A DNA stretch of 64,000 nucleotides, taken from assembly GCF_000378205.1 (NCBI RefSeq), contig NZ_KB899412.1, positions 62,001 to 126,000 on the forward strand, read 5' to 3'. The translations under genes and the position numbers were made by a program. The stretch is from Sediminispirochaeta bajacaliforniensis DSM 16054. Its GTDB lineage: Bacteria > Spirochaetota > Spirochaetia > DSM-16054 > Sediminispirochaetaceae. This document shows, piece by piece, positions 1 through 64,000 of this stretch. Below the pieces are notes generated by a model. That model searched no databases. It was not told where the DNA came from and was given only the letters and a program-made list of their open reading frames with translations. Position 1 is the stretch's first letter. Each line of letters begins with the position of its first letter.

Positions 1-41
1 ATTGAATACCGCTTCCGAAAAGGATGGTAAAGGAGTCGGCC

Positions 42-1202
42 ATGGATGAAAGAACAGAAATAGCGGGAGAACCCTCTTTCGGACTGATGAATAGCTTGGT
101 AGAACTATTTGTTACCGAACGAGGGGCCCAGATGGCGCCGGTACATTTCTTTCCAAAGGATGCTAACCCGGTTCAGCCCTATCACCTGAGCCCCTGGCAG
201 GGAGAATCTCGCGAGCAGACGGTAGATCAGCCTGCGGTGCTTCGTCCCCTTCGGGGGGATTTTTTCTGCATGCCTTTTGGGGACAACGATGAGCTGCCGG
301 ATGGGATCGGTGAGCATCATCCCCCTCACGGGGAAAGCGCAGGCTCAAAATGGAACCTTGTGTCCCGACAGGAGTCTGCCGATGGACGGTCCACCTTGGA
401 GCTTGAGCTTAGCACTTCCGTCCGACCAGGCTCGATTCGGGCGACGTGGCAGCTGACGGGAGGCGACAGTTGTATCTACACCAGGCACCGCATCGCCGGG
501 AACAGGGGGCCTGTCACACTCGGCCACCATGCCACCCTAACGGGACAAAACGGGCAGCTGCAGATAAAAAGCTCTCCTCTCCTTTTTGGGATGACCAACG
601 CCTACCAGCCCCCCTTCTGTCATGATCGAGAGTATTATTCCCTTGCTTCCGGTGCCTTCTTTGACGACCTGTCGCATGTCCCGACGATCTGGAAAGATCC
701 AGCCTTTACCGATTGTTCTCACTTTCCCGCCCGGGAAGGGTTTGTCGACATCCTGCAGCTCTGTCAGCGGCCGAGCGAAGAACCCGGCTGGATGACCGCC
801 CTCTGCCGTGAGGGGGGCTATCTCTGGTTTTCTTTCAAGAATCTTCGGCTTCTTCCCTCCACCGTCATATGGATGGAAAACCGGGGGCGTCACATGGCTC
901 CCTGGAGCGGCAGGAATGTTTGTATCGGCTTGGAAGATGTGTGCGGTTATCTTGCCCAGGGCCTTGATGCTTCGGCCGCTGATAATCCGCTGAGCCGACG
1001 CGGCCTTGCAACCACCCTTTCCCTTGAGGGAAAAGAGGCGCTTTCTGTTTCCTATATACAAGGGGTGATCCGGCTGTGCGATGGCTTTGATGAAGTCGAT
1101 ACAGTCCTCTTTTCCCCCGAGGGTGCCACCTTTCTTGCAAAATCGGGGAAGCGGCTCTTTTCTCCGGTCCGCTGGCGTTTTTTATTTGGTGAGGATCTTT
1201 GA
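42..1202 (+). CDS. Galactose-mutarotase-like (aldose epimerase fold) hypothetical protein
   Basis: A 386-residue protein that I cannot assign to a characterised enzyme. Its composition (many aromatic and Gly residues, short beta-like segments, 'LGHHATLTG', 'WMENRGRHMAPWSGRNVCIGLED') resembles proteins of the galactose mutarotase-like fold, many of which bind sugars without a known reaction. There is no signal peptide, so it should be cytoplasmic. The ATG at 42 is preferred over the in-frame ATG at 24 because AAAGGAG lies about 6 bases before 42. It runs toward the LacI-type regulator gene, whose stop is 53 bp away on the other strand. The adjacent D-lyxose isomerase and sugar kinase suggest a role in sugar use. 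Function is inferred from fold resemblance and context only. Confidence 0.55.
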   Translation: MDERTEIAGEPSFGLMNSLVELFVTERGAQMAPVHFFPKDANPVQPYHLSPWQGESREQTVDQPAVLRPLRGDFFCMPFGDNDELPDGIGEHHPPHGESAGSKWNLVSRQESADGRSTLELELSTSVRPGSIRATWQLTGGDSCIYTRHRIAGNRGPVTLGHHATLTGQNGQLQIKSSPLLFGMTNAYQPPFCHDREYYSLASGAFFDDLSHVPTIWKDPAFTDCSHFPAREGFVDILQLCQRPSEEPGWMTALCREGGYLWFSFKNLRLLPSTVIWMENRGRHMAPWSGRNVCIGLEDVCGYLAQGLDASAADNPLSRRGLATTLSLEGKEALSVSYIQGVIRLCDGFDEVDTVLFSPEGATFLAKSGKRLFSPVRWRFLFGEDL

Positions 1203-1208
1203 TTTCCT

Positions 1209-1228
1209 TACTGTTACGAATATTGGTG
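1209..1228 (+). repeat. Copy A of a dispersed 20-bp intergenic repeat
   Basis: TACTGTTACGAATATTGGTG lies between the convergent stops of the mutarotase-like gene and the LacI gene. It shares 19 of 20 bases with the copy at 14363-14382, and related copies lie at 12762, 24495 and 24624. All lie outside genes. No partner inverted copy is seen nearby. Confidence 0.5.
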
Positions 1229-1254
1229 GTGAAAGGGCATAATGCTCTTTTGGC

Positions 1255-2247
1255 TTACCCTGCTTCACAGACGATGTGCTGTGAGGGAAGATCCGGCTGA
1301 CGGATGACATCGAGAAGAAGTTTGGATGCTGCTTCCCCCATCTTCTTATGGGGATGGGGAATATCCTCCATGGAAGCCTCGACCCACCGGGGAGTTTCGC
1401 CAAATCGAATGATCCTTGCATCGAAGTGGTGAGTACGCAGGATCCAGGAAAGCTTATCCGCCAGACCGCTGGTCGTGACGAAAAAGGTGTCGACCGGTGA
1501 AGCGCTTCTCATCACTTCCACTGTCTGCTTCTCGAGATCATCACTTTCGGGATTGAGAGAAAAGAGGGAGATGATCGTTTCTGCCATTCTCGCTGCTCGT
1601 ACCGCTTCCCGGTAACCGGCAAGTCGGGCATCGATGGATGATGCAGCAAGGGCAAGGGAAACGCAGCACACATTCCTGGCCCCCTGACGTATCGCTTTGC
1701 TGACCGCGTTTCTCGCAGCTTTCCGGTCGTTCTGGAGAACCGTATGGGTTTCAAGCCCCTCGATGGTGCGATCGACAACGACGAAGGGATACCCTTGTCT
1801 CAGCAAGCCCTCAATATGGGATCCGTCGTAAGGCGCCGCTCCATGGAAGGGCATGGTCGGGATGAGAATGATACCATCGACTCCCTGCCACACCATCTTT
1901 TCGATCACGGAACATTCCCGTTTGTTGTCGAAGCGACTGGTCGAGATCATAAGGGAATATCCCCGCTCGTAGAGCACCGATTCGATGCCCCGAATGATGT
2001 TGTTCATAAAGGATTCGAAAACATCGGGGAAAACCGCTCCGATAATATCGCTTCGACCACGATTAAGCGCCTTTGCAAAGTAGTTGGGCTTATAGGAGGT
2101 CTTTTTAACGTAATCCAGGACCATCTGCTGGGTTTCCCGACTGATGCGGTATTCATCGCCTCTTCCCTGGAGCACCAGAGATACGGTAGTGCGCGAGAGC
2201 CCGAGATGCTCGGCCACCTCCTTCATGGTCCTTGTCGATTTAGCCAT
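1255..2247 (-). CDS. LacI-family transcriptional regulator
   Basis: A 330-residue LacI/GalR repressor. The N-terminal helix-turn-helix is clear ('MKEVAEHLGLSRTTVSLVL', then 'ISRETQQMVLDYVKKTSYKPNYFAKAL' as second and hinge helices). A periplasmic-binding-protein-like effector domain follows ('IIGAVFPDVFESFMNNIIRGIE', 'VDGIILIP', 'PFVVVDR'). It is divergent from the D-lyxose isomerase gene, so it likely controls that sugar operon and itself; the effector is probably a pentose or phosphosugar. The ATG at 2247 is chosen because the family normally starts a few residues before the helix-turn-helix; a GTG at 2265 adds six residues. Neither has a Shine-Dalgarno sequence. A GATAAT -10 at 2258-2263 would give an almost leaderless message from 2247. 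Confidence 0.9.
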   Translation of the reverse strand: MAKSTRTMKEVAEHLGLSRTTVSLVLQGRGDEYRISRETQQMVLDYVKKTSYKPNYFAKALNRGRSDIIGAVFPDVFESFMNNIIRGIESVLYERGYSLMISTSRFDNKRECSVIEKMVWQGVDGIILIPTMPFHGAAPYDGSHIEGLLRQGYPFVVVDRTIEGLETHTVLQNDRKAARNAVSKAIRQGARNVCCVSLALAASSIDARLAGYREAVRAARMAETIISLFSLNPESDDLEKQTVEVMRSASPVDTFFVTTSGLADKLSWILRTHHFDARIIRFGETPRWVEASMEDIPHPHKKMGEAASKLLLDVIRQPDLPSQHIVCEAG

Positions 2248-2262
2248 TAGGGATGAAATTAT

Positions 2263-2302
2263 CACTTGTCAGCCGTAGTTACAAGTGCTAAACTACGTTA
2301 GC
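2263..2302 (+). promoter_or_regulatory. Divergent promoter and candidate LacI operators of the lyxose operon
   Basis: On the plus strand TTGTCA (2266-2271), 17 bases and TAAACT (2289-2294) form a promoter for the isomerase gene. Two inverted repeats overlap it: CACTTGT/ACAAGTG (2263-2269 and 2281-2287, 11-base spacer) and GCTAA/TTAGC (2287-2302, 6-base spacer). The second covers the -10 box, as expected of a LacI-type repressor site. On the minus strand TTGTAA (2279-2284) and GATAAT (2258-2263) could drive the regulator gene. Confidence 0.6.
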
Positions 2303-2316
2303 TATGGAGGAACAAT

Positions 2317-2991
2317 ATGAAACGAAGTGAAATAAATGCAATCATCGAAGGGGCGCAAGCCTTTTTTAGTGAACAGGGGTTCCATCTGCCAGAATGGGCA
2401 TTCTGGAACCCTGAACAGTGGGCCGCACATAAAAACGAATGTAAGGAAATTTTCGACTGTAAGCTTGGCTGGGATATCACCGATTTCGGTTCAGGGCGAT
2501 TTGAAACCAGGGGACTGACCCTGTTTACCCTGCGAAATGGCCTTGAAGGAAGCTATCCAAAGCCCTATGCGGAGAAAATCATGGTGGTTGGAGAGGAGCA
2601 GGAGACTCCTTTTCACTTTCACTGGAATAAGATGGAGGATATCATCAACAGGGGAGGTGGGAAGCTCGCTTTTGAACTCTATATGTCGGATGCACAGGAC
2701 GGCTTCTCCACGCAGAGCGTTACTGTATCCGTCGATGGTGTAAAACGGACCCTGAAGGCAGGCGAGCGACTTGTTCTTGATTCCGGATCGAGCCTGAGCC
2801 TTCCCCAGCGCCTATATCATCGCTTTTTCGCCGTAAAGGGATACGGAAAGGTAATGTGCGGAGAGGTCAGCATGGTAAATGACGACGACAGCGACAATCG
2901 TTTCAAGGAGGAACTTGGGCGCTTTCCTGCCATTGATGAGGATGTACCTCCCACGCGGCTTATGGTCGGCGATTACCGGAGATTTGCATGA
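2317..2991 (+). CDS. D-lyxose ketol-isomerase (cupin type)
   Basis: A 224-residue cytoplasmic metal-dependent isomerase of the D-lyxose isomerase family (EC 5.3.1.15), which interconverts D-lyxose and D-xylulose and often D-mannose and D-fructose. The cupin metal site is visible: H100 and H102 in 'PFHFHWNKMEDI', a Glu in the same segment, and H168 in 'QRLYHRF'. The family phrase 'NRGGGKLAFELY' follows the first motif. A GGAGG sequence at 2306-2310 is six bases before the ATG. The gene overlaps the kinase gene downstream by ATGA, so both are translated together. Regulation is probably by the divergent LacI protein through the palindromes at 2263-2302. The exact sugar is not fixed by sequence. 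Confidence 0.9.
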   Translation: MKRSEINAIIEGAQAFFSEQGFHLPEWAFWNPEQWAAHKNECKEIFDCKLGWDITDFGSGRFETRGLTLFTLRNGLEGSYPKPYAEKIMVVGEEQETPFHFHWNKMEDIINRGGGKLAFELYMSDAQDGFSTQSVTVSVDGVKRTLKAGERLVLDSGSSLSLPQRLYHRFFAVKGYGKVMCGEVSMVNDDDSDNRFKEELGRFPAIDEDVPPTRLMVGDYRRFA

Positions 2992-4157
2992 AAATTACGG
3001 CTACGGGGTGCTGCCTGATCGATGTACTCTATCGGGAGATATCCTATGCCGGAGATGCCTTTTGCCGCCTTCTTTCCCGGGTCCCGGGAGACGGCGGCCT
3101 CATTCCCGGAGGCCTCGTTCTCGCCAATGACCTCGAGGCCTTTGCAGGCCGCCCCTTTCCCGAACTTTTATACGAAATAAGCGGTGGTACGGAGCCCACG
3201 GCCGTGAATCTGGGAGGACCTGCCATTGTCGCCCTGGTTCATGCGGCACAGCTTCTCGAGAAGCAGGGGGTGGAGAGTCGATTCTACGGTATTGTCGGTG
3301 ATGATCCCCTTGCCGGGCAGATCAAGTCCTTTATCGGAGAAACACCGATACAGGCGTTTTTCCAATACATGGATAAGAGTCCTTCGCCTTCTACCGTCGT
3401 CCTGGCAGACCCTTACGCCCTGGAAGGGAAGGGGGAGCGTAGCTTTGTCCATACCATCGGGGCGGCGGAACATCTTGCCGTGGAACAGTTTCCTGACGAT
3501 TTTTATGATACCGATATCCTTCTTATCGGAGGTTCGGCCCTTGTTCCTCCGCTCCACGCCGCTCTTACCCCGCTTCTTAAAAGGGCGAAAGAGCACGGAG
3601 CCCTGACTATTGTGGGGACGGTGTATGATTTCCGAAGCCAAAAGCGTGACCCAAAGGGAATATGGCCTCTGGGAGATCGGGACAGCTATCGGTTTATCGA
3701 TCTTTTGGTCTGTGATGAAGAAGAGGCCCTTCGCCTGAGTGCCACGACACGTATCGAAGATGCCGCGAACCGCTTTATCGACTGGGGGGTCGGTGCTTTG
3801 GTCATCACCCGGGGGGCAAGGCATTATCTTCTTTGGTCGGGGGGAAAGCAATTCCTTTCCCACGAGATGGCCATGCTGCCCGTCAGCCGCTGGGTCGACG
3901 ATCGACTTGCTGCAGATCCTTCATTGAAAGGGGACACCACCGGATGTGGAGATAACTTCCTTGGTGGCCTTGTCGCCTCGTCTGCAATGCAGCTTCCCAA
4001 AAAACCCTCGTTACGTGAGGCGGCCGCCTGGGCCGCCGCCAGCGGGGGCTTTGCCTGTTTCTACCACGGGGGCACCTATCACCAGAAGCGGAAAGGGGAA
4101 AAACGGCGGCTTCTGGAGCCGATTGTCTTCTCATATCGAAGGCAGATCGGAGACTGA
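2988..4157 (+). CDS. PfkB-family carbohydrate kinase
   Basis: A 389-residue sugar or nucleoside kinase of the ribokinase/PfkB superfamily. The C-terminal signature with the catalytic Asp is 'GDTTGCGDNFLGGLVAS' (about residues 314-330). The N-terminal part holds the Gly-rich sugar-binding segments ('GGTEPTAVNLGGPAIVALVHAA', 'FYGIVGDDPLAG'). It is longer than ribokinase (about 310 residues), with extra sequence around 'SRWVDDRLAADPSLKG'. The start overlaps the isomerase stop (ATGA). In context it likely phosphorylates the ketose made by the isomerase, such as D-xylulose or D-fructose, but the substrate is an inference. Confidence 0.85.
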   Translation: MKITATGCCLIDVLYREISYAGDAFCRLLSRVPGDGGLIPGGLVLANDLEAFAGRPFPELLYEISGGTEPTAVNLGGPAIVALVHAAQLLEKQGVESRFYGIVGDDPLAGQIKSFIGETPIQAFFQYMDKSPSPSTVVLADPYALEGKGERSFVHTIGAAEHLAVEQFPDDFYDTDILLIGGSALVPPLHAALTPLLKRAKEHGALTIVGTVYDFRSQKRDPKGIWPLGDRDSYRFIDLLVCDEEEALRLSATTRIEDAANRFIDWGVGALVITRGARHYLLWSGGKQFLSHEMAMLPVSRWVDDRLAADPSLKGDTTGCGDNFLGGLVASSAMQLPKKPSLREAAAWAAASGGFACFYHGGTYHQKRKGEKRRLLEPIVFSYRRQIGD

Positions 4158-4219
4158 AGCTCTTCCCTTGATGGGGTAAACTAGCTATCCTCAAGAAAAA
4201 AAGGTAGAGGGAGGATGCT

Positions 4220-5578
4220 ATGCGCGAAACTGTGGGGGGAAATAGCCTTGATCCCCTTTTGAGGGAGCCTGTTCCTCGTCTTGTTCGGACCATCGGCATA
4301 CCGGCTGCCGTAGGCTTTCTCTTCAATACCGGGTTTAATGTGGTTGATACCTGGTATGCGGGAATGCTCTCTACAAGTACCCTTGCGGCCTTGAGCCTCT
4401 CCTTTCCCCTTTTTTTTATTATCATTGCCTTTACCGAAGGTTTTTCCGTCGGGGTCACCGCTGTTGTCGGAAACGAATATGGCGCCGGGCGCGAGACCTC
4501 CGGTCGCTTTGTCTCCGCCCAGGTCTTTTCCCTGGGGATCATTCTTTCATTGTTGCTCACGCTTGTGGGGGAGCTTGCCGCATCACCGCTCTTCCACCTG
4601 CTTGGCGCAGACGGGGATTATCTTTCCAAGGCCCTGGCCTATATGCGAATCATCTTTGCAGGTGCTCTGTTTTTCCTCTTTAATGGTGCGATAAACGGCA
4701 TTCTGCGTGCTCATGGCGATACCAAAAGCTATCGCAATGTCCTGATTGCCGGTTTTCTTTTGAACCTTCTTCTCGACCCTCTTTTCATCTTCGGCTGGCT
4801 TGGTATTCCCCGGATGGGCATTCGCGGGCTTGCCTTTGCGACGATCCTGGTTCAGGCCCTTGGTATGTCCTACATGCTGTATCGGCTGCAAAAGTATACA
4901 CGCTTCGCTGGGGCACATCGACATGACTTTCTTCCCCGTCCCTCGGCATGGCTCCAGTTACTCGGACAAGGGGTGCCTGCTACTTTGAACTCTCTCACCG
5001 TGGGGGTAGGGATTTTCGTCATTACCTGGTTTCTCGGACAATTCGGCGAAAGGGCCGTTGCCGCTTATGGGGCCGCAGTGAGGATCGAGCAGATTGCTCT
5101 GCTCCCTACGATTGGAATTTCTACGGCGGTACTGAGTATTTCGGCGCGCAATAGCGGTGCCGCTCTTTTCCATAGGGTGAAAGAGACCGAGATATCGGCG
5201 CTCAAATACGGTCTTGTCCTTCTCGTTCCAGCTGCCTTTTTCCTTTTAGCCGCACCGGTGCTTGTCGGATTTTTTAGCAGCGACCAAGAGGTCATTGCTA
5301 TTGGGGCCCGTTATCTGCGTATCGATTCCCTGACCCTTTACGCTTATGTTGTTCTTTCGGTCCATGTCTCCCTGCTTCAGGGCCTGAAAAGACCGCGTTT
5401 TGCCATCGCCATCGGGCTCTTCAGACAGCTGCTTGTACCTGTCCCTCTTTTCTGGCTCCTTTCTAAGACCGCAGGCCTTGGGGTAAGCGGGGTCTTCTGG
5501 GGAATCTTTGCGGTAACCTGGATGGCGGCAGTGATCGCGGCCCTTTACTGTCGGCATATACTTTCTGAATATGCCTAA
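4220..5578 (+). CDS. MATE-family multidrug/metabolite efflux transporter
   Basis: A 452-residue inner-membrane protein with about twelve hydrophobic helices in two homologous halves. It carries the MATE features 'GFLFNTGFNVVDTWYAGML' in helix 1 and 'GVPATLNSLTVGVGIFVITWFLGQFGE' at the start of the second half. It exchanges cations (Na+ or H+) for organic substrates. A strong Shine-Dalgarno sequence (GAGGGAGG, 4207-4214) sits five bases before the ATG. It lies 62 bp after the kinase gene and could belong to the same transcript, although its cargo need not be a sugar. It converges on the SBF-like transporter gene. Confidence 0.9.
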   Translation: MRETVGGNSLDPLLREPVPRLVRTIGIPAAVGFLFNTGFNVVDTWYAGMLSTSTLAALSLSFPLFFIIIAFTEGFSVGVTAVVGNEYGAGRETSGRFVSAQVFSLGIILSLLLTLVGELAASPLFHLLGADGDYLSKALAYMRIIFAGALFFLFNGAINGILRAHGDTKSYRNVLIAGFLLNLLLDPLFIFGWLGIPRMGIRGLAFATILVQALGMSYMLYRLQKYTRFAGAHRHDFLPRPSAWLQLLGQGVPATLNSLTVGVGIFVITWFLGQFGERAVAAYGAAVRIEQIALLPTIGISTAVLSISARNSGAALFHRVKETEISALKYGLVLLVPAAFFLLAAPVLVGFFSSDQEVIAIGARYLRIDSLTLYAYVVLSVHVSLLQGLKRPRFAIAIGLFRQLLVPVPLFWLLSKTAGLGVSGVFWGIFAVTWMAAVIAALYCRHILSEYA

Positions 5579-5652
5579 TTTACATATGCGGAAAAATGGT
5601 TTCCTATCGGCGGCCTCTTTCACTGAACGGCCTTGGTGTATTCATGTGTGAT

Positions 5653-6603
5653 TCATATTTTTTGCTTTGGCAAAATTCGTACAACAACAAAAGCAGCACC
5701 TACCATTATTAAAATATAATAGAAAATTATCAGGAGGGAAACGGAAGAGACTATTTCCACATTCTTCGGGAAATAGATCGTTGCAAGAGGAATTCCCATT
5801 CCCATTGTTTTCTGCGTTCCTGTAAAGATAGAACAGACTTGGTCCTTCCGTGAAAATTTACAACCAACGGTCAAAAGTGATACCAGCAGTAAAAGTAATG
5901 AACAAAAGGCAAATACGCCAATCAGGGGTATCGAAAGCAAATGGAAGTATTCAAGAAGATCTCCTTTACAAAAGGTTGCCGCCAATTTCATATAGAGAAT
6001 AAAGAATATCCCATAATAGGTAACAATTCCCGGAATACGGCCCAATAACACATGCCTCTGGCGCAAAAACTGTCCGATAGCAAAGGGGATAATCATTTTC
6101 TGACATAAATTTTCCACTACCTGTGAGAAAGGGATAACAGAGATAAATTGAGTTGCCAGTAACGTAGAAAGTAACAAGGGGGTAAGGAGCAGCCCCAAAA
6201 ATTGCGAAACAATTGAATTGTACAATGCTCCAACAGTATTACCTCCGTATTCCTTCGTCAGCATAATGCAGGACGTTATGGTAGTGGGTAAACAACCGAG
6301 AAACAACAGACCTATAGCATATTCCAAATGGGAATATCGCATGACAGCATGAAAAATACCATAAGCCAGTATAGGTGAAAGGCCAAACAAGGAAAATTGC
6401 GAAAAAAGGATAAGTTTCCAGTTCCTTAATCCTACCAACAATTGCCGGGAGTCTGTTGTTATCCCCATTCCGACATACATAAGCATAATCGTAACCGTAG
6501 CGAACATTTCATGCGAGTTCAGCATTCCGCCAAAATCACGCAGGAACCACGTAATAAAAAGTGTAATAGCCAACACAAGGAAAAAATTAATATGTCGATC
6601 CAT
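5653..6603 (-). CDS. SBF-like (bile acid:Na+ symporter superfamily) transporter
   Basis: A 316-residue inner-membrane protein with about ten predicted helices. It resembles the SBF-like/YfeH branch of the bile acid:sodium symporter superfamily ('FLGCLPTTITSCIMLTKEYGGNTVGALYNSIVSQFLG' region with the crossing-helix motif, and 'FTGTQKTMGMGIPLATIYFP'). Such proteins usually import organic anions with Na+; the substrate is unknown. AAGGTGG lies seven bases before the ATG. The gene is AT-rich compared with the MATE gene beside it and shares this with the GH4 and ABC genes upstream. It is separated from them by a terminator at 6757-6786, so it has its own promoter. Confidence 0.8.
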   Translation of the reverse strand: MDRHINFFLVLAITLFITWFLRDFGGMLNSHEMFATVTIMLMYVGMGITTDSRQLLVGLRNWKLILFSQFSLFGLSPILAYGIFHAVMRYSHLEYAIGLLFLGCLPTTITSCIMLTKEYGGNTVGALYNSIVSQFLGLLLTPLLLSTLLATQFISVIPFSQVVENLCQKMIIPFAIGQFLRQRHVLLGRIPGIVTYYGIFFILYMKLAATFCKGDLLEYFHLLSIPLIGVFAFCSLLLLLVSLLTVGCKFSRKDQVCSIFTGTQKTMGMGIPLATIYFPKNVEIVSSVSLLIIFYYILIMVGAAFVVVRILPKQKI

Positions 6604-6756
6604 GTAATATCCACCTTACTTTCTTGCCAAAAAAATCACACAGGACTCATTTTCAGGGGTTTTTATTATCAGTGTTAAATAAAAATACTTTCTTTTGAAA
6701 TATTGGGTAGAAAATATTCCCTCCGTAATATTGTTGCAAAATCAGACGGAAAACAA

Positions 6757-6786
6757 TCGATACAGAGGATAAGCCCTCTGTATCGA
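6757..6786 (-). terminator. Rho-independent terminator after the GH4 gene
   Basis: A perfect 12-bp inverted repeat (TCGATACAGAGG at 6757-6768 and its complement at 6775-6786, 6-base loop) lies 71 bp after the GH4 stop. On the minus strand it is followed by a T-rich stretch (TTGTTTT). Confidence 0.75.
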
Positions 6787-6857
6787 CTTCAAACATATTC
6801 AAAAGAAGTACAATCCGTTTTTTACATAAAACACAATTACACGAATAAAAGGCAACC

Positions 6858-8219
6858 TCATCCTAAATAATCAAGCCAAGGCTTTTGCCTATCTATCATA
6901 ATGTCTACTAATTCGGGAAGACACCGACACTGGTCAACGACAGGATTGGCCATCAATGCTTGAATGACATATTCTTTCCGACTAGTCAGCACAGCTTCAG
7001 CAATCAGGTCATATACACCACAATAATTACGAAGCAGTGCCGCAAAGCCTTTGGGATAGGCAGGAAATTTTACCCCTTTTATTCCCGATGCCGAAACGAT
7101 GCCTGGTACTTCAACGGCAATCCATGAAGGAAGTTCAGGTATCAGATCCTCATTAAGAATATTGACAGCCGGTTCTTCATAAGAAGCAGCCCCCTTTAAA
7201 AGCGCCTCAAGTATATACACCAATCGTTCGTGTGTTTCCGTACCGATTTTTGGTTCATTTCGAGAGAGCATTATTTGGTAGAACTCGTAGAAATCCTTGA
7301 TACCTTTGTGATCAGCGATTTCCCAGGCCCAAGAAATATATTCCCCTATATGGCTGTCACCTGTAATCGGCAATAAACGATATCGTTCCAAAATGGTCTT
7401 AAAAAGCGTGCGATCAGCCCAAGACTTGGAACTGCGGGTACCGGCAAGTAACGATCGCCTGTCGCTTCCCTCTGTTTGTTCAACAGATCCTCCCTTTTGT
7501 ACATACGAGAGCAGATCGGAATATCCAGGTTCCCGTTCAAAAAAAGCAGGGGCCCTCTCAAGGATATCAGGATAGGCATCTTTGCCCGTCGACCGATAGG
7601 AAGCTTCAAGCAGAACACTGAAATGATTCAAACCTGCAGCCCGGAGAGCAATATCTTCGTAGGGGGTATCCAGAATTATCGGCACATAACGTTTCAACGA
7701 AGCTATTTCGTGGCACATTCCGATGAATTTAAGTTGAGGATACTTTCGCAACACTGCTGTCGTTATTGCTGTCATCGGATTGGAATAATTGAATACATAG
7801 GCATTAGGACAAAATTGCATTACATCATCACAAATTTCCACAATCACCGGAGTGATGCGAAGAGAATGGAATACCCCACCAGCTCCACCGTTCTCCCCAT
7901 AAACCTGATGAATTCCATATTGCTGTGGGATGGTCCAATCTTGATTCCAAAGAGGAAATCGTTTACCGACCTCAATGGAGATGACCACGACATCGGCATC
8001 CCGCAGGGCTTCTTTCCTGTCAGTGTATGCCTGGACCAAAAATGGTTTGCCACTTTCCTCCAGGAAAGATGTTGCAATCTTTTGTACATGAGCCAGTGCT
8101 TTCTCGTCGATATCGACGATGTCAATTTCGCTTCCTTCCAGAGCCTGGCTCTGAAACAAATCACCCAAGGTACCCAATCCGAATTGAGCACTTCCCGCTC
8201 CAATCAACACAATTTTCAT
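6858..8219 (-). CDS. Glycoside hydrolase family 4 (alpha-glycosidase, NAD+ and Mn2+ dependent)
   Basis: A 453-residue cytoplasmic GH4 enzyme. The N-terminal NAD-binding Rossmann motif is 'VLIGAGSAQFGLGTLGDL'. The family's catalytic and metal segments follow: 'NYSNPM', 'IGMCHEIASLKR' with the metal-binding Cys-His, and 'GLNHFSVLL' with the second metal-binding His. GH4 enzymes cleave alpha-glucosides, alpha-galactosides or glycosiduronic acids by an oxidation-elimination route; which one applies cannot be read here. The start at 8219 is chosen because AAAGGAG precedes it by eight bases and the Rossmann motif begins at once. An upstream open extension to 8471 only overlaps the permease gene. 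It is the last gene of the ABC operon and likely hydrolyses the imported sugar. Confidence 0.88.
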   Translation of the reverse strand: MKIVLIGAGSAQFGLGTLGDLFQSQALEGSEIDIVDIDEKALAHVQKIATSFLEESGKPFLVQAYTDRKEALRDADVVVISIEVGKRFPLWNQDWTIPQQYGIHQVYGENGGAGGVFHSLRITPVIVEICDDVMQFCPNAYVFNYSNPMTAITTAVLRKYPQLKFIGMCHEIASLKRYVPIILDTPYEDIALRAAGLNHFSVLLEASYRSTGKDAYPDILERAPAFFEREPGYSDLLSYVQKGGSVEQTEGSDRRSLLAGTRSSKSWADRTLFKTILERYRLLPITGDSHIGEYISWAWEIADHKGIKDFYEFYQIMLSRNEPKIGTETHERLVYILEALLKGAASYEEPAVNILNEDLIPELPSWIAVEVPGIVSASGIKGVKFPAYPKGFAALLRNYCGVYDLIAEAVLTSRKEYVIQALMANPVVDQCRCLPELVDIMIDRQKPWLDYLG

Positions 8220-8248
8220 GATAAAGCTCCTTTCTAACTCAATAGAAA

Positions 8249-9112
8249 TTATTGTTTTATTGCACCAGAAGTTAATCCTGCAACGAGTTTTTTCTGAAAT
8301 ACAATCACAAGGATTAACAAAGGTAGCGTAATGACGACAGATGCAGCCATGATTTCGCCAAAAGGATATTGTCGGGAAACGGTTCCGCTGAACATGGCAA
8401 TGGCAACGGGAATAGTTCTCGATTTTGGGGAAACCGAAGAAAACGTCAGTGCAAATAGATATTCGTTCCAAGCCGCGATGAAGGCAAGCAACCCTGTAGT
8501 AACAGCGGCGGGTATCGTAAGTGGAAGTAAAATATCAAAAAAACTTTGAAATGGCGTAGCTCCATCAACATAAGCCGCCTCAAGGAGCGATGATGGAAGT
8601 TGCCGATAATATGATGTCATGACCCAAACAGTAAAAGGTAGTGTAAACAGAAAATAAGATAAAATCATGCTTTGTATTGCTGATATATGCAGAAACCGTA
8701 TTACGGAATATAACCCACTAAGAACCGAGACTCGAGGAAACATTGTCATAGTAAGAATGAGATACAGGATAATCTTTTTCCCCCGAAAATACAATTTTGC
8801 AAGAGCATAGGCTGAAAAAGAACCAAGGAGCAAGGAAACCAGTGTCACTACTCCGGCAACAATAATGGAATTTGCAATGCTATGAAGGAAAAGGGTGTTC
8901 TTCAATACTGCCTGATAATTGATTGAGGAAGGTAGGAATTTCATTGAAATATGATCCAAGGGAACCAGTGTAGCAGGAGTCATCATCAATTGATTTTCCG
9001 TTTTCATTGATGTATTTACCATCCAGTAGAACGGAAAAAATACAAGCAAAATAAAAAAGAAAAGGAAAATGCAAAAAATCGTATTATAAATTATCTGGTT
9101 TTTCTTAATCAT
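8249..9112 (-). CDS. Sugar ABC transporter permease (MalG-like)
   Basis: A 287-residue inner-membrane permease of the carbohydrate-uptake-1 ABC family. It has six hydrophobic helices and the cytoplasmic EAA loop that docks the ATPase ('EAAYVDGATPFQSFFDILLPLTIPA', about residues 178-202). The C-terminus 'LTSGAIKQ' is typical of MalG-like subunits. Its start overlaps the end of the MalF-like gene by 8 bp, so the two are coupled. No ATPase gene lies in this operon; such importers often share a genome-encoded MsmK/MalK-type ATPase. Confidence 0.92.
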   Translation of the reverse strand: MIKKNQIIYNTIFCIFLFFFILLVFFPFYWMVNTSMKTENQLMMTPATLVPLDHISMKFLPSSINYQAVLKNTLFLHSIANSIIVAGVVTLVSLLLGSFSAYALAKLYFRGKKIILYLILTMTMFPRVSVLSGLYSVIRFLHISAIQSMILSYFLFTLPFTVWVMTSYYRQLPSSLLEAAYVDGATPFQSFFDILLPLTIPAAVTTGLLAFIAAWNEYLFALTFSSVSPKSRTIPVAIAMFSGTVSRQYPFGEIMAASVVITLPLLILVIVFQKKLVAGLTSGAIKQ

Positions 9113-10127
9113 TTTTACTTATTCCTCCTGCTAACTTGACATAAATAAGTGAAACTAAAAAGACCAGAAGAAAGATAAGAATACTGGAAGCTGATGAATA
9201 TCCCATAGCTTTACTATCAATCAGCTGATAATATGTATAGGAAGCCAAGGAAAAACGTTTTTGGGCAAAGATTATTTGGAAAAGATCAAAAACCCGTAAT
9301 GCATCAAGCGTACGGAAAATCATGGCCACCATAAGGGCATTTCTTACCAGAGGAAGCGTCACGCAAAAAAAGGTCCGACCGGCTCCTGCTCCATCTACCT
9401 TTACTGCTTCATATAGTTCCTTAGGGATTGCTTGTAATCCGGCAATAAGAAGCAGGGTCATAAATGGAGTAGTTTTCCATACATCTATGCAAATAATACT
9501 CCACAATTGAGTTGATTTCTCCAGCAAAAATGGAAACTGTCCATCTGTAAGACCAAATCGTTGCATGATGACATTGATAATTCCTGTTCGAGTGGCTCCA
9601 AACATCCATGCCCACATTTTTGAGGACACAGCTGTCGGAATAGCCCAGGGAATCAACATGATCATTCGGAGGACCCCGACACCTCTAAAAGCATGTGAAA
9701 ATACTAAAGCACAAGCCATTCCCAATACTGTTTCAAAAAATACGGTTATCATGGTGAAAGAAATTGTATCTTTCAATGCACGAAGAAACTCTGGATCCGT
9801 GGCCACAAAAACATAGGGCTTACCAATAAATGAAAATGTTTTCATGGGTTTATAACGATATGGTTCTGACGGCATGGACTGCAGAAGAGCAACAGTATCG
9901 CTGGAATCAATAGTATCTGGAATCGGAAGAACCTTCACATGTAAAAGCCGTGAATAATTATCTAATCCAATACATTCCGTTATTTTTGATGATGCAAAAG
10001 TCCTATTGGTAAAACTTGTTATCAATACAGAACCTAAGGGATATAAAGCAATGACGCACATCACAATCAGGGTCGGAGCAAGCAAGGCAATGGCCAAATG
10101 AGATTCTTTCTTTTTGAGGGCATTCAT
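9105..10127 (-). CDS. Sugar ABC transporter permease (MalF-like)
   Basis: A 340-residue permease partner of the MalG-like protein. The first helix ('IALLAPTLIVMCVIALYPLGSVLITSF') is followed by a soluble insert of about 60 residues containing 'SSDTVALLQSMPSEPYRYKP', then the remaining helices and the EAA loop ('ELYEAVKVDGAGAGRTFFCVTLPLV'). The ATG at 10127 is preferred over one at 10163 because TAGGAAG precedes it at normal spacing and because 10163 would lie inside the hairpin at 10143-10182. The gene lies between the binding-protein gene and the second permease. Confidence 0.9.
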   Translation of the reverse strand: MNALKKKESHLAIALLAPTLIVMCVIALYPLGSVLITSFTNRTFASSKITECIGLDNYSRLLHVKVLPIPDTIDSSDTVALLQSMPSEPYRYKPMKTFSFIGKPYVFVATDPEFLRALKDTISFTMITVFFETVLGMACALVFSHAFRGVGVLRMIMLIPWAIPTAVSSKMWAWMFGATRTGIINVIMQRFGLTDGQFPFLLEKSTQLWSIICIDVWKTTPFMTLLLIAGLQAIPKELYEAVKVDGAGAGRTFFCVTLPLVRNALMVAMIFRTLDALRVFDLFQIIFAQKRFSLASYTYYQLIDSKAMGYSSASSILIFLLVFLVSLIYVKLAGGISKND

Positions 10128-10142
10128 CAGCAACTTCCTATA

Positions 10143-10182
10143 ATGGCCGTCCAGAAGAAGCATTGCCTCGCTTGACGGCCAT
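10143..10182 (-). promoter_or_regulatory. Intercistronic stem-loop between the binding-protein and permease genes
   Basis: A 9-bp perfect inverted repeat (ATGGCCGTC at 10143-10151 and GACGGCCAT at 10174-10182, 22-base loop) sits between the binding-protein stop and the permease ribosome site. It has no downstream T-run. By analogy with malE-malF type operons it may protect the upstream message and let the binding protein be made in excess. Confidence 0.55.
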
Positions 10183-10190
10183 AATTTTTA

Positions 10191-11477
10191 TTACTTACTG
10201 TATTCGGACATATCTATGGCCATTGCTGTAACAGCATCAGCCCCATTCATCTGCTTTCTCAAGACATCATGCGTATAGGAGTAGAAAATCTTGGAGACTT
10301 GTGCATAATTGGGAGCAGCGGCTGTCGAAGGACGGGGGACGGCATTTAAGAACACATCGTACAATTTGGCAAAGAAAGGATTTACTTTTACAACATCCGC
10401 ATCGGAATAGAGTGATTGTATGGTAGGTTCATAAGACCCTTTGATCGCCCTGCGTTTTTGCTCTTCTTTTCCTGAAAGATAAAATATAAAATCAACCGCT
10501 TCTTTTGGATGTTTTGAGTATTTACTTACGGCCAGTTGCCATCCCCCAAGCGTGCAGGCATTCTTGCCCTCAACATTCGTGGGAAGTAAGGTCAAATCAA
10601 ATCTACCCTTAATAGCACTGCTGTCAGACTGTCCCAAAGAATAACAATATGGCCAATTCCTCATAAACATGGCATTCCCTGCTTGAAAGGCAGAACGGGC
10701 ATCTTCCTCCACAAAACCAGTAATTCCCGAGGGAGAAATGGTCCCAACCCAATTGGCTGCCATATCCAATCCTGCAGCAGCCTTAGGATTATCTATTGTT
10801 ACTGTGCCATCTTTATCCATTATGGTTCCTCCACCATGTGAATAAATCCATTCCAAAGCATTGCACGTAAGACCTTCATAGGCATTGCCTTGCCAAACAA
10901 ACCCCCAAAAATCTTCATTTCCTGCAGCTCTTTCCCCAGATTGGACAACCTGAGCAATATGTTCCAATTCGTTCCATGTTTTTGGGGGAAGTGTAAAGCC
11001 GTATTTCTTGAGTAAATCGGTACGATAGTACAAAACACCGGCATCCGTATATAAAGGCATGGCTAACAATTTTCCATGTACGGTGTTGTTTTGCACCATA
11101 GTAGGAAAATGTTGGCTCGTATAGGAAGCTGCACCATATTCATTGAGATCTATAAGATGCTCGTTTAATTCTCCCGGCCAGACAACATCAATCAAAACAG
11201 CATCCAATTCACTGGACTTTGCCTCAAAATACTGTAGATACAGGCCCAATCTATCCGTAGAGGATTCAGGCGTTTCAACAAGCTCAATATCGATGTCGGG
11301 ATGCAACGATTCATAGGTTTCACTTGCCTCTTTCATTAATTCGTAGTCTTTACCCACAGATTTGACAGCGAATCGAATTTTCGTTTTTTTCTGTGTTTCA
11401 GATTCTTGTGTCCCATTTGCAAAGAGCGTCCCCAGTGACAAAAAAATACACAGAACCATCACTAAACAGTTTTTCAT
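10191..11477 (-). CDS. Sugar ABC transporter substrate-binding protein
   Basis: A 428-residue extracytoplasmic binding protein of the family-1 (MalE-like) solute receptors. A signal sequence ('MKNCLVMVLCIFLSLGTLFA') is followed by 'NGTQESE', a mature start often seen in spirochete receptors. There is no lipobox Cys. The interior carries 'DLLKKYGFTLPPKTWNELEHIAQ' and 'NAMFMRNWPYC', both typical of this family. It is the first gene of the operon. Its promoter (TTGACA 11622-11627, 17 bases, GATAAT 11599-11604, minus strand) is followed by two GGTATACC operators, so the divergent GntR protein probably represses it. The ligand is unknown but should be a substrate of the GH4 enzyme. Confidence 0.92.
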   Translation of the reverse strand: MKNCLVMVLCIFLSLGTLFANGTQESETQKKTKIRFAVKSVGKDYELMKEASETYESLHPDIDIELVETPESSTDRLGLYLQYFEAKSSELDAVLIDVVWPGELNEHLIDLNEYGAASYTSQHFPTMVQNNTVHGKLLAMPLYTDAGVLYYRTDLLKKYGFTLPPKTWNELEHIAQVVQSGERAAGNEDFWGFVWQGNAYEGLTCNALEWIYSHGGGTIMDKDGTVTIDNPKAAAGLDMAANWVGTISPSGITGFVEEDARSAFQAGNAMFMRNWPYCYSLGQSDSSAIKGRFDLTLLPTNVEGKNACTLGGWQLAVSKYSKHPKEAVDFIFYLSGKEEQKRRAIKGSYEPTIQSLYSDADVVKVNPFFAKLYDVFLNAVPRPSTAAAPNYAQVSKIFYSYTHDVLRKQMNGADAVTAMAIDMSEYSK

Positions 11478-11546
11478 ATTTCCCTCCTTCTGTTATTACA
11501 TACCCTACAATTCAGGGTATGATTTTTTTGACTATCCATCTCTTTT

Positions 11547-11627
11547 GGTATACCGTATCGTTATTGGTATACCATATATGGTAATTATTTCTTTGGAAAT
11601 TATCCTTGCTTTTTTAAATATTGTCAA
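11547..11627 (-). promoter_or_regulatory. Promoter and two GntR operators of the sugar ABC operon
   Basis: On the minus strand TTGACA (11622-11627), a 17-base spacer and GATAAT (11599-11604) form a near-consensus promoter. Two perfect GGTATACC palindromes, 11566-11573 and 11547-11554, lie just downstream, 19 bp apart. This would let a bound repressor block early elongation. The site TTGGTATACCA fits the consensus of FadR-subfamily GntR regulators. Confidence 0.7.
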
Positions 11628-11704
11628 TATTTTTTATTATTTGTACATTTCAAAGTAAAATAAGGAATTTATGGCTTTTTATGTTTCAGTTTTATGATAT
11701 TTAT

Positions 11705-11740
11705 GGTATACTTATTATGAATCAATTTAATTGGTATACC
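11705..11740 (+). promoter_or_regulatory. Autoregulatory operators of the GntR gene
   Basis: GGTATACT (11705-11712) overlaps a TATACT -10 box (11707-11712). A perfect GGTATACC (11733-11740) lies about 20 bases farther on, before the GntR gene. They match the two operators of the divergent ABC operon. Confidence 0.65.
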
Positions 11741-11789
11741 ATTGTAATGGATGCCATCCATATAGTGTTAACAATTGGGAGGTAGTAAA

Positions 11790-12542
11790 ATGCACCATGA
11801 AAAAAGTGGTACTCATTACAAAGATATTATCGAACACATAAAAGATTTGATTGCAACAGGAGTTTATTCTGCAGGAGATAAATTCCCTTCCGAACGAAGC
11901 CTGGCAGAAAAATTTAACGTCAGCAGGGTCCCTGTTCGGGAAGCCCTGAAGGTTCTGGAATATATCGGTATCTTAAAAAACGTCCCTAACGATGGGTTGT
12001 ATGTACATAACCTCGACATATCCCATATCATAGAAAACCTCAGTTTCGGCTTATCAATACAGTCTCAAAGTGTTTTATCTCTTTTTGAGGTACGTATTTC
12101 CCTGGAATCGACGGCCTGCTATTATGCGGCAATACGACGAACAGGTGAAGACATTACACAAATTCGTTTGACGCTGAAAAAGATGCGGGATCTTTTGAAA
12201 GAGACTAAAATCAAGGATGCCGATTATGAGATGCTTCGGTTATACTCCCATGAATTCCATGCACTTCTGGTACGTTCAGCACACAATGAAATACTGACGG
12301 GTATCTATTGCTCTCTGTTCAGTCTCCTGGAATTGTCAAAGCAATATACCATAAGAAGGGAATTTGATTCCTATGACTCATTGCTGGCCCATGAGGCGAT
12401 TTTCAATAAAATTCTTTCGAAAGATAGCAACGGAGCCCGTGATGATATGATAGGACATTTGGTGTGTGCGCGCCGTAAATTGGAGGAAGCCGTTTTGGCA
12501 GATACCGAAAGCGTACATGACATTTCTGATACAGCTACATAA
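11790..12542 (+). CDS. GntR-family (FadR/FCD subfamily) transcriptional regulator
   Basis: A 250-residue regulator. The N-terminal winged helix carries the GntR signature ('GDKFPSERSLAEKFNVSRVPVREALKVLEYIGIL'). The C-terminal all-helical FCD ligand domain (about residues 90-235) contains 'EVRISLESTACYYAA' and 'HEFHALLVRSAHN', whose acidic and His residues usually bind a metal and an organic-acid or sugar-acid effector. The ATG at 11790 follows GGGAGG by seven bases; an upstream TTG at 11775 is inside that site and was not used. It is divergent from the ABC/GH4 operon and most likely represses it and itself through the GGTATACC sites. Its FCD type hints that the effector is a uronate or sugar acid. 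Confidence 0.9.
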   Translation: MHHEKSGTHYKDIIEHIKDLIATGVYSAGDKFPSERSLAEKFNVSRVPVREALKVLEYIGILKNVPNDGLYVHNLDISHIIENLSFGLSIQSQSVLSLFEVRISLESTACYYAAIRRTGEDITQIRLTLKKMRDLLKETKIKDADYEMLRLYSHEFHALLVRSAHNEILTGIYCSLFSLLELSKQYTIRREFDSYDSLLAHEAIFNKILSKDSNGARDDMIGHLVCARRKLEEAVLADTESVHDISDTAT

Positions 12543-12834
12543 AATACAACTTGAGCAAGGCTCTTTTTTTGTTTCATCGAACAACAATACAGAAAAAACC
12601 ATTGATTTCCCAATTCATTATCGACTGGAAATCCATCGCATCGGCAAAAGGGATGCCGTGACGGCACTATTATCCATGGTACACGATCCTGTCGGTGATT
12701 GCCGTGGTCAAATACTTATTGGCGAGCAATGGTTCCATGCATTATCAGCGGTTAAAAGGAATGTTCAGAATCCTGGTGATGTTACGCTTTCCCCTGTATT
12801 TGCCTTTTTGTAGCGTAATTACTACCTTGAAAGT
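12543..12834. other. Intergenic stretch with a terminator, a repeat copy and a gene promoter
   Basis: No convincing gene is seen here. A short hairpin with a T-run (GAGC-AAG-GCTC then seven T, 12553-12570) ends the GntR gene. TGTTCAGAATCCTGGTGAT (12762-12780) is a diverged copy of the dispersed repeat and matches 18 of 19 bases of the right end of the 24.5-kb element read in reverse. TTGCCT (12800-12805), 17 bases and TACCTT (12823-12828) form a possible promoter exactly six bases before the ATG at 12835. A stop-free stretch without start (about 12668-12838) could be a gene remnant, but I do not recognise it. Confidence 0.5.
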
Positions 12835-13725
12835 ATGAAACATCATGATACACGTAAGGGAATCATCTACGGGGCATTGGCCGCCGATTCTTTAAGTCTC
12901 GGCAGCCATTGGATCTATAATGTCGATGCCATTGCCAAGCGGATCGGCCGGCCAAGTGACTTGAATGATCCGCTGGTGAAAACCTTTCATCCGAATAGAA
13001 AGCGGGGTGAGTTTACCCATTACGGTGATCAAACCCTGTGGCTTCTTGAATCGATTGCCGATAAGGGCGGTTACGACCAAGAGGCCTTTTTTCAGCTTTG
13101 GAAAGAGAAGATGGCCATCTATGACGGCTATATGGATCATGCCAGCAAGGATACCCTCTCTGCCGGGAAGGCCAGCTCGATGGATGACTTGGGCGGGGCC
13201 GGACGGACCGCCGCCCTTGCATTGCTTTTTGCCGATCCGGTCGCTTTGGCGAATGCCGCGGCTTCCCAGGCTTCGTTGACCCACGATCATCCCCTGGTAC
13301 GGGATGTCGCCCGATTTTTCAGCCGACTCCTGTTTCATGGTGATGAGCCCATGAAAGAAGCCCTGTGGGCCACGCTGGAAGAGGAGGTTTGGGAGAGCGG
13401 AGATCTTCTTCCCTCTCAAGTAAAGGCTGGTGCGGAAACCGCAGGGGAGGAAACGATTGCCGTGATCGGCCGCTTCGGCCAGATGTGCAGCGCCGAACGA
13501 GCCCTTCCCGGGACAATCCACCTGCTTGTTTCGTATCCCGACAACTATGAAAAGGCGATGATTTCCAATGTTGCTGCAGGGGGCGATTCTGCCGCCAGGG
13601 GCCTGCTTGCCGGGATGATCCTTGGCGCGCGTTCCGGCTTTTCGTCTATCCCCGTCCGTTGGACGGGAGCCCTGGCAGCCGCCGATCGCATCGATGATGC
13701 AGTCGACCGCATAGCTTCCCTTTGA
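12835..13725 (+). CDS. ADP-ribosylglycohydrolase-family protein with altered active site
   Basis: A 296-residue, all-helical protein of the ADP-ribosylglycohydrolase (DraG/ARH) superfamily. That family removes ADP-ribose from proteins or small molecules using two Mg ions. Family landmarks are present: 'IYGALAADSLSLGSHWIYN' at the N-terminus, 'HYGDQTLWLLESI' where the first metal motif lies, and 'AAGGDSAARGLLAGMILGARSG' near the C-terminus. The usual metal Asp residues of the motifs (D-D-T-x-M and G-G-D-x-D-T) are only partly kept, so activity or substrate may differ from DraG. There is no Shine-Dalgarno sequence; a -10-like hexamer lies exactly six bases before the ATG, so the message may be leaderless. 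Confidence 0.75.
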   Translation: MKHHDTRKGIIYGALAADSLSLGSHWIYNVDAIAKRIGRPSDLNDPLVKTFHPNRKRGEFTHYGDQTLWLLESIADKGGYDQEAFFQLWKEKMAIYDGYMDHASKDTLSAGKASSMDDLGGAGRTAALALLFADPVALANAAASQASLTHDHPLVRDVARFFSRLLFHGDEPMKEALWATLEEEVWESGDLLPSQVKAGAETAGEETIAVIGRFGQMCSAERALPGTIHLLVSYPDNYEKAMISNVAAGGDSAARGLLAGMILGARSGFSSIPVRWTGALAAADRIDDAVDRIASL

Positions 13726-13741
13726 GCTGTTATGGGAGCCG

Positions 13742-14326
13742 CTATGGTTTTTCCCTTAGCTCGTTGTAGCGGAAGCAATGTGTCAGATGGTCGTTGATAA
13801 CGCCGATGGCCTGAAGATGGGCATATATGGTCACTGCTCCTACGAATTTGAAGCCGCGCTTTTTTAGGTCGGCAGAAACCCTCTCCGCCAGTTCATCTTT
13901 TACCGGCATCTGGACCATCGTCGTCAGCCGATGGTCCACCACCTTACCGTCGGTGAAGGACCAGATGTAGCGGTCAAAACTTCCCCATTCTTTTTTGATG
14001 TGAAGAAAGGCCGATGCGTTGGAGATTGCAGCTTCGATTTTTCTTCGGTTTCTGATGATTCCGGCATTATCCATCAGCCTTGCTTTATCTTCTTCGCCGA
14101 AGCGTGAAACCTTCTCTACGTCAAATCCCGCAAAGGCTTTGCGAAAGGCCTCGCGCTTGTTGAGGATGGTTTGCCAACTCAGTCCCGCCTGCATGGTTTC
14201 GAGGAGCAAAAACTCAAAATGCTTCTTCTCATCATGGAGGGGAACTCCCCATTCCGTGTCGTGATAGCTTTGCATAAGGGCATTTCCCATGCACCAGGGA
14301 CAGCGATTATCTGCTTTCTCTTTCAT
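13742..14326 (-). CDS. tag: DNA-3-methyladenine glycosylase I
   Basis: A 194-residue base-excision repair enzyme that removes 3-methyladenine from alkylated DNA. The Tag signature is clear: 'RCPWCMGNALMQSYHDTEWGVPLHD' with the zinc Cys and His and the 'DTEWG' motif, 'FEFLLLETMQAGLSW', and 'FVGAVTIYAHLQAIGVINDH' near the C-terminus with the other zinc ligands. Length matches the family (about 190). It stands alone, converging with the ADP-ribosylglycohydrolase gene. There is no Shine-Dalgarno sequence; TATACT (14333-14338, minus strand) lies six bases before the ATG, which suggests a leaderless message, although the -35 is poor. Confidence 0.95.
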   Translation of the reverse strand: MKEKADNRCPWCMGNALMQSYHDTEWGVPLHDEKKHFEFLLLETMQAGLSWQTILNKREAFRKAFAGFDVEKVSRFGEEDKARLMDNAGIIRNRRKIEAAISNASAFLHIKKEWGSFDRYIWSFTDGKVVDHRLTTMVQMPVKDELAERVSADLKKRGFKFVGAVTIYAHLQAIGVINDHLTHCFRYNELREKP

Positions 14327-14362
14327 GCGCTAAGTATACCCGTGCGTTTGGATGGAAGATAG

Positions 14363-14382
14363 TAGTGTTACGAATATTGGTG
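14363..14382 (+). repeat. Copy B of the dispersed 20-bp intergenic repeat
   Basis: TAGTGTTACGAATATTGGTG lies between the tag start and the ClC gene stop, close to the -35 region of tag. It differs from copy A at one position and is followed by ATAC, as is the right end of the 24.5-kb element when reversed. Confidence 0.5.
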
Positions 14383-14413
14383 ATACAGGGTGGATCATCA
14401 TCGATAACGGTCG

Positions 14414-16006
14414 TCAATCCTCCGGTGAAGCACCCATGGCGATCAGAGACATCTGGACCTTTCCCGCATCTTCTTCCGAAGCAAGAATCAACAGCTGATC
14501 ACCGGGAAGTATCTCCGTTTTCGGTTTTGGGATGAACTCTTTTTCGCCCCGCATGATACCGATGAGCACCGTTCCCTCGGGCCAGTCGATATGGGCCACT
14601 TGTTTATGTTCCAGAAAGGAATCAATGGAGACTGGAATTTCGAGGATAACCTTACGGCGCTCATTGCCGACGAAAATTCCCGGATTTCGGTGTATTAGGC
14701 GGTCAAGCAGCACATCATATACGGGTCTTGACTTTATGAAGCTGCCGACGAGGTAGGTACTCATGCAGACACCTACCAGACCGAGGAGGTGATTAAAATT
14801 TCCACTCATCTCAAGGATGAGGATTGCTCCTGTTACAGGGGCCCTAACGATGGCGGTAAAATTTGCCGCCATCCCCATAATCATAAAATTCATGTTGTGG
14901 GAAGAATCTATAAGACCGATGGCCTGTAAAAGCCCCCCGTATATCTGTCCCACCAGCGCGCCGATGAGCAGCAGGGGTAAAAAGATACCTCCGGGGTTTC
15001 CCGAACCGTAACATAGTGTGGTGAAGAGAAACTTGAGGCACAGGAGAACCGATAGGAAAAGGAGGGTCTTGTTATCGTAGCAGAGGCTTTCGATTAAATG
15101 ATGTCCTCCTCCCGTCACATCGAAGCAGTAGAGCCCCAGAAGCACGGAGAGCAGAAGGGGCAGGACCGGTCGCAATATCACGGGGATACGCAGCCTCACG
15201 TAGAAATCCTGAAAAAAGTAGAGGGCCTTCTTAAAAAGATGGCCGACAAAGGCGATGACAATGCCGAGAATAATGGCAAAATGAAAATATTCCTGGGGAA
15301 TGACGTTGATTGCGTGGAAATCGAAAATGGGCCTGAGTCCGAAGAAGTGACTTGCGACAAAGTCCGCAGCGGTTGACGAGGCCATGGAACAGACCAGCAA
15401 GAGCGGCGAAAAGCTTTTGTGCATCTCTTCGAGGACGAAGATGACACCGGCAAGGGGAGCGTTGAAGGCAGCCGACAAACCTGCTGCAGCCCCGCTGGTA
15501 ATAAGATATTTACGTTCCAGATTGGGGGTTTTTGAGTGGTGAAGCATACTCAATCCTACGTAGGAACCGAGTTGCACACAGGGACCTTCCCTTCCGAGGG
15601 AGAGCCCTGCACCGATACCGACGATACCTCCGAAAAACTTTAAAAAGAGTTCGGGGAACCAGGAGAGGCGGATTTGTCGGTTAAGGGCCCCTTTCACCTG
15701 TGGAATACCGCTTCCTCGGATGAGCGGGTATCGTTTTATCGTATATCCTATGAGTAAACCTGCTATAACAAGAAGAAATACCCAGCCCAACTGAATAGGA
15801 AGGGGCTTCTCAGACAATGCTTCGTATAAGCTTTTTCGTATATCATGGGCGGCAGTGAGGCCGATACGCAGGGCCACGACAATGAAACCGGTTACCACGC
15901 CGACTATGATACTCTTTGCAAAGAGTACCGGCCGAAATGAGTACCAGAAGTTTAAGGTGGGCAGGATACTTTCGTTATCTGTGATGTTTCGTGATGCTAC
16001 TGACAT
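14414..16006 (-). CDS. ClC-type chloride channel/antiporter with C-terminal TrkA-C domain
   Basis: A 530-residue inner-membrane ClC protein. The three anion-path motifs are visible: 'GSGIPQVKGAL', 'GREGPCVQLGSYVG' with the gating Glu, and 'GNPGGIFLPLLLIGALVG'. 'PLAGVIFVLEEMH' holds the internal Glu needed for proton coupling, so a Cl-/H+ exchanger is more likely than a pure channel. The last 90 residues form a TrkA-C-like regulatory domain ('VLIGIMRGEKEFIPKP', 'GDQLLILAS'), a common bacterial fusion. It is in the same orientation as tag and probably a separate unit. A GC-rich repeat lies upstream. Confidence 0.92.
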   Translation of the reverse strand: MSVASRNITDNESILPTLNFWYSFRPVLFAKSIIVGVVTGFIVVALRIGLTAAHDIRKSLYEALSEKPLPIQLGWVFLLVIAGLLIGYTIKRYPLIRGSGIPQVKGALNRQIRLSWFPELFLKFFGGIVGIGAGLSLGREGPCVQLGSYVGLSMLHHSKTPNLERKYLITSGAAAGLSAAFNAPLAGVIFVLEEMHKSFSPLLLVCSMASSTAADFVASHFFGLRPIFDFHAINVIPQEYFHFAIILGIVIAFVGHLFKKALYFFQDFYVRLRIPVILRPVLPLLLSVLLGLYCFDVTGGGHHLIESLCYDNKTLLFLSVLLCLKFLFTTLCYGSGNPGGIFLPLLLIGALVGQIYGGLLQAIGLIDSSHNMNFMIMGMAANFTAIVRAPVTGAILILEMSGNFNHLLGLVGVCMSTYLVGSFIKSRPVYDVLLDRLIHRNPGIFVGNERRKVILEIPVSIDSFLEHKQVAHIDWPEGTVLIGIMRGEKEFIPKPKTEILPGDQLLILASEEDAGKVQMSLIAMGASPED

Positions 16007-16142
16007 TCTTCTTTACACTCTGCGCAATCTTCTCATGGATTACAATTTTTTGCAAATGGCTCTGAAGCCCTGATCCTAAGGATGACGCTATTCTGCCGGA
16101 TATCGGCGCAAGGGACGGAGCGGAAATCCCGCAGCCCCGGCA

Positions 16143-16234
16143 GGGAGCGGCGGGCGATCGGGAGTGAGCCCGGCTGCCGCTCCCGCCCCGGACGGGGCGA
16201 GGAATTGCAGCAAAGGAGCGGTCCCCGAAGGGGA
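16143..16234. repeat. GC-rich intergenic palindromic unit
   Basis: Three inverted repeats lie close together in a stretch far richer in GC than its surroundings: GGGAGCGGC/GCCGCTCCC (16143-16151 and 16176-16184), GCCCCG/CGGGGC (16185-16198) and TCCCC-GAA-GGGGA (16222-16234). GGAGCGG also recurs three times around them. It sits between the ClC promoter and the permease stop. It looks like a REP-type mobile palindromic element, but only this copy is in the window. Confidence 0.5.
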
Positions 16235-16251
16235 TGCGCCCCCTAAAAAAA

Positions 16252-17679
16252 TCAGGTCATATCGGTGCGAAGGTCGTCGTGGACCTTCTGTTCCTTGTAG
16301 GAACGGGGAAGAATGATGTTGAGGAATATGGCGGAAAGTCCGCCGGTGGTGATTGCCGAACCGAAGATGGTTTTTGCCAGGGGAGGAAAATGCCCCAGGG
16401 CATCAGGAACGAGGATCACACCGAGGCCGAGCCCGAAGCTTATGGCCATGATAAGGATCCCCCGGCGGTTGATGACGTTGGTGCCGATCAGCTTGATGCC
16501 GCTGGCTGCAACGGTCCCGAACATGATGATGGTGGCTCCTCCGAGAACAGGGGAGGGAATGAGGCTGAAGATTCCGCCGATGATGGGGAAGGCCCCGAAT
16601 ATGACAAGCAGAGCGGCGATAAAGTAGCCAATGTAGCGACTCGCCACACCGGTAAGCTGGATGATGCCGTTGTTCTGACTGAACGTGGTATTGGGAAAGC
16701 TGTTGAACAGGGCCGCTATCGCGGAGTTCACACCATCGCCGAGGACCCCTCCGCTGATGGTTTTAATGTACTGTTTTCCCTCAATGGGTTGATTTGATAC
16801 CAGACTGGTTGCGGTGAGGTCGCCGATGGACTCCACGGTGGTGATCAGGTAGAGGAGTGCCATGGGGATGAAATAGTCGAAACGGAATTTGAAGAATCCG
16901 TATTTGAAGGGTATCGGCACGTTGATCAGGGATAATCCGTCGAGCTTGGTAAAATCGATACGCCCCATGAAGGCCGCAACGATATAGCCGACGGCAAGGC
17001 CGATGACGATGGCTCCCATGCGGAGCCATTGGTTTTTGCTGCGGTTCAGGATGATGATGGTCACCAGGACGATTGCCGCCAGACCGAGGTTCTGCCAGCT
17101 TCCAAAGGCGTCGGTTCCTACTGCGGCCGATCCCCCTGCGATATCGGTGAACCCGACCTTGACCAGGGAGAGTCCGATCATGGTGACGATGATACCGCTG
17201 ACCAGGGGGGTAATGATTTTCTGGAGGAACTTGAGAAATCGAGAAAAGACCATTTCGATGAAACTGCCGAAGAAGCAGATGCCGAAGATGGTGGCAAGGG
17301 CGGCTTCGTTGCTGCCGCCATCTCCCTTGACCGCCATGCCTATGGCGATGATGGTCCCGAGAAAGGTGAAGCTTGTGCCCTGTATGGAGAGAAGTCCGCT
17401 CCCGACAGGGCCGAACTTCTTGGCCTGGATGAAGGTTGCGATGCCAGAGACGACCAGGGCCATGGAAATGATGTAGCTGGTCATCTGAATGGGCAGCCCC
17501 AAAACACCGCAGATGATGGTCGGCGGGGTAATAATACTGACAAAGATGGCAAGAAGGTGTTGCAGTGCCGCGAAGAGTGATTGCAAAAAGGAAGGACGAT
17601 CGTCTAGACCGTAGATGATCTCTACGGCACTGCCTGCTGCCCCGTTTTGCGGGGGTGTTTGAACGGAGGTATCGCTCAT
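16252..17679 (-). CDS. NCS2-family xanthine/uric acid permease
   Basis: A 475-residue inner-membrane purine symporter of the NCS2 (nucleobase-ascorbate) family, with about fourteen helices. Seen motifs include 'FVSIITPPTIICGVLGLP', 'SIQGTSFTFLGTIIAIGMAV' with the substrate-site Gln, and 'NSFPNTTFSQNNGIIQLTGVASR' of the signature region. The ATG at 17679 follows AAGGAGA at good spacing; the longer open frame upstream runs through the promoter and was not used. It is divergent from xdh, so xanthine or urate is the likely substrate. Its promoter (TTTACA 17826-17831, 16 bases, TATACT 17804-17809, minus strand) has the -10 box bracketed by CAACA direct repeats. Confidence 0.9.
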   Translation of the reverse strand: MSDTSVQTPPQNGAAGSAVEIIYGLDDRPSFLQSLFAALQHLLAIFVSIITPPTIICGVLGLPIQMTSYIISMALVVSGIATFIQAKKFGPVGSGLLSIQGTSFTFLGTIIAIGMAVKGDGGSNEAALATIFGICFFGSFIEMVFSRFLKFLQKIITPLVSGIIVTMIGLSLVKVGFTDIAGGSAAVGTDAFGSWQNLGLAAIVLVTIIILNRSKNQWLRMGAIVIGLAVGYIVAAFMGRIDFTKLDGLSLINVPIPFKYGFFKFRFDYFIPMALLYLITTVESIGDLTATSLVSNQPIEGKQYIKTISGGVLGDGVNSAIAALFNSFPNTTFSQNNGIIQLTGVASRYIGYFIAALLVIFGAFPIIGGIFSLIPSPVLGGATIIMFGTVAASGIKLIGTNVINRRGILIMAISFGLGLGVILVPDALGHFPPLAKTIFGSAITTGGLSAIFLNIILPRSYKEQKVHDDLRTDMT

Positions 17680-17765
17680 GAGGTCTCCTTTTCGGACGCT
17701 CCTTTGGTTTTTTGGTGCGGTATGTTTCGGCCCGGTAAAGGAGCACCGAGCAGTTCCGGGAAATA

Positions 17766-17831
17766 CAACAATCCGCAACGCGAGCGACCAAATATTATGC
17801 AACAGTATACAACACTATATTGAGTTGTAAA
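17766..17831 (-). promoter_or_regulatory. Permease promoter with purine-box direct repeats
   Basis: On the minus strand TTTACA (17826-17831), 16 bases and TATACT (17804-17809) make a promoter. The -10 lies between two CAACA repeats (17800-17804 and 17810-17814, plus-strand reading). A second, weaker pair, CAACA (17766-17770) and CAACG (17776-17780), lies downstream in the leader. Start-to-start spacing is 10 bp in both. Confidence 0.65.
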
Positions 17832-17908
17832 GAAAAACTTAACGAAAATGACCCCGCGGTTTCCTATAATTGATATGGATTTTTTTCTGATACATACCCC
17901 GCTTTTAT

Positions 17909-17941
17909 TTGCATTAGGGCCTATTGTGTTGTAATATGTTG
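17909..17941 (+). promoter_or_regulatory. xdh promoter with purine-box direct repeats
   Basis: TTGCAT (17909-17914), 17 bases and TAATAT (17932-17937) form a promoter for the xanthine dehydrogenase genes. The -10 lies exactly between two TGTTG repeats (17927-17931 and 17937-17941), mirroring the permease promoter. A protein bound there would block RNA polymerase. Confidence 0.65.
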
Positions 17942-17981
17942 CAAATCCCTCTCCTTTGGGATATGTATTCAAGGAGTTATT

Positions 17982-20249
17982 ATGCCAGTTTCCGGAACGA
18001 CGGTTTTCAGAAACGATGCCGTTTCCAAGGTGACCGGACGGGCCAAGTATACCGACGATCTGAAATTCTACGGTATGGCCCATGCGGTTGTCGTTTATAC
18101 CGGCTATGTACGAGCCGAGCATCTTCGCGTCGATGTTGATGCGGCGTCGGCCGCACCCGGGGTTCTCGGAGTTTTTACCGCAGCCGATATTCCCGGACAG
18201 ATCTGCTTCGGCCAGATCAACCGCGATTATGCCATGCTTGCCCAGGAGCGCATCCTTTGCGAAGGAGACGTCATTGCCCTGATTGTTGCCGAAACCCGGG
18301 CCGAGGCCCTTGCCGCTGCGTCCTTGGTCAAGGAGCAGGCAGAAGAGCTTCCTCCCGTTACCGATTCCTTTGAGGCTCTCAAGCCCGATGCTCCGATCCT
18401 TCGTCCCGGTTCTGCGGGAAATACCAACCGTATCAACCATGGACGGGTCAGGAAAGGGAATGCGGAGGCTGTTTTGCAGGGGTGTGATCTTGTTCTTGAT
18501 GAGGAGTTTTCCACCCAGTTTATCGAGCACGCCTATATGGAGCCCGAGGCGGGGATTGCCGTGCCTCGTCCCGATGGTGTTATCGAGATATACGGCAGCA
18601 TGCAGCATCCCTATTCAACCAGGCGTTTTGTCTCGGCTATGTTGGGCGAGCCCCTTTCCAACATTGAGGTCTATATGACGCCCATGGGGGGAGGCTTTGG
18701 GGGAAAGGACGATACCGCCGCCATTGTGTGCGCCAGGGCTGCTTTGGCGGCACGGAAACTGAATCGACCGGTGAAACTGACCTATGATCGCAGCTGGTCT
18801 ATGAAAGAGAGTTACAAACGCCATCCCTATTATCTCCATTATCGTGTCGGCTTTGATAAGCGGGGAAAGTTTCGGGGTGCCGATATCGATATGGTAAGCG
18901 ACTCGGGGGCCTATACCAGCGTAACCCCCTGGGTGAACTGGCGCAGCACCGCCCAATGCTGCGGTCCCTACACCGCCGATGCGGTGCGCATGGATATCGT
19001 TGCCGCGACCACCAACAATGTCTTTACCGGAGCCATGCGGGGATTCGGCGCTCCTCAGGTCAACTTTGCCGTTGAGCAGCTTATGGACATGGCCGCGGAA
19101 AAGCTGGGGCTCTCTCCTGTTGAGATTCGCCGCATGAATATGGTCAAGCAGGGGGATGCAACCATAACCGGGCAGGTGCTGGATAACCATACCGTCAGCC
19201 TCGAGGCGGTAATGGATCGACTTCTCGCCGAATCTTCCTACAGGGAAAAGTACCCCTCCTGTTCCCGGGGTAAGGGGGAAGGGGATGAGCTCTACGGTAT
19301 CGGCTTTTCCATCAGCTATCGGGGAGCAAGTCTCGGGGCGGAGGGAATGGATTATTGTTCCTCCATCATCAACTGCCAGATGGACGGATCGATCCTTCTG
19401 GAGGCGGCCATCCATGAAAACGGGCAGGGGGCAGAATCGGTCCAGATGATGATCCTCAGCGAAGAACTTGGGGTTCCCCTTTCGAGGATTCGCTATAAGC
19501 GACCCTCCACCAGCAATATTCCCGATGGCGGGACCACCGTAGCGACCCGTGGGACCATCATGGGAGGCGGCGCCGTGGCTATTGCCGCCCGGAATCTAAA
19601 GAAGCTGATTGCCGAGACCCTTGCCGAAGAGCTGGGCGGCGACCCTTCTGAGGTCGTTTTCGAAAACGATACGGTCAGCGTTCCTCTGGGGAAGAGCTTC
19701 AGCTGGGAAGAGGCCATGAAGGCGATGCATCTTCATCGGGTCTACCCCTACGCTTTCGGCACCTTTCAGGCTCCCCATGTTTCCTGGGACGAAGAGCTTG
19801 GGCAGGGTGATGCCTACTTTACCTTTGTCTACAGCGCCCAGGCTGCCGAGCTGACGGTAAGCCGCAAAACCGGTAAGATAAAGCTCCTTTCTTTAACCGC
19901 GGTCCACGATATCGGTCGGGCGATCAACAGGGCCATGGTTTTAGGGCAAATGTACGGCGGTATCGCTCAGGCGGTGGGGCAGGCCTTGAGCGAGGATCTG
20001 GCGGTGCGGGACGGTCGGATCGGCAATCTCAATCTTGACAAATACAAAATTCCCAGGGCGAAGGATCTGCCCGAGATCAAGGGGATCATTGTGGAGAATC
20101 CCGATCCAACCTCTCCCACGGGTGCTAAGGGAATTGGCGAGCCCGCCCTTGAACTGATGGCCCCGGCCATTGCCAATGCAGTTTACAACGCAACGGGACT
20201 TCGCTTCCACAGCCTTCCCATCACGATAAACCCGGAGGACTTGAAATGA
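17982..20249 (+). CDS. Xanthine dehydrogenase-family molybdenum-binding subunit
   Basis: A 755-residue catalytic subunit of the xanthine oxidase family, which hydroxylates purines at a molybdopterin-Mo centre in the cytoplasm. The domain order is the small alpha/beta-hammerhead (about 1-130: 'KVTGRAKYTDDLKFYGMAHA') followed by the Mo-binding domains. Cofactor motifs are visible: 'MGGGFGGKDD', 'GAMRGFGAPQ', and 'GAKGIGEPALELMAPA' with the catalytic Glu. It overlaps the 2Fe-2S subunit gene by ATGA. No FAD subunit gene is in this operon. The neighbouring selD/yedF/yqeB/yqeC operon suggests a selenium-dependent Mo site, which the protein sequence itself does not show. Transcription starts from the promoter at 17909-17941. 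Confidence 0.92.
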   Translation: MPVSGTTVFRNDAVSKVTGRAKYTDDLKFYGMAHAVVVYTGYVRAEHLRVDVDAASAAPGVLGVFTAADIPGQICFGQINRDYAMLAQERILCEGDVIALIVAETRAEALAAASLVKEQAEELPPVTDSFEALKPDAPILRPGSAGNTNRINHGRVRKGNAEAVLQGCDLVLDEEFSTQFIEHAYMEPEAGIAVPRPDGVIEIYGSMQHPYSTRRFVSAMLGEPLSNIEVYMTPMGGGFGGKDDTAAIVCARAALAARKLNRPVKLTYDRSWSMKESYKRHPYYLHYRVGFDKRGKFRGADIDMVSDSGAYTSVTPWVNWRSTAQCCGPYTADAVRMDIVAATTNNVFTGAMRGFGAPQVNFAVEQLMDMAAEKLGLSPVEIRRMNMVKQGDATITGQVLDNHTVSLEAVMDRLLAESSYREKYPSCSRGKGEGDELYGIGFSISYRGASLGAEGMDYCSSIINCQMDGSILLEAAIHENGQGAESVQMMILSEELGVPLSRIRYKRPSTSNIPDGGTTVATRGTIMGGGAVAIAARNLKKLIAETLAEELGGDPSEVVFENDTVSVPLGKSFSWEEAMKAMHLHRVYPYAFGTFQAPHVSWDEELGQGDAYFTFVYSAQAAELTVSRKTGKIKLLSLTAVHDIGRAINRAMVLGQMYGGIAQAVGQALSEDLAVRDGRIGNLNLDKYKIPRAKDLPEIKGIIVENPDPTSPTGAKGIGEPALELMAPAIANAVYNATGLRFHSLPITINPEDLK

Positions 20250-20737
20250 GCAGCAGTGATGAACGAATAATAACGATCAACGGGGTGGTTCGCAGTGTTG
20301 CCGAGGCCGATCTCGATCTCAGCCTTTTAGAGTATCTTCGGGAACGGCTTGACCTTACCGGAGTCAAAAACGGCTGTGGAGTCGGGGCCTGTGGGGCCTG
20401 TACCGTAGTAATCGACGGCCAGGGAAAACGCAGCTGCCGTACCAAGCTTTCGTCGGTCTTGGGAAAGAATGTAATCACTGTCGAGGGGCTTGAAGGGCCG
20501 GACGGAAGCCTTCATCCGATCCAGCAGTCCTTTATCGACTGCGGTGCAATCCAGTGTGGTTTCTGTACGCCGGGTATGGTGATGAGTGCCTATGCGCTTT
20601 TACTCCGGGAGAAACGGCCGAGCCGGGATAGAATTCGCAAGGCAATGAGCGGAAACCTCTGCCGCTGCACCGGCTACCAGCAGATCATCGATGCGGTGGA
20701 GATGGCCGCAAAACGAATGTACCCGGGAGGGCTGTAG
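20246..20737 (+). CDS. Xanthine dehydrogenase-family 2Fe-2S subunit
   Basis: A 163-residue iron-sulfur subunit that passes electrons from the molybdenum site. The plant-ferredoxin-like cluster Cys residues are C44, C49, C52 and C64 ('CGVGACGACTVVIDG'). The second cluster uses C104, C107, C139 and C141 ('CGFCTPGM' and 'NLCRCTGYQ'). Length is standard for the family. Its start overlaps the catalytic-subunit stop by four bases. It converges with cysK. The electron acceptor is unclear because no FAD subunit follows. Confidence 0.95.
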   Translation: MSSSDERIITINGVVRSVAEADLDLSLLEYLRERLDLTGVKNGCGVGACGACTVVIDGQGKRSCRTKLSSVLGKNVITVEGLEGPDGSLHPIQQSFIDCGAIQCGFCTPGMVMSAYALLLREKRPSRDRIRKAMSGNLCRCTGYQQIIDAVEMAAKRMYPGGL

Positions 20738-20768
20738 GTTCCCTCTTCGGGCACATTCCTTTTTTGTC

Positions 20769-21707
20769 TTACGCTTCTTCGAAAAGCCAGGTGGAAAGGT
20801 AGCGCTCGCCGGTGTCGGGCAACAGTGCCACAATCAGCTTTCCCGCATGTTCCTTCTCATCGGCAAGTCTCGCTGCCGCTGCCGCAGCAGCCCCTGAGCT
20901 GATACCAACCAAAAGTCCTGCCTTTTTTGCAAGCAGCCTGGCACTCTTTCCTGCCTCCTCATCGGAGATGGTGATGATCCTGTCTATGACCGACATATCC
21001 ACCACCGAGGGAACGAAGCCTGCCCCGATGCCCTGAATTTTATGCGGGCCTGCACTTCCTCCGGAAAGAACCGGAGAGCCTTCGGGTTCCACGGCGACAA
21101 CGGATATTTTCGGATTCTTTGCCTTAAGGGCGCTTCCCGTACCGGTAACAGTTCCTCCGGTTCCAACTCCGGCGACAAAGAGATCGACCTTGCCGTCGGT
21201 ATCGCGCCATATCTCCTGGGCGGTGGTCCTTCGATGTGCCTCCGGGTTGGCCGGGTTATCGAACTGCCCCGGAATAAAGGCGTTTTCCCTGCTTGATGCA
21301 ATCTTCTCTGCCTCTTCAATGGCCCCCTTCATGCCTTTCGCCGCCGGGGTCAGCACAAGTTCTGCACCCAGGGCCGCAAGGAGTTTGCGTCGTTCCATGC
21401 TCATGCTTTCGGGCATGGTGAGAATGATATGGTAACCCTTTACCGCAGCAACTCCAGCAAGTCCGACACCGGTGTTGCCGCTGGTAGGTTCGACGATGAT
21501 CCCTCCCGGCCTCAGGCTGCCGTCGGCTTCTGCCTGCTCTATCATGGCAAGGGCGATCCGCTCCTTCACACAGCCGAGGGGATTTGCCGACTCAAGTTTG
21601 ACAGCGATCCGCGTGCCCTGGGCCGCTGCCTGTGGAGAGAGGAGTACATCCGCATATATCAGGGGGGTGTTCCCGATAAGTTCCGTCATGTTTTTTGCTA
21701 TCTTCAT
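20769..21707 (-). CDS. cysK: Cysteine synthase (O-acetylserine sulfhydrylase)
   Basis: A 312-residue PLP enzyme that makes cysteine from O-acetylserine and sulfide. The N-terminal 'ELIGNTPLIYADVLL' is followed by a 'KLESANPLGCVKERIA' segment; the Lys after CV binds PLP. Then come 'VEPTSGNTGVGLAGVAAVKGY' (phosphate and substrate loop) and 'GVGTGGTVTGTGSALK' (PLP phosphate cradle). The usual NPxxSVK is here NPLGCVK, a Cys-for-Ser variant. It starts one base after the metY stop, so it ends the rrf2-metA-metY-cysK operon. Confidence 0.93.
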   Translation of the reverse strand: MKIAKNMTELIGNTPLIYADVLLSPQAAAQGTRIAVKLESANPLGCVKERIALAMIEQAEADGSLRPGGIIVEPTSGNTGVGLAGVAAVKGYHIILTMPESMSMERRKLLAALGAELVLTPAAKGMKGAIEEAEKIASSRENAFIPGQFDNPANPEAHRRTTAQEIWRDTDGKVDLFVAGVGTGGTVTGTGSALKAKNPKISVVAVEPEGSPVLSGGSAGPHKIQGIGAGFVPSVVDMSVIDRIITISDEEAGKSARLLAKKAGLLVGISSGAAAAAAARLADEKEHAGKLIVALLPDTGERYLSTWLFEEA

Positions 21708-21708
21708 C

Positions 21709-22989
21709 TTAGACCTCCTTCAAAGCCTGGTTTATATCGTCGATGATATCGTCTCGATGTTCAATCCCTATGGAAAGCCGAATAAGCTCCGGCTTTACTC
21801 CGGCGGCAATCTGCTCCTGGTCGCTGAGCTGCGCGTGGGTGGTGCTTCCCGGATGGATGGCAAGGCTCTTTGCGTCTCCGACGTTGGCAAGGTGGCTGAA
21901 GAGTTTCAGCTTCTCAATAAAGCGTTTACCAGCCTCCTTACCTCCCTTTACGCCGAATACAACCATACCGCCGTAGCCCCCGCTCAAAACCCTGTCGGCG
22001 ACCTTTTTCGAGGGGTCCGTATCGAGCCCGGGGTAACGTAACCAGTCGACCTTGCCGTGGGTGGAAAGAAATGCGGCGACCGCAGCGGCATTTTCGCAGT
22101 GACGCTCCATGCGCAGGGGAAGGGTTTCAATCCCCTGGAGAATGTTCCAGGCATTATCCGGGGAGATGGCCGCCCCTGTATTCCTTAAGGCAACGGTCCT
22201 CATCCGCATAACAAAGGCCGCCCGCTGCTGGTCTCCGAGGTCCCTTGCCCAGCGTATCCCGTGGTAGCTTTCATCCGGTTCGGTGAAACGCGAGAACCTG
22301 CCGCTGGACCAATCGAAGTTACCACCGTCGATCACGGCACCTCCTATGACCGTTCCGCTTCCGCAGATCCACTTTGAGAGACTGTGGATGACCACATCTG
22401 CACCCAGCTCGATGGGACGACTGAGAACCGGAGTCGCAAAGGTCGAGTCTACAATGAGGGGAAGGGCCTCCTTGTGGGCCGCCTCGGCTAAGGCTGGTAT
22501 GTCGGCGACATCAAGGCCCGGATTGCCGATGATTTCGGTAAAGACGGCTCGGCTCTTTTCGTTGATTGCGGCCTTGAGGGCGGGAATATCATTGGGAGGA
22601 ATCAGGATTACCTTGATTCCCAGATCCGGCAGGATTGAAGTGAAAAGGGTGTGGGTGCCTCCATATAGGTTGGCTGTTGCAATAATCTCATCACCTGCCG
22701 TTGCCAGATTGATGATGGAGTAAAAGACAGCTGCCGTTCCCGATGCAAGGGCCAAGGCCCCGACACCACCTTCCAGAAGCTGCATCCTCTGTTCAAGGAC
22801 ATCCTGGGTTGGATTGCCGATCCTCGTATAAATGAATCCCGGTTCCGCCAGATCAAAGAGCCGGGCCGCATGACCGCTGTCCTTGAATTGATAGGCTGTT
22901 GTCCGGTAGAGCGGTACCGCTCTGCTGCCCGTTACGGGATCGGGAATAGTGCCACCATGAAGTGCGATGGTTTCCAGATGCTTGTTCAT
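21709..22989 (-). CDS. metY: O-acetylhomoserine sulfhydrylase
   Basis: A 426-residue PLP enzyme of the Cys/Met metabolism family that forms homocysteine from O-acetylhomoserine and sulfide. The family start '[31 protein letters not shown]' is typical of MetY. '[21 protein letters not shown]' and the PLP-Lys region '[22 protein letters not shown]' follow. The ATG at 22989 is supported by GAGGAGG and overlaps the metA stop by ATGA; a longer open frame upstream is an overlap with metA. It pairs logically with the acetyl-specific MetA upstream. Confidence 0.93.
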
Positions 22990-23927
22990 TGTTGTTCCTC
23001 CTCGAACATCGGTTTCAGGCTTCCCAAATCGTATGGGGTTGCCTGATATACTGAATAATTGAGCCAGTTTGAAAAAAAGAGGTGGGCATGAGCCCTCCAT
23101 GTGGAGATGGGAAAAGCATTGGGATTATCCTGAGGAAAGTAATGGGCGGGGGTTGGCACATCCAACCCCTTTTCCGTATCCCGTTGGTACTCCTTTGCCA
23201 GAGTGTCGGCATCGTATTCAAAATGACCGGTTATGAAGATCTGCCGTCCCGCCTGCGCCTGGATGACGGCGCTACCTGCTTCCTTCGATCGTGCGAGAAT
23301 CTCGAGCCTTGGAATCCTCTTTAGAGCAGCCTCGTCGACCCCCGTATAGCGGGAGTGGGGAAGGGGAAAACAGTCGTCGAAGCCTCGAAAGAGTGGCGAA
23401 TGATCATCCATTCGCCGGTGCTCGAACACCCCTGTCAGCTTGTGAGGTAAGAGAAGCTTGTCGATTCCGTAGTGGTACCAGAGGCCTGCAAAGGCCCCCC
23501 AGCAGATATGGAGTGTCGAATAGACGTTCTTTTTGCTGTGCTCCATGATTGCAGCCAACTCATCCCAGTAATCCACCTCGGTGAAGGGAAGGGTCTCCAC
23601 AGGCGCTCCGGTGATGATCATCCCGTCGTAGCGCTTTTTTTCAACCCTTGAGAAGGTGGTATAAAAGCGTTCCAGATGGGCCGGAGAACTGTGGCGCGAG
23701 GTATAGGATTCGGTGTGAAGTAGATCGATATTGACCTGAATTGGGGAGTTGGCCAGTAGCCGCAAAAGCTGAATCTCGGTATCTATCTTTGCCGGCATCA
23801 GGTTGACGATGGCAATCTCCAGCGGGCGTATGTCCTGATGCATTGCCCGCTCGCTGGTCATGACGAAAATATTTTCCGCCTCTAAGGCCCGGCGGGCAGG
23901 AAGAGCCTCGTCTATCTTTATCGGCAT
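22986..23927 (-). CDS. metA: Homoserine O-acetyltransferase (MetA type)
   Basis: A 313-residue acyltransferase of the glutamine-amidotransferase-like MetA family that activates homoserine for methionine synthesis. The nucleophile is C142 in '[12 protein letters not shown]'. '[19 protein letters not shown]'-like and '[17 protein letters not shown]' segments match the family. Residue 111 is Glu ('[10 protein letters not shown]'); Glu here is the known marker for acetyl-CoA use, whereas Gly marks succinyl-CoA. This agrees with the O-acetylhomoserine enzyme MetY downstream. AAGGAGG lies seven bases before the ATG. A strong hairpin at 23948-23977 lies in the leader between rrf2 and metA. Confidence 0.94.
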
Positions 23928-23947
23928 AAAAAAGCCTCCTTCTTCTA

Positions 23948-23977
23948 AAGCCCCAACCGGACACGCCGGCGGGGCTT
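23948..23977 (-). promoter_or_regulatory. Stem-loop between rrf2 and metA
   Basis: AAGCCCC (23948-23954) pairs with GGGGCTT (23971-23977), and CCGG pairs with CCGG inside, giving a long GC-rich hairpin. On the minus strand it is followed by TTTAG rather than a T-run, so it is a weak terminator at best. It may set the ratio of regulator to enzymes. No SAM-riboswitch fold was found. Confidence 0.45.
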
Positions 23978-23995
23978 GTCGGAAGGGGCGAGGTA

Positions 23996-24433
23996 TCAGT
24001 TTGTCATCATCATGCTGCAGGTATTGGCCTTGGTGTTCCGTATAAGATCGCCGAGGCTTCGTTCTTTAAGGAAATTTTTGACAAGATCATCAAGCTCCAT
24101 CCAAAGAGGAAGAGTCGGGCATCGGGAGGCTCTTTCGCAGTGTTCATCCTCTCTGAGGCAGTTGATCGGCGCAAGGTCCCCTTCGAGAAGCTCGAAAAGA
24201 CGGTCAAGACGCACTTTGTCGGGGTCAACGGCGATCTTGTATCCACCTGTGACACCACGTGCGGAATCGAGGATTCCGGATGGCTTAAGGAGCCTGACAA
24301 TCTGTTCAAGGTATTTTTGGCTTACCTTTTCGGCTTCGCTGATTTCGCCGAGCTGAACATAACGATCTCCCCCCTCGCTTCCGAGGTAGATGAGGAATCT
24401 GAGACCGTAGCGTGTTCTGGTCGAAAATTTCAT
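23996..24433 (-). CDS. Rrf2-family transcriptional regulator (IscR-like, three Cys)
   Basis: A 145-residue winged-helix regulator. The N-terminus '[18 protein letters not shown]' and the recognition helix region '[26 protein letters not shown]' are typical of Rrf2 proteins. Three Cys residues in '[15 protein letters not shown]' (C-x6-C-x5-C) match the Fe-S ligand triad of IscR-like members, so it may sense iron-sulfur or sulfur status; CymR-type cysteine regulators lack them. It is the first gene before metA-metY-cysK and probably controls them and itself. There is no Shine-Dalgarno sequence: TTGCCT-N17-TACTAT ends six bases before the ATG, so the message may be leaderless. Confidence 0.9.
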
Positions 24434-24468
24434 ACCTACATAGTATGGTATTGTGAAAAAAAAGGCAA
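24432..24468 (-). promoter_or_regulatory. rrf2 promoter with overlapping inverted repeat
   Basis: On the minus strand TTGCCT (24463-24468), 17 bases and TACTAT (24440-24445) form a promoter; the predicted start site is the A of the ATG at 24433. An inverted repeat ATACC-N10-GGTAT (24432-24451) covers the -10 and start codon and could be the regulator's own operator. Confidence 0.55.
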
Positions 24469-24494
24469 GGGGAACAGGTTGTTTTATTGGTTCC

Positions 24495-24643
24495 TAGTGT
24501 TCCGAAAATTGGTGGTATATGAAGCGCAATTCCTGTATCCATTGGCAATTGCTAAGGAGGAATACAAAAAAAGCTCGGCAGGGGGGAAACGTAAGGATTT
24601 TACCAGCAAAAAGGGCGAGGTATCACCAGGATTCGGAACACTA
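24495..24643. mobile_element. 149-bp element with 20-bp terminal inverted repeats (MITE-like)
   Basis: TAGTGTTCCGAAAATTGGTG (24495-24514) and the reverse complement of CACCAGGATTCGGAACACTA (24624-24643) match at 17 of 20 positions and point inward. The stretch between holds no credible gene. Related single ends occur at 1209, 12762 and 14363. No target-site duplication is evident. It lies between rrf2 and the terminator of the second purine permease. A non-autonomous transposable element or a paired regulatory repeat are both possible. Confidence 0.45.
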
Positions 24644-24650
24644 TACAAAG

Positions 24651-24679
24651 AAACGGCCGCCGGATGACCGGGGCCGTTT
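24651..24679 (-). terminator. Terminator of the adenine/hypoxanthine permease gene
   Basis: AAACGGCC (24651-24658) and GGCCGTTT (24672-24679) form an 8-bp stem with a 13-base loop, 25 bp after the permease stop. On the minus strand the stem runs into TTTCTTTG. Confidence 0.7.
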
Positions 24680-24703
24680 GTACAATCACGTTTACTTAGG
24701 AAA

Positions 24704-25987
24704 CTACAACAAAAACTTGATCAAGAAAAGAATACCGACAATATAGGTAACAACAGAAACATCCTTTGCCTTACCGGTAAGGACCTTCAGGACGATGTAG
24801 CCGAGCATTCCGAACATGATACCTTCGGCAATGCTGTAGGTAAGGGGCATCATGATCATCGTCAAGAAGGCGGGGATTGCTTCGGTGTAATCATCGAAAT
24901 CGATATTCTTGATCGGGCTCATCATAAAAAGACCGACAAGAACCAGGGCGGGAGCGGTAGCCGCACCGGGGATCATGAGAAAGAGGGGGCTAAGGAAAAG
25001 AGCGAGGAAGAAGAGTACCGCGGTTGAAACAGCGGTAAGTCCGGTTCTTCCGCCCTCTGCAACACCGGAAGCGCTTTCCACGTACGTGGTAACCGTAGAG
25101 GTTCCGAGAATAGCACCGAAGGCTGTTCCGAAAGCATCTGCAAAGAGGGCACCCTTAACCTTTGGGATATTCCCGTCCTTATCAATCAGGCCTGCCTTGG
25201 TCGATACACCGATGAGGGTTCCTACGGTATCGAACATATCGACAAAAAGGAAGGTAAAAAGAATGACCAACATGTCGAGGCTGAAAATCCTGCTGAAGTC
25301 GAATTTAAAGAAGATGGGTGCCAGGGAGGGGGGAGCCCAGCTGCCTGAAGGTGCGCTGGTAACCCCAAGGGGAAAACCGATAATGGTAGCCGCAACGATA
25401 CCGATGAGGAGAGCCCCTTTTACACGGAAGGCGAGGAGGATACCCATGATCACCAGGCCGATAACGGCCACGAGGGCCTGGGGGCTGGTAAGTTTGCCGA
25501 CCGTTACAAGGGTAGCTTGGTCGGCAACAACGATTCCGGCACCCTGCAGTCCTATGAATGCGATGAACAGGCCGATACCGACGGAGATAGCCCGCTTCAC
25601 GTTCATGGGAATGCAGTTTACGATTGCTTCACGAACATTGAAGATGGTCAGGATGATGAAGATAATACCTTCGAGAAATACCGCTGTCAGGGCAAACTGC
25701 CAGGAGTAGCCCATTCCGAGGACGACGGTAAAAGCGAAGAATGCGTTGAGCCCCATCCCGGGAGCAAGGGCAAAGGGAAGGTTTGCCGCAAAGGCCATGA
25801 TCAGAGTCGCAACTGCCGAACTAATTGCCGTTGCGGTGAAGATGGCTCCCTGATTCATTCCCGTAGCGCTTAGGATCTGGGGGTTGACGATGAGAATGTA
25901 CGCCATGGTCAGAAAGGTGGTCAGACCGGCGATCATCTCTGTCTTGGCTGAAGTATTGTGTGCCTTCAGTTGAAAGAATTTTTCCAT
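24704..25987 (-). CDS. NCS2-family adenine/guanine/hypoxanthine permease
   Basis: A 427-residue inner-membrane purine permease of the AzgA-like branch of NCS2. It shows the branch's typical start 'FFQLKAHNTSAKTEMIAGLTTFLTMAYILIVNPQIL', 'PGMGLNAFFAFTVVLGMGYSWQ', and 'LFVDMFDTVGTLIGVSTKAGL'. These proteins import adenine, guanine or hypoxanthine with H+. The ATG at 25987 follows AGGAG by eight bases. It lies just downstream of the D-aminoacylase-family gene, has its own promoter (26031-26059) and has a purine-box repeat 7 bp upstream of the -35. It likely feeds adenine deaminase and xanthine dehydrogenase. Confidence 0.93.
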   Translation of the reverse strand: MEKFFQLKAHNTSAKTEMIAGLTTFLTMAYILIVNPQILSATGMNQGAIFTATAISSAVATLIMAFAANLPFALAPGMGLNAFFAFTVVLGMGYSWQFALTAVFLEGIIFIILTIFNVREAIVNCIPMNVKRAISVGIGLFIAFIGLQGAGIVVADQATLVTVGKLTSPQALVAVIGLVIMGILLAFRVKGALLIGIVAATIIGFPLGVTSAPSGSWAPPSLAPIFFKFDFSRIFSLDMLVILFTFLFVDMFDTVGTLIGVSTKAGLIDKDGNIPKVKGALFADAFGTAFGAILGTSTVTTYVESASGVAEGGRTGLTAVSTAVLFFLALFLSPLFLMIPGAATAPALVLVGLFMMSPIKNIDFDDYTEAIPAFLTMIMMPLTYSIAEGIMFGMLGYIVLKVLTGKAKDVSVVTYIVGILFLIKFLL

Positions 25988-26030
25988 CTGTACAACTCCT
26001 ATCGTACTTGTGGGTTTTAGTGACATCACG

Positions 26031-26080
26031 ATTGTACAATAGGATATTCGATCTTACAAGGATAATGTTGCATCTTGTTG
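26031..26080 (-). promoter_or_regulatory. Permease promoter and upstream purine box
   Basis: On the minus strand TTGTAA (26054-26059), 17 bases and TACAAT (26031-26036) form the promoter of the permease at 25987. Two TGTTG repeats (26066-26070 and 26076-26080, plus-strand reading), 10 bp apart, lie just upstream of the -35 and within the last codons of the preceding gene. Here the box is placed upstream of the -35, not over the -10. Confidence 0.55.
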
Positions 26081-27706
26081 CATGCATGTTCTGATCAGCC
26101 TTCCCGGCTTTTCTGAACGGTAGTGCCCATCGGCGATTTTGGCCTTCCCGTTGATAAAAAGCCAGTGGATTCCTTCGGATTCCTTCTCTGGGAAAGCTGT
26201 GCTTGAACAGTCCTTGATATTCGAGTCGAAGACCACGATATCCGCCTTCTTATTCGGGGCAATGATGGCCCTGTCTTTGATTCCAAACAGGTCGGCCGCA
26301 GCCTTTGAGCTCTTTCTCACAGCCTCTTCCAAAGAGAGGTGGGAGGTTTCAAATACCTGCCAGCGGAAAAAACGGGGAAATGTGCCGTAGACCCTGGGAT
26401 GAAGCCTTCCTCCCAGAAGGGTGTCGCTGGAAAGCATACCTGCGGGATGGAGGAGAATCTCTTCGACGCGATCTTCCTGGCTGTAGCGATCCATCATCCG
26501 TCCCGCGCCCTCTGTCGCTGCAAGGAGAAGGCCGAGAGCCGCAAGCGGCGAGCTTTGCTCTTCTTCGGCTATGCGGGCGATACTCTTCCCTGTATATCGT
26601 AAGGCTTTTTTCTTTGACACTCCGGGCAGGTCGGTTACCACGATGTTATCCCAGCCTATCAGAAGCGGGAGGTTATCCCATGGGACGCTGGGAGGCGCCG
26701 CTTGTGCTCCACCGTAAAGTGCTTCGAGCCTTTGTATTGTTTCGGCGTCACCTAATCGGCCAATTGCCCCCTCGACGCTGCTTCCTTCGAGGAGGAAGGG
26801 CGGCAAAAGAGAGAGAAGGCTGGTGCTGCCGAAATCATAGGGATAGCTGTCAAAGCTAAGCCCCTTTTGTTCGATGAACCTGAGAACCTGCGGAATCTGC
26901 CGCTGATTTCGTTCTCCTATGGCCTTGAGATGGCTGATATGGAGCCTGCATCCCGCCTCTTCGGCGATGTCGGTGATTTCTCTCAAGGCCTGAAAGAGCT
27001 CATCGCTTTCGCTTCTCATATGAACGGCAAGGAGTCTTCCATATTCGGCACTCTTTTTCGCCACGGCAAGCAGTTCGCTTCGTCCGGCAAAAAGAGCGGG
27101 AACATAGATGAGGCCGAGGCTTGTTCCTATAGCACCGGCATCGAATGCTTCTTCAAGCATGTCAAGCATCTTCGCCTCTTCCTTCGGCGAGAGGGGAGCA
27201 CTTTTGTCGCCTGCTGCAGCGTAGCGGAGGGTCCCGTGGCCCACAAAGGGGAGAACATTACACTCAAGGCCCGCTTTTTCCACTGCGTCGTACCATTGGG
27301 CGGTAGTTTCCCAGCTCCATGAAATATCGGGATTTCCGATGACGAGTGTTTTTCGCCAGGAAGCCTGCCGTTCCTTCGGCATCGGCGCAATACCGAGACC
27401 GCAGACCCCGACGGTTTCGCTTGCGATACCCTGGGTGATTTTGGGGCGAAATCCCTGAGGAAGAAAGGGTGCTGCATCGGTATGGGTATGCGGATCAATG
27501 AAGGCGGGAGCAAGGTAGAGCCCCCTGCAGTCGATCCGTTTTATGCTTTCATCATTACTATGCAGCGTGTTTTCGACGGCGGTGATCGAATCGCCTTCGA
27601 TCTTTACGTCGCCGACAAAGGGAGCCGTCCCCTTTCCATTGATGACGGTCGCACCCGAGAGTAGAAAAATATCATTCTTTGTTGCGTTTTGTTGTGTTAT
27701 AATCAC
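26054..27706 (-). CDS. D-aminoacylase-family amidohydrolase
   Basis: A 550-residue TIM-barrel metal hydrolase of the N-acyl-D-amino-acid deacylase group. Metal and family motifs: 'FIDPHTHTDAAPF', 'GVCGLGIAPM', 'HMRSESDELFQAL', 'CRLHISHLKAIG' and, near the end, 'LHPRVYGTFPRFF'. The usual reaction removes the acyl group from N-acyl-D-amino acids, but members also act on other cyclic or acylated amides; in this purine setting a ring-opening step cannot be excluded. The only reasonable start is the GTG at 27706. It has no Shine-Dalgarno sequence, while TTGTAA-N17-TACGAT ends six bases before it, so a leaderless message is likely. It is divergent from adenine deaminase. Confidence 0.85.
   Translation of the reverse strand: MIITQQNATKNDIFLLSGATVINGKGTAPFVGDVKIEGDSITAVENTLHSNDESIKRIDCRGLYLAPAFIDPHTHTDAAPFLPQGFRPKITQGIASETVGVCGLGIAPMPKERQASWRKTLVIGNPDISWSWETTAQWYDAVEKAGLECNVLPFVGHGTLRYAAAGDKSAPLSPKEEAKMLDMLEEAFDAGAIGTSLGLIYVPALFAGRSELLAVAKKSAEYGRLLAVHMRSESDELFQALREITDIAEEAGCRLHISHLKAIGERNQRQIPQVLRFIEQKGLSFDSYPYDFGSTSLLSLLPPFLLEGSSVEGAIGRLGDAETIQRLEALYGGAQAAPPSVPWDNLPLLIGWDNIVVTDLPGVSKKKALRYTGKSIARIAEEEQSSPLAALGLLLAATEGAGRMMDRYSQEDRVEEILLHPAGMLSSDTLLGGRLHPRVYGTFPRFFRWQVFETSHLSLEEAVRKSSKAAADLFGIKDRAIIAPNKKADIVVFDSNIKDCSSTAFPEKESEGIHWLFINGKAKIADGHYRSEKPGRLIRTCMQQDATLSL
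27680..27703 (+). promoter_or_regulatory. Adenine deaminase -10 box and purine box
   Basis: A perfect TATAAT (27698-27703) is placed to start transcription about 60 bases before the adenine deaminase ATG. TGTTG repeats at 27680-27684 and 27690-27694, 10 bp apart, fill the space where the -35 would be. They also lie in the first codons of the divergent amidohydrolase. Confidence 0.55.
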
Positions 27707-27712
27707 AGGAGT

Positions 27713-27741
27713 ATCGTATACCCAATATATCCGCCTTACAA
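27713..27741 (-). promoter_or_regulatory. Promoter of the D-aminoacylase-family gene
   Basis: On the minus strand TTGTAA (27736-27741), 17 bases and TACGAT (27713-27718). Seven bases past the -10 is the G of the GTG start at 27706. Confidence 0.55.
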
Positions 27742-27769
27742 GACGGATGAACGAAAAAGGAGTAGTGTT

Positions 27770-29500
27770 ATGGATAACTTGAAACAGCGGATAGATATTG
27801 CGGCCGGACGGAAGCAGGCCTCATTGGTTATACGAAACGGCGTCGTGGTCGATCTCTTTGGTCACGGCCTGGTCCATGGCAGTGTGGCCATTGAAGGGGG
27901 AACGATCATCGGCATCGGTGACTATAGGGGCCTTCATGAGATCGATGCCGCCGGCCGTTATATCCTTCCAGGTTTCATCGATAGTCATGTTCATATCGAA
28001 TCGTCCCTTTCCACACCTGCCCAGTTTGCCTCTGCCGTTTTGCCCAGGGGCACCACTACCGTGATTGCCGATCCTCATGAGATCGCCAATGTCTGTGGAC
28101 TTGACGGTATACGGTATATGCTGAAGGCAAGCAGGAATTTGCCGGTTGATATCTATTTTATGCTTCCATCCTGCGTTCCCGCTACCGGATTCGAGCATTC
28201 TGGTGCCGTCTTGGGTGCGGAGGAGTTGGAACGTCTTATCGATGAAGAGCGTGTGCTGGGCCTTGGAGAGCTTATGGATTATCCTTCTCTCATCGCCGGT
28301 TCCGAACCGGTGCTGAAAAAGGTGATGCTTGCCAAAAGCCGCCATAAATTTGTCGATGGTCACAGTCCCATGGTTTCGGGAAATGACCTTACCGCCTATG
28401 CGGTCGCAGGGGTTCGTACCGATCATGAATGCTCTACGGTCCAGGAGATGAACGATCGCTTGAGCCGCGGCATGTATGTTTTGCTGCGTGAGGGCTCTGC
28501 CGCCCGAAATATGGAAGCCCTCATTAAGGGGGTGACCCCTGAGAATAGCCGACGCTGTCTCTTTTGCACCGACGACCGCCAGCCGGAAGATATCCTGGCC
28601 ACGGGCCACATCGACAATCATCTGCGGATAGCGGTCAGAAACGGAATCGATCCCATTACCGCAGTAACGATGGCAAGCCTCAACGCCGCCGAATGTTACC
28701 GGCTCGACGGAAAAGGAGCGGTGGCCCCCGGCTACGATGCGGACCTTGTTTTCGTTGAAGATCTGAAGGATTTTGCGGTATCCACGGTTTTGGTTGGCGG
28801 AAATGTGGTGGCAAAGGATGGACGCTCGCTTTTTGAGCTTCCGAAGGAGATTGATGCCTCTTCTGTTACCGACACGGTCCACGTCAAACCCTTTGGCGTC
28901 GATGCCTTTCGTCTGAAGCTCGACTCCTCGCGTGCCAGAGTCATTCAGGTCGCCGAAGCCTCCCTTATCACAGAAGCGGTGGAGCGGGAGGTCGAACGGG
29001 ATGATGCCGGTTGTTTTCGCCCTCTTCCGGGAGGGAATATCGTAAAATTGGCGGTAATTGAACGCCATAACGCGACGGGCAATATCGGCCTTGCGCTTTT
29101 GGAAAACTACGGAATCAAGGGAGGCGCCGTGGCGTCGACCATAGCCCATGACAGCCATAATATCATCGTTGCAGGGGATAGAGACGAGGATATGTATACG
29201 GCGGTCCGTGAGTTGGTCAGTGTGGGGGGAGGAATCACCATTGTGGCAGGTGGAAACGTCATGGGGACCCTGGAATTACCCATTGCCGGATTGATGAGTG
29301 ATCGAAGTGCAGCCGAAATCGACGCACAACTTAGCCGAATGCTCGATGTGGCCAGGAATACACTTGGTATCAATCCGGGGCTCGATCCATTTATGACCCT
29401 GAGCTTTCTTGCCTTACCGGTGATCCCAAAATTAAAACTGACCGATATGGGGCTTTTTGATGTCGAGCACTTCACCTTTACCGGTAATTCCGTGCCTTGA
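27770..29500 (+). CDS. ade: Adenine deaminase
   Basis: A 576-residue two-domain amidohydrolase that converts adenine to hypoxanthine and ammonia in the cytoplasm. The metal motif 'GFIDSHVHIESSLSTP' and 'GTTTVIADPHEIANVCG' are near the N-terminus. 'VDGHSPMVSGNDLTAYA' and 'FCTDDRQPEDIL' follow, and the ADE-specific C-terminal domain carries 'SHDSHNIIVAGD'-type sequence ('IAHDSHNIIVAGDRDEDM'). Length matches AdeC/YerA proteins. AAAAGGAG lies about seven bases before the ATG at 27770. Its product is the substrate of xanthine dehydrogenase, and the shared purine-box motif suggests joint control. Confidence 0.95.
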   Translation: MDNLKQRIDIAAGRKQASLVIRNGVVVDLFGHGLVHGSVAIEGGTIIGIGDYRGLHEIDAAGRYILPGFIDSHVHIESSLSTPAQFASAVLPRGTTTVIADPHEIANVCGLDGIRYMLKASRNLPVDIYFMLPSCVPATGFEHSGAVLGAEELERLIDEERVLGLGELMDYPSLIAGSEPVLKKVMLAKSRHKFVDGHSPMVSGNDLTAYAVAGVRTDHECSTVQEMNDRLSRGMYVLLREGSAARNMEALIKGVTPENSRRCLFCTDDRQPEDILATGHIDNHLRIAVRNGIDPITAVTMASLNAAECYRLDGKGAVAPGYDADLVFVEDLKDFAVSTVLVGGNVVAKDGRSLFELPKEIDASSVTDTVHVKPFGVDAFRLKLDSSRARVIQVAEASLITEAVEREVERDDAGCFRPLPGGNIVKLAVIERHNATGNIGLALLENYGIKGGAVASTIAHDSHNIIVAGDRDEDMYTAVRELVSVGGGITIVAGGNVMGTLELPIAGLMSDRSAAEIDAQLSRMLDVARNTLGINPGLDPFMTLSFLALPVIPKLKLTDMGLFDVEHFTFTGNSVP

Positions 29501-29508
29501 CCCCATGT

Positions 29509-30279
29509 CTACTCCTGGATGATGACCGGTTTTCCTTCCACCGAACGGACATGGATAGGGACATCGTACAGGCGGGAGAGGTTCCTTCCCGTTAGTATCT
29601 GCTCGGTGGGCCCTGCTTCCAGAAGCAGTCCCTCCTTGAGAAGCACCAGGTGGGTGGCGATGGCCGCGGCCAAGGCGGGGTGGTGGGTGGTAAAGAGGAT
29701 CGTCACTCCTGACTGCGAAAGGGATGCGAGAATGGTCGAAACCCGCCTCTGGTTTGCAAGATCAAGCTTACTGGTCGGTTCGTCGAGGAGCATGATCGAA
29801 GGCTCCTGGCTAAGGGCTCTGGCTATCATTAACAATTGATATTCGCCGCCGGAAAGACTCGTAACAGGCCGCTGTTTCAGCTTTGCGATTCCTGTCTTTT
29901 CAAGGGCATGCTCGGCAATCGCTCTGTCTTTGATACCGGGCATTTCCAGCTGTTCCAGATAGGGGGCTCTACCGAGCAGTGCGTATTCGATTACCGAATA
30001 ACCGAAGGAAATTCGCTCGTCCTGCGGAACGAGACTTATCAATTGTCCCGCTTCTCTTCGGGAATAGGAGCCGATAGGCCTGCCTTGAAGCAGCATTGAA
30101 CCACGGGAAGGCTGCTTCCAGCCGAGACAGAGATCGAGAAGGGTACTCTTTCCCGCACCGTTCGGACCGAGTATTGCGGTAATGCTTCCTTTCTCCACTC
30201 CCATGGAAAGGTCCGAGAGAACGGGCTTTGCTTCCGCGTGATAGCGAAAACCAATATCTCTTGCCTCAAGAATCATCAT
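29509..30279 (-). CDS. ABC transporter ATPase, FecE/BtuD type
   Basis: A 256-residue cytoplasmic ATPase. Walker A is 'LGPNGAGKSTLLDLCLG', the ABC signature is 'VTSLSGGEYQLLMIARAL' and Walker B is 'PSIMLLDEPTSKLDL'; the switch His is in 'ILFTTHHPALAAA'. Among ABC ATPases it belongs with those serving siderophore, heme, cobalamin and molybdate (MolC) importers. The start at 30279 is one base after the permease stop. It is the last gene of the minus-strand operon that begins with yqeC, so its importer is probably tied to selenium/molybdenum enzyme formation. Confidence 0.92.
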   Translation of the reverse strand: MMILEARDIGFRYHAEAKPVLSDLSMGVEKGSITAILGPNGAGKSTLLDLCLGWKQPSRGSMLLQGRPIGSYSRREAGQLISLVPQDERISFGYSVIEYALLGRAPYLEQLEMPGIKDRAIAEHALEKTGIAKLKQRPVTSLSGGEYQLLMIARALSQEPSIMLLDEPTSKLDLANQRRVSTILASLSQSGVTILFTTHHPALAAAIATHLVLLKEGLLLEAGPTEQILTGRNLSRLYDVPIHVRSVEGKPVIIQE

Positions 30280-30280
30280 C

Positions 30281-31249
30281 TCACCGGCCTCGCTTTGTGC
30301 TTTTTTTCGTGAGGAGGATAATGAAAAAACAGGCACCTATGAAGCTGGTGAGCACGCCCAGGGGAATTTCCCCGGCAAGGAGGGTTCTCGCAAGGGTATC
30401 GCAGACGATGGTGAAGCAGGCACCGAGAATCATTGCACCGGGCAGCGACCATCTGGAATTGGCGGAGAAGAGTTTCCGCGCCATATGGGGGACGATCAGA
30501 CCGACCCAGCTGATCATGCCGCTGATGGAGATGACCGCTGCCGTTGCCGCCGTTGCTGCGGCAAGGAGAATAAGCCGTTCGCGTACCGGTGCGATTCCAA
30601 AGGAAAAGGCGGTCCTGTCGTCCATCGAAAGAAGATTGAGGCGCCATCGATGGGCAAAAAGAAGAAGTGCTGCGAGAAGAACCACAGGAAGCACCGAAAG
30701 GACCTCTTTCCAGCCGACGCTCCAGAGCCCACCGAGAAGCCAGAAGGTGATCTCCGGTAGTTGGCTCATGGGGTCGGCGGTGTATTTGAGTATTCCCACT
30801 CCTGCGGAGAAAAGGGCCGAAACCGTTATACCCGCCAGGACAAGACGAAGGGTCCAGCCTCCGAAGCGGAAATGACGTGCGAGAAGATAGCTCGCCCCGA
30901 GGCCGACAAAGGCAAAGCATGCCGCCGATATCTGTATCAGCCAGGCTGCCGTTCCTCCAAGTACGATGGCCGCGGCAGCCCCGAAAGCGGCGCCCTGGCT
31001 CACACCGAGAAATCCCGGTTCCACCAGGGGATTTGAGAAGAGCATCTGAAAAACCGTGCCCCCGGCTCCCAGGGCGAGCCCAAGCAAAAGGGAAGCAATA
31101 AGCCGCGGCAGCCGTAAGGAGAGAAGCAGGTTACGAGCAAGCCGGTCATGAATAAATGTCGAAGGAGCGGTAAAACCGGCGGACGGGTACCTGCCTGCCA
31201 AAAGGGACAATAAACACACTACCCCTAAAGCGCACAGTAGCTTTACCAT
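30281..31249 (-). CDS. FecCD-family ABC transporter permease
   Basis: A 322-residue, about ten-helix inner-membrane permease of the BtuC/FecCD family. Seen family motifs: 'RLPRLIASLLLGLALGAGGTVFQMLFSNPLVEPGFLGVSQGA', 'WLLGGLWSVGWKEV', and 'ISWVGLIVPHMARKL' near the C-terminus where the ATPase docks. The ATG at 31249 is chosen because it opens the first helix and gives the usual family length; a TTG at 31333 would overlap the binding-protein gene. Ligand options are molybdate/tungstate (as for H. influenzae MolB), iron chelates or cobalamin. Confidence 0.9.
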   Translation of the reverse strand: MVKLLCALGVVCLLSLLAGRYPSAGFTAPSTFIHDRLARNLLLSLRLPRLIASLLLGLALGAGGTVFQMLFSNPLVEPGFLGVSQGAAFGAAAAIVLGGTAAWLIQISAACFAFVGLGASYLLARHFRFGGWTLRLVLAGITVSALFSAGVGILKYTADPMSQLPEITFWLLGGLWSVGWKEVLSVLPVVLLAALLLFAHRWRLNLLSMDDRTAFSFGIAPVRERLILLAAATAATAAVISISGMISWVGLIVPHMARKLFSANSRWSLPGAMILGACFTIVCDTLARTLLAGEIPLGVLTSFIGACFFIILLTKKSTKRGR

Positions 31250-31295
31250 GGTCCGTCTGCGCTTTTCCTCTTCGGTATCTGAGTGGAGGTCTCGG

Positions 31296-32387
31296 CTATT
31301 CAGCAATCTCTCCTTCGAGCCTGGGAAGGACAACTTCCTCGATCACCGATTGGTCCAGATGATACAGTTCATTATAAAAGCGGATCACCTCATCGCTTAT
31401 CTTCATGTCCGAAAATTCTTCGGGGTAGAGCGTTTTTGCCATCCAGCCGATACAAAGTATCCAACGGGTATCAGGCTGGGCCCAGCTGTGAAAATCGGAA
31501 GGGACGGCCTGCACCCTGCCGGCCTTTGCCGCCCGCAGTTGCTGCCACGTCGTATCTGCAAGTATTCCGGGAAGGAAATCGCCGCTGTCGCTATTGAAGC
31601 TGGTAATGAAAATGTAGTCAGGATCCCAGGCCGCTATCTGTTCAAAATTGACTGTTTTCCATCCCCCGCCTTTGTTGCTTTCCTTCCAGACTGCCTTAGC
31701 CCCGGCCTTTTCCACCTGAGCAGTCTGTATCCAGCTTGCCGGTGAGATGTTAAAGGCACGCTCTCCTCCCTTGTTGGAGTAATAGAGCAGGAGTACCGAT
31801 GGTTTATTCTGTTCAGGGATCTTCCCGACTTTTTTGTTTATTCTGTCGAGAAAATCGGCATAATAGGCGTTGATCGCTTCTGCCCGTTTTGTGTCTCCAA
31901 AGATACGCCCGACAATCATGATGTCATCGATATACTGGCTTGGCGTTTCAAGAGATAGCGCTATGGTCGGGACCCCTAACTTTGCCACCGGTGCACCAAG
32001 CTTTTCATATACAAAATCTTTTACGATAAAGAGATCCGGTTTGAGGGCGACAACCTGTTCCGGCCCAACCTCATGGCCAATTCTGGTTATCTCCCCGATG
32101 TTGGGATCAAGATAAGGGAAAAAATCGCCCAGCCCTTGATTTGTTTTTCCCAGCCCGATGACCTTTCCCCTTGCCTCGGGAAAGAGAAAGAGGGTATCGG
32201 CGGTTATAAGAGTCGATTTTCCTGCGACGACGATCCGTTCCGGAGAGGCGGGGAGTACAACGTGGTTTCCGATTGAGTCGGTGACGGTGATACCCTGCTG
32301 GGCTTCCTGTGAACCGGAGGCCCAGAGCGAAAAGATTGCCGAAAAGAAAAAAAGAAGGGAACATAATATTTTTTGTTGCGCACTCAT
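31296..32387 (-). CDS. ABC transporter substrate-binding protein (BtuF/FecB/MolA class)
   Basis: A 363-residue extracytoplasmic receptor of the helical-backbone class that serves FecCD importers. The signal sequence 'ILCSLLFFFSAIFSLWAS' is followed by 'GSQEAQQG'; there is no lipobox Cys. The mature start 'ITVTDSIGNHVVLPASPERIVVAG' and 'VVALKPDLFIVKDFVYEKL' are typical of the family, and 'KTVNFEQIAAWDPDYIFITSFN' begins the second lobe. It begins only 21 bp after yedF, inside the selenium/molybdenum maturation operon, which makes molybdate, tungstate or a related oxyanion the leading ligand guess. Iron chelates remain possible. Confidence 0.9.
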   Translation of the reverse strand: MSAQQKILCSLLFFFSAIFSLWASGSQEAQQGITVTDSIGNHVVLPASPERIVVAGKSTLITADTLFLFPEARGKVIGLGKTNQGLGDFFPYLDPNIGEITRIGHEVGPEQVVALKPDLFIVKDFVYEKLGAPVAKLGVPTIALSLETPSQYIDDIMIVGRIFGDTKRAEAINAYYADFLDRINKKVGKIPEQNKPSVLLLYYSNKGGERAFNISPASWIQTAQVEKAGAKAVWKESNKGGGWKTVNFEQIAAWDPDYIFITSFNSDSGDFLPGILADTTWQQLRAAKAGRVQAVPSDFHSWAQPDTRWILCIGWMAKTLYPEEFSDMKISDEVIRFYNELYHLDQSVIEEVVLPRLEGEIAE

Positions 32388-32408
32388 GATATATCTCCTC
32401 TTCCTTGG

Positions 32409-33050
32409 CTATACCGTAACGGTATCCCCTTCAAGAAGGGCAGTGGCGATATCGTACATGTTCGAGACCATACCGACGGCGAGTTTATCCTTCAATCCGT
32501 AATAGTCTAGACAGGTCCCACAGGCGAGAATCTCAATGCCTGCCGCTTCCAGTTTTTTCAGGTCGCCAAGCTCCTTTGCCGATTCTATGGTCAACTTGAC
32601 ACCGCTGTTCATAAAGACAAGCCGTTTGGGCATCTGATCGAGTTCTGTAAGAGCAAAAAGAAAGGCGCTCATGAGCAATCGCCCGAGTTCACGGTCTCCT
32701 TCTCCTACGGTATCTTTGGAAATAAAAACGGTTTTTCCCGCCGTCCCTCCGGATTGAGTCACCGGACAGCTTGCGATGGCTTGGTCGAAGGCCGCCGCCT
32801 CGCTTTCCTGGGAAACCTCGGCGCCTCCTGCTATGGAGATGGTAAAGGCACCCTCCTGTCCCTCTGTGCCGATCACCTTATAGCCGGCATGTTCGGCGTA
32901 ACGCGTAACATTGGTAACCGCTGCGCTATTATCGACAATCACTTCGAGTGTATCGAAATTTCCCTCACCAAGGGCCTTCTTGGTGCGAATAACAGGCTGG
33001 GGGCAGGGGAGCCCTCTGGCGTCTACTACATGCTTTTTCTCTTCAGACAT
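32409..33050 (-). CDS. yedF: YedF-type selenium metabolism protein
   Basis: A 213-residue protein of the sulfurtransferase-like selenium metabolism family. The N-terminal TusA-like domain has 'VDARGLPCPQPVIRTKKAL' with the reactive C16. The C-terminal DsrE-like domain has 'RLVFMNSGVKLTIESA' and the Cys pair in 'ILACGTCLDYYGL'. The family occurs with selD and is thought to carry or deliver selenium. It lies ten bases after selD and 21 bases before the ABC receptor gene, in one operon. Confidence 0.92.
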   Translation of the reverse strand: MSEEKKHVVDARGLPCPQPVIRTKKALGEGNFDTLEVIVDNSAAVTNVTRYAEHAGYKVIGTEGQEGAFTISIAGGAEVSQESEAAAFDQAIASCPVTQSGGTAGKTVFISKDTVGEGDRELGRLLMSAFLFALTELDQMPKRLVFMNSGVKLTIESAKELGDLKKLEAAGIEILACGTCLDYYGLKDKLAVGMVSNMYDIATALLEGDTVTV

Positions 33051-33060
33051 CTTTCCTCCA

Positions 33061-34101
33061 CTATGCTATGGTGATTTTTTCGGAAGGACCTTCGACGCTG
33101 CCTATGAGGGCCGCGGATAGTCCTTTTTCATTCATTGCTTCGACACATCTTTCAGCATCCCGTGGGGAAACGGCTGCCAGAAGTCCTCCCGAGGTTTGCG
33201 GATCAAAAAGAAGGTCGAGGAGAACCGGATCAATCGTTTCCGCATTGGCGATGAAAGGCAATCTGAACTCCTTGTTCCGGTAGGTCCCCTCGGGGACAAG
33301 GCCCATGGATGCATATTCCATGACATCGGGAAGGAGCTTAAGGCTGCCGCTCTTGATCGTAAACCCCCAGGCGGAACCTGAGACCATCTCTGCTGCATGT
33401 CCAAGGAGACCGAAACCCGTCACATCGGTACATGCAGATAGATCGGCGGTTTTCAGAATTTCCATTGCGGAAAGATTGAGGGTCGCCATCTGCCGGGAGG
33501 CGGCCTCTATTGCCTCCTCGCTGGCCAACTCCGCTCTGAGCGCCGTGTTGATCAGCCCCGTTCCGAGGGCCTTTGAAAATATGAGGGCATCCCCCTTTCT
33601 GAGGGTGTTGTTTCTCCATACCTTCTGAGGATCCACCCTGCCGGTAATGGAAAAGCCCAGCTTCAGCTCCGGGTCGTCGACACTGTGCCCTCCGACCAGG
33701 GAGCAGGATGCCTCGGAGAGCGCGGAGATTCCTCCCTCCATCATACTGCGCAGATGTTCGAGGGGAATCTTATCCTTAGGGTAGCAGAGGATGGTGAGCG
33801 CCGTGAGTGGTGTTCCTCCCATGGCAAAAACATCGGAGAGGGCGTTGGCTGCTGCTATCCTCCCGAAGGTGAAGGGATCATCGACGATAGGAGGGAAAAA
33901 GTCGACAGTTTGGACCAATGCCATATGCTCGTCGATTTTATAGACCCCCGCATCTTCCGCAGCGGAAAAATCACTCAGAACCGCCGGATTTTCGGCTTGC
34001 GAAAGGCCGCATAATGCCTTATCAAGCAGCCCCGGCCCTAATTTTGCCCCGCAACCCGAGAAACGGGTGAAACCGGTTAATTTTATTGCTTCATCTTTCA
34101 T
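33061..34101 (-). CDS. selD: Selenide, water dikinase (selenophosphate synthetase)
   Basis: A 346-residue cytoplasmic enzyme that makes selenophosphate from selenide and ATP. The N-terminal active site is 'TRFSGCGAKLGPG' with C17 and K20 (a Cys form, encoded TGC, not selenocysteine). 'DFFPPIVDDPFTFGRIAAANALSDVFAMGG' and 'GGHSVDDPELKLGFSITG' are family motifs. The start overlaps the stop of the xdhC-yqeB fusion gene by ATGA. Selenophosphate could serve selenoproteins, seleno-tRNA or the selenium cofactor of molybdenum hydroxylases; the neighbours point to the last. Confidence 0.96.
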   Translation of the reverse strand: MKDEAIKLTGFTRFSGCGAKLGPGLLDKALCGLSQAENPAVLSDFSAAEDAGVYKIDEHMALVQTVDFFPPIVDDPFTFGRIAAANALSDVFAMGGTPLTALTILCYPKDKIPLEHLRSMMEGGISALSEASCSLVGGHSVDDPELKLGFSITGRVDPQKVWRNNTLRKGDALIFSKALGTGLINTALRAELASEEAIEAASRQMATLNLSAMEILKTADLSACTDVTGFGLLGHAAEMVSGSAWGFTIKSGSLKLLPDVMEYASMGLVPEGTYRNKEFRLPFIANAETIDPVLLDLLFDPQTSGGLLAAVSPRDAERCVEAMNEKGLSAALIGSVEGPSEKITIA

Positions 34102-35708
34102 ACTATTTTTTTCCTCCGTGCCAAAAGCATCAAGATTGCCTCAAGGACCCCGCCGGCTACGGCACGGGCCTTGTCACTTACGGTGGTGAAGTCAGCTTTT
34201 TCTCCCCGGGGATCAACATCCCCGATTTTAAAGTCTTTGGTAACCTCGCTTCCTCCCTTGATTAGGCCCCTGACCATGCCATCGATGGGAGCCGTAACGA
34301 TATCCTTCTGCCCATCTTTCCCTCTGATGGCCATGACAGGATCTCCGCTACGTACAATATCGCCAAGGGCGCAAAGTTCTTCAATGATACCGGCTACCGG
34401 GGCTCTGATGACACGCTTTGCAGAAACCCCCGAGATGTTTCCCGGAACATTGGTATTGGCCTGTGCCGAGCCGTGGAGGATGACTTTTCCGAGGTGATGT
34501 CCCCGATTGGTCTCTATTACCGCATCAACGTCGTCACCTGCGGAAAAGCCGGGCCCCAGACCGATGACCGCAGGAGCCATCTTCTTATGTGTTCCGAGAT
34601 TCTTTTTTGCAAGAATGGCGTCGACAACGGCAGCCGGACGGAGCGCCTGAATAAGTGATCCTTCCGGGTCGGCAATGATGGGGATCTTACCTTCGGTAAG
34701 CACCGCCTCAATTTCTTCAAAGCTTTCGACACGACAGGCGATGATTCCTTCCACCACCATGGTTCCGTCGAACATCGCTTGAGCGAAGGCGACGCTACGT
34801 CGTATCACCGTCGGATGCTTAATCTCGAGTACGACGACCTCGAAGCCCGATCTGAAAAGCCGACAAATGGTGCCGGTGGCGATATCGCCTCCTCCCCTGA
34901 CCACCACACGCCTTGGGTGGTCTCCCGAAAGAGGCACTCCCGTATGCCCGCTTCGAACGGCAAGCAGTTCCGCCGCTATCGATATTGCAATCTCCTGTGG
35001 TGTTTCCGCTCCGATATCCAAACCGATGGGGGCCCTTACCCCGGCAAGTTGTGCCTGAGGCACGCCTTCGTCGGCCAATTTATCCATGAGCAGACGAACC
35101 TTTCGACGGCTGCCGAGCATACCAAGATAGATAAACGATTTACCAACAAAATAACGGAGAGCCCGCTCATCGCTGCTGTTGGTCGCAATGATAATAAAAG
35201 AGGAGGGATCAGAGGGTAGTGAAGCCATTGCCTCTTCGAGATCGTTTCCGAGATACAGCTTTGCTGCCATGGGAAATCGCTCAGCGGAACAGAATTCGGC
35301 TCGCTCCTCCACCACCTCGACACGAAAGCCAAGTTTCGCCGCTACCTTTGCAATCTCAAGACTTACGTGTCCCCCTCCTACAAGAACGAGCCTGGAACCC
35401 GGATTGACACATTCTATAAAAACCTTTAAGGACCCGCCACATTCCATGCTTATGCTTTCGACCTTGTCACCCCGGTCGAGGTCATATTCAAGAAGCTTGG
35501 ATCGATCGAAGCGGATACATTGCAAAGCCTCCTCAATCACTATCCCCTCTACAGGGCCTCCTCCAATTGTTCCGAAACTCCTGCCATTGCTTAGGACAAT
35601 CATTTTCGCTTTGCTTCGGGGGGTAGAGCCTGATGATGATACGATAGTGGCAACGGCAAAGGGAGTGTGCTCTGCCGACAGCTGTGCGGCTTTTTCAAAA
35701 AGGTTCAT
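34098..35708 (-). CDS. XdhC/CoxI-YqeB fusion: selenium-dependent molybdenum hydroxylase maturation factor
   Basis: A 536-residue two-part protein. Residues about 1-250 are an XdhC/CoxI-type Mo-cofactor chaperone: 'FAVATIVSSSGSTPRSKAKMIV', 'GTIGGGPVEGIVIEEAL', then a Rossmann segment 'RLVLVGGGHVSLEIAKVAAKLGF'. Residues about 270-536 match the YqeB/EF2563 family ('VVVRGGGDIATGTICRLFRSGF', 'VIGLGPGFSAGDDVDAVIETNRGH', 'KDIVTAPIDGMVRGLI'), which is a marker for selenium-dependent molybdenum hydroxylases. In many bacteria these are separate genes. The ATG at 35708 has AGGAG eight bases upstream. It likely loads the Mo site of the xanthine dehydrogenase with sulfide or selenide. Confidence 0.9.
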   Translation of the reverse strand: MNLFEKAAQLSAEHTPFAVATIVSSSGSTPRSKAKMIVLSNGRSFGTIGGGPVEGIVIEEALQCIRFDRSKLLEYDLDRGDKVESISMECGGSLKVFIECVNPGSRLVLVGGGHVSLEIAKVAAKLGFRVEVVEERAEFCSAERFPMAAKLYLGNDLEEAMASLPSDPSSFIIIATNSSDERALRYFVGKSFIYLGMLGSRRKVRLLMDKLADEGVPQAQLAGVRAPIGLDIGAETPQEIAISIAAELLAVRSGHTGVPLSGDHPRRVVVRGGGDIATGTICRLFRSGFEVVVLEIKHPTVIRRSVAFAQAMFDGTMVVEGIIACRVESFEEIEAVLTEGKIPIIADPEGSLIQALRPAAVVDAILAKKNLGTHKKMAPAVIGLGPGFSAGDDVDAVIETNRGHHLGKVILHGSAQANTNVPGNISGVSAKRVIRAPVAGIIEELCALGDIVRSGDPVMAIRGKDGQKDIVTAPIDGMVRGLIKGGSEVTKDFKIGDVDPRGEKADFTTVSDKARAVAGGVLEAILMLLARRKKIV

Positions 35709-35754
35709 GGGACAGCTCCTGAACAGCATTGTTTTCACGCATTAGCGTTGTAGC

Positions 35755-35786
35755 ATACCATTGTTTTGATTATGATCCAATGGTAT
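35755..35786. promoter_or_regulatory. Inverted repeat between yqeC and the xdhC-yqeB gene
   Basis: ATACCATTG (35755-35763) and CAATGGTAT (35778-35786) form a perfect 9-bp inverted repeat with a 14-base loop in the 90-bp gap between the two genes. There is no T-run, so an operator or an mRNA hairpin is more likely than a terminator. Confidence 0.45.
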
Positions 35787-35798
35787 TCCATCATTTTT

Positions 35799-36575
35799 TT
35801 AAACGGCCATTATCTGTGCCTTTACGTCCTTCGCCATCATTGACCCGAAGAGCATCTCGATCCCTTTTTCTCCCCCTTCGGAGTGCAGGAAAAGCCTTTC
35901 AAGGCTCTCTTTAAGATTGGCAGCACGATCTTTATTCAGCATATCCAGCTTGTTAAAAAGGAGAAAGCGCCGTGCATTGGAAGGGGCCGATTTAAAAGCG
36001 CCTTCGGGATGGGTGGCAAGACGATAGTAGTGTTCCGCCGTAACCGGGCATTCCGGGCGGCAGCCCGTAAGAGATGCGAAACGTTCCGGACGGTGAACAT
36101 GGTTTTCATCCATGGGGGCCTCATAACTGTCGAGCCCAATTACGGCAATGAGGTGGGTGGTGCACTTCGGTATCTGAGGCTCCTGGGATCCCGGAGCCTT
36201 AAGCGGACGCCGCTTTGCCCCATCAGCCTCTACAATGATCAGATCGTAATCCCGGCGAAGTTCACAGATACGGTCCCTTTCATAGCCCTTGACCTTCTTG
36301 ATTTCCGGAAGTTCCGCCTCGGCTGCAAAGGTTATGGATCCATCCCCGGAAGAGGGTGGGACAACCGTTTCCCCTATGAAACAGCGATGAAAACGAGCGG
36401 TAGGGTCTATACGCGGATCGAACATCTTGGTTGTGGTAGTGATCAGCACATTCTTTCCCCGACGTGCTGCAGATTCGGCAAGGTGATAGAGGGTCGTACT
36501 CTTTCCTCCTCCTCCGGTGAGGGCGATGATCGGAGGATGGAGAGGGGAAGCTTGTTCTGTCTTGTCGAACAACAT
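35799..36575 (-). CDS. yqeC: YqeC: putative selenium cofactor biosynthesis protein
   Basis: A 258-residue P-loop protein of the YqeC family found with selenium-dependent molybdenum hydroxylases. The nucleotide site 'IALTGGGGKSTTLYHLAESAARRG' (about residues 17-40) is followed by 'VLITTTTKMFDP', 'DLIIVEADGAKRRPLKAPGSQEPQIP' and 'LFNKLDMLN', a G-protein-like base-recognition segment. Its exact reaction is not known. The start at 36575 has GGAG nine bases before it and matches the usual family beginning; the ATG at 36590 would add five residues. TATGAT (36600-36605, minus strand) is a possible -10. It heads the operon. Confidence 0.88.
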   Translation of the reverse strand: MLFDKTEQASPLHPPIIALTGGGGKSTTLYHLAESAARRGKNVLITTTTKMFDPRIDPTARFHRCFIGETVVPPSSGDGSITFAAEAELPEIKKVKGYERDRICELRRDYDLIIVEADGAKRRPLKAPGSQEPQIPKCTTHLIAVIGLDSYEAPMDENHVHRPERFASLTGCRPECPVTAEHYYRLATHPEGAFKSAPSNARRFLLFNKLDMLNKDRAANLKESLERLFLHSEGGEKGIEMLFGSMMAKDVKAQIMAV

Positions 36576-36644
36576 GGTAAAGAGCTCCATAGCGAGATGA
36601 TCATAACAGATTTTATGCTGCTGTGCTAATCATCCGCTTAGCTA

Positions 36645-36673
36645 TTGACCTGGCATATCTCTATGCCTACATT
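36645..36673 (+). promoter_or_regulatory. Promoter of the REC-HD gene, implying a leaderless start
   Basis: TTGACC (36645-36650), a 17-base spacer and TACATT (36668-36673) end exactly six bases before the GTG at 36680. Transcription would begin at the start codon itself. Confidence 0.6.
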
Positions 36674-36679
36674 TTAAGG

Positions 36680-38224
36680 GTGAGTAACGATGAAATCTTG
36701 CCGCATGTCCTCGTTGTTGATGACGAGGCCATAAATCGCCTCCTTCTTATTACGGCCCTGAGAAAGCGGGGCTATCTCCCGGAAGAGGCGGCCAACGGTA
36801 AAGATGCTTTAGAAAAGATAAAGCAAAAGTCTCCTGATCTTATTCTGCTTGACGTGATGATGCCCGATTTAACCGGGTTTGATGTCTGCCGCAGCCTTAA
36901 AGAGCATAAAGAGACTGCGGATATCCCTGTAATTCTTGTCACAGCCCTTCATAGTCGTGAGGATATCGAAGAGGGAATAAAAGTAGGGGCCGATGAATTC
37001 ATCTCCAAACCGGTCAATATCAATGAACTAATGGTTCGTGTCAGGACCTTGCTGAAGATACGTGAACTCAATGCCCACGTTGCCTCCAGCGGACTTTTGT
37101 CTTCCTTCGACGGGATAGCCGCTTCGGGTCTCTCAGCCCCGACGGAATTGAGTTGTGCCGAGGCTGATCACCTTATTGCAAGTATTATTGAGGCCCATCT
37201 TGCTGTCGGACCGGAGGATTATCACAGGCCGCATGCTGTTTTTGTCTCCCTTAGTGCCGGGAGCTATGAATGCGGAGGAAAGCTGTTTTTTAGAACGGAA
37301 GAGGATATCGAGGAAGAAAATATCGATGCCGAACTTAATATTGAGCAGTTGCAGTCCCTCGGGGTGTGGCAAGAGGGAATGTTGATGTCGAACTGGCAGG
37401 GGGCCGCTTCCTCGCCGGAGGCGTATACAAGGTTTTTTCCTGAAAAACTTATAGAAAAGCTTGGGACGATACGGAACTTTATCCTCTATATTAATGATTC
37501 CCAGCGCATTCTCTTTCTGAACTTTCATCGTAGTCTTAAACTGTTTGATCTTACCTGGTACCGTCACCTCGGGTTTTATATTTATCTCTTGCTGCTCGTC
37601 TTTGAAAAGATGGGCAAAAAAGAAGACGAATATCTCAATCTTGTACGTGAGCTGGGAAAGATAACTGAGGTAAAAGAAGGATCGGAGGGGAAGCATAGAC
37701 GTATACAACGGGTCTGCGCTTTACTCTGTAATAAGCTCGATTGCTCTCCCGGTTATACAACGACACTTCTTGATGCCGTGCAACTCTACGATGTCAGTAA
37801 GCTGATGATAGATCAATCCATACTCAGTAAAGACGGCCCTCTCTCTGGTACCGAATGGACGCTTGTTCGTAAGGCCCCTGTTTTGGCTTCCTGGGTATTT
37901 CACGAATTACCTCGTCTTTCCACGGCGAGAGAGATCGCCGCAAATTTGTACGAGCGATACGACGGGACGGGATATCCTCTCGGCCGAAAGGGCCGGGAAA
38001 TTCCTTTTGCGGCTCGATTGGTACGGGTGGTCGATATTTATGAAAGTTTACGTTCGCGACGCAGTTTTCGTAGTCCGTTTTCCCACGACGAAGCCATCGC
38101 ACTATTGAGCGAGGGCGATGATCGCCTCTCTCCCGATCATTTTGATCCGGAAATTCTCAGGCTCTTTCTCTCGCTGGAAGAAGATGTTCAGACCATCTAC
38201 GGCGATATCCCGAAAGCGACCTGA
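36680..38224 (+). CDS. Response regulator with degenerate HD-GYP-type output domain
   Basis: A 514-residue signalling protein. The receiver (about residues 8-125) is intact: 'VLVVDDEAINRLL', the phospho-acceptor Asp in 'DLILLDVMMPDLTGFDV', and 'EFISKPVNINELMVRVR'. A middle segment of about 200 residues has no clear family. The C-terminal 150 residues follow the HD-GYP pattern but with 'QLYDVSKL' where active enzymes have HD-x-GK, and 'LYERYDGTGYPLG' at the GYP motif. The first metal His is lost, so it probably does not hydrolyse c-di-GMP and may act by binding. The GTG start at 36680 is favoured by the promoter placement; a GTG at 36623 would add a hydrophobic, atypical N-terminus. Confidence 0.82.
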   Translation: MSNDEILPHVLVVDDEAINRLLLITALRKRGYLPEEAANGKDALEKIKQKSPDLILLDVMMPDLTGFDVCRSLKEHKETADIPVILVTALHSREDIEEGIKVGADEFISKPVNINELMVRVRTLLKIRELNAHVASSGLLSSFDGIAASGLSAPTELSCAEADHLIASIIEAHLAVGPEDYHRPHAVFVSLSAGSYECGGKLFFRTEEDIEEENIDAELNIEQLQSLGVWQEGMLMSNWQGAASSPEAYTRFFPEKLIEKLGTIRNFILYINDSQRILFLNFHRSLKLFDLTWYRHLGFYIYLLLLVFEKMGKKEDEYLNLVRELGKITEVKEGSEGKHRRIQRVCALLCNKLDCSPGYTTTLLDAVQLYDVSKLMIDQSILSKDGPLSGTEWTLVRKAPVLASWVFHELPRLSTAREIAANLYERYDGTGYPLGRKGREIPFAARLVRVVDIYESLRSRRSFRSPFSHDEAIALLSEGDDRLSPDHFDPEILRLFLSLEEDVQTIYGDIPKAT

Positions 38225-38241
38225 ACAGCAGTGATTGGTTG

Positions 38242-38271
38242 TTGCCACGCTGGGCTTTTACGGTCTACCAT
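38242..38271 (+). promoter_or_regulatory. proA promoter placed for a leaderless start
   Basis: TTGCCA (38242-38247), an 18-base spacer and TACCAT (38266-38271) end six bases before the proA ATG; no Shine-Dalgarno sequence is present. Confidence 0.5.
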
Positions 38272-38277
38272 GTGTGT

Positions 38278-39582
38278 ATGAGTGTCAGAGAAAAAGCCCT
38301 GATGGTGAAAGATGCCCAGATTTTGCTTGGGGCGGCAAAGGGATCTGAGAAAAATGATGCGCTTGTCGGCATGAAACAGGCCCTACGAAAAGGAGCAAAA
38401 GCAATTTTCGAGGCGAACAAGGCCGACCTTGATGCTGCCGAACGCGAGAAGCTTTCGGCTCCTCTTTTGAAACGACTCAAATTCGACGAAACGAAACTCG
38501 ACCAGGTAATCGCCGGAATCGATGCCTTAATCGAACTTCCGGACCCTGCCGGAAACATCCTTGAAGCGAGGAAACTGGACGAGGGGCTCAACCTCTATCG
38601 GGTAAGTTGTCCCATCGGGGTCATCGGCATGATTTTCGAGTCAAGGCCGGACGCCCTGGTGCAGATTGCATCTCTCGCACTCAAAAGTGGAAACGGATTG
38701 CTTCTCAAGGGAGGAAGTGAGGCCCTGCGGACAAATAGAGCTCTCGCTTCTCTTATTGCCGAAGGGAGTGTTGCCTCCGGTGCCCCCGAGGGGTGGATGG
38801 CCTTTTTGGAAAGTAGAGAGGAGGTGGGAGAGCTCCTTGAACTCGACGATCTGGTTGATCTCCTTATTCCCCGGGGATCGAACGACTTTGTACGCCATAT
38901 CATGAAGAACTCCTCCATTCCAGTTCTCGGACATGCCGATGGCATCTGCCATCTCTATCTTGCCGGGGATGCCGATGAAGAGATGTCTGTTTCTATTGCC
39001 GTTGATTCGAAGACCCAGTATATGGCCGTCTGCAACGCCCTTGAGACCCTTCTCGTTGACGAGACTGCTGCTTCCCGGCTGTTGCCTCCCTTGCAAAAGG
39101 CCTTTCAGGCTGCAGGAGTGGAGCTTCGGGGATGTGATACGACCAGAAGCTTTATCGATGTGGCTGCCGCTACCGAAGAGGATTGGCGTACAGAGTATCT
39201 GGGGCCGATCCTTTCCATACGGGTTGTGAAGGATATCCATGAGGCTGTCGCTCATATCAACCGCTACGGTTCCGGCCATACCGATGCCATCGTGACGAAT
39301 GATCCTGCCAAGGCGTCGTTCTTTATGGTCAGGGTCGATTCCGCCGATCTTTTCTGGAATTGTTCCACACGATTTTCCGACGGATATCGCTATGGTCTCG
39401 GTGCCGAAGTGGGGATCAGCACGAATAAGATCCACGCCAGGGGGCCTGTGGGGCTTGATGGCCTTATGATTTACAAGTGGCGTATGATCGGTTCCGGACA
39501 GATTGTCGACGATTACGCCTCCGGACGCCGTTCGTTTCTCCATCAAGATATCTCCGCCGATCCCTCCGATGCGCTGTTATAG
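38278..39582 (+). CDS. proA: Glutamate-5-semialdehyde dehydrogenase (gamma-glutamyl phosphate reductase)
   Basis: A 434-residue NADPH-dependent enzyme of proline synthesis. Family segments: 'VSCPIGVIGMIFESRPDALVQIASLALKSGNGLLLKGGSEA' (cofactor and substrate region), 'DLLIPRGSNDFVRHIM', 'GHADGICHLYL', and 'YGSGHTDAIVTND'. The expected catalytic Cys is in 'DSKTQYMAVCNALETLLV' (the family usually has P-A-x-C-N). The ATG at 38278 begins the conserved part; no Shine-Dalgarno sequence is seen and the promoter sits six bases before the -10 gap. It is followed 9 bp later by proB. Confidence 0.95.
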   Translation: MSVREKALMVKDAQILLGAAKGSEKNDALVGMKQALRKGAKAIFEANKADLDAAEREKLSAPLLKRLKFDETKLDQVIAGIDALIELPDPAGNILEARKLDEGLNLYRVSCPIGVIGMIFESRPDALVQIASLALKSGNGLLLKGGSEALRTNRALASLIAEGSVASGAPEGWMAFLESREEVGELLELDDLVDLLIPRGSNDFVRHIMKNSSIPVLGHADGICHLYLAGDADEEMSVSIAVDSKTQYMAVCNALETLLVDETAASRLLPPLQKAFQAAGVELRGCDTTRSFIDVAAATEEDWRTEYLGPILSIRVVKDIHEAVAHINRYGSGHTDAIVTNDPAKASFFMVRVDSADLFWNCSTRFSDGYRYGLGAEVGISTNKIHARGPVGLDGLMIYKWRMIGSGQIVDDYASGRRSFLHQDISADPSDALL

Positions 39583-39591
39583 GGGTCGGTT

Positions 39592-40692
39592 ATGAGGGAT
39601 GCCCTTCGAAAAGCAAATCGGATTGTGGTCAAGATCGGTACAAACCTTTTGGCCCGGGACGGAGGGCTTGATGTGGAGGCCATGGCGCGATTTTGTGATC
39701 AGATTGCTTCCTTGCTGGAGGTCGGGAAACAGGTTCTTCTTGTCAGTTCGGGGGCCATCGGTATGGGGGCTATGGAACTGGGTATAGAGAGCAAAGTGAC
39801 CGAGGTCCGGATGCGTCAGGCCTGTGCCGCCATCGGGCAGCCCCTTCTCATGCACCAGTATCGGGAGTGTTTTGCAAATCACGGGATTACCATCGCTCAG
39901 GTACTTATTACACGTTATGTGCTGAACAATCGCAGGACCTACCTTAACCTTCAGGCTTCGGTGGAAACCCTGCTTTCCCTCAATGTTGTTCCCATTTTCA
40001 ATGAGAACGACAGCATTGCCGTTGATGAGATCAACCTTGCCTTTGGTGACAACGACCGTCTCAGCGCCATGGTGGCCAGCAAGATCGATGCCGACCTGCT
40101 TATCATCCTTACGGATATTGACGGTCTCTACGATGGAGACCCCAAAAGCGACCCTCATGTACGTCGCATCGCCGTTGTTCCCAAGATCACCGATGAGGTG
40201 TTCAGCTGGGCAGGGAGCCCCGGAAGTACCTTTTCCACCGGCGGTATGAAGACGAAACTCCTTGCCGCAGAGATTGCCGCCTCGGCTGGTTGCTCCATTG
40301 TCTTGGCCCATGGCAATGAGAAGAATGTACTTCCGAGAATTTGTGAAGGGGAGGATATCGGTACCCTTTTTCTTGCTGGCAAACGCCTTTCGGCACGTAA
40401 CCGCTGGATTCTCAACAGCGCCCCGCGTGGTACCATCTGGATAGACGAGGGGGCGGTCAGCGCGCTCAGGCGCCACAAAAGTCTTTTACCTCCGGGGATC
40501 GTAGGAGTCGAGGGCTTCTTTGATTCGGGCGAGGTGGTTGCCATCAACGATATTGCCAAGGCGGTGACAGCCTTCGATAGCGAGGAGCTTCGGAAATTGA
40601 TGGGACATCACACCGCCGACATCACCTCCATCATCGGTAGTAAACGGCGGGACGAGGTTTCGCTGCCTGAGGATATTGTCTTTCTTGATTAA
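39592..40692 (+). CDS. proB: Glutamate 5-kinase
   Basis: A 366-residue kinase that activates glutamate for proline synthesis. The amino-acid kinase domain (about 1-260) has 'RIVVKIGTNLLARDGGLD', 'VLLVSSGAIGMGAMELG', 'FNENDSIAVDEINLAFGDNDRLSAMVA' and 'GSTFSTGGMKTKLLAAEIA'. A C-terminal PUA domain (about 280-360, 'GTIWIDEGAVSALRRHKSLLPPGI') is complete, as in the full-length E. coli type. It pairs with proA upstream. The stop overlaps the possible first codon of the next gene (TAATG). Confidence 0.96.
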   Translation: MRDALRKANRIVVKIGTNLLARDGGLDVEAMARFCDQIASLLEVGKQVLLVSSGAIGMGAMELGIESKVTEVRMRQACAAIGQPLLMHQYRECFANHGITIAQVLITRYVLNNRRTYLNLQASVETLLSLNVVPIFNENDSIAVDEINLAFGDNDRLSAMVASKIDADLLIILTDIDGLYDGDPKSDPHVRRIAVVPKITDEVFSWAGSPGSTFSTGGMKTKLLAAEIAASAGCSIVLAHGNEKNVLPRICEGEDIGTLFLAGKRLSARNRWILNSAPRGTIWIDEGAVSALRRHKSLLPPGIVGVEGFFDSGEVVAINDIAKAVTAFDSEELRKLMGHHTADITSIIGSKRRDEVSLPEDIVFLD

Positions 40693-42314
40693 TGCTACAA
40701 TCCCCTTTCGGGAGTGTCGATAAACGAGTTATGGATATCTTTGTTGTTCTGAATGCAATTCACATCGACGGTCATGCCTTCGATCCTCTTTTCTCCGACG
40801 GTGATACCGCTTTATCGAGGACGGTTCGAAAAGCCTTGTCTCTTGCCCCCGGCGGCCGGTGCTTCCTTTTCCTTCCCGTATGCTATGTAGATGTCGCCTC
40901 CAGGCATCTGCGGAAAAAGGGACTTAATGCCGTAGTCTTCGTACAGCGGCAGCAGTGGGATACCGATGCCTTTCTCCAGGCCCTGGATGAGGCTGCATCG
41001 TCGCTTCCGTCTCCGGCAGAGGGGGCTTTGCAGCTTTTTTACCACCTCTATGCCGATGCTCCCCTCTTTGATGAAAGCCTTGCCCTGCGTATGCTGCATA
41101 ATCACGAACATTATTATGCAACCTACAGTTTTGCCGACGGTTATCCCCGGTTCTTTGCTCCCGAGATCGTATCGGTTTCGGCGATAGGACAGATACGGGA
41201 GCTCTATCGCTCCTCACACTCTTCCGGCAAGGATGTACCGCTATCCGATTCCATCCTTTTCGATCTTATCCAAAAGGATATCAACGCCTTCGATATCGAG
41301 ACGGAGATAGCCCCCGACGACCTGCGCCTTCTTCGGGTCGATCTTGTGGCCCGGGGAAAAGAGCGGACCCTGCTTCTCAAGCATATTATCGACGCCGGCG
41401 GAGAGGTGGATCCCATTCCGGAGATTTTGGTCCGACAGCCTGCATTGCTGCGGACCGTACCCGCCTTTATCTATATCCAGATCCATTCCGCTTGCCCTCA
41501 GCGTTGCAGTTGGTGCCCCTATCCGAAGGCGCCGTCGAAGGCGATCGATCGCAACGAATCGATGAGCCCCGAGGCCCTTGCATCCATCCTCGATCAGGTT
41601 GTCGAGCTTAGTGAAGAGGCGGTGATCGGCCTTTCCCTTTGGGGGGAGCCTGCGCTCCATCCCGACATCCAGACAATGGTTGGAAAGGTAATCTCCCGGC
41701 CCGGATTATCCGCCATGATCGAAACCTCAGGAGTCGGATGGAACTTGTCCGTGTTGGACGCCATTGCTGCTCTTGAGACAGCAACGGAGCGCATCGAATG
41801 GATCGTTTCCCTGGATGCCTTTGAGGTTGACAGCTATCGTCGCTTTCGAGGAGAGGGCATGGAAGAAGCCTTGGCAACGGTGAGGGCTCTCGCCGAGCGC
41901 TTTCCCGGTCATGTGAGGGTCCAGGCGGTCAGAACGAAAGAGAATGAGGCCGAGCTTGAGCAATTTTACCGCTTTTGGAAAAAGCAGAACGTGGAGGTGA
42001 TCATTCAGAAATACGACAATTTTGCCGGAGCGCTTGAAGAGAGGAAGGTTACCGATCTTTCCCCTGTGGTCCGCTTCCCCTGTTGGCATCTGAAACGTGA
42101 CCTTCATATCTTTCTTGACGGTTCGGTGCCGCTCTGCAAGGAGATCATTCCCGGAAGCGAGTCTATAGACCAGGGGACACTGCTCGGCAACGTTTTCGAA
42201 GAGCCACTGAAGGACATTTGGAAGCGTGGGGAGGAGCGGTATCTTGCTCATATCCGACAGGAATGGGGATATCCCTGCGAGGGTTGTGATGAGTACTACA
42301 CATTTAATTTCTGA
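40692..42314 (+). CDS. Spiro-SPASM-type radical SAM protein
   Basis: A protein of up to 540 residues. The N-terminal ~190 residues resemble a nucleotidyltransferase-like fold ('DIFVVLNAIHIDGHAF', 'GGRCFLFLPVCYVDVASRHL') and include a 'HNHEHYYATYSFADGYP' segment. The radical SAM domain follows with the 4Fe-4S motif 'IHSACPQRCSWCPYPK' (C-x3-C-x2-C). A C-terminal SPASM region has auxiliary-cluster Cys residues ('FPCWHLKRDLHIFLDGSVPLCKEI' and 'YPCEGCDEYY'). This layout matches the spirochete-restricted spiro-SPASM family; its substrate is unknown. An ATG at 40731 (MDIFVVLNA) is an equally plausible start. It heads a cluster of glycan-type genes, overlapping the next gene by 26 bp. Confidence 0.85.
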   Translation: MLQSPFGSVDKRVMDIFVVLNAIHIDGHAFDPLFSDGDTALSRTVRKALSLAPGGRCFLFLPVCYVDVASRHLRKKGLNAVVFVQRQQWDTDAFLQALDEAASSLPSPAEGALQLFYHLYADAPLFDESLALRMLHNHEHYYATYSFADGYPRFFAPEIVSVSAIGQIRELYRSSHSSGKDVPLSDSILFDLIQKDINAFDIETEIAPDDLRLLRVDLVARGKERTLLLKHIIDAGGEVDPIPEILVRQPALLRTVPAFIYIQIHSACPQRCSWCPYPKAPSKAIDRNESMSPEALASILDQVVELSEEAVIGLSLWGEPALHPDIQTMVGKVISRPGLSAMIETSGVGWNLSVLDAIAALETATERIEWIVSLDAFEVDSYRRFRGEGMEEALATVRALAERFPGHVRVQAVRTKENEAELEQFYRFWKKQNVEVIIQKYDNFAGALEERKVTDLSPVVRFPCWHLKRDLHIFLDGSVPLCKEIIPGSESIDQGTLLGNVFEEPLKDIWKRGEERYLAHIRQEWGYPCEGCDEYYTFNF

Positions 42315-43248
42315 CGATTCACATCTTCCCTATACCATCGTCGGGAAGAAACGCGAAGACCGAAAGCTCACCATTCCGCCCCTTTTATCTTTGGTTGTTC
42401 TCAATAGGGGAGGGCGTCCCTATCGGAACGATTATTTTCGGGAACTTGAGCGTATAGGGAATTTCGAGATTATCTCTGTGGAGGGACAGGAACGTTCCTT
42501 CGATGTTGAGGCCCTTTCGGCTAGATATCCCCAGGTCTGTTTTCTCTTGCTGCATCAAAGGGTTTCGGCTGGGGAGGCGGTCAATCTCGGTATGAAGGAG
42601 GCCCAGGGCCGACTTGTCCTCGTGCTTTGGAATGATATGCTGCCCGGTCCCCTTTCCGAGGGGCTCCTTTCGCGAATATTGTCCCAGGAACGGCTTTGTA
42701 CGGTTCCTCATCTCCAATCGCCAAAGCTCGAAACGGTTCCTTCCATCGCGGCGCCTGCCTTTTATCGCAACAGGCTCAAGACGCTCCCCATGGTGCCGAG
42801 CGCCGATGCTGTTCCCTCTCTCTTCCCCTTCGATTATTGTGGCCTCTACGAACGGGAGCGCTTCCTCCTGCTTGGCGGGTACGATGGCCTGATCTCAAAT
42901 CCCCATTGGCAGAAAATGGATTTTGGGTTTCGGACCCACATGTGGGGAGAAAAACTGCTTTGTTCCACCTCCTTCCGCGTTCGCTATCTTGGCGACCATG
43001 AAGCGGAGGATACCACTCCGGATGCGAGCTATGGTCGTTTTTATCTGAAGAATCTTGCCGTTCGCTTCGATGGGGATGCCGGTGTCTTGCCGGCAGGACG
43101 CTTTCTACCCTATGCAGGAAAGCAAGGAGGGTCGATTTTTTCCAGGATCAGGGAGTTTCGTGATGCTTCCCATTGGGTCCGCGAAAACCGGTTTCGTTTC
43201 TGCCGGGATGCCCGCAGTGTGACGGACCTGTGGGAGACTGTCGAATGA
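42289..43248 (+). CDS. Putative glycosyltransferase (GT2/GT-A-like)
   Basis: A 319-residue protein with features of GT-A glycosyltransferases: 'LSLVVLNRGGRPYRNDYFRELE' at the N-terminus, 'VNLGMKEAQGRLVLVLWNDMLPG' where a D-x-D-like site would sit, and 'FPFDYCGLYERERFLLLGGYDGL', similar to the acceptor-side motif of GT2 enzymes. The usual DxD is reduced to N-D, so donor use is uncertain. The ATG at 42289 follows GAGGG; it overlaps the SPASM gene by 26 bp and the SpsF-like gene by 4 bp. It probably adds a sugar in the same pathway as its neighbours. Confidence 0.65.
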   Translation: MSTTHLISDDSHLPYTIVGKKREDRKLTIPPLLSLVVLNRGGRPYRNDYFRELERIGNFEIISVEGQERSFDVEALSARYPQVCFLLLHQRVSAGEAVNLGMKEAQGRLVLVLWNDMLPGPLSEGLLSRILSQERLCTVPHLQSPKLETVPSIAAPAFYRNRLKTLPMVPSADAVPSLFPFDYCGLYERERFLLLGGYDGLISNPHWQKMDFGFRTHMWGEKLLCSTSFRVRYLGDHEAEDTTPDASYGRFYLKNLAVRFDGDAGVLPAGRFLPYAGKQGGSIFSRIREFRDASHWVRENRFRFCRDARSVTDLWETVE

Positions 43249-43952
43249 GTAGTACCACAAAGGATGCGGTTCTTCTGCAAGTGCGTCTGGATTCCACGAG
43301 GCTCCCGGGAAAGGCACTCCTTGCCTTGGGCGATTTAACCGTTGTTGAGCATGCCATGCGCTCTCTTTTGTTGGTCCCCGCTTCCAATCGGCTTCTTGTT
43401 ACTGATGCCGATAGTGCTTCCCGGCTTCGACCTCTTGCAGGAAAGTGGAATTTTGAACTTTTTACAGGACCCAAAGAGGATGTTCTCAAGCGTTTTGCCC
43501 TGGCCATTGAAGGCAGGAATTTTAATCGTATCCTACGGGCAACCGGGGACAATCCCCTGGTCAGTGCTTCCCTCGCATCACAACTTCTCGAACTCCAGCA
43601 GATCCACGGCTGGGACTATTGCGGCTTTCTTGGCCCACCTCTTGGCACCGGTGTTGAGGTGATGAGGGCAGAGGCCTTGCGTTTGGCAGATAAGGAGAGC
43701 ACCGATCCCTACGAACGGGAGCATGTCGCCCCCTATCTGTATCATCGACCCGAACGGTTTCGTATTGCCAGACCCCAGGCCCCTGTAGCCCTTTCCCTGC
43801 CGGATATGCGAGTGACCCTCGATACCCCGGAAGATTATCGTTATCTCTCCCGTATTTTTCGGGAGTGTTATACCGGAAAGCCCATACCGGTACAACGGCT
43901 CATTTCATGGTACCGTGCATCTGAGGAAGAAGGGAGCCGCGGGCGTGGGTGA
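43245..43952 (+). CDS. SpsF-like cytidylyltransferase-family protein
   Basis: A 235-residue nucleotidyltransferase of the CMP-sugar synthetase (SpsF/NeuA-like) family. The nucleotide loop is 'VLLQVRLDSTRLPGKALLALG' (residues about 9-29), with 'RATGDNPLVSASLASQLLELQ' as the metal/sugar segment and 'REHVAPYLYHRPERF' near the end. Such enzymes activate sugars, often acidic ones, with CTP. The start overlaps the previous stop by ATGA and the next gene's GTG start by 8 bp, so the cluster is tightly coupled. Together with the SpsG-like protein it resembles surface-polysaccharide modules. Confidence 0.82.
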   Translation: MSSTTKDAVLLQVRLDSTRLPGKALLALGDLTVVEHAMRSLLLVPASNRLLVTDADSASRLRPLAGKWNFELFTGPKEDVLKRFALAIEGRNFNRILRATGDNPLVSASLASQLLELQQIHGWDYCGFLGPPLGTGVEVMRAEALRLADKESTDPYEREHVAPYLYHRPERFRIARPQAPVALSLPDMRVTLDTPEDYRYLSRIFRECYTGKPIPVQRLISWYRASEEEGSRGRG

Positions 43953-45801
43953 TAATCGACGAGAAAGCCCTCCGGTGGTATGTGTTCCCCGTTTTTCCAA
44001 GGGAAGCGGTACCGGCCATATTGTCCGTTCCCTTCGTCTGGCACGGCGTGCTCACGACGAGGGGCGTAAGATGCTGATTGCCGTCGATGAGGGTCAGCTT
44101 GTCAATGCGCGGAAGCTTGCCCTTCTCCATGGGGTGGACCCATGCCTGCTCTTTTCCTTAGAGGCTCTTCCCCATCACCCGGTGATCTGTGGGGAGAAAG
44201 CTCCCGCTCCTCTTATCGTCGCCGATCTTCGAGCCTCCTCAGCTGAGGAAGTGGCGTTTCTGGATTCCCTCGGTTATCTTGTGGGAATCGATGAGGGAGG
44301 CGATTTTCGTCAGCAGTTTCCTTTTCTCATCGATCTTTTGCCGAAGCGTAAACAGGGAGGGAAGGCCAATATCGGTATCCTTCCCTCCATCGGTGAAGTC
44401 GAAACAAAGAGAAGTTCTGATCTCCCGTCCGTTTTGATTTCCTTCGGGGGGGAGGACCCTGAGAATTTGACCCCTCTTATTGTCCGACTCTTGATCGATG
44501 GTGCCTATCTCCAGGCTTCTCAGATTCAGGTGATTCGCAGAAGCATAGGTGAGCCCTTTGCCTTACCGGCTGGAGTAAAGCAAATCGACCCGGTTTCGGA
44601 TCCGCTTCCCCTGTTCCGTTCATCCGACCTGCTTATAAGCTCTTTTGGCCTGACTGCCTGGGAAGCGGTCTCCTGCGGTATTGCCGTTCTTTTGCTCAAC
44701 CCCTCACGGTATCATCAGCTCCTTTCCACGCGGAGCGGTTTCTCTTCTCTCGGCTGGGTGTCGGGTAGGAAGGGGCGGAGCCGCCTTAAAACCCGGCTGC
44801 GGCACCTGTTTCCTGAACGGCAGCTTACCTGGTCGGGGATCAGTCGGCTTCATATCCCACATCCGGGGGATGAGTGGAGTTGCAATCGCGATGTTGAGTC
44901 GTTGATCCTCTCGATGAGGCCCGAAGGAGGCGTCATCTGCCCCCTGTGCGGCCGTCGCCTTAACAGTGTGGAGAGTCCTGTGGTACATCGGAGTGAGGAA
45001 CGGTCGGTACGGCGTTGTTCCTCCTGTGGAGCCATGGTCCTTTTCGATCCCTTTCCTCCTGAGAATCGATACGGTGAAGACTATTTCTTTTCCGAGTACC
45101 GGAGCCAATACGGGCGGGATTATCTGGAGGATTTCGACCACATCAAGACCCTTTCTGTGCAGCGCTTGGAGCATATCACCGCCGTTATCGGGAAAACTTC
45201 CGGCCCTCGGCTTCTTGATATCGGTTGTGCTTACGGCCCCTTTCTTGCCGCGGCCCGGGATGCAGGGTTTTTCTGTGAAGGCATCGAGATCACCCCCGGT
45301 GCCGTATCATATGTAAAAGAGCGGCTCGGTATTCCGGTTTATGCAGGATCTGTCGATGATATACTTTTTGACGGTCCCCTTGAAGCAATGGCCGCACACT
45401 ACGATGTCATTACCCTTTGGTATGTAGTCGAACACCTGCCGAACCTTTTTCAGGTCATCGAGGGGATACAACGTCTGCTCCGTCCCGGTGGTGTATTCGC
45501 GTTCTCGACGCCTTCGTTCCGCGGCATGAGTGCCAGACGTAAGCCTGATGCATTTTTTGCTGCGAGTCCTTCGGATCATCTTTCGATCATGGCTCCGGGG
45601 CAGGTTTCCAGCTGGCTTTCCCGCCATGGTTTTCGTGTCGACAGACTTGTTTCCACCGGTATTCACAGCGAGCGTTTCCCTTTTCCGTTTAGCGCTTTTC
45701 CTGAAAGCCTTCTCCATTCCCTTGCAGCTCGTTTGCGTCTGGGAGATACCTTTGAACTCTATGCAACAAAACAGGAGCGCCGTCATGATAGGCCAAAATA
45801 A
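43945..45801 (+). CDS. SpsG-like glycosyl-nucleotide protein fused to a SAM methyltransferase
   Basis: A 618-residue fusion. Residues about 10-320 resemble SpsG/PseG-type GT-B proteins ('VPRFSKGSGTGHIVRSLRLARRAHDEG', 'LPSVLISFGGEDPENLTPL', 'DLLISSFGLTAWEAVSCGIAVLLLNPS'), which act on UDP-linked amino sugars. A zinc-ribbon-like part follows ('VICPLCGRRLNS...VRRCSSCGAMV', four Cys). It leads into a class I methyltransferase with 'RLLDIGCAYGPFLAAARDAGF' and 'YDVITLWYVVEHLPN'. The GTG at 43945 is chosen because AAGGGAG precedes it by eight bases; a GTG at 43915 has no ribosome site. Both parts are consistent with making a methylated surface sugar. Confidence 0.8.
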   Translation: MGDNRRESPPVVCVPRFSKGSGTGHIVRSLRLARRAHDEGRKMLIAVDEGQLVNARKLALLHGVDPCLLFSLEALPHHPVICGEKAPAPLIVADLRASSAEEVAFLDSLGYLVGIDEGGDFRQQFPFLIDLLPKRKQGGKANIGILPSIGEVETKRSSDLPSVLISFGGEDPENLTPLIVRLLIDGAYLQASQIQVIRRSIGEPFALPAGVKQIDPVSDPLPLFRSSDLLISSFGLTAWEAVSCGIAVLLLNPSRYHQLLSTRSGFSSLGWVSGRKGRSRLKTRLRHLFPERQLTWSGISRLHIPHPGDEWSCNRDVESLILSMRPEGGVICPLCGRRLNSVESPVVHRSEERSVRRCSSCGAMVLFDPFPPENRYGEDYFFSEYRSQYGRDYLEDFDHIKTLSVQRLEHITAVIGKTSGPRLLDIGCAYGPFLAAARDAGFFCEGIEITPGAVSYVKERLGIPVYAGSVDDILFDGPLEAMAAHYDVITLWYVVEHLPNLFQVIEGIQRLLRPGGVFAFSTPSFRGMSARRKPDAFFAASPSDHLSIMAPGQVSSWLSRHGFRVDRLVSTGIHSERFPFPFSAFPESLLHSLAARLRLGDTFELYATKQERRHDRPK

Positions 45802-47452
45802 TGAAACTGCTGCGGCAAAAAAACGTATCTTGATTCTTGGAGCCGGAATTATGCAGCTTCCGGCGATTCGAATTGCAAAGGCGAAGGGGTGGTATGTGGC
45901 CGTGGCCGATGGATCCGACGAGGCTCCCGGCATTTCCCTCGCCGATCGGTTTTTTCATGTGGATTTGAAGGCGTGGGAAGCGATGACCGATGCTGCCGAG
46001 GTGATGCGGCAGGAAGGGGGTATCGATGGGGTGTTTACCGCCGGTACCGATTTTTCGCTCACCGTCGCGCGTGTGGCGGAAAAGCTCACGCTTCCCGGTA
46101 TATCCGTCGAAGCAGCCATGGCTGCAAGCGATAAGGCGCTTATGCGAAGAACTCTTTCCAATGCGAATGTCCGTGTTCCCCGATTCGTGCAATTGGCCGG
46201 TGGAGAAAAAAAACTTTCAAAAGAGCTATCGTATCCCCTTGTGGTAAAACCGGTCGACAACATGGGTGCCAGGGGGGTCAGAAGGGTTGATAATGATGAA
46301 GAGCTTTCCTCCGCCCTCGATGACGCCTTTCGTTTCAGTCGAAGTGGTTCGGTGATCGTTGAAGAGTTTCTCGATGGACCGGAATTCAGCATCGACGCCT
46401 TGGTGGAGAAGGGACAGGTGCGTTTTTGCGGTATTGCCGATCGTCACATCACCTTTGCTCCCTATTTTGTCGAGATGGGGCATACCATTCCCTCTTCGGC
46501 TTCTGCCGATATGATCGAAGAGGTAAAGCGGGAATTTCTTAAGGCAGTAGCGGCCATTGGGATCGATAATGGTGCTGCAAAAGGAGATGTGAAGTTTTGC
46601 CGGGGAAAGGCCTGGATTGGTGAGGTCGCCGCACGACTTTCCGGTGGCTTCATGTCGGGCTGGACCTATCCCCTCTCCAGCGGGGTCGAACCGACCGACG
46701 GTGCCCTGAATATTGCCGTCGGATTACCGGCAAATCTTCCCTCTCCCGTGCGCAATCATACCTGTGCCGAACGAGGCTTTATCTCGGTACCTGGTGTCGT
46801 CGCTTCCGTGGAATCTCTGGGTAAGGCAAGGGCCATCAAAAGCGTTAAGGAAATATTCGTTCTTATTAAGCCGGGGAGTGAGGTGAACTTTCCGGTGAAC
46901 AACGTACAGAAATGCGGAAATGTTCTGGCATCTGCAGACCGTCGTGAACAGGCTGTTTCCGCTGCCCAGGATGGGGCGGGACGGGTCTTGGTACGACTTG
47001 TTCCCGGTGAAAAACGAACAGGGGCCTTTCTGTTTGGAAAAAAAGAAGCCTGGATTCCCGATGCGTATACCCTTTCCTGTGAGGAGAATCGTGCTGCACT
47101 TTCACGTCTTGAGCCGATCTACGGCGTTGACAAAAGGCTTTCCTCGCCTCTCTCCGACTCAATTACCCTTGTCTCTCTGCCGATACTCAGAAACGAGGTT
47201 GCAGTAGATTGGCATGGCCTCGGTTTGAGGGAAGGCTTTGATCGTCTTCTTGCTCTTACCGGAGTATCTGCCGTGAATCCCCAAAAGTGGAGGATGTCCG
47301 GACAAGAGAGACTCCTCCTCGGGTCGCTCTTCTGGAGGGCTTTTCTGCGGGGAGGCGTTCAGGGAGGGGTATGGATCATCGACACGGTCCGCTCTTGGAG
47401 AGAGCGGGATATCGACTATAGGCGGGAGTTACAAATTTGGGAAAACGCATAG
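45785..47452 (+). CDS. ATP-grasp ligase-like protein with long uncharacterised C-terminal region
   Basis: A 555-residue protein. The pre-ATP-grasp Rossmann region starts 'RILILGAGIMQLPAIRIAKAKGWYVAVADG'. The ATP-grasp domain (about 105-300) contains 'YPLVVKPVDNMGARGVRRVDNDEEL', 'SVIVEEFLDGPEFSIDALVEKGQ' and the metal segment 'GAAKGDVKFCRGKAWIGEVAARLSGGFMSG'. Such enzymes join a carboxylate to an amine or similar with ATP. The last 230 residues have no family I recognise. The ATG at 45785 has AGGAG eight bases before it; it overlaps the previous gene by 17 bp. It may attach an amino acid or amide to the glycan. Confidence 0.82.
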   Translation: MIGQNNETAAAKKRILILGAGIMQLPAIRIAKAKGWYVAVADGSDEAPGISLADRFFHVDLKAWEAMTDAAEVMRQEGGIDGVFTAGTDFSLTVARVAEKLTLPGISVEAAMAASDKALMRRTLSNANVRVPRFVQLAGGEKKLSKELSYPLVVKPVDNMGARGVRRVDNDEELSSALDDAFRFSRSGSVIVEEFLDGPEFSIDALVEKGQVRFCGIADRHITFAPYFVEMGHTIPSSASADMIEEVKREFLKAVAAIGIDNGAAKGDVKFCRGKAWIGEVAARLSGGFMSGWTYPLSSGVEPTDGALNIAVGLPANLPSPVRNHTCAERGFISVPGVVASVESLGKARAIKSVKEIFVLIKPGSEVNFPVNNVQKCGNVLASADRREQAVSAAQDGAGRVLVRLVPGEKRTGAFLFGKKEAWIPDAYTLSCEENRAALSRLEPIYGVDKRLSSPLSDSITLVSLPILRNEVAVDWHGLGLREGFDRLLALTGVSAVNPQKWRMSGQERLLLGSLFWRAFLRGGVQGGVWIIDTVRSWRERDIDYRRELQIWENA

Positions 47453-48444
47453 CCGCAGCCGCACTGCTGTTCTTTCTGTGTGCTCTTATCCCCGCGGCTG
47501 GGCAACAGGCTTTGAAACCGGAAATAGAGAGCCTTGGTCTGGGTTTTAGATGGGACCCCTATCTTGAAATGGGGGTTTTAGAGCGGAGTGGCCATTCTTT
47601 ACGCTTTACTCTCGACGGAAGCTACTATCTTTTGGATGGGAATGAGATCGGCAGCGGTTCCGTCACCCGAAACAAGGAAGGGTCCCTTGTCGCTGACCAG
47701 CCTTTTATCACCGCACTGAGAGAGCATTTTCCCGTTTCCGATGTCAGTGCCGTCTCCGTAACGACCATCATTATCGATGCAGGTCACGGCGGTAAAGATC
47801 CCGGTGCCGTCGGTCGCCATACGATAGATGGAAAGCCTTATGTAATCAAAGAAAAGGACATCGTCCTTGAGGTTGCCAAAGAACTCTATGCCATGCTTTC
47901 GAAGAACTATCCGGAAAAACGTATCATGCTGACTCGAAATGACGATGTCTATCCTACCCTTGAAGAACGGACCGAGATAGCCAATTCGGTGGAATTGGGG
48001 GAAAACGAGGCGATGGTCTTTATCTCGATTCATGCCAACGCTTCCCTCAACAGCAAGGCTTCCGGCTTTGAGGTATGGTATCTGCCTCCGGATTACCGGA
48101 GAGAACTGATCGATCCCGAAAGTATTGATCCGAATGCCAGGGAGGTCGCTCCCATTCTCAATACCATGCTTGAAGAGGAATATACCGTTGAAAGTATCCT
48201 TCTCGCCCGTAGTGTTTCGGCAGGGATGGAACAAATGATCGGCGATAAAAGCGAAAACCGCGGGCTGAAAGAGGAATCGTGGTTTGTTGTACGTAATGCG
48301 AAGATGCCTTCGGTGCTTATCGAGCTGGGCTTTGTCACGAATCCCGAAGAGGCACGCCTTCTTGGAGACGCCGGCTACTTGAAGAAACTGACCCAGGGCA
48401 TCTATAATGGCGTCGTTGGATTTATTAATCGCTTCGGCGAATGA
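47437..48444 (+). CDS. N-acetylmuramoyl-L-alanine amidase (Amidase_3)
   Basis: A 335-residue exported cell-wall hydrolase that cuts the bond between MurNAc and L-Ala. A signal peptide ('RIAAAALLFFLCALIPAAG') precedes a ~90-residue unknown domain. The zinc amidase domain (about 105-330) has 'TIIIDAGHGGKDPGAVG', the Glu after 'EKDIVLEVAKEL', 'FISIHANAS', and the catalytic Glu in 'VLIELGFVTNPEEA'. The start is a TTG at 47437 with GGGAG eight bases before; no ATG or GTG fits. It overlaps the ATP-grasp gene by 16 bp. It may serve cell separation or periplasmic flagellum passage. Confidence 0.9.
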   Translation: MGKRIAAAALLFFLCALIPAAGQQALKPEIESLGLGFRWDPYLEMGVLERSGHSLRFTLDGSYYLLDGNEIGSGSVTRNKEGSLVADQPFITALREHFPVSDVSAVSVTTIIIDAGHGGKDPGAVGRHTIDGKPYVIKEKDIVLEVAKELYAMLSKNYPEKRIMLTRNDDVYPTLEERTEIANSVELGENEAMVFISIHANASLNSKASGFEVWYLPPDYRRELIDPESIDPNAREVAPILNTMLEEEYTVESILLARSVSAGMEQMIGDKSENRGLKEESWFVVRNAKMPSVLIELGFVTNPEEARLLGDAGYLKKLTQGIYNGVVGFINRFGE

Positions 48445-48459
48445 GGCGGAGTTCTATTT

Positions 48460-48954
48460 GTGGTTAAACACGTAGCGAAACAGTATCGAATCCCGGTAAT
48501 TGTTCCTTGGATGTCGTTGCTCTTACTGGCCCTTTTTCTTCTTTCTCTGACTCTTTTCCTGGTTCAGGGAAGGGAGATCAGGAGAAAAGTGTTTTTCTTT
48601 CCTCAGTATAAAGCGAGCATGGTTGCCGGTGAGAGCAGAAACCTTCCAGTGAGGGATGACCTCGAAGGAAATATCGAGCTTTTGGTAGATGAGATTCTTC
48701 TGGGACCGATTGTGGTGACCAACGAACGACTTTTCCCCGAGGGAACGAAACTTCGGACGGTCATGGTGAGAGATAAGACCGTTTATATCGATTTGAGTAT
48801 CGAGGCGGTGCTGGATACGAAAAATAGCGAGTTAAGCTTTCAGGAAGCTCTCGGTGTACTCCGAAAGACCGTCAAGTTCAATTATCCCTCTGTTGAAAAG
48901 ATCATCATCACTATTGACGGTGAAACGCCAAGACTCTCGCCTTCGAAAGGGTGA
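48460..48954 (+). CDS. Membrane-anchored GerMN-domain protein
   Basis: A 164-residue protein with one N-terminal membrane helix ('VPWMSLLLLALFLLSLTLFLVQ', residues about 16-37) and a periplasmic GerMN domain ('LLVDEILLGPIVVTNERLFPEGTKLRTVMV', 'YIDLSIEAVL', 'FNYPSVEKIIITIDGETP'). GerMN domains are found in cell-envelope and sporulation proteins and probably bind envelope components; no enzymatic activity is known. The GTG start at 48460 has GGCGGAG eight bases before. It follows the amidase gene by 15 bp and is likely co-transcribed. Confidence 0.82.
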   Translation: MVKHVAKQYRIPVIVPWMSLLLLALFLLSLTLFLVQGREIRRKVFFFPQYKASMVAGESRNLPVRDDLEGNIELLVDEILLGPIVVTNERLFPEGTKLRTVMVRDKTVYIDLSIEAVLDTKNSELSFQEALGVLRKTVKFNYPSVEKIIITIDGETPRLSPSKG

Positions 48955-48970
48955 AAAACCAGAAAAATCG

Positions 48971-48998
48971 TTGACAAACCTAAACCGTTCCGTATAAT
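48971..48998 (+). promoter_or_regulatory. flaA promoter
   Basis: A near-ideal sigma-70 promoter: perfect TTGACA (48971-48976), 16-base spacer and perfect TATAAT (48993-48998), 42 bases before the flaA ATG. ACCGTT (48984-48989) and AACGGT (49009-49014) flank the -10 as an inverted repeat and may be an operator. Confidence 0.8.
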
Positions 48999-49040
48999 TT
49001 TAGTTGGAAACGGTAACTTGTTTATAAAAAGGAGCACTGG

Positions 49041-50057
49041 ATGAAACGATTCGGAATTCTTCTCGGCATCATGCTTTTGGCAGTGAGTTTCTCACTTTAT
49101 GCGGAAGAATCGGTTCTCATCGATTTTTCTACTTTGACAGCCGATCTTGAAGATGGCAACAATGAAGCAACAATAGTTGATTTTTCCGGTAAAGCGGGTG
49201 TCGGTTATACCGATGAGGAAAAGCAGTTGATGAAGACTTCTCTTGCTATTGAGAAGTGGGATGTCAACCTGGCCTCTTCTTCCCAGACTGTAACGAACGA
49301 AAAGCTTTCCTATACAAAGGAAGCCCCAGTCAGTGAACAGGCAAGCAAGTTTGCCGGTGAAACGGTAATGGGTGTTCGTATTCATTTTCCAGAAGAGCCG
49401 TTCAACTCGTATGCGGTTATTAAACCCCCCTTTGAGATTCCCGGTTACATGCGGAAGACCCAGCTTCAGGCCGACGGAACCTTGGTCGAGGATGAGACAG
49501 ATCGTGAGGGAAGCAAGTTTGACGGCTATGGTGTCGTAAAGAACGTCGGAGCCATCAAAAGTATTGCCGTCGATGTGTACGGAAGCAACTTTCCTAATGG
49601 TCTCGGTATTATTCTCAAGGATGAGAGGGGTGAAGAGAGGACGATGTTCCTTGATTACATGGATTTTAATGGTTGGCGGACCCTCGGTTGGGTAAACCCC
49701 AATTATATCTCCGATGTGCGGAACAGAGAACTTCACAAATACCCACTGTATCCCAGAACAACTCCTATGCGCAGGCTTGTCGGGTTTATCGTCTATAAGG
49801 ATGCGGCTCAGGAGGGCGGTGATATCATTACCTATATCAAAGATGCGAAGGTTACCTATGACTTGGCAGTCATTCCGGGTACCGGAGATATCGATAATGA
49901 AGCCTTGTGGGGTATTCTTGATTCGAGAGAATCCTCAAGAAGAACCGCAGAATGGCGTCGTCTCGGAGAGATTCAGGTGTTGAGAGCTCTCGAGGCACGG
50001 AAGATTCATCAGGATTCCAGTGAGTCTGCGGCTCCTGCTGCTACAACAAATCCGTAA
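49041..50057 (+). CDS. flaA: Periplasmic flagellar filament outer layer protein FlaA
   Basis: A 338-residue exported protein that sheathes the periplasmic flagellar filament in spirochetes. The signal peptide 'RFGILLGIMLLAVSFSLYAEE' is cleaved near residue 20-22. The family's core follows: 'LIDFSTLTADLED', 'NSYAVIKPPFEIPGYM', 'VYGSNFPNGLGIILKDERGEER', 'LDYMDFNGWRTLGWVNPNYI' and 'YPLYPRTTPMRRLVGFIVYKDA'. AAAGGAG lies ahead of the ATG. It has its own promoter and a strong terminator. In several spirochetes flaA leads directly into cheA; here a two-gene minus-strand pair separates them. Confidence 0.95.
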   Translation: MKRFGILLGIMLLAVSFSLYAEESVLIDFSTLTADLEDGNNEATIVDFSGKAGVGYTDEEKQLMKTSLAIEKWDVNLASSSQTVTNEKLSYTKEAPVSEQASKFAGETVMGVRIHFPEEPFNSYAVIKPPFEIPGYMRKTQLQADGTLVEDETDREGSKFDGYGVVKNVGAIKSIAVDVYGSNFPNGLGIILKDERGEERTMFLDYMDFNGWRTLGWVNPNYISDVRNRELHKYPLYPRTTPMRRLVGFIVYKDAAQEGGDIITYIKDAKVTYDLAVIPGTGDIDNEALWGILDSRESSRRTAEWRRLGEIQVLRALEARKIHQDSSESAAPAATTNP

Positions 50058-50130
50058 GTAGCGGGAAATATATAGAAGAGAAGGTTTGTTTTGACATCCT
50101 TTTCTGTTGGATTGTTACATTAGCTTTGTA

Positions 50131-50165
50131 AAGCGGTATAGCCGAGTCGTTATACCGCTTTTTTT
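50131..50165 (+). terminator. flaA terminator
   Basis: A perfect 10-bp stem AAGCGGTATA/TATACCGCTT (50131-50140 and 50151-50160) with a 10-base loop, running into a T-run. Confidence 0.9.
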
Positions 50166-50506
50166 ATTGGTATTGGATAGTTACAAGTTTACAACGGCGG
50201 GATTAAACGCGATCGGGGCTCTAATGAGCTTCCGGGAAAAAAGCCTATTCAATGGTTTTGATGTATTTCAGGTCGAAAGCTGCTATCACACGCTTTTCAT
50301 GACTTGGATAAAGACCCTTGCTGCACCGGTAAGAGCTCTTTCTTTTGAATAATAGGCAACTACTACTTTGCACGGTATCGGTCTGGTTTTTGATGTTTAA
50401 GGCGAAAAGCATGGCCGTTCCAGTAATAGCGTTATTAAGTTTTTTTGTAAGTATGCCGGAGGCAATGTGGGTGATGCGTGTGAAAAATTTCGGTTCCTTA
50501 ATGTTC
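50166..50506. other. 340-bp stretch without a recognisable gene
   Basis: Between the flaA terminator and the end of the beta-barrel gene I see no credible gene or RNA. The short open frames have no ribosome sites and no family likeness. TAATA-GCGT-TATTA followed by a T-run (about 50424-50447, plus strand) is a very weak terminator-like spot. Confidence 0.4.
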
Positions 50507-51388
50507 TTAAAAGCTCCAGGTTGCTCCAAGGGCGGCGCGAAAAAGATATGCCTCCGGTAATCCGTCGGGAAGGGTGAGGTCTTCATCTTCTTCGCTTCCG
50601 AAAGAATAGACACTGCTTTCGAGCTCCGCAAGAAGGGTGAGCGCGTCGTTTGCCCTGAACGTAAACTTTGTACCGAGGACGATGCTGTTCAGGACGTTTT
50701 CCGTACTGCTTGATGCCGATGTATCGGCGTAATTTCTGGTTAGCTGCTGATAGGCAAAGTTTAGTAAAACGCCATAGGGTACGTTTTTCTGGAAGATATC
50801 AACCTTGAAGGAGTATTCTTTAAACGAGTCCGTAATTTCGAGTGTGGAACTTTTGCGAACGGCAAATTCCTTTGTGATAAGGTTGAAGGAACAAATCGCA
50901 TTTGGAATATAATAGCCCAGAGAAATTGCGCTGTATTCCTGAGAATAGTCGCCATCTTCCGAAAATCGTGCACCAATGGTGCTGTCCGATCGGAGAGATG
51001 CGTACAAAATTCCCGGAAGCTGGGCCTTTACTTCGGTAGAGATCCCCGGTTGCAGGATCTTTCCCGTTGTATTAAACGTTCCGAAAAAAGGGCCGACACC
51101 AAGAGTTATATAGTCCTGATTGTATTGAAATCTGGTAATGGTTGTGTATCTGAGGACCGGATCATAGACGAGTCCGGCATCCAGGGACAATGCATCGTTG
51201 ATCTTTTGCGTCGCATACAAGGATGCCCCGTAAAAAAACGAACTGCCGGAGATTGAGCTCTGGGTTGTTTTTGCCATCTTGTCGAAGGAAAGATTTCCCG
51301 AATGCAATAATCCCGTCAGCTCAAGGGCCTGAAGGGAAAAGGTGATCGATACCAAAAGTATAAGGGTGACACTAAATCGTCGAAACAT
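50507..51388 (-). CDS. Putative outer-membrane beta-barrel protein
   Basis: A 293-residue exported protein of unknown function. The signal peptide is 'RRFSVTLILLVSITFSLQA'. The rest alternates hydrophobic and polar residues in strands typical of outer-membrane barrels ('DYITLGVGPFFGTF', 'YSAISLGYYIPNAICSFNLI', 'GVLLNFAYQQLTRNY') and ends in a terminal Phe ('RAALGATWSF'), the usual signal for barrel insertion. Its start overlaps the stop of the larger barrel gene (TGATG), so the two are made together. Strand pattern and terminal Phe are seen; a porin or structural role is inferred. Confidence 0.72.
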   Translation of the reverse strand: MFRRFSVTLILLVSITFSLQALELTGLLHSGNLSFDKMAKTTQSSISGSSFFYGASLYATQKINDALSLDAGLVYDPVLRYTTITRFQYNQDYITLGVGPFFGTFNTTGKILQPGISTEVKAQLPGILYASLRSDSTIGARFSEDGDYSQEYSAISLGYYIPNAICSFNLITKEFAVRKSSTLEITDSFKEYSFKVDIFQKNVPYGVLLNFAYQQLTRNYADTSASSSTENVLNSIVLGTKFTFRANDALTLLAELESSVYSFGSEEDEDLTLPDGLPEAYLFRAALGATWSF

Positions 51389-52572
51389 CAGAAAGCCGCC
51401 TTGATATAGATGATTCCTTCCACAAGAGTCTCGAGATGAAAGGGCAAAAGGTTTACATCACAAGCAAAATTCCAGGAAATTCCCGGAGATCCAAGCGAGA
51501 TGTAGGGAGAGGTAACGATTTCAAATTGGTCCTCATCGGTCGATTGATAGTCCGTATTTACGATGAAACTTGTCTCCAGGCCGCCTGAGATTGTCGATTG
51601 TAAAGGATCTCCAAAGAGGAAATTGATATGAATGTCGGCCGATTCACCCTCAGTTGTTTCGCTCTGGAGATAATAATCAGGCTGCCAGAAAAGCGTAAGA
51701 ATGACGGTAAGCGGATCAATATGGATTCTCGGCTCGAAAAGGAAATAGAAATCTCCTATCTCAAAGGCCTCACCTGCCGTCCATTTCGGAATACCGATCT
51801 CAGCCAGAAACTCTCCGGTCGTACCGGGATTATAGTAGAAAAGGAACCCTGCCCGGTATATGCCGGAGCTCTTCTGAGGGAAGCTTGTTCCGAGAAAGGT
51901 TTCGAATTTGATGGTTTCCAGATTGAAGGCTGTCCAGGCGTCTGCAGAATAGATACCCGTTCCAAGATAACCGTCCTGATAAAAGTAGAAATCGGTTTGA
52001 TTTCGGTCCGTTCCCCAGGAGCTTCCTATGCGAAGTCCCGTTCCATTGACAGTGTGAATCCCGTCAAAGCCGCTTTCAAAGTATCTGTTTCCCTTATAGC
52101 GGGTTGTAATATCGGCGCTTCCGAATCGCGTCATGAAAACATCCCCGGAAGCGAAGCTGTCCGATTCCCCGACAAAAAAGGTCAGATCGTTATTACTGCT
52201 GCCGAACAGTTCACGGTAGGTCAATTCTGCGCCCTGGAACCGAAGATAGGTATTGTTATCGAGGTAGTTTGCCAGGGCGTTTACATCTGTCTGGGTGTCG
52301 CTTCCTTCAACGACATCGGATGCATCCTGATCAAGGTATCCGAGATCTTCGGAGAAGAAACCCAGTGAAAGGCTTCCCCCAAACTTGTAGCCTCCCGAAA
52401 TGGCTATTTTCGTCTCCGCCGTTGTTACCAGATCAACCCGATTTGTATCTTGATTCCAGTTTCCTGTGGTAAGCAAATCAAGTTTGGGCACCGTCAGATC
52501 GGCCGCGTAAAGGGAAATGGCGGGAATCAGAAGAATACACAGCGTGAAAATCCTGGGGCGGATGATTCTCAT
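51388..52572 (-). CDS. Putative outer-membrane beta-barrel protein, larger partner
   Basis: A 394-residue exported protein. The signal peptide 'RIFTLCILLIPAISLYA' is followed by amphipathic strands such as 'KFGGSLSLGFFSEDLGY', 'TDFYFYQDGYLGTGIYSA', 'IHIDPLTVILTLFWQPDYYLQ' and a terminal aromatic residue ('EGIIYIKAAF'). It resembles spirochete barrel proteins without a known role. GAGGAG lies eight bases before the ATG. It is the first gene of a two-gene unit that interrupts the flaA-che order. Confidence 0.72.
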   Translation of the reverse strand: MRIIRPRIFTLCILLIPAISLYAADLTVPKLDLLTTGNWNQDTNRVDLVTTAETKIAISGGYKFGGSLSLGFFSEDLGYLDQDASDVVEGSDTQTDVNALANYLDNNTYLRFQGAELTYRELFGSSNNDLTFFVGESDSFASGDVFMTRFGSADITTRYKGNRYFESGFDGIHTVNGTGLRIGSSWGTDRNQTDFYFYQDGYLGTGIYSADAWTAFNLETIKFETFLGTSFPQKSSGIYRAGFLFYYNPGTTGEFLAEIGIPKWTAGEAFEIGDFYFLFEPRIHIDPLTVILTLFWQPDYYLQSETTEGESADIHINFLFGDPLQSTISGGLETSFIVNTDYQSTDEDQFEIVTSPYISLGSPGISWNFACDVNLLPFHLETLVEGIIYIKAAF

Positions 52573-52715
52573 GAAAATACTCCTCTTCTACCTGTCTCTT
52601 CTTTAGTAGTGTATATCACAGAAAATAAAAAAGAAAGGTTAATCTCTCCACTATTACGTATCGTCCGAAATTGTCACTTGACTTAAACCCTGTTCTATAT
52701 AAACATTAATGCAAG

Positions 52716-55079
52716 ATGAGCGACTACTTAGATCCAAATAACGAAGAACTCCTGAAAGATTTCTTTATGGAAGCAAATCTTCAGGTCGATACCCTCGAAC
52801 AGAACATCCTTGTTTTGGAGAATGATCCGGGAAATCGTGATTCGGTTGATGAGATATTCAGGGCGGCACATACGCTCAAGGGTGGATCAGCAACCGTTCA
52901 GATGACCGAGCTCGCCGAATTTACCCATGTTGTGGAAGATGTTCTCGATGGTATCAGAAGTGATGAGGTAAGCGTCGATACCGGAGTGGTGGATACGCTT
53001 CTCGAATCAATCGATATCATAAAGGCAATGCTCGCGGCGAGAGCTGATAGTTCGGTCTATGATGAGCCGGTGGGTGATATCAAGGAGCGTCTGGAGTCCC
53101 TCCTCCCTGGAAATGGCGGTAAGGCTCCTGCCAAAAAGAAGGCCGCGCCTCCTCCGAAGGCCGTAGTGCAGCCTTCTAAGGTGGACTCCGATAGTGAGGG
53201 GCTTTCCGAGTACGATATCCTGGAATTACAGGAAGCTGCGGAGCTGCAGGAAAATGTATATGAGGTCGTCGTTCATTTTAACCCCGATCATCCGATGAAT
53301 ACCGTCGGGGGGGTGCAGATTTTTGCTGCATTGAAAGGTCTCGGTACCGTTCTTAAGACCATCCCCGAATTCGAAGAATTATATGAGGATGAGTTTTATC
53401 CCGAGGTGCGCTACTATCTTGCGACCGAAGAATCGCGGGATACTGTTTTGAAACATACCGAGGTCGCCGATGTTGTCGTCGATTCTCAGGTGATTCCGCT
53501 TGAGGAGCTTACTTCCGCCATTCCGAAACAGAAAATGGAGGAACATCTTCTTTCGCCGTCGGATGCCGATAAGGGGCCTGAGAAAGAGCGTGAGGTCGAT
53601 GCGGCCGAGGGAGAAGATCTTCAGCCTGAAAAGAGTGAAGAGGCCGAGCCTCGATCGAAGAAGCGTGAACAGGAGATACGGAAGCAATCTGCCGGTTCTG
53701 TCCTTCGTGTGGATTCCCGGCGGATCGATAATTTGTTGAATCTTGTCAGTGAGACGGTTATTACCAAGGCCACCTTTAATCAGATCAGCGTGCAGTTCGG
53801 GGAGGCTCAGCTTTCCCTTTCCAATATTGAAAAGCAGTACCGCGAAACCCTAAAAGAGCTTTTTGATTCTTTGCCGGACTACCTGGAAGAGATTCAATCG
53901 GGTACGGCGGTAAAACAGATCAAAGCGGAGCTTCTCGACCGTTTCGGTCATCTTTATTCCCTTCTCGATCCGCTGGAAGGTTCCCTGAAGAGCAGTGTAG
54001 CCAAATTCAGGAGTACGGCCCAGAACCTTTCCCGTACGACCAGTGAGCTCCAGGAAGGGGTTATGCAGATCCGGATGGTCCCCATCAGCCAGATCTTTAA
54101 CCGTTTCCCTCGGCTGGTTCGGGATGTCTCCCGTGAGCTTTCGAAGAAGGTCAAGCTCGAAATCGAGGGAGAAGATACGGAGCTTGACAAGTCGGTAATC
54201 GAGGACCTGCTTGATCCTCTTATCCACTGTGTCCGCAATTCTGTGGATCATGGAGTGGAAACCCCGGAAGAGAGGGAGCGTGCGGGGAAAGAGAAAGAGG
54301 GGCTTGTTAGGCTCAAGGCAAGCAATGAAGGGAATATGATCATCATCGAGATCATCGACGATGGTAAGGGGATTGATGTCGACGCCGTTCGAGGCAAGGC
54401 CATTGAGCGGGGGTTGATCCACCCGAATAAGAAGCTTTCCGATATTGAGGCTTTCAACTTGATTTTCGAACCTGGTTTCTCTACGGCAAAGAAGGTAACC
54501 AATATCTCCGGCCGCGGTGTGGGCCTTGATGTGGTGCGGAAACAGATCGAAAAGCTGAACGGAAACGTCAGCGTCTGGTCCGAGCACGGCAAGGGGAGTA
54601 AAATTACCATTAAAATCCCGCTGACCCTCGCCATTATTCAGGGACTTTTGATCCGTGTCGGCAGCGAAGTCTACGCCATACCTATTACCTCGGTTATCGA
54701 TAGTCACCGCATCAAACCTAAAGAGATTCGTATGATTGATAATTACGAGGTTTTTAATGTCCGGGATGATGTGGTAAGTCTTATCCGCCTTAACCGCCTT
54801 TTCGGAATCCCCACGCGAGAGGATCAGGACCATCATTTTGTGGTTATTGTGGGAACCGGAGATAAAAAGATGGGGTTAGTGGTCGATTCGCTGATCGGAG
54901 AAGAGGATGTGGTTATCAAACCGCTTCGTGATAAATATACCAACGCCCCGGGTATTGCCGGTGCTACCATTCTGGGAGACGGAACCGTCGCCCTGATTAT
55001 TGATGTTAGCCAGTTGCTTGATCTCGGAATGCGTCAGGAGCTTGAGAACCGTCGCCGAAGGTCCGCCACCATCGGATGA
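52716..55079 (+). CDS. cheA: Chemotaxis histidine kinase CheA
   Basis: A 787-residue kinase of the core flagellar chemotaxis system. P1/HPt domain at the N-terminus with phospho-acceptor H52 ('FRAAHTLKGGSATVQM'). A Lys/Pro-rich linker ('AKKKAAPPPKAVVQPSK') leads to a P2-like part, an acidic linker, the dimerisation helices with 'RMVPISQIFNRFPRLVRD', the ATPase ('HCVRNSVDHGVETPEE', 'DDGKGIDVDAV', 'GRGVGLDVVRKQIE') and a C-terminal CheW-like domain. It controls CheY phosphorylation. It heads cheA-cheW/R-cheX-cheY. No clear Shine-Dalgarno sequence is seen before the ATG, and the promoter is not certain. Confidence 0.96.
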   Translation: MSDYLDPNNEELLKDFFMEANLQVDTLEQNILVLENDPGNRDSVDEIFRAAHTLKGGSATVQMTELAEFTHVVEDVLDGIRSDEVSVDTGVVDTLLESIDIIKAMLAARADSSVYDEPVGDIKERLESLLPGNGGKAPAKKKAAPPPKAVVQPSKVDSDSEGLSEYDILELQEAAELQENVYEVVVHFNPDHPMNTVGGVQIFAALKGLGTVLKTIPEFEELYEDEFYPEVRYYLATEESRDTVLKHTEVADVVVDSQVIPLEELTSAIPKQKMEEHLLSPSDADKGPEKEREVDAAEGEDLQPEKSEEAEPRSKKREQEIRKQSAGSVLRVDSRRIDNLLNLVSETVITKATFNQISVQFGEAQLSLSNIEKQYRETLKELFDSLPDYLEEIQSGTAVKQIKAELLDRFGHLYSLLDPLEGSLKSSVAKFRSTAQNLSRTTSELQEGVMQIRMVPISQIFNRFPRLVRDVSRELSKKVKLEIEGEDTELDKSVIEDLLDPLIHCVRNSVDHGVETPEERERAGKEKEGLVRLKASNEGNMIIIEIIDDGKGIDVDAVRGKAIERGLIHPNKKLSDIEAFNLIFEPGFSTAKKVTNISGRGVGLDVVRKQIEKLNGNVSVWSEHGKGSKITIKIPLTLAIIQGLLIRVGSEVYAIPITSVIDSHRIKPKEIRMIDNYEVFNVRDDVVSLIRLNRLFGIPTREDQDHHFVVIVGTGDKKMGLVVDSLIGEEDVVIKPLRDKYTNAPGIAGATILGDGTVALIIDVSQLLDLGMRQELENRRRRSATIG

Positions 55080-55101
55080 GTGAAAAAAGAGGGGAGTTGG
55101 G

Positions 55102-56439
55102 ATGAGTACCATTCGACAAAATATTAAAGAGGAAGAGGCCTCGCGCATCGAGAATATTGATTTCAAGATGGTCACATTTTCTCTTGCCGGTAAAGAATAC
55201 GGTATCGATATCATGAAGGTGAAGGAGATTTCGAAGGCAAACCGTTTCACCTTCGTACCTAACTCGGCATCTTATGTCCGCGGTGTCTACAATCTTCGTG
55301 GTGATATTATTTCGGTAATAGACTTGCGGGTTATGTTTAATCTGCCAGCTCCGAAGGTTGCCGAGGGGGTCATGGAGGATATGATTATCCTTCGTTTGGA
55401 CGAGATGTTGATTGGTGTTATTGTCGATTCCATCGACAAGGTCGTCGGCATCAACTCGGAGACTATACAGCCCCCGCACCCTATTTTCGGTGATATCAAT
55501 ATCAAGTTCATCAAGGGAGTCGTTGAAAACGATGATCGGCTCTATCTTATTCTTGATGTCGAGAGGATCCTTGGACAAAAAGGGGAAGATCCTTCTCGCG
55601 GGCCCCGACCGCTTGCCGCCGTTGCGCCGGTGGAAGAAGAGGCCTATCCGGAAGATAAAAAACTTGATGCCGAGCCTGTAACTTCCGAAGCAAAAGTCGA
55701 TTTTTCTTTTGTCGTCGAAACCTTGAATACATTTCGGCATTTTGTTGTTTCGCCTCTCAATATTGCCTGGACCGAGCACCGTTTTGAGCAGTGGAAACAA
55801 GAAAGAGGGGCAGCGGTTGAGGCAGTACAGCTTCAGAATGCGGAAGATGCGGATACTTTTCTTTTGCCTTTCTATTCCGATGCTTCAGGCCATTTCTTTC
55901 CTGCATCGCTTAAAGACTCATATGCTGCCCTTTTCCGCGGCCTGAAAACCGATCGTGGGCAGATTGCGGTCTGGAATCCGGGTTGTGGGAGAGGCTATGA
56001 AACCTATTCGCTTGCTGCGATTCTCAAAGAGTTGTTTACCGATAAAGCCGTGAAGATTTGGGCCCATGATAAGGATCTCCTATCGATATCGACGGCTCCG
56101 AATTTAATTTTCCAAAAAGAACATGTACCCAATTACCTGCTTCCCTATGTTGTGGAGGGTAAAAATGGTCTCAGCGTTGGACCGGAATTGAAGGATCTTA
56201 TTCTTTTTGAATACCATGATATTTTGCATGGTAATCCGTTTCCTGAGGTCGATTTGATCGTTGCTCGTGACCTTGGTTCTTTTTTTAGCAGACAGGATCA
56301 GGACAAATTAATACGAATTTTCACGGAAAAGATGAGAACAGGCGGATTACTTGTTCTTGGTAAAAATGAGGTAATATCAGATCCCGGATGGGAAACTGTT
56401 GAGCAGGCCGGGCTGACTGCTTACCGTAAAAAAAGATAG
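55102..56439 (+). CDS. cheW: CheW-CheR-like fusion protein
   Basis: A 445-residue fusion. Residues about 20-165 form a CheW adaptor ('MVTFSLAGKEYGIDIMKVKEI', 'RGVYNLRGDIISVIDLRVMF', 'IGVIVDSIDKVVGI'), which couples receptors to CheA. Residues about 205-445 resemble the CheR methyltransferase core ('IAVWNPGCGRGYETYSLAAILKEL', 'VDLIVARDLGSFFSRQDQDKLIRIF') but lack the N-terminal CheR helices and have an altered SAM loop. This CheW-CheR-like architecture is known from spirochete arrays, where it contributes to array structure. It lies 22 bp after cheA and 13 bp before cheX. Confidence 0.93.
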   Translation: MSTIRQNIKEEEASRIENIDFKMVTFSLAGKEYGIDIMKVKEISKANRFTFVPNSASYVRGVYNLRGDIISVIDLRVMFNLPAPKVAEGVMEDMIILRLDEMLIGVIVDSIDKVVGINSETIQPPHPIFGDINIKFIKGVVENDDRLYLILDVERILGQKGEDPSRGPRPLAAVAPVEEEAYPEDKKLDAEPVTSEAKVDFSFVVETLNTFRHFVVSPLNIAWTEHRFEQWKQERGAAVEAVQLQNAEDADTFLLPFYSDASGHFFPASLKDSYAALFRGLKTDRGQIAVWNPGCGRGYETYSLAAILKELFTDKAVKIWAHDKDLLSISTAPNLIFQKEHVPNYLLPYVVEGKNGLSVGPELKDLILFEYHDILHGNPFPEVDLIVARDLGSFFSRQDQDKLIRIFTEKMRTGGLLVLGKNEVISDPGWETVEQAGLTAYRKKR

Positions 56440-56452
56440 AAAGGAGCAGCCG

Positions 56453-56917
56453 ATGAGAGTCGAGTATATTAATCCCTTTGTCGAGTCCGCTTTCAATGTA
56501 TTGAAAGAGGTCGTTGGGTCTAATGTTGAGAGAGGAGAGCTTTTCCTGAAATCCAGTTCTCAGCCGGTACTTGGTGTTGCAGCTATAGTCGGGCTTGCCG
56601 GAGATGTGGAAGGCCGGGTTCTTTTCGATATGACCAAAGACACGGCTTTGGGAGTCGCTTCCGCAATGAATGGAGAATCGCTTACTTCCCTTGACGAGCT
56701 TGTGAAAGCCACAATTACGGAATTGGCCAACATGATAACGGCCCAGGCGGTAACAAAACTTCATGAACTTGGTTTTAAGTTTGATTTGACACCGCCTGCT
56801 CTTATTACGGGAGAAAATATGGAAGTAACCGATACCGAGGTTGAAGCCCTCATTGTTCCCGTTCAGCTTGAGCAGGGAAAGATTGAGATCAATGTTGCGA
56901 TCCGTGAACGAGCATAG
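56453..56917 (+). CDS. cheX: CheY-phosphate phosphatase CheX
   Basis: A 154-residue phosphatase that resets CheY in spirochetes and a few other bacteria. The catalytic pair is E90 and N93 in 'TITELANMITAQA' (E-x-x-N). 'VGLAGDVEGRVLFDM' and 'ALGVASAMNG' are typical CheC/CheX-fold segments. A ribosome site (AAAGGAGCAG) precedes the ATG. Position between cheW and cheY fits the spirochete operon. Confidence 0.95.
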   Translation: MRVEYINPFVESAFNVLKEVVGSNVERGELFLKSSSQPVLGVAAIVGLAGDVEGRVLFDMTKDTALGVASAMNGESLTSLDELVKATITELANMITAQAVTKLHELGFKFDLTPPALITGENMEVTDTEVEALIVPVQLEQGKIEINVAIRERA

Positions 56918-56931
56918 GAGGATGCGGTCCA

Positions 56932-57366
56932 ATGAAAACAAAAATGGATTTTCCCAGCATAAATGAGCGCAAACCTGATGGAGTAAAGCCCGATGGAACC
57001 CCCTACCGTGTGTTGATTGTCGATGATTCAATGTTTGTCAGTAAACAGATTTCGCAGATTCTTACCTCGGAAGGTTTTGAAATTGCCGGAACTGCTTCCG
57101 ATGGGGAAGAGGGGCTTGAAAAATACAAAGAGCTTTATCCGAACATCGATCTTGTTACCATGGATATTACCATGCCGAAGATGGATGGGGTTACCGCTTT
57201 GGAAAAGATTATCGAATTCGACAAAGAAGCACGGGTCATTATGATTAGTGCTCTTGGTAAGCAGGATCTGGTAAAGAAGGCGCTCATGCTTGGTGCCAAG
57301 AACTATATTGTGAAACCCCTTGATCGGGCAAAAGTTCTTGAAAGGGTATTGATGAGCCTCCAGTAA
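56932..57366 (+). CDS. cheY: Chemotaxis response regulator CheY
   Basis: A 144-residue receiver with a ~25-residue N-terminal extension. The acidic pair D31-D32 ('VLIVDDSMF'), the phospho-acceptor D78 ('LVTMDITMPKMDG') and the conserved Lys in 'NYIVKPLDRAK' are all present. It is phosphorylated by CheA and dephosphorylated by CheX to control flagellar rotation. It ends the core operon, 24 bp before tRNA-Val. Confidence 0.95.
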   Translation: MKTKMDFPSINERKPDGVKPDGTPYRVLIVDDSMFVSKQISQILTSEGFEIAGTASDGEEGLEKYKELYPNIDLVTMDITMPKMDGVTALEKIIEFDKEARVIMISALGKQDLVKKALMLGAKNYIVKPLDRAKVLERVLMSLQ

Positions 57367-57389
57367 TATGGTATATTCCTGCCAGCTGA

Positions 57390-57463
57390 GGGCGGCTAGC
57401 TCAGTTGGTTAGAGCGCATGCTCGACACGCATGAGGTCACAGGTTCAACTCCTGTGTCGCCCA
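57390..57463 (+). tRNA. tRNA-Val (anticodon GAC)
   Basis: A complete cloverleaf of 74 bases: acceptor GGGCGGC/GTCGCCC (with one G-T pair), D arm GCTC...GAGC, anticodon stem CATGC/GCATG with loop TCGACAC (anticodon GAC at 57424-57426), T arm ACAGG/CCTGT with TTCAACT loop, discriminator A. The 3' CCA is not encoded. It reads GUC/GUU valine codons. Confidence 0.95.
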
Positions 57464-57473
57464 TTTTTGTTAT

Positions 57474-57500
57474 CCCACCGTGGTTCGGTGGGATTTTTTT
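57474..57500 (+). terminator. Terminator after tRNA-Val
   Basis: CCCACCG (57474-57480) and CGGTGGG (57486-57492) form a 7-bp stem with a 5-base loop, followed by ATTTTTTTT. Confidence 0.9.
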
Positions 57501-57547
57501 TCACTTTTCTTTCTTGCTGCTCTCGTGTAGACTTGAGAGAGGTCATT

Positions 57548-58834
57548 ATGGAAGAACGCTTTACCATTATTGCGATAGATGATGAAGAAAATATTCTTAA
57601 GGCTCTGAAACGCCTTTTTCGCAACCTCTCCATGGTGGAATGTATAACCACGACCGATCCCTACGAGGCCGAAGAGATTTTAAAAAAACAACCTGTCGAT
57701 CTCATTATCTGTGACGAACGTATGCCTAAGGTCTCCGGTCATGCTTTTCTTGCTTTTGTAAAGGAACGTTATCCATTTACGGTCAGGATTATTATTACCG
57801 GCTATTCAGATCCGGAGGTGCTCACTTCGGCAATAAATAGGGGAGAGGTATACCGATTTATCCAGAAACCCTGGGACGATGAGGAGCTGCTTGTTATTGT
57901 GCGCAGGGCTCTTGAACACGGGAAGCTTTTGCGTGACCATAACCGCCTGGAAGAAGAACTAAAGAGAAAGAATCATGAACTTGAACAAATGAACAACAAA
58001 CTTGAGGCCTTGGTCCAACGGCGGACTTCCGAACTCCAGAAAACACTTGAACTCCTAAAAGACTCCAGGGACCGGGCTGTCGGTGGCTTTCGAAAGTCTG
58101 CAAATCTTCTGAGCAGCATGATCCACCTGTTTCAGCGGGATATTGGCAACCATGCCCGTCGTGTGGCTCTTTTGTGTGAGCAGATGATCCCTTTGATGCA
58201 GCTTCAGGGGGAGGATGCCCGCAATTTGATGATGGCTGCCTATTTTCATGAGATCGGCAAGGTGGGACGGCAGGATACCGGAGACGAGCCGGTGGCTCAG
58301 GAACATTATGCCGAGATCGGGGAGAACCTGATTTCACAAGGCATGGGGATGAAGGATATCGGGACGATCATTCGGCACCATCGCGAACATTTCGACGGAT
58401 CGGGGCAGCCCGACGGCCTTGCAGGTGAGGCTATCCCTTTGGCTTCAAGAATTCTCAAGGTTTTGGCCGAATATGATTGGATGATACACAGGGACGGGAA
58501 GAGTGTGCAGGACGCTCTTGCCTTCTTACTCCAACATAGTGAACAACTATACGACCCCTTGGTTGTCACACGTTTTCACCAATTGCTTAGGGAGAGCGGT
58601 GAAACAAACAGTTCCAGTGTCCCCCTGAAAGATCTGAAGCCGGGAATGGAGTTGATGAGTGACATCTTTCTTAAAGACGGTGTTCTTTTTCTTCCCGGCA
58701 AGACTGTGATAACTGCGGAAATCCTTGAGCGCATAGATCGGTTTCGCGACCTGATAGAGGAGCGTAAAGGATATTACATTAGACCCGAACATGAAGGAAG
58801 CGACACACATGCAGGAGAACAAAAAAAACCTTGA
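57548..58834 (+). CDS. Response regulator with HD-GYP-type phosphodiesterase domain (RpfG-like)
   Basis: A 428-residue protein. The receiver (1-120) has 'IIAIDDEENILKAL', the phospho-acceptor Asp in 'VDLIICDERMPKVSG' and 'YRFIQKPWDDEEL'. A coiled coil (about 130-175, 'LEEELKRKNHELEQMNNKLEALV') links it to an HD-GYP-type domain: 'AAYFHEIGKVG' at the HD site, with Glu instead of Asp, and 'IIRHHREHFDGSGQPDGL' at the GYP site. HD-GYP proteins degrade c-di-GMP; the altered HD residue leaves activity uncertain. The ATG at 57548 is preceded by GAGAGAGG. It overlaps the STAS gene and opens the second chemosensory cluster. Confidence 0.88.
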   Translation: MEERFTIIAIDDEENILKALKRLFRNLSMVECITTTDPYEAEEILKKQPVDLIICDERMPKVSGHAFLAFVKERYPFTVRIIITGYSDPEVLTSAINRGEVYRFIQKPWDDEELLVIVRRALEHGKLLRDHNRLEEELKRKNHELEQMNNKLEALVQRRTSELQKTLELLKDSRDRAVGGFRKSANLLSSMIHLFQRDIGNHARRVALLCEQMIPLMQLQGEDARNLMMAAYFHEIGKVGRQDTGDEPVAQEHYAEIGENLISQGMGMKDIGTIIRHHREHFDGSGQPDGLAGEAIPLASRILKVLAEYDWMIHRDGKSVQDALAFLLQHSEQLYDPLVVTRFHQLLRESGETNSSSVPLKDLKPGMELMSDIFLKDGVLFLPGKTVITAEILERIDRFRDLIEERKGYYIRPEHEGSDTHAGEQKKP

Positions 58835-59204
58835 AACAATTGATCATGAGTTTACCTCTTCTCAAAACCGAGCGGTCCTTGAATCTTCTGTAAGCGAGAT
58901 TCGACCACAGGCGGTTATCGCTCACATTTCAGGGGCACTTGACGGAGAGAATTCCACCCTTTTCCTAGGGGCGGCAAAGAAACTTATCGATGTATGCCTT
59001 GAAGAAGGACGTGAAGAATTGGTTATTGATCTGCACAGACTTACCTATGCATCTTCTGCCGGGATCGGCATCATGATGTCGATTTTGACAATGGCACGGG
59101 CGTCAGGTGTGGTGCTTCTCCTTGCAAATCCCACCGAAAAGGTTAGCTCAGTTATGAACCTCCTGGGGTTTGAGTCATTCTTTTCCATCATTTCCCTTGA
59201 ATAG
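58809..59204 (+). CDS. STAS-domain (anti-anti-sigma-factor-like) protein
   Basis: A 131-residue single STAS domain. The central motif 'ELVIDLHRLTYASSAGIGIMMSIL' contains the Ser pair where anti-anti-sigma factors are phosphorylated. The ATG at 58809 follows GGAAG by eight bases; an ATG at 58791 is also possible. It overlaps the HD-GYP gene by 26 bp. Partners (a kinase or phosphatase) are not seen in the window; within this cluster it may act as a switch scaffold. Confidence 0.88.
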   Translation: MQENKKNLETIDHEFTSSQNRAVLESSVSEIRPQAVIAHISGALDGENSTLFLGAAKKLIDVCLEEGREELVIDLHRLTYASSAGIGIMMSILTMARASGVVLLLANPTEKVSSVMNLLGFESFFSIISLE

Positions 59205-59260
59205 AAAAAGCCTTCCACTTGCTTGCAATTGCAACCTTAGTAGTCAATAATAAGTATACG

Positions 59261-60544
59261 ATGTCAGGCAACGGTGCATGTAAAAATCATAGATTCGGCG
59301 CTTGTATGCGACTCCTCCTCGGGATAGTTGTCCTTACTCTTGTGCCGCTTTTTGTGGATAGCTTCTGGGCCCCCTACCTCCCGGTGCTCGGTTCTGCTCT
59401 TGCAGTGCTTCTGGTGTTTGTCGGAGAACGAAAAAAGGCGGATGCCAAATCTTTGCCAAGTGATGAGACGGAGGGAGAAACAGGGTCTGCCATTACGGTC
59501 GAGACCGTTGAAGAGCTCCTTGCTGAGGAGCACGGGACTGAAGAGCTTGAAAGGCGACTGCTTGATCTTGAGGAGCAATTACGTGCGTATAAGGCCGCCC
59601 TTTCGGAATTTGTCTCTGCCGTTCCCATGGAAAAACGCCTTGCCGATGTCATCGTTGAAATGACCGAGGCATCAACCCTCGAGCTTACCGAACAGGTATA
59701 TGCGCTGGCTGAAAAAAGCAACCTTCTCGGAAAACAGATTCGAGAGCAATTGGAAAGCCTCACCTCTGGTGAATCCAGTTTGATGGAAGAAATTCGAACG
59801 CTGAGAAACAGCGTATCGGAAACAAAACTTGTTGTCGAACGTTTTCATGAAATACAGGACCGACAGCAATCCGATATGGATGTCGTCTCTTCCGCAGTGG
59901 AATCGGTAGGAGGATATATAGCGACCATATCGGAATTGGCCGAACAAACGGGAATCCTCGCGATAAATGCATCAATCGAAGCGGCCCGGGCCGGAGGGGT
60001 CGGTAAAGGGTTTGCCGTTATTGCAGGAGAAGTCCACAAACTGGCGGATGCTTCTCGGGACGTTGCCCAATCGATCGGATCAACCTTGGAGCTTGCCGAT
60101 GAAAAGGTTAAAGAATCCTTCGAACAGCAGCGTGAACGGATAGAAGGGGCTATTGCCCGCCTTGAGCGAGGGCAGCGGGAACAAGAACGCAGGGCTGATA
60201 TTCTTTCTCCCCATATCGAACGCTTGAGGAAAGGTGTTGAAGCAACAACTTCGACAAGTAGCTCGGTACAGGAGGGTTTGGATCGGATTTCAGCCAGTCT
60301 GCAGAGCCAGGATAGTGTACGGCAGATTCTCGAGCACATGATTGAATTCTTTCAGGAGCTTCGCCATGATGCTCCCGTCGGGATCGAAGATGCCGGTTCC
60401 TCGATGCAAAAAGCGCTGGAAGATCGTCTTTCAAAACGCTTTACCACAAGAGCCGAGTGGAACGCCTTTGGGCTGCATCTTGACGAATCGTTTCAGGATA
60501 GTGAAAAAAAGGAAGAGGAAGGGGATATTACTCTCTTTTCTTGA
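59261..60544 (+). CDS. Methyl-accepting chemotaxis-like protein without sensor domain
   Basis: A 427-residue protein with two closely spaced N-terminal membrane helices ('LLLGIVVLTLVPLFVDSFW', 'YLPVLGSALAVLLVFVG') and no periplasmic or PAS-type sensing domain. A coiled coil leads to the MCP signalling hairpin tip 'ELAEQTGILAINASIEAARAGGVGKGFAVIAGEVHKLAD'; the usual Asn after EQT is Gly. The C-terminus is long and acidic. The start is uncertain: ATG at 59261 or 59306, neither with a ribosome site; TAATAA (59248-59253) lies seven bases before 59261. It probably assembles with the CheA downstream. Confidence 0.8.
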   Translation: MSGNGACKNHRFGACMRLLLGIVVLTLVPLFVDSFWAPYLPVLGSALAVLLVFVGERKKADAKSLPSDETEGETGSAITVETVEELLAEEHGTEELERRLLDLEEQLRAYKAALSEFVSAVPMEKRLADVIVEMTEASTLELTEQVYALAEKSNLLGKQIREQLESLTSGESSLMEEIRTLRNSVSETKLVVERFHEIQDRQQSDMDVVSSAVESVGGYIATISELAEQTGILAINASIEAARAGGVGKGFAVIAGEVHKLADASRDVAQSIGSTLELADEKVKESFEQQRERIEGAIARLERGQREQERRADILSPHIERLRKGVEATTSTSSSVQEGLDRISASLQSQDSVRQILEHMIEFFQELRHDAPVGIEDAGSSMQKALEDRLSKRFTTRAEWNAFGLHLDESFQDSEKKEEEGDITLFS

Positions 60545-60560
60545 GGGAAGGATGGCTGGC

Positions 60561-60929
60561 ATGGAAAAGAAAACGGTACTCTGCGTTGATGATTCTCCGA
60601 CTATTCGAAAGTTGGTACACAAAGCCCTTGAGCCCGAAGGCTACGAGGTTGTGGATGCCGCGAACGGAAAAGAGGCTCTTGATATATCTGATGGTCGACA
60701 TATCGATTTTTTCCTTGTTGATGTTAATATGCCTGTTATGGACGGATTCCAGTTTGCTGAAAGTTTGAAAAAAAGAGATAGCGGAGCTACCGTTCCCGTG
60801 GTGTTTCTTACAACGGAAAGCGGAAGTGATAAAAAACAACGGGGAAAAGAGTTGGGCGTTCGTGGTTGGATCGTCAAACCTTTTGAGGCAACTTCACTTG
60901 TGAAGTTGGTTTCCATGTTGACCGGTTGA
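60561..60929 (+). CDS. CheY-like single-domain response regulator
   Basis: A 122-residue receiver. The acidic pair D10-D11 ('VLCVDDSPTIRKL'), phospho-acceptor D54 ('FFLVDVNMPVMDG') and the Lys in 'GWIVKPFEATSL' are intact. The ATG at 60561 has AAGGA eight bases before; an ATG at 60552 lies too close to it. It precedes the two-HPt CheA by 6 bp and is its likely phosphate acceptor. Confidence 0.92.
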   Translation: MEKKTVLCVDDSPTIRKLVHKALEPEGYEVVDAANGKEALDISDGRHIDFFLVDVNMPVMDGFQFAESLKKRDSGATVPVVFLTTESGSDKKQRGKELGVRGWIVKPFEATSLVKLVSMLTG

Positions 60930-60935
60930 TTTACT

Positions 60936-63509
60936 ATGCGTCGTTTAGATGATCTTATTAAACAGCTAGAAGGCTTCTCTGAAGGTGATTTGGTAACGGC
61001 CTTGGAGGCAAAAGAGGCCGCTCAGACTTTGGAGATTGAGGAACGTGAACATGAGGGGCCCTCTGCATCGTTGTTCCATGAGATTGCCGAGGTAATGAAT
61101 CGTATTCTCTTGGGGCAGGAAGGCAAAGGGGAGACGCTTATTGCTTCCTATCTTTCCCGTGTCAGGGAGCTGGAGGAGGCGCCTCCGGTAGGCGAGGCTG
61201 AAGAAGCCGTTTCGGGAGAAGACGGAATTGTTATCGACGACCCTGACATCCTTTTTTCCTTTCTCCAGGAAGCCAGGGAGCATCTGGATACCATCGAGGA
61301 AGATATCCTTACCCTTGAGAGGGAATGGAGCGAAGATCTCGTTCATGCCATCTTTCGATCGATGCATACCATCAAGGGGGTTTCCGGCTTTATCGGTTTG
61401 AAAAAGATAAAGCAACTAAGTCACCGCCTGGAAAATCTTCTGGACGAGCTTCGTGTCGGGACAATTACCGTTGATTCTGATTGTATCGATATATTACTCC
61501 AAGGCAGCGACCGTCTTAATGGCCTTATTGGAAGCCTTGAGATCCAGGCTGCCGGTTTCCATTCCGACAAGGGCGGGACCGTTTACGAAAGTGGTGCCGA
61601 TATTGACGATATCATCGATAAACTTGATGCAATTTTGAAAACGAATAGCCATTCCGGTGCTACCGCCTCTCAGACGACGGCTCCCCCTCCTGAAAAAGAG
61701 CAGAAGATAGTAGAGCACAAGGCTCCTGTATATGATCCCTATGCCGACGGACTGATTACTCCGGAGATGGTGCAGAAATTTGTAGAAGAATCTTCCGATT
61801 TACTCGATACAGCGGAAAATGCCGCTCTTTCGCTGGAACGGGGTAACGAGACGAAGGCCAATATCGAAGAAGCCTTTCGCGTCATTCACACTATCAAAGG
61901 GAATGCCGGTTTTTTCTGGTTCGGCACCGTTGAGGGCATGTGTATGGCCATCGAGGGGGTTCTTGACGCCTTGCGTAAGGGGGATCGAAAGGTCGATTCG
62001 AAGGTTGTTAACCTGCTCCTTGAGGGGATCGACAATCTTCGAACCAGCCTGAAGCAGATCCAGAGTGGCGATTTGAAGCCCGGCGTAGATACTGAGCATC
62101 ATATCATTGCCGAAAAGGCAATGAACAGTAAAAACGCCGGAGACTATCAACCGCTGGGGGATCTTTTAGTCGAGATGGGGGTTGCCTCCCGAGAGTCGGT
62201 AGATGAAGCGCTTGAACTTCAGCAGATGCGACTGGGTGAAATTCTTGTAAAGCAGGGAAAGGCAGAACCACAGGCGGTTGAGAAGGCGCTGGAAAGCCAG
62301 GGAAAGCCTGCAGGAAAGAATGATCAGTTTGCCAACTACCGCCTCAAGCGGAAGGACATTCGGGTTGATACCGAACGTCTTGATACCCTCTTTGATTTGA
62401 TGGGGGAGCTGATTACCGCCGAGGCCATGGTGCTTAATAGTCCCGATCTGGAGGAGTTTGATCATCCTAATTTTGATCGATCTGCAGCCTATCTTTCAAA
62501 GATAAGCCGTGAGCTGCAGGAAATTACCATGACGATCAGGATGATCCCGATGGATGGTTTGTTCAATAAAATGCGGCGACTGGTTCGGGATCTTTCAAAG
62601 AAGTTTAATAAAGAGATTTCTTTGGTAGTCAGCGGCGAAGAGACCGAGATGGACCGCAATGTAATGGAAGAGATCTCAGATCCTTTGGTTCATATTATTC
62701 GAAATGCCATTGATCACGGGGTTGAGGACCCCGAGAGTCGGAAGAAGGCCGGAAAGGCCGAAGATGGGACCATCGAACTGCGGGCCCGCTATGAGGGAAA
62801 CGAGATATGGGTCACCATTGCCGATGACGGCGGCGGGCTTAATAAAAAGCGGATTCTCGAGCGGGCAGTGGAACGAGGCCTTGTACAAGAGGATCAGGTG
62901 CTTTCCGACAAGGAAGTGTTCCAGTTGATTTTCGAACCTGGGTTCTCCACTGCCGAACAGGTATCGGAGATATCCGGCCGGGGTGTCGGCATGGATGTTG
63001 TCAAGAAGAATCTGGAGAAACTTCGAGGCAAAATCGATATCGAGAGCCAGGAAGGGAAAGGTACTACCTTTACCCTAAAAATTCCTCTTACGCTGGCGAT
63101 TATCGATGCAATTAATTTTACCGTCGGGCGGCAGCTCTATGCCATCCCCATCACCGATGTCATTCAGTTTCATAAGGCGGTCGGTTCTGAATTGACCGAA
63201 ACGGAAGAGCGTCGTCAGATTATTACCTTACGCGGGCAGGTACTCCCTCTGATAAAAATGAAAGAGTTCTTTGCCGTAACAGAGGGCAAAGAGGAAGCTG
63301 AAGAGGGAATTGTTATTGTGGTCCGCTCCGGCAATCATACGGCGGCCCTGCTTGCGGATGAAATCGTGGGATATCGCCAAATGGTTATCAAAGCTCTCCC
63401 TTCCTATCTTGGAAATTTGCGGGCCGTTTCCGGATGTAGCATAATGAGTGATGGAAAGGTAAGTCTTATTGTTGATACCGGGGCATTACTCGGCACTACA
63501 CTTCAATAG
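60936..63509 (+). CDS. CheA-type histidine kinase with two HPt domains
   Basis: An 857-residue kinase of the second chemosensory system. After a ~90-residue helical N-terminus come two HPt domains with H144 ('FRSMHTIKGVSGF') and H318 ('FRVIHTIKGNAGFFWF'). A helical linker with 'LGDLLVEMGVASRESVDEALELQ'-like sequence follows. Then come dimerisation helices ('MIPMDGLFNKMRRLVRD'), the ATPase ('HIIRNAIDHGVEDPES', 'DDGGGLNKKRI', 'GRGVGMDVVKKNLE') and a CheW-like end. Two HPt domains could feed two receivers (the CheY and the HD-GYP regulator). It follows the CheY gene by 6 bp. Confidence 0.94.
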   Translation: MRRLDDLIKQLEGFSEGDLVTALEAKEAAQTLEIEEREHEGPSASLFHEIAEVMNRILLGQEGKGETLIASYLSRVRELEEAPPVGEAEEAVSGEDGIVIDDPDILFSFLQEAREHLDTIEEDILTLEREWSEDLVHAIFRSMHTIKGVSGFIGLKKIKQLSHRLENLLDELRVGTITVDSDCIDILLQGSDRLNGLIGSLEIQAAGFHSDKGGTVYESGADIDDIIDKLDAILKTNSHSGATASQTTAPPPEKEQKIVEHKAPVYDPYADGLITPEMVQKFVEESSDLLDTAENAALSLERGNETKANIEEAFRVIHTIKGNAGFFWFGTVEGMCMAIEGVLDALRKGDRKVDSKVVNLLLEGIDNLRTSLKQIQSGDLKPGVDTEHHIIAEKAMNSKNAGDYQPLGDLLVEMGVASRESVDEALELQQMRLGEILVKQGKAEPQAVEKALESQGKPAGKNDQFANYRLKRKDIRVDTERLDTLFDLMGELITAEAMVLNSPDLEEFDHPNFDRSAAYLSKISRELQEITMTIRMIPMDGLFNKMRRLVRDLSKKFNKEISLVVSGEETEMDRNVMEEISDPLVHIIRNAIDHGVEDPESRKKAGKAEDGTIELRARYEGNEIWVTIADDGGGLNKKRILERAVERGLVQEDQVLSDKEVFQLIFEPGFSTAEQVSEISGRGVGMDVVKKNLEKLRGKIDIESQEGKGTTFTLKIPLTLAIIDAINFTVGRQLYAIPITDVIQFHKAVGSELTETEERRQIITLRGQVLPLIKMKEFFAVTEGKEEAEEGIVIVVRSGNHTAALLADEIVGYRQMVIKALPSYLGNLRAVSGCSIMSDGKVSLIVDTGALLGTTLQ

Positions 63510-63521
63510 CCGGAGCGGATT

Positions 63522-64000
63522 GTGGATGGGCTGATAGAGATAAGTGAAAAAGAGTTTCGGACTCTTGCGGATCTCATTTATCGTACGGTAGGAATACATC
63601 TCACCGATAAGAAAAAGATGCTGGTTCGGGGAAGGCTGAACAAGGTAATCAGAAGGCTCGGCTTCTCATCTTTTGAGGAGTATTTTCATGCTCTCGAGTC
63701 GGATACCAGCGGAAAGAATATCAGCGAACTTATTGACAGAATATCGACGAACCATACCTATTTTTTTCGTGAAAACGACCATTTTGATTTTTTTTGTGAA
63801 ACCGTTGTTCCCTGGCTAAACGAGATTATGGCAAAGAAGGGAAATCGGGATCTTCGGATATGGAGTGCAGGATGTGCTTCGGGGGAGGAGGCTTATACCC
63901 TTGCCATGTTGCTTGCCGAAACCTATGGTTCCGATTATTTTTCTGCGGGTGCTCCTATTCTTGCTACCGACGTTTCTTCTACCGCCTTGAACGCGGCACT
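63522..64000 (+). CDS. cheR: CheR-type chemotaxis methyltransferase (cut by window end)
   Basis: The first ~159 codons of a CheR protein. The N-terminal helical domain ('FRTLADLIYRTVGIHLTDKKKMLVRGRL', 'ELIDRISTNHTYFFRENDHFDFF') is followed by the SAM motif 'RIWSAGCASGEEAYTLAMLL'. CheR methylates Glu residues on receptors. The GTG at 63522 has GGAG six bases upstream. In contrast to the fused CheR-like domain at 55102, its N-terminal domain is present and the motif is canonical. The rest lies beyond the window. Confidence 0.93.
   Translation, partial: MDGLIEISEKEFRTLADLIYRTVGIHLTDKKKMLVRGRLNKVIRRLGFSSFEEYFHALESDTSGKNISELIDRISTNHTYFFRENDHFDFFCETVVPWLNEIMAKKGNRDLRIWSAGCASGEEAYTLAMLLAETYGSDYFSAGAPILATDVSSTALNAA

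Follow-up and report, generated by a model that had tools for sequence, protein, structure and literature searches.

Which ligand is carried by an ABC importer whose genes continue a run for the maturation of selenium-dependent molybdenum hydroxylases (SDMH)? The question arises from the window, a stretch of 64,000 nucleotides from the 4.57-Mb genome of the spirochaete Sediminispirochaeta bajacaliforniensis DSM 16054 (panel label G000), in which seven genes on the minus strand at 29509-36590 encode YqeC, an XdhC-YqeB fusion, SelD, YedF, and the binding protein, permease and ATPase of the importer (Table 1). YqeC, YqeB, SelD and YedF were identified by curated NCBIfam cut-offs, and XdhC and the importer components by Pfam. 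Neighbouring genes overlap or almost abut: the ATG of selD overlaps the stop codon of xdhC-yqeB, the permease open reading frame starts within the binding-protein gene (a later start is possible), and an internal ATG of the ATPase gene overlaps the permease stop. The gene order, the shared strand, the short gaps and overlaps, and the 21-bp gap after yedF, all reported in a sequence-only reading of this DNA, are borne out by the coordinates and the profile matches. This layout fits a single operon, and the seven genes may be expressed as one transcript; promoter-like and terminator-like matches are scarcely above those of shuffled sequence. Between window positions 15000-40000 no Rfam element was recognized (E up to 1), nor was any in nine loci with orthologs when the gathering thresholds were applied, and riboswitch control was rejected on that ground.

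Table 1. Genes of the importer run and of its surroundings, with positions in the window
Feature	Position	Strand	Identification and remarks
Xanthine/uracil-type permease	16252-17802		Named from sequence
XDH-type molybdenum hydroxylase, large subunit (candidate client)	17982..20249	+	Best NCBIfam matches XDH subunits; also matches TIGR03311 (Se-dependent XDH); all NCBIfam matches below cut-off
2Fe-2S subunit of the same hydroxylase	20246..20737	+	ORF with 2Fe-2S motif, read directly; overlaps large-subunit stop
Purine permease, AzgA-like (wider conserved block)	24704..26029	-	PF00860
Adenine deaminase, ade (convergent neighbour; wider conserved block)	27689..29500	+	TIGR01178, over cut-off
Importer ATPase	29509..30336	-	PF00005, E 4.1e-32
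FecCD permease	30281..31333	-	PF01032, E 1.8e-75
Importer binding protein, TroA-like, Peripla_BP_2	31296..32387	-	PF01497, E 1.9e-23
Spacer between yedF and binding-protein gene, 21 bp	32388..32408	-	Ribosome-site-like AGGAGA, read from sequence
yedF, sulfurtransferase-like selenium protein	32409..33050	-	TIGR03527, E 1.2e-63, over cut-off
selD, selenophosphate synthase	33061..34101	-	TIGR00476, E 2e-108, over cut-off
xdhC-yqeB fusion, XDH/Moco maturation chaperone and SDMH maturase	34098..35738	-	Residues 22-258: PF13478 (XdhC_C, 1.4e-36) and PF02625 (Pfam); residues 278-538: TIGR03309, E 1.1e-106 (NCBIfam)
yqeC, selenium cofactor biosynthesis protein (leads the run)	35799..36590	-	TIGR03172, E 1.5e-49, over cut-off; PF19842

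The first four genes of the run belong to a known set. In the available text of Haft and Self 2008 (PMC2276186), the maturation genes of SDMH are yqeB, yqeC, selD, mocA/ygfJ and TIGR03527/yedF, of which yqeC, yqeB, selD and yedF are adjacent in the window with matches over the NCBIfam cut-offs. Unlike the set described in that text, xdhC and yqeB are fused in the window, and an ABC importer, which that text does not mention, continues the putative operon. The genome contains yqeB, yqeC and selD together with molybdenum hydroxylases that could be their clients (eight PF02738 matches), and the run is flanked by purine genes: those of the XDH-type hydroxylase, the xanthine/uracil-type permease, AzgA and adenine deaminase.

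Comparison with other genomes separates the importer from the selenium genes. Counting the window genome, 23 of 60 relatives have an ortholog of the binding protein, at 33-97% identity, and the importer is conserved as a unit, with an ATPase ortholog adjoining the permease gene in loci uncut by a contig end. The full selenium cassette accompanies it in four genomes only, namely the window genome, G296, G301 and G316. G296, of the same genus, keeps the complete gene order, with importer proteins at 97-98% identity, and the complete order is also found at loci L071 and L075, in two genomes of another family; the arrangement is therefore not due to chance. Both L071 (8050-9222 region) and L075 have an aminotransferase-class-V gene (cysteine desulfurase/selenocysteine lyase-like) between yqeB and selD that is absent from the window. 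The sequence-only reading proposed looking for the same importer beside yqeB elsewhere, and it is there in G296, G301 and G316, but not in most of the 23 genomes with orthologs. In G297 and G298, of the window's own family, the importer occupies the same place, between proBA and ade/azgA, without yqe genes, selD or yedF, and in G313, G224 and G256 the importer and the yqe/selenium genes are both present at separate loci. In G313 a DUF134 regulator-like gene (L082:10341-10820) immediately precedes the importer genes. YqeB occurs in 7 of the 23 importer genomes, the presence of the importer is independent of yqeB among XDH-bearing genomes (p 0.68), and of 94 importer loci only 5 have selenium genes within 5 kb. 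The recurrent partners across these loci are a P-loop NTPase_1 gene (PF03266; 40 loci, for example L149:12803-13327), a PadR-like regulator (33) and a DUF364 protein (9).

Since most orthologs, even in the same family, have no yqe gene or selD nearby, and since the importer is independent of yqeB, the selenium context alone cannot assign the ligand; the claim that an SDMH operon would do so is not borne out. The most economical explanation is an older importer locus that either gained the selenium cassette as a neighbour by insertion or once had it there and lost it. Uptake of a selenium compound, to serve SelD and the SDMH cofactor, is very unlikely, although in four genomes the importer genes share a strand and a run with selD, yedF and the yqe genes and, according to a 2022 review (PMC9312934), no high-affinity selenium transport system has been identified: the rarity of selenium genes near the importer, the 16 of 23 importer genomes that lack yqeB, and the cassette-free loci of G297 and G298 all count against it. 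Selenium was rejected as the leading ligand, the importer being found mostly without selenium genes.

The association with molybdenum hydroxylases is far more consistent. At E<1e-60, a threshold chosen after the scores were seen, XDH-type PF02738 matches are present in 23 of 23 importer genomes versus 9 of 37 importer-less relatives (Fisher p 1.7e-9), and the importer is absent from all 28 panel genomes that have no such strong match. Counted by family, the association is 12 of 12 versus 6 of 21 (p 5e-5). When any PF02738 match is accepted (E<=0.001, 51 of 60 genomes), the contrast between genomes is weaker, with a hand-calculated p of about 0.01. An ortholog-alignment scan of genome contigs found 80 loci in Spirochaetes, Anaerolineae, other Chloroflexi and single Fraserbacteria and proteobacterial MAG records. 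Outside the panel, 49 of 50 importer genomes, mostly Chloroflexi MAGs, have PF02738 at E<1e-50, a proportion counted among importer-bearing genomes alone; the sole exception is a proteobacterial MAG in which the contig with the importer is 3.9 kb long.

Gene neighbourhoods agree. An xdhC, XDH, mocA or ModE-like gene lies within 5 kb in 21 of the 94 importer loci, 18 of them without any selenium gene, compared with none of 40 arbitrary 10-kb windows from seven importer-bearing spirochaete genomes (p 4e-4). The clearest case is L070, in which a ModE-like gene (TIGR00637, 1e-11) and a MocA gene (TIGR03310, 1.8e-46) are followed by those of the binding protein, permease and ATPase. That the importer is tied to molybdenum rather than to selenium is well supported. 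Import of purines or related XDH substrates could also be imagined, adenine deaminase being encoded within 5 kb in 11 of the 94 loci and azgA in 6 (adjoining ade in L068, L069, L071 and L075), but such neighbours are limited to Spirochaetes loci, and the importer of L070, with its adjoining ModE-like gene, has no purine gene next to it. We know of no FecCD-type purine importer, and consider this reading extremely improbable.

The FecCD and Peripla_BP_2 families consist mostly of importers for iron, heme and B12, and a ferric siderophore, heme, B12 or another metal chelate might be the ligand here as well, with the placement among molybdenum and selenium genes a matter of chance. Phylogenetic analysis of the permease, with a small sampling that took in four E. 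coli iron permeases, BtuC, two heme permeases, MolB and the genome's own paralogs, points elsewhere. The ortholog permeases of Spirochaetes and Chloroflexi form a clade of their own (support 100/100), which joins MolB, a MoeA-linked paralog (L006) and a separate lineage of permeases from four f12 genomes in a group (99/97) that excludes BtuC, HmuU, BhuU, FepD, FepG, FecC and FecD; the window permease family is not nested inside the MolB group. MolB is also the closest solved relative of the permease (2nq2, E 1.7e-52). The permease stands apart from BtuC, and no cobU or cobS is found near the 94 loci, both of which argue against a BtuFCD system. The absence from these loci of cobU and cobS, and from the largest clusters of neighbours of any recognizable heme or cobalamin gene, also speaks to the proviso of the sequence-only reading that conservation beside heme or cobalamin genes would overturn its proposal: within that scope, no such conservation appeared. 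Uptake of a metal chelate would, moreover, leave the confinement of the importer to XDH genomes unexplained, and is on the whole unlikely.

Several further importers touch on the same genes. Permeases of the f12 lineage are encoded between yqeC and selD in L090, L097 and L098 and beside yqeC in L100; the f12 run of L090 (12444-16241) is headed by a ModE-like gene (TIGR00637, 4e-19), and the f12 importer units that were read out contain a methyltransferase-like gene. An importer near yqe genes in L093 was set aside, its permease grouping with those of the Fep/Fec type from E. coli. The window genome has a second FecCD importer (G000:C1, about 45.7-49.8 kb; L203:5663-9812), with a MoeA-like gene between those of the receptor and the permease, and this permease groups with MolB.

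The binding protein is less informative. Its AlphaFold2 model (mean pLDDT 89.8) matches MolA (3psa) with Z 30.3 and rmsd 2.6 over 301 residues, but this match is tied with those to YiuA, an iron binder, 4hn9, 4ovk and H. pylori CeuE, a nickel binder; the iron and nickel receptors would suit a metal chelate, and the fold was discarded as evidence of the ligand. The receptor is 20-22% identical to MolA, and a ligand shared with MolA cannot be read from its sequence because a near-invariant W-x-Q-P-D-x-R-W segment of the receptor family is absent from MolA.

MolBCA (HI1471/HI1470/HI1472) is the molybdate/tungstate importer of Haemophilus influenzae (PMC4031551; PDB 2nq2, 3psa). Like it, the importer of the window combines a FecCD-type permease, a TroA-like receptor and an ATPase in one unit, with a permease that is closer to MolB than to the other types and a receptor of similar fold; unlike it, the importer belongs to a separate clade, is often accompanied by an NTPase_1 gene and is tied to XDH-type enzymes. 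It is best read as a new clade within an established type of importer, and its association with these enzymes is well supported. Its proposed substrate would be that of ModABC, an importer of unrelated type. A literature search in which subscription journals were thinly covered found no FecCD importer tied to yqeB or XDH.

Taken together, the comparative evidence makes it probable that the importer is a MolBCA-like system supplying molybdate or tungstate to molybdenum hydroxylases, and that the selenium genes joined it locally. Of the ligands suggested by the sequence-only reading, molybdate and tungstate gain support from the co-occurrence with XDH, from the MocA, XdhC, XDH and ModE-like neighbours and from the grouping with MolB, but the selenium compound does not. 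We infer the ligand, the direction of transport and the co-transcription with the selenium genes. On this view the three importer genes would specify a MolBCA-like type II ABC importer, whose binding protein would capture molybdate and/or tungstate outside the cytoplasmic membrane and whose permease dimer would move the oxyanion inward, driven by ATP. The imported metal would enter the molybdenum cofactor pathway of the cell, and XdhC, YqeB and YqeC, together with selenophosphate from SelD, may then finish selenium-dependent molybdenum hydroxylases for purine breakdown.

Other routes for molybdate differ among the importer genomes. The window genome has two ModABC-like loci besides the importer; the second (G000:C1, about 195-200 kb; L204:5006-10181) is followed by a lone Peripla_BP_2 receptor gene and a radical-SAM-like gene. 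No ModA passes the cut-off in 18 of the 23 genomes with the importer, yet among XDH-bearing genomes the difference falls short of significance (p 0.23), and simple replacement of ModABC was rejected for this reason. Eight importer genomes that have XDH and moaC are without ModA over the cut-off and therefore need another route for molybdate.

Cofactor synthesis raises a different alternative, that the importer takes up pre-made molybdenum cofactor or a pterin precursor in species unable to make the cofactor. Eleven of the 23 importer genomes, from seven families (G224, G316, G301, G297, G302, G309, G315, G323, G326, G328 and G333), have several XDH-type genes but no strong moaA match, no moaC and no moeA, and a pure molybdate route leaves them unexplained. 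Incomplete assembly is an unlikely chance cause in all eleven: G316 and G224 reach 97-99% completeness, and the purine-oxidation clusters of G316 and G301 are intact. Three genomes with no importer ortholog (G019, G226 and G227) have XDH-type genes and likewise no strong moaA match and no moaC or moeA. The lack of moaC in 16 of the 50 importer genomes outside the panel, and the NTPase_1 gene within 5 kb in so many loci, would also suit import of the cofactor. Against it, moaC is present in 12 of the 23 importer genomes in the panel and in 34 of the 50 outside it, genomes without moaC show no excess of the importer once XDH is given (p 0.69), and the same literature search gave no bacterial importer of the cofactor. 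Cofactor synthesis already looks unusual in this group, as in the window genome, where an operon encodes MoeA, MoaA, MoaC and a MOSC/Mog fusion (G000:C8, about 82.3-85.8 kb; L187:6300-9796), MoaA is matched over profile positions 1-198 only and MoaE is not recognizable, so that routes escaping detection are possible; MoaE is for its part uninformative as a marker of the imported species, even the window genome having no recognizable copy. The genomes without moaC and moeA, given so unusual a pathway, must therefore either use an unrecognized route of synthesis or obtain the cofactor from outside. Uptake of the cofactor or a precursor by this importer is quite unlikely, and it is more doubtful still that XDH-rich spirochaetes and Chloroflexi can do without moaA, moaC and moeA by means of such a scavenging system, in which NTPase_1 would act on the cofactor after its import.

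With molybdate or tungstate as the probable ligand, several comparative lines give an otherwise anonymous family of FecCD-type importers a testable class of ligand, and they correct the idea that the selenium operon was the informative part of the context. The comparison has also brought to light genomes in which several molybdenum hydroxylases are encoded although cofactor synthesis is not recognizable, a puzzle that the importer opens to direct testing. In many spirochaetes that have no ModABC, molybdenum may enter chiefly through type II molybdate importers.
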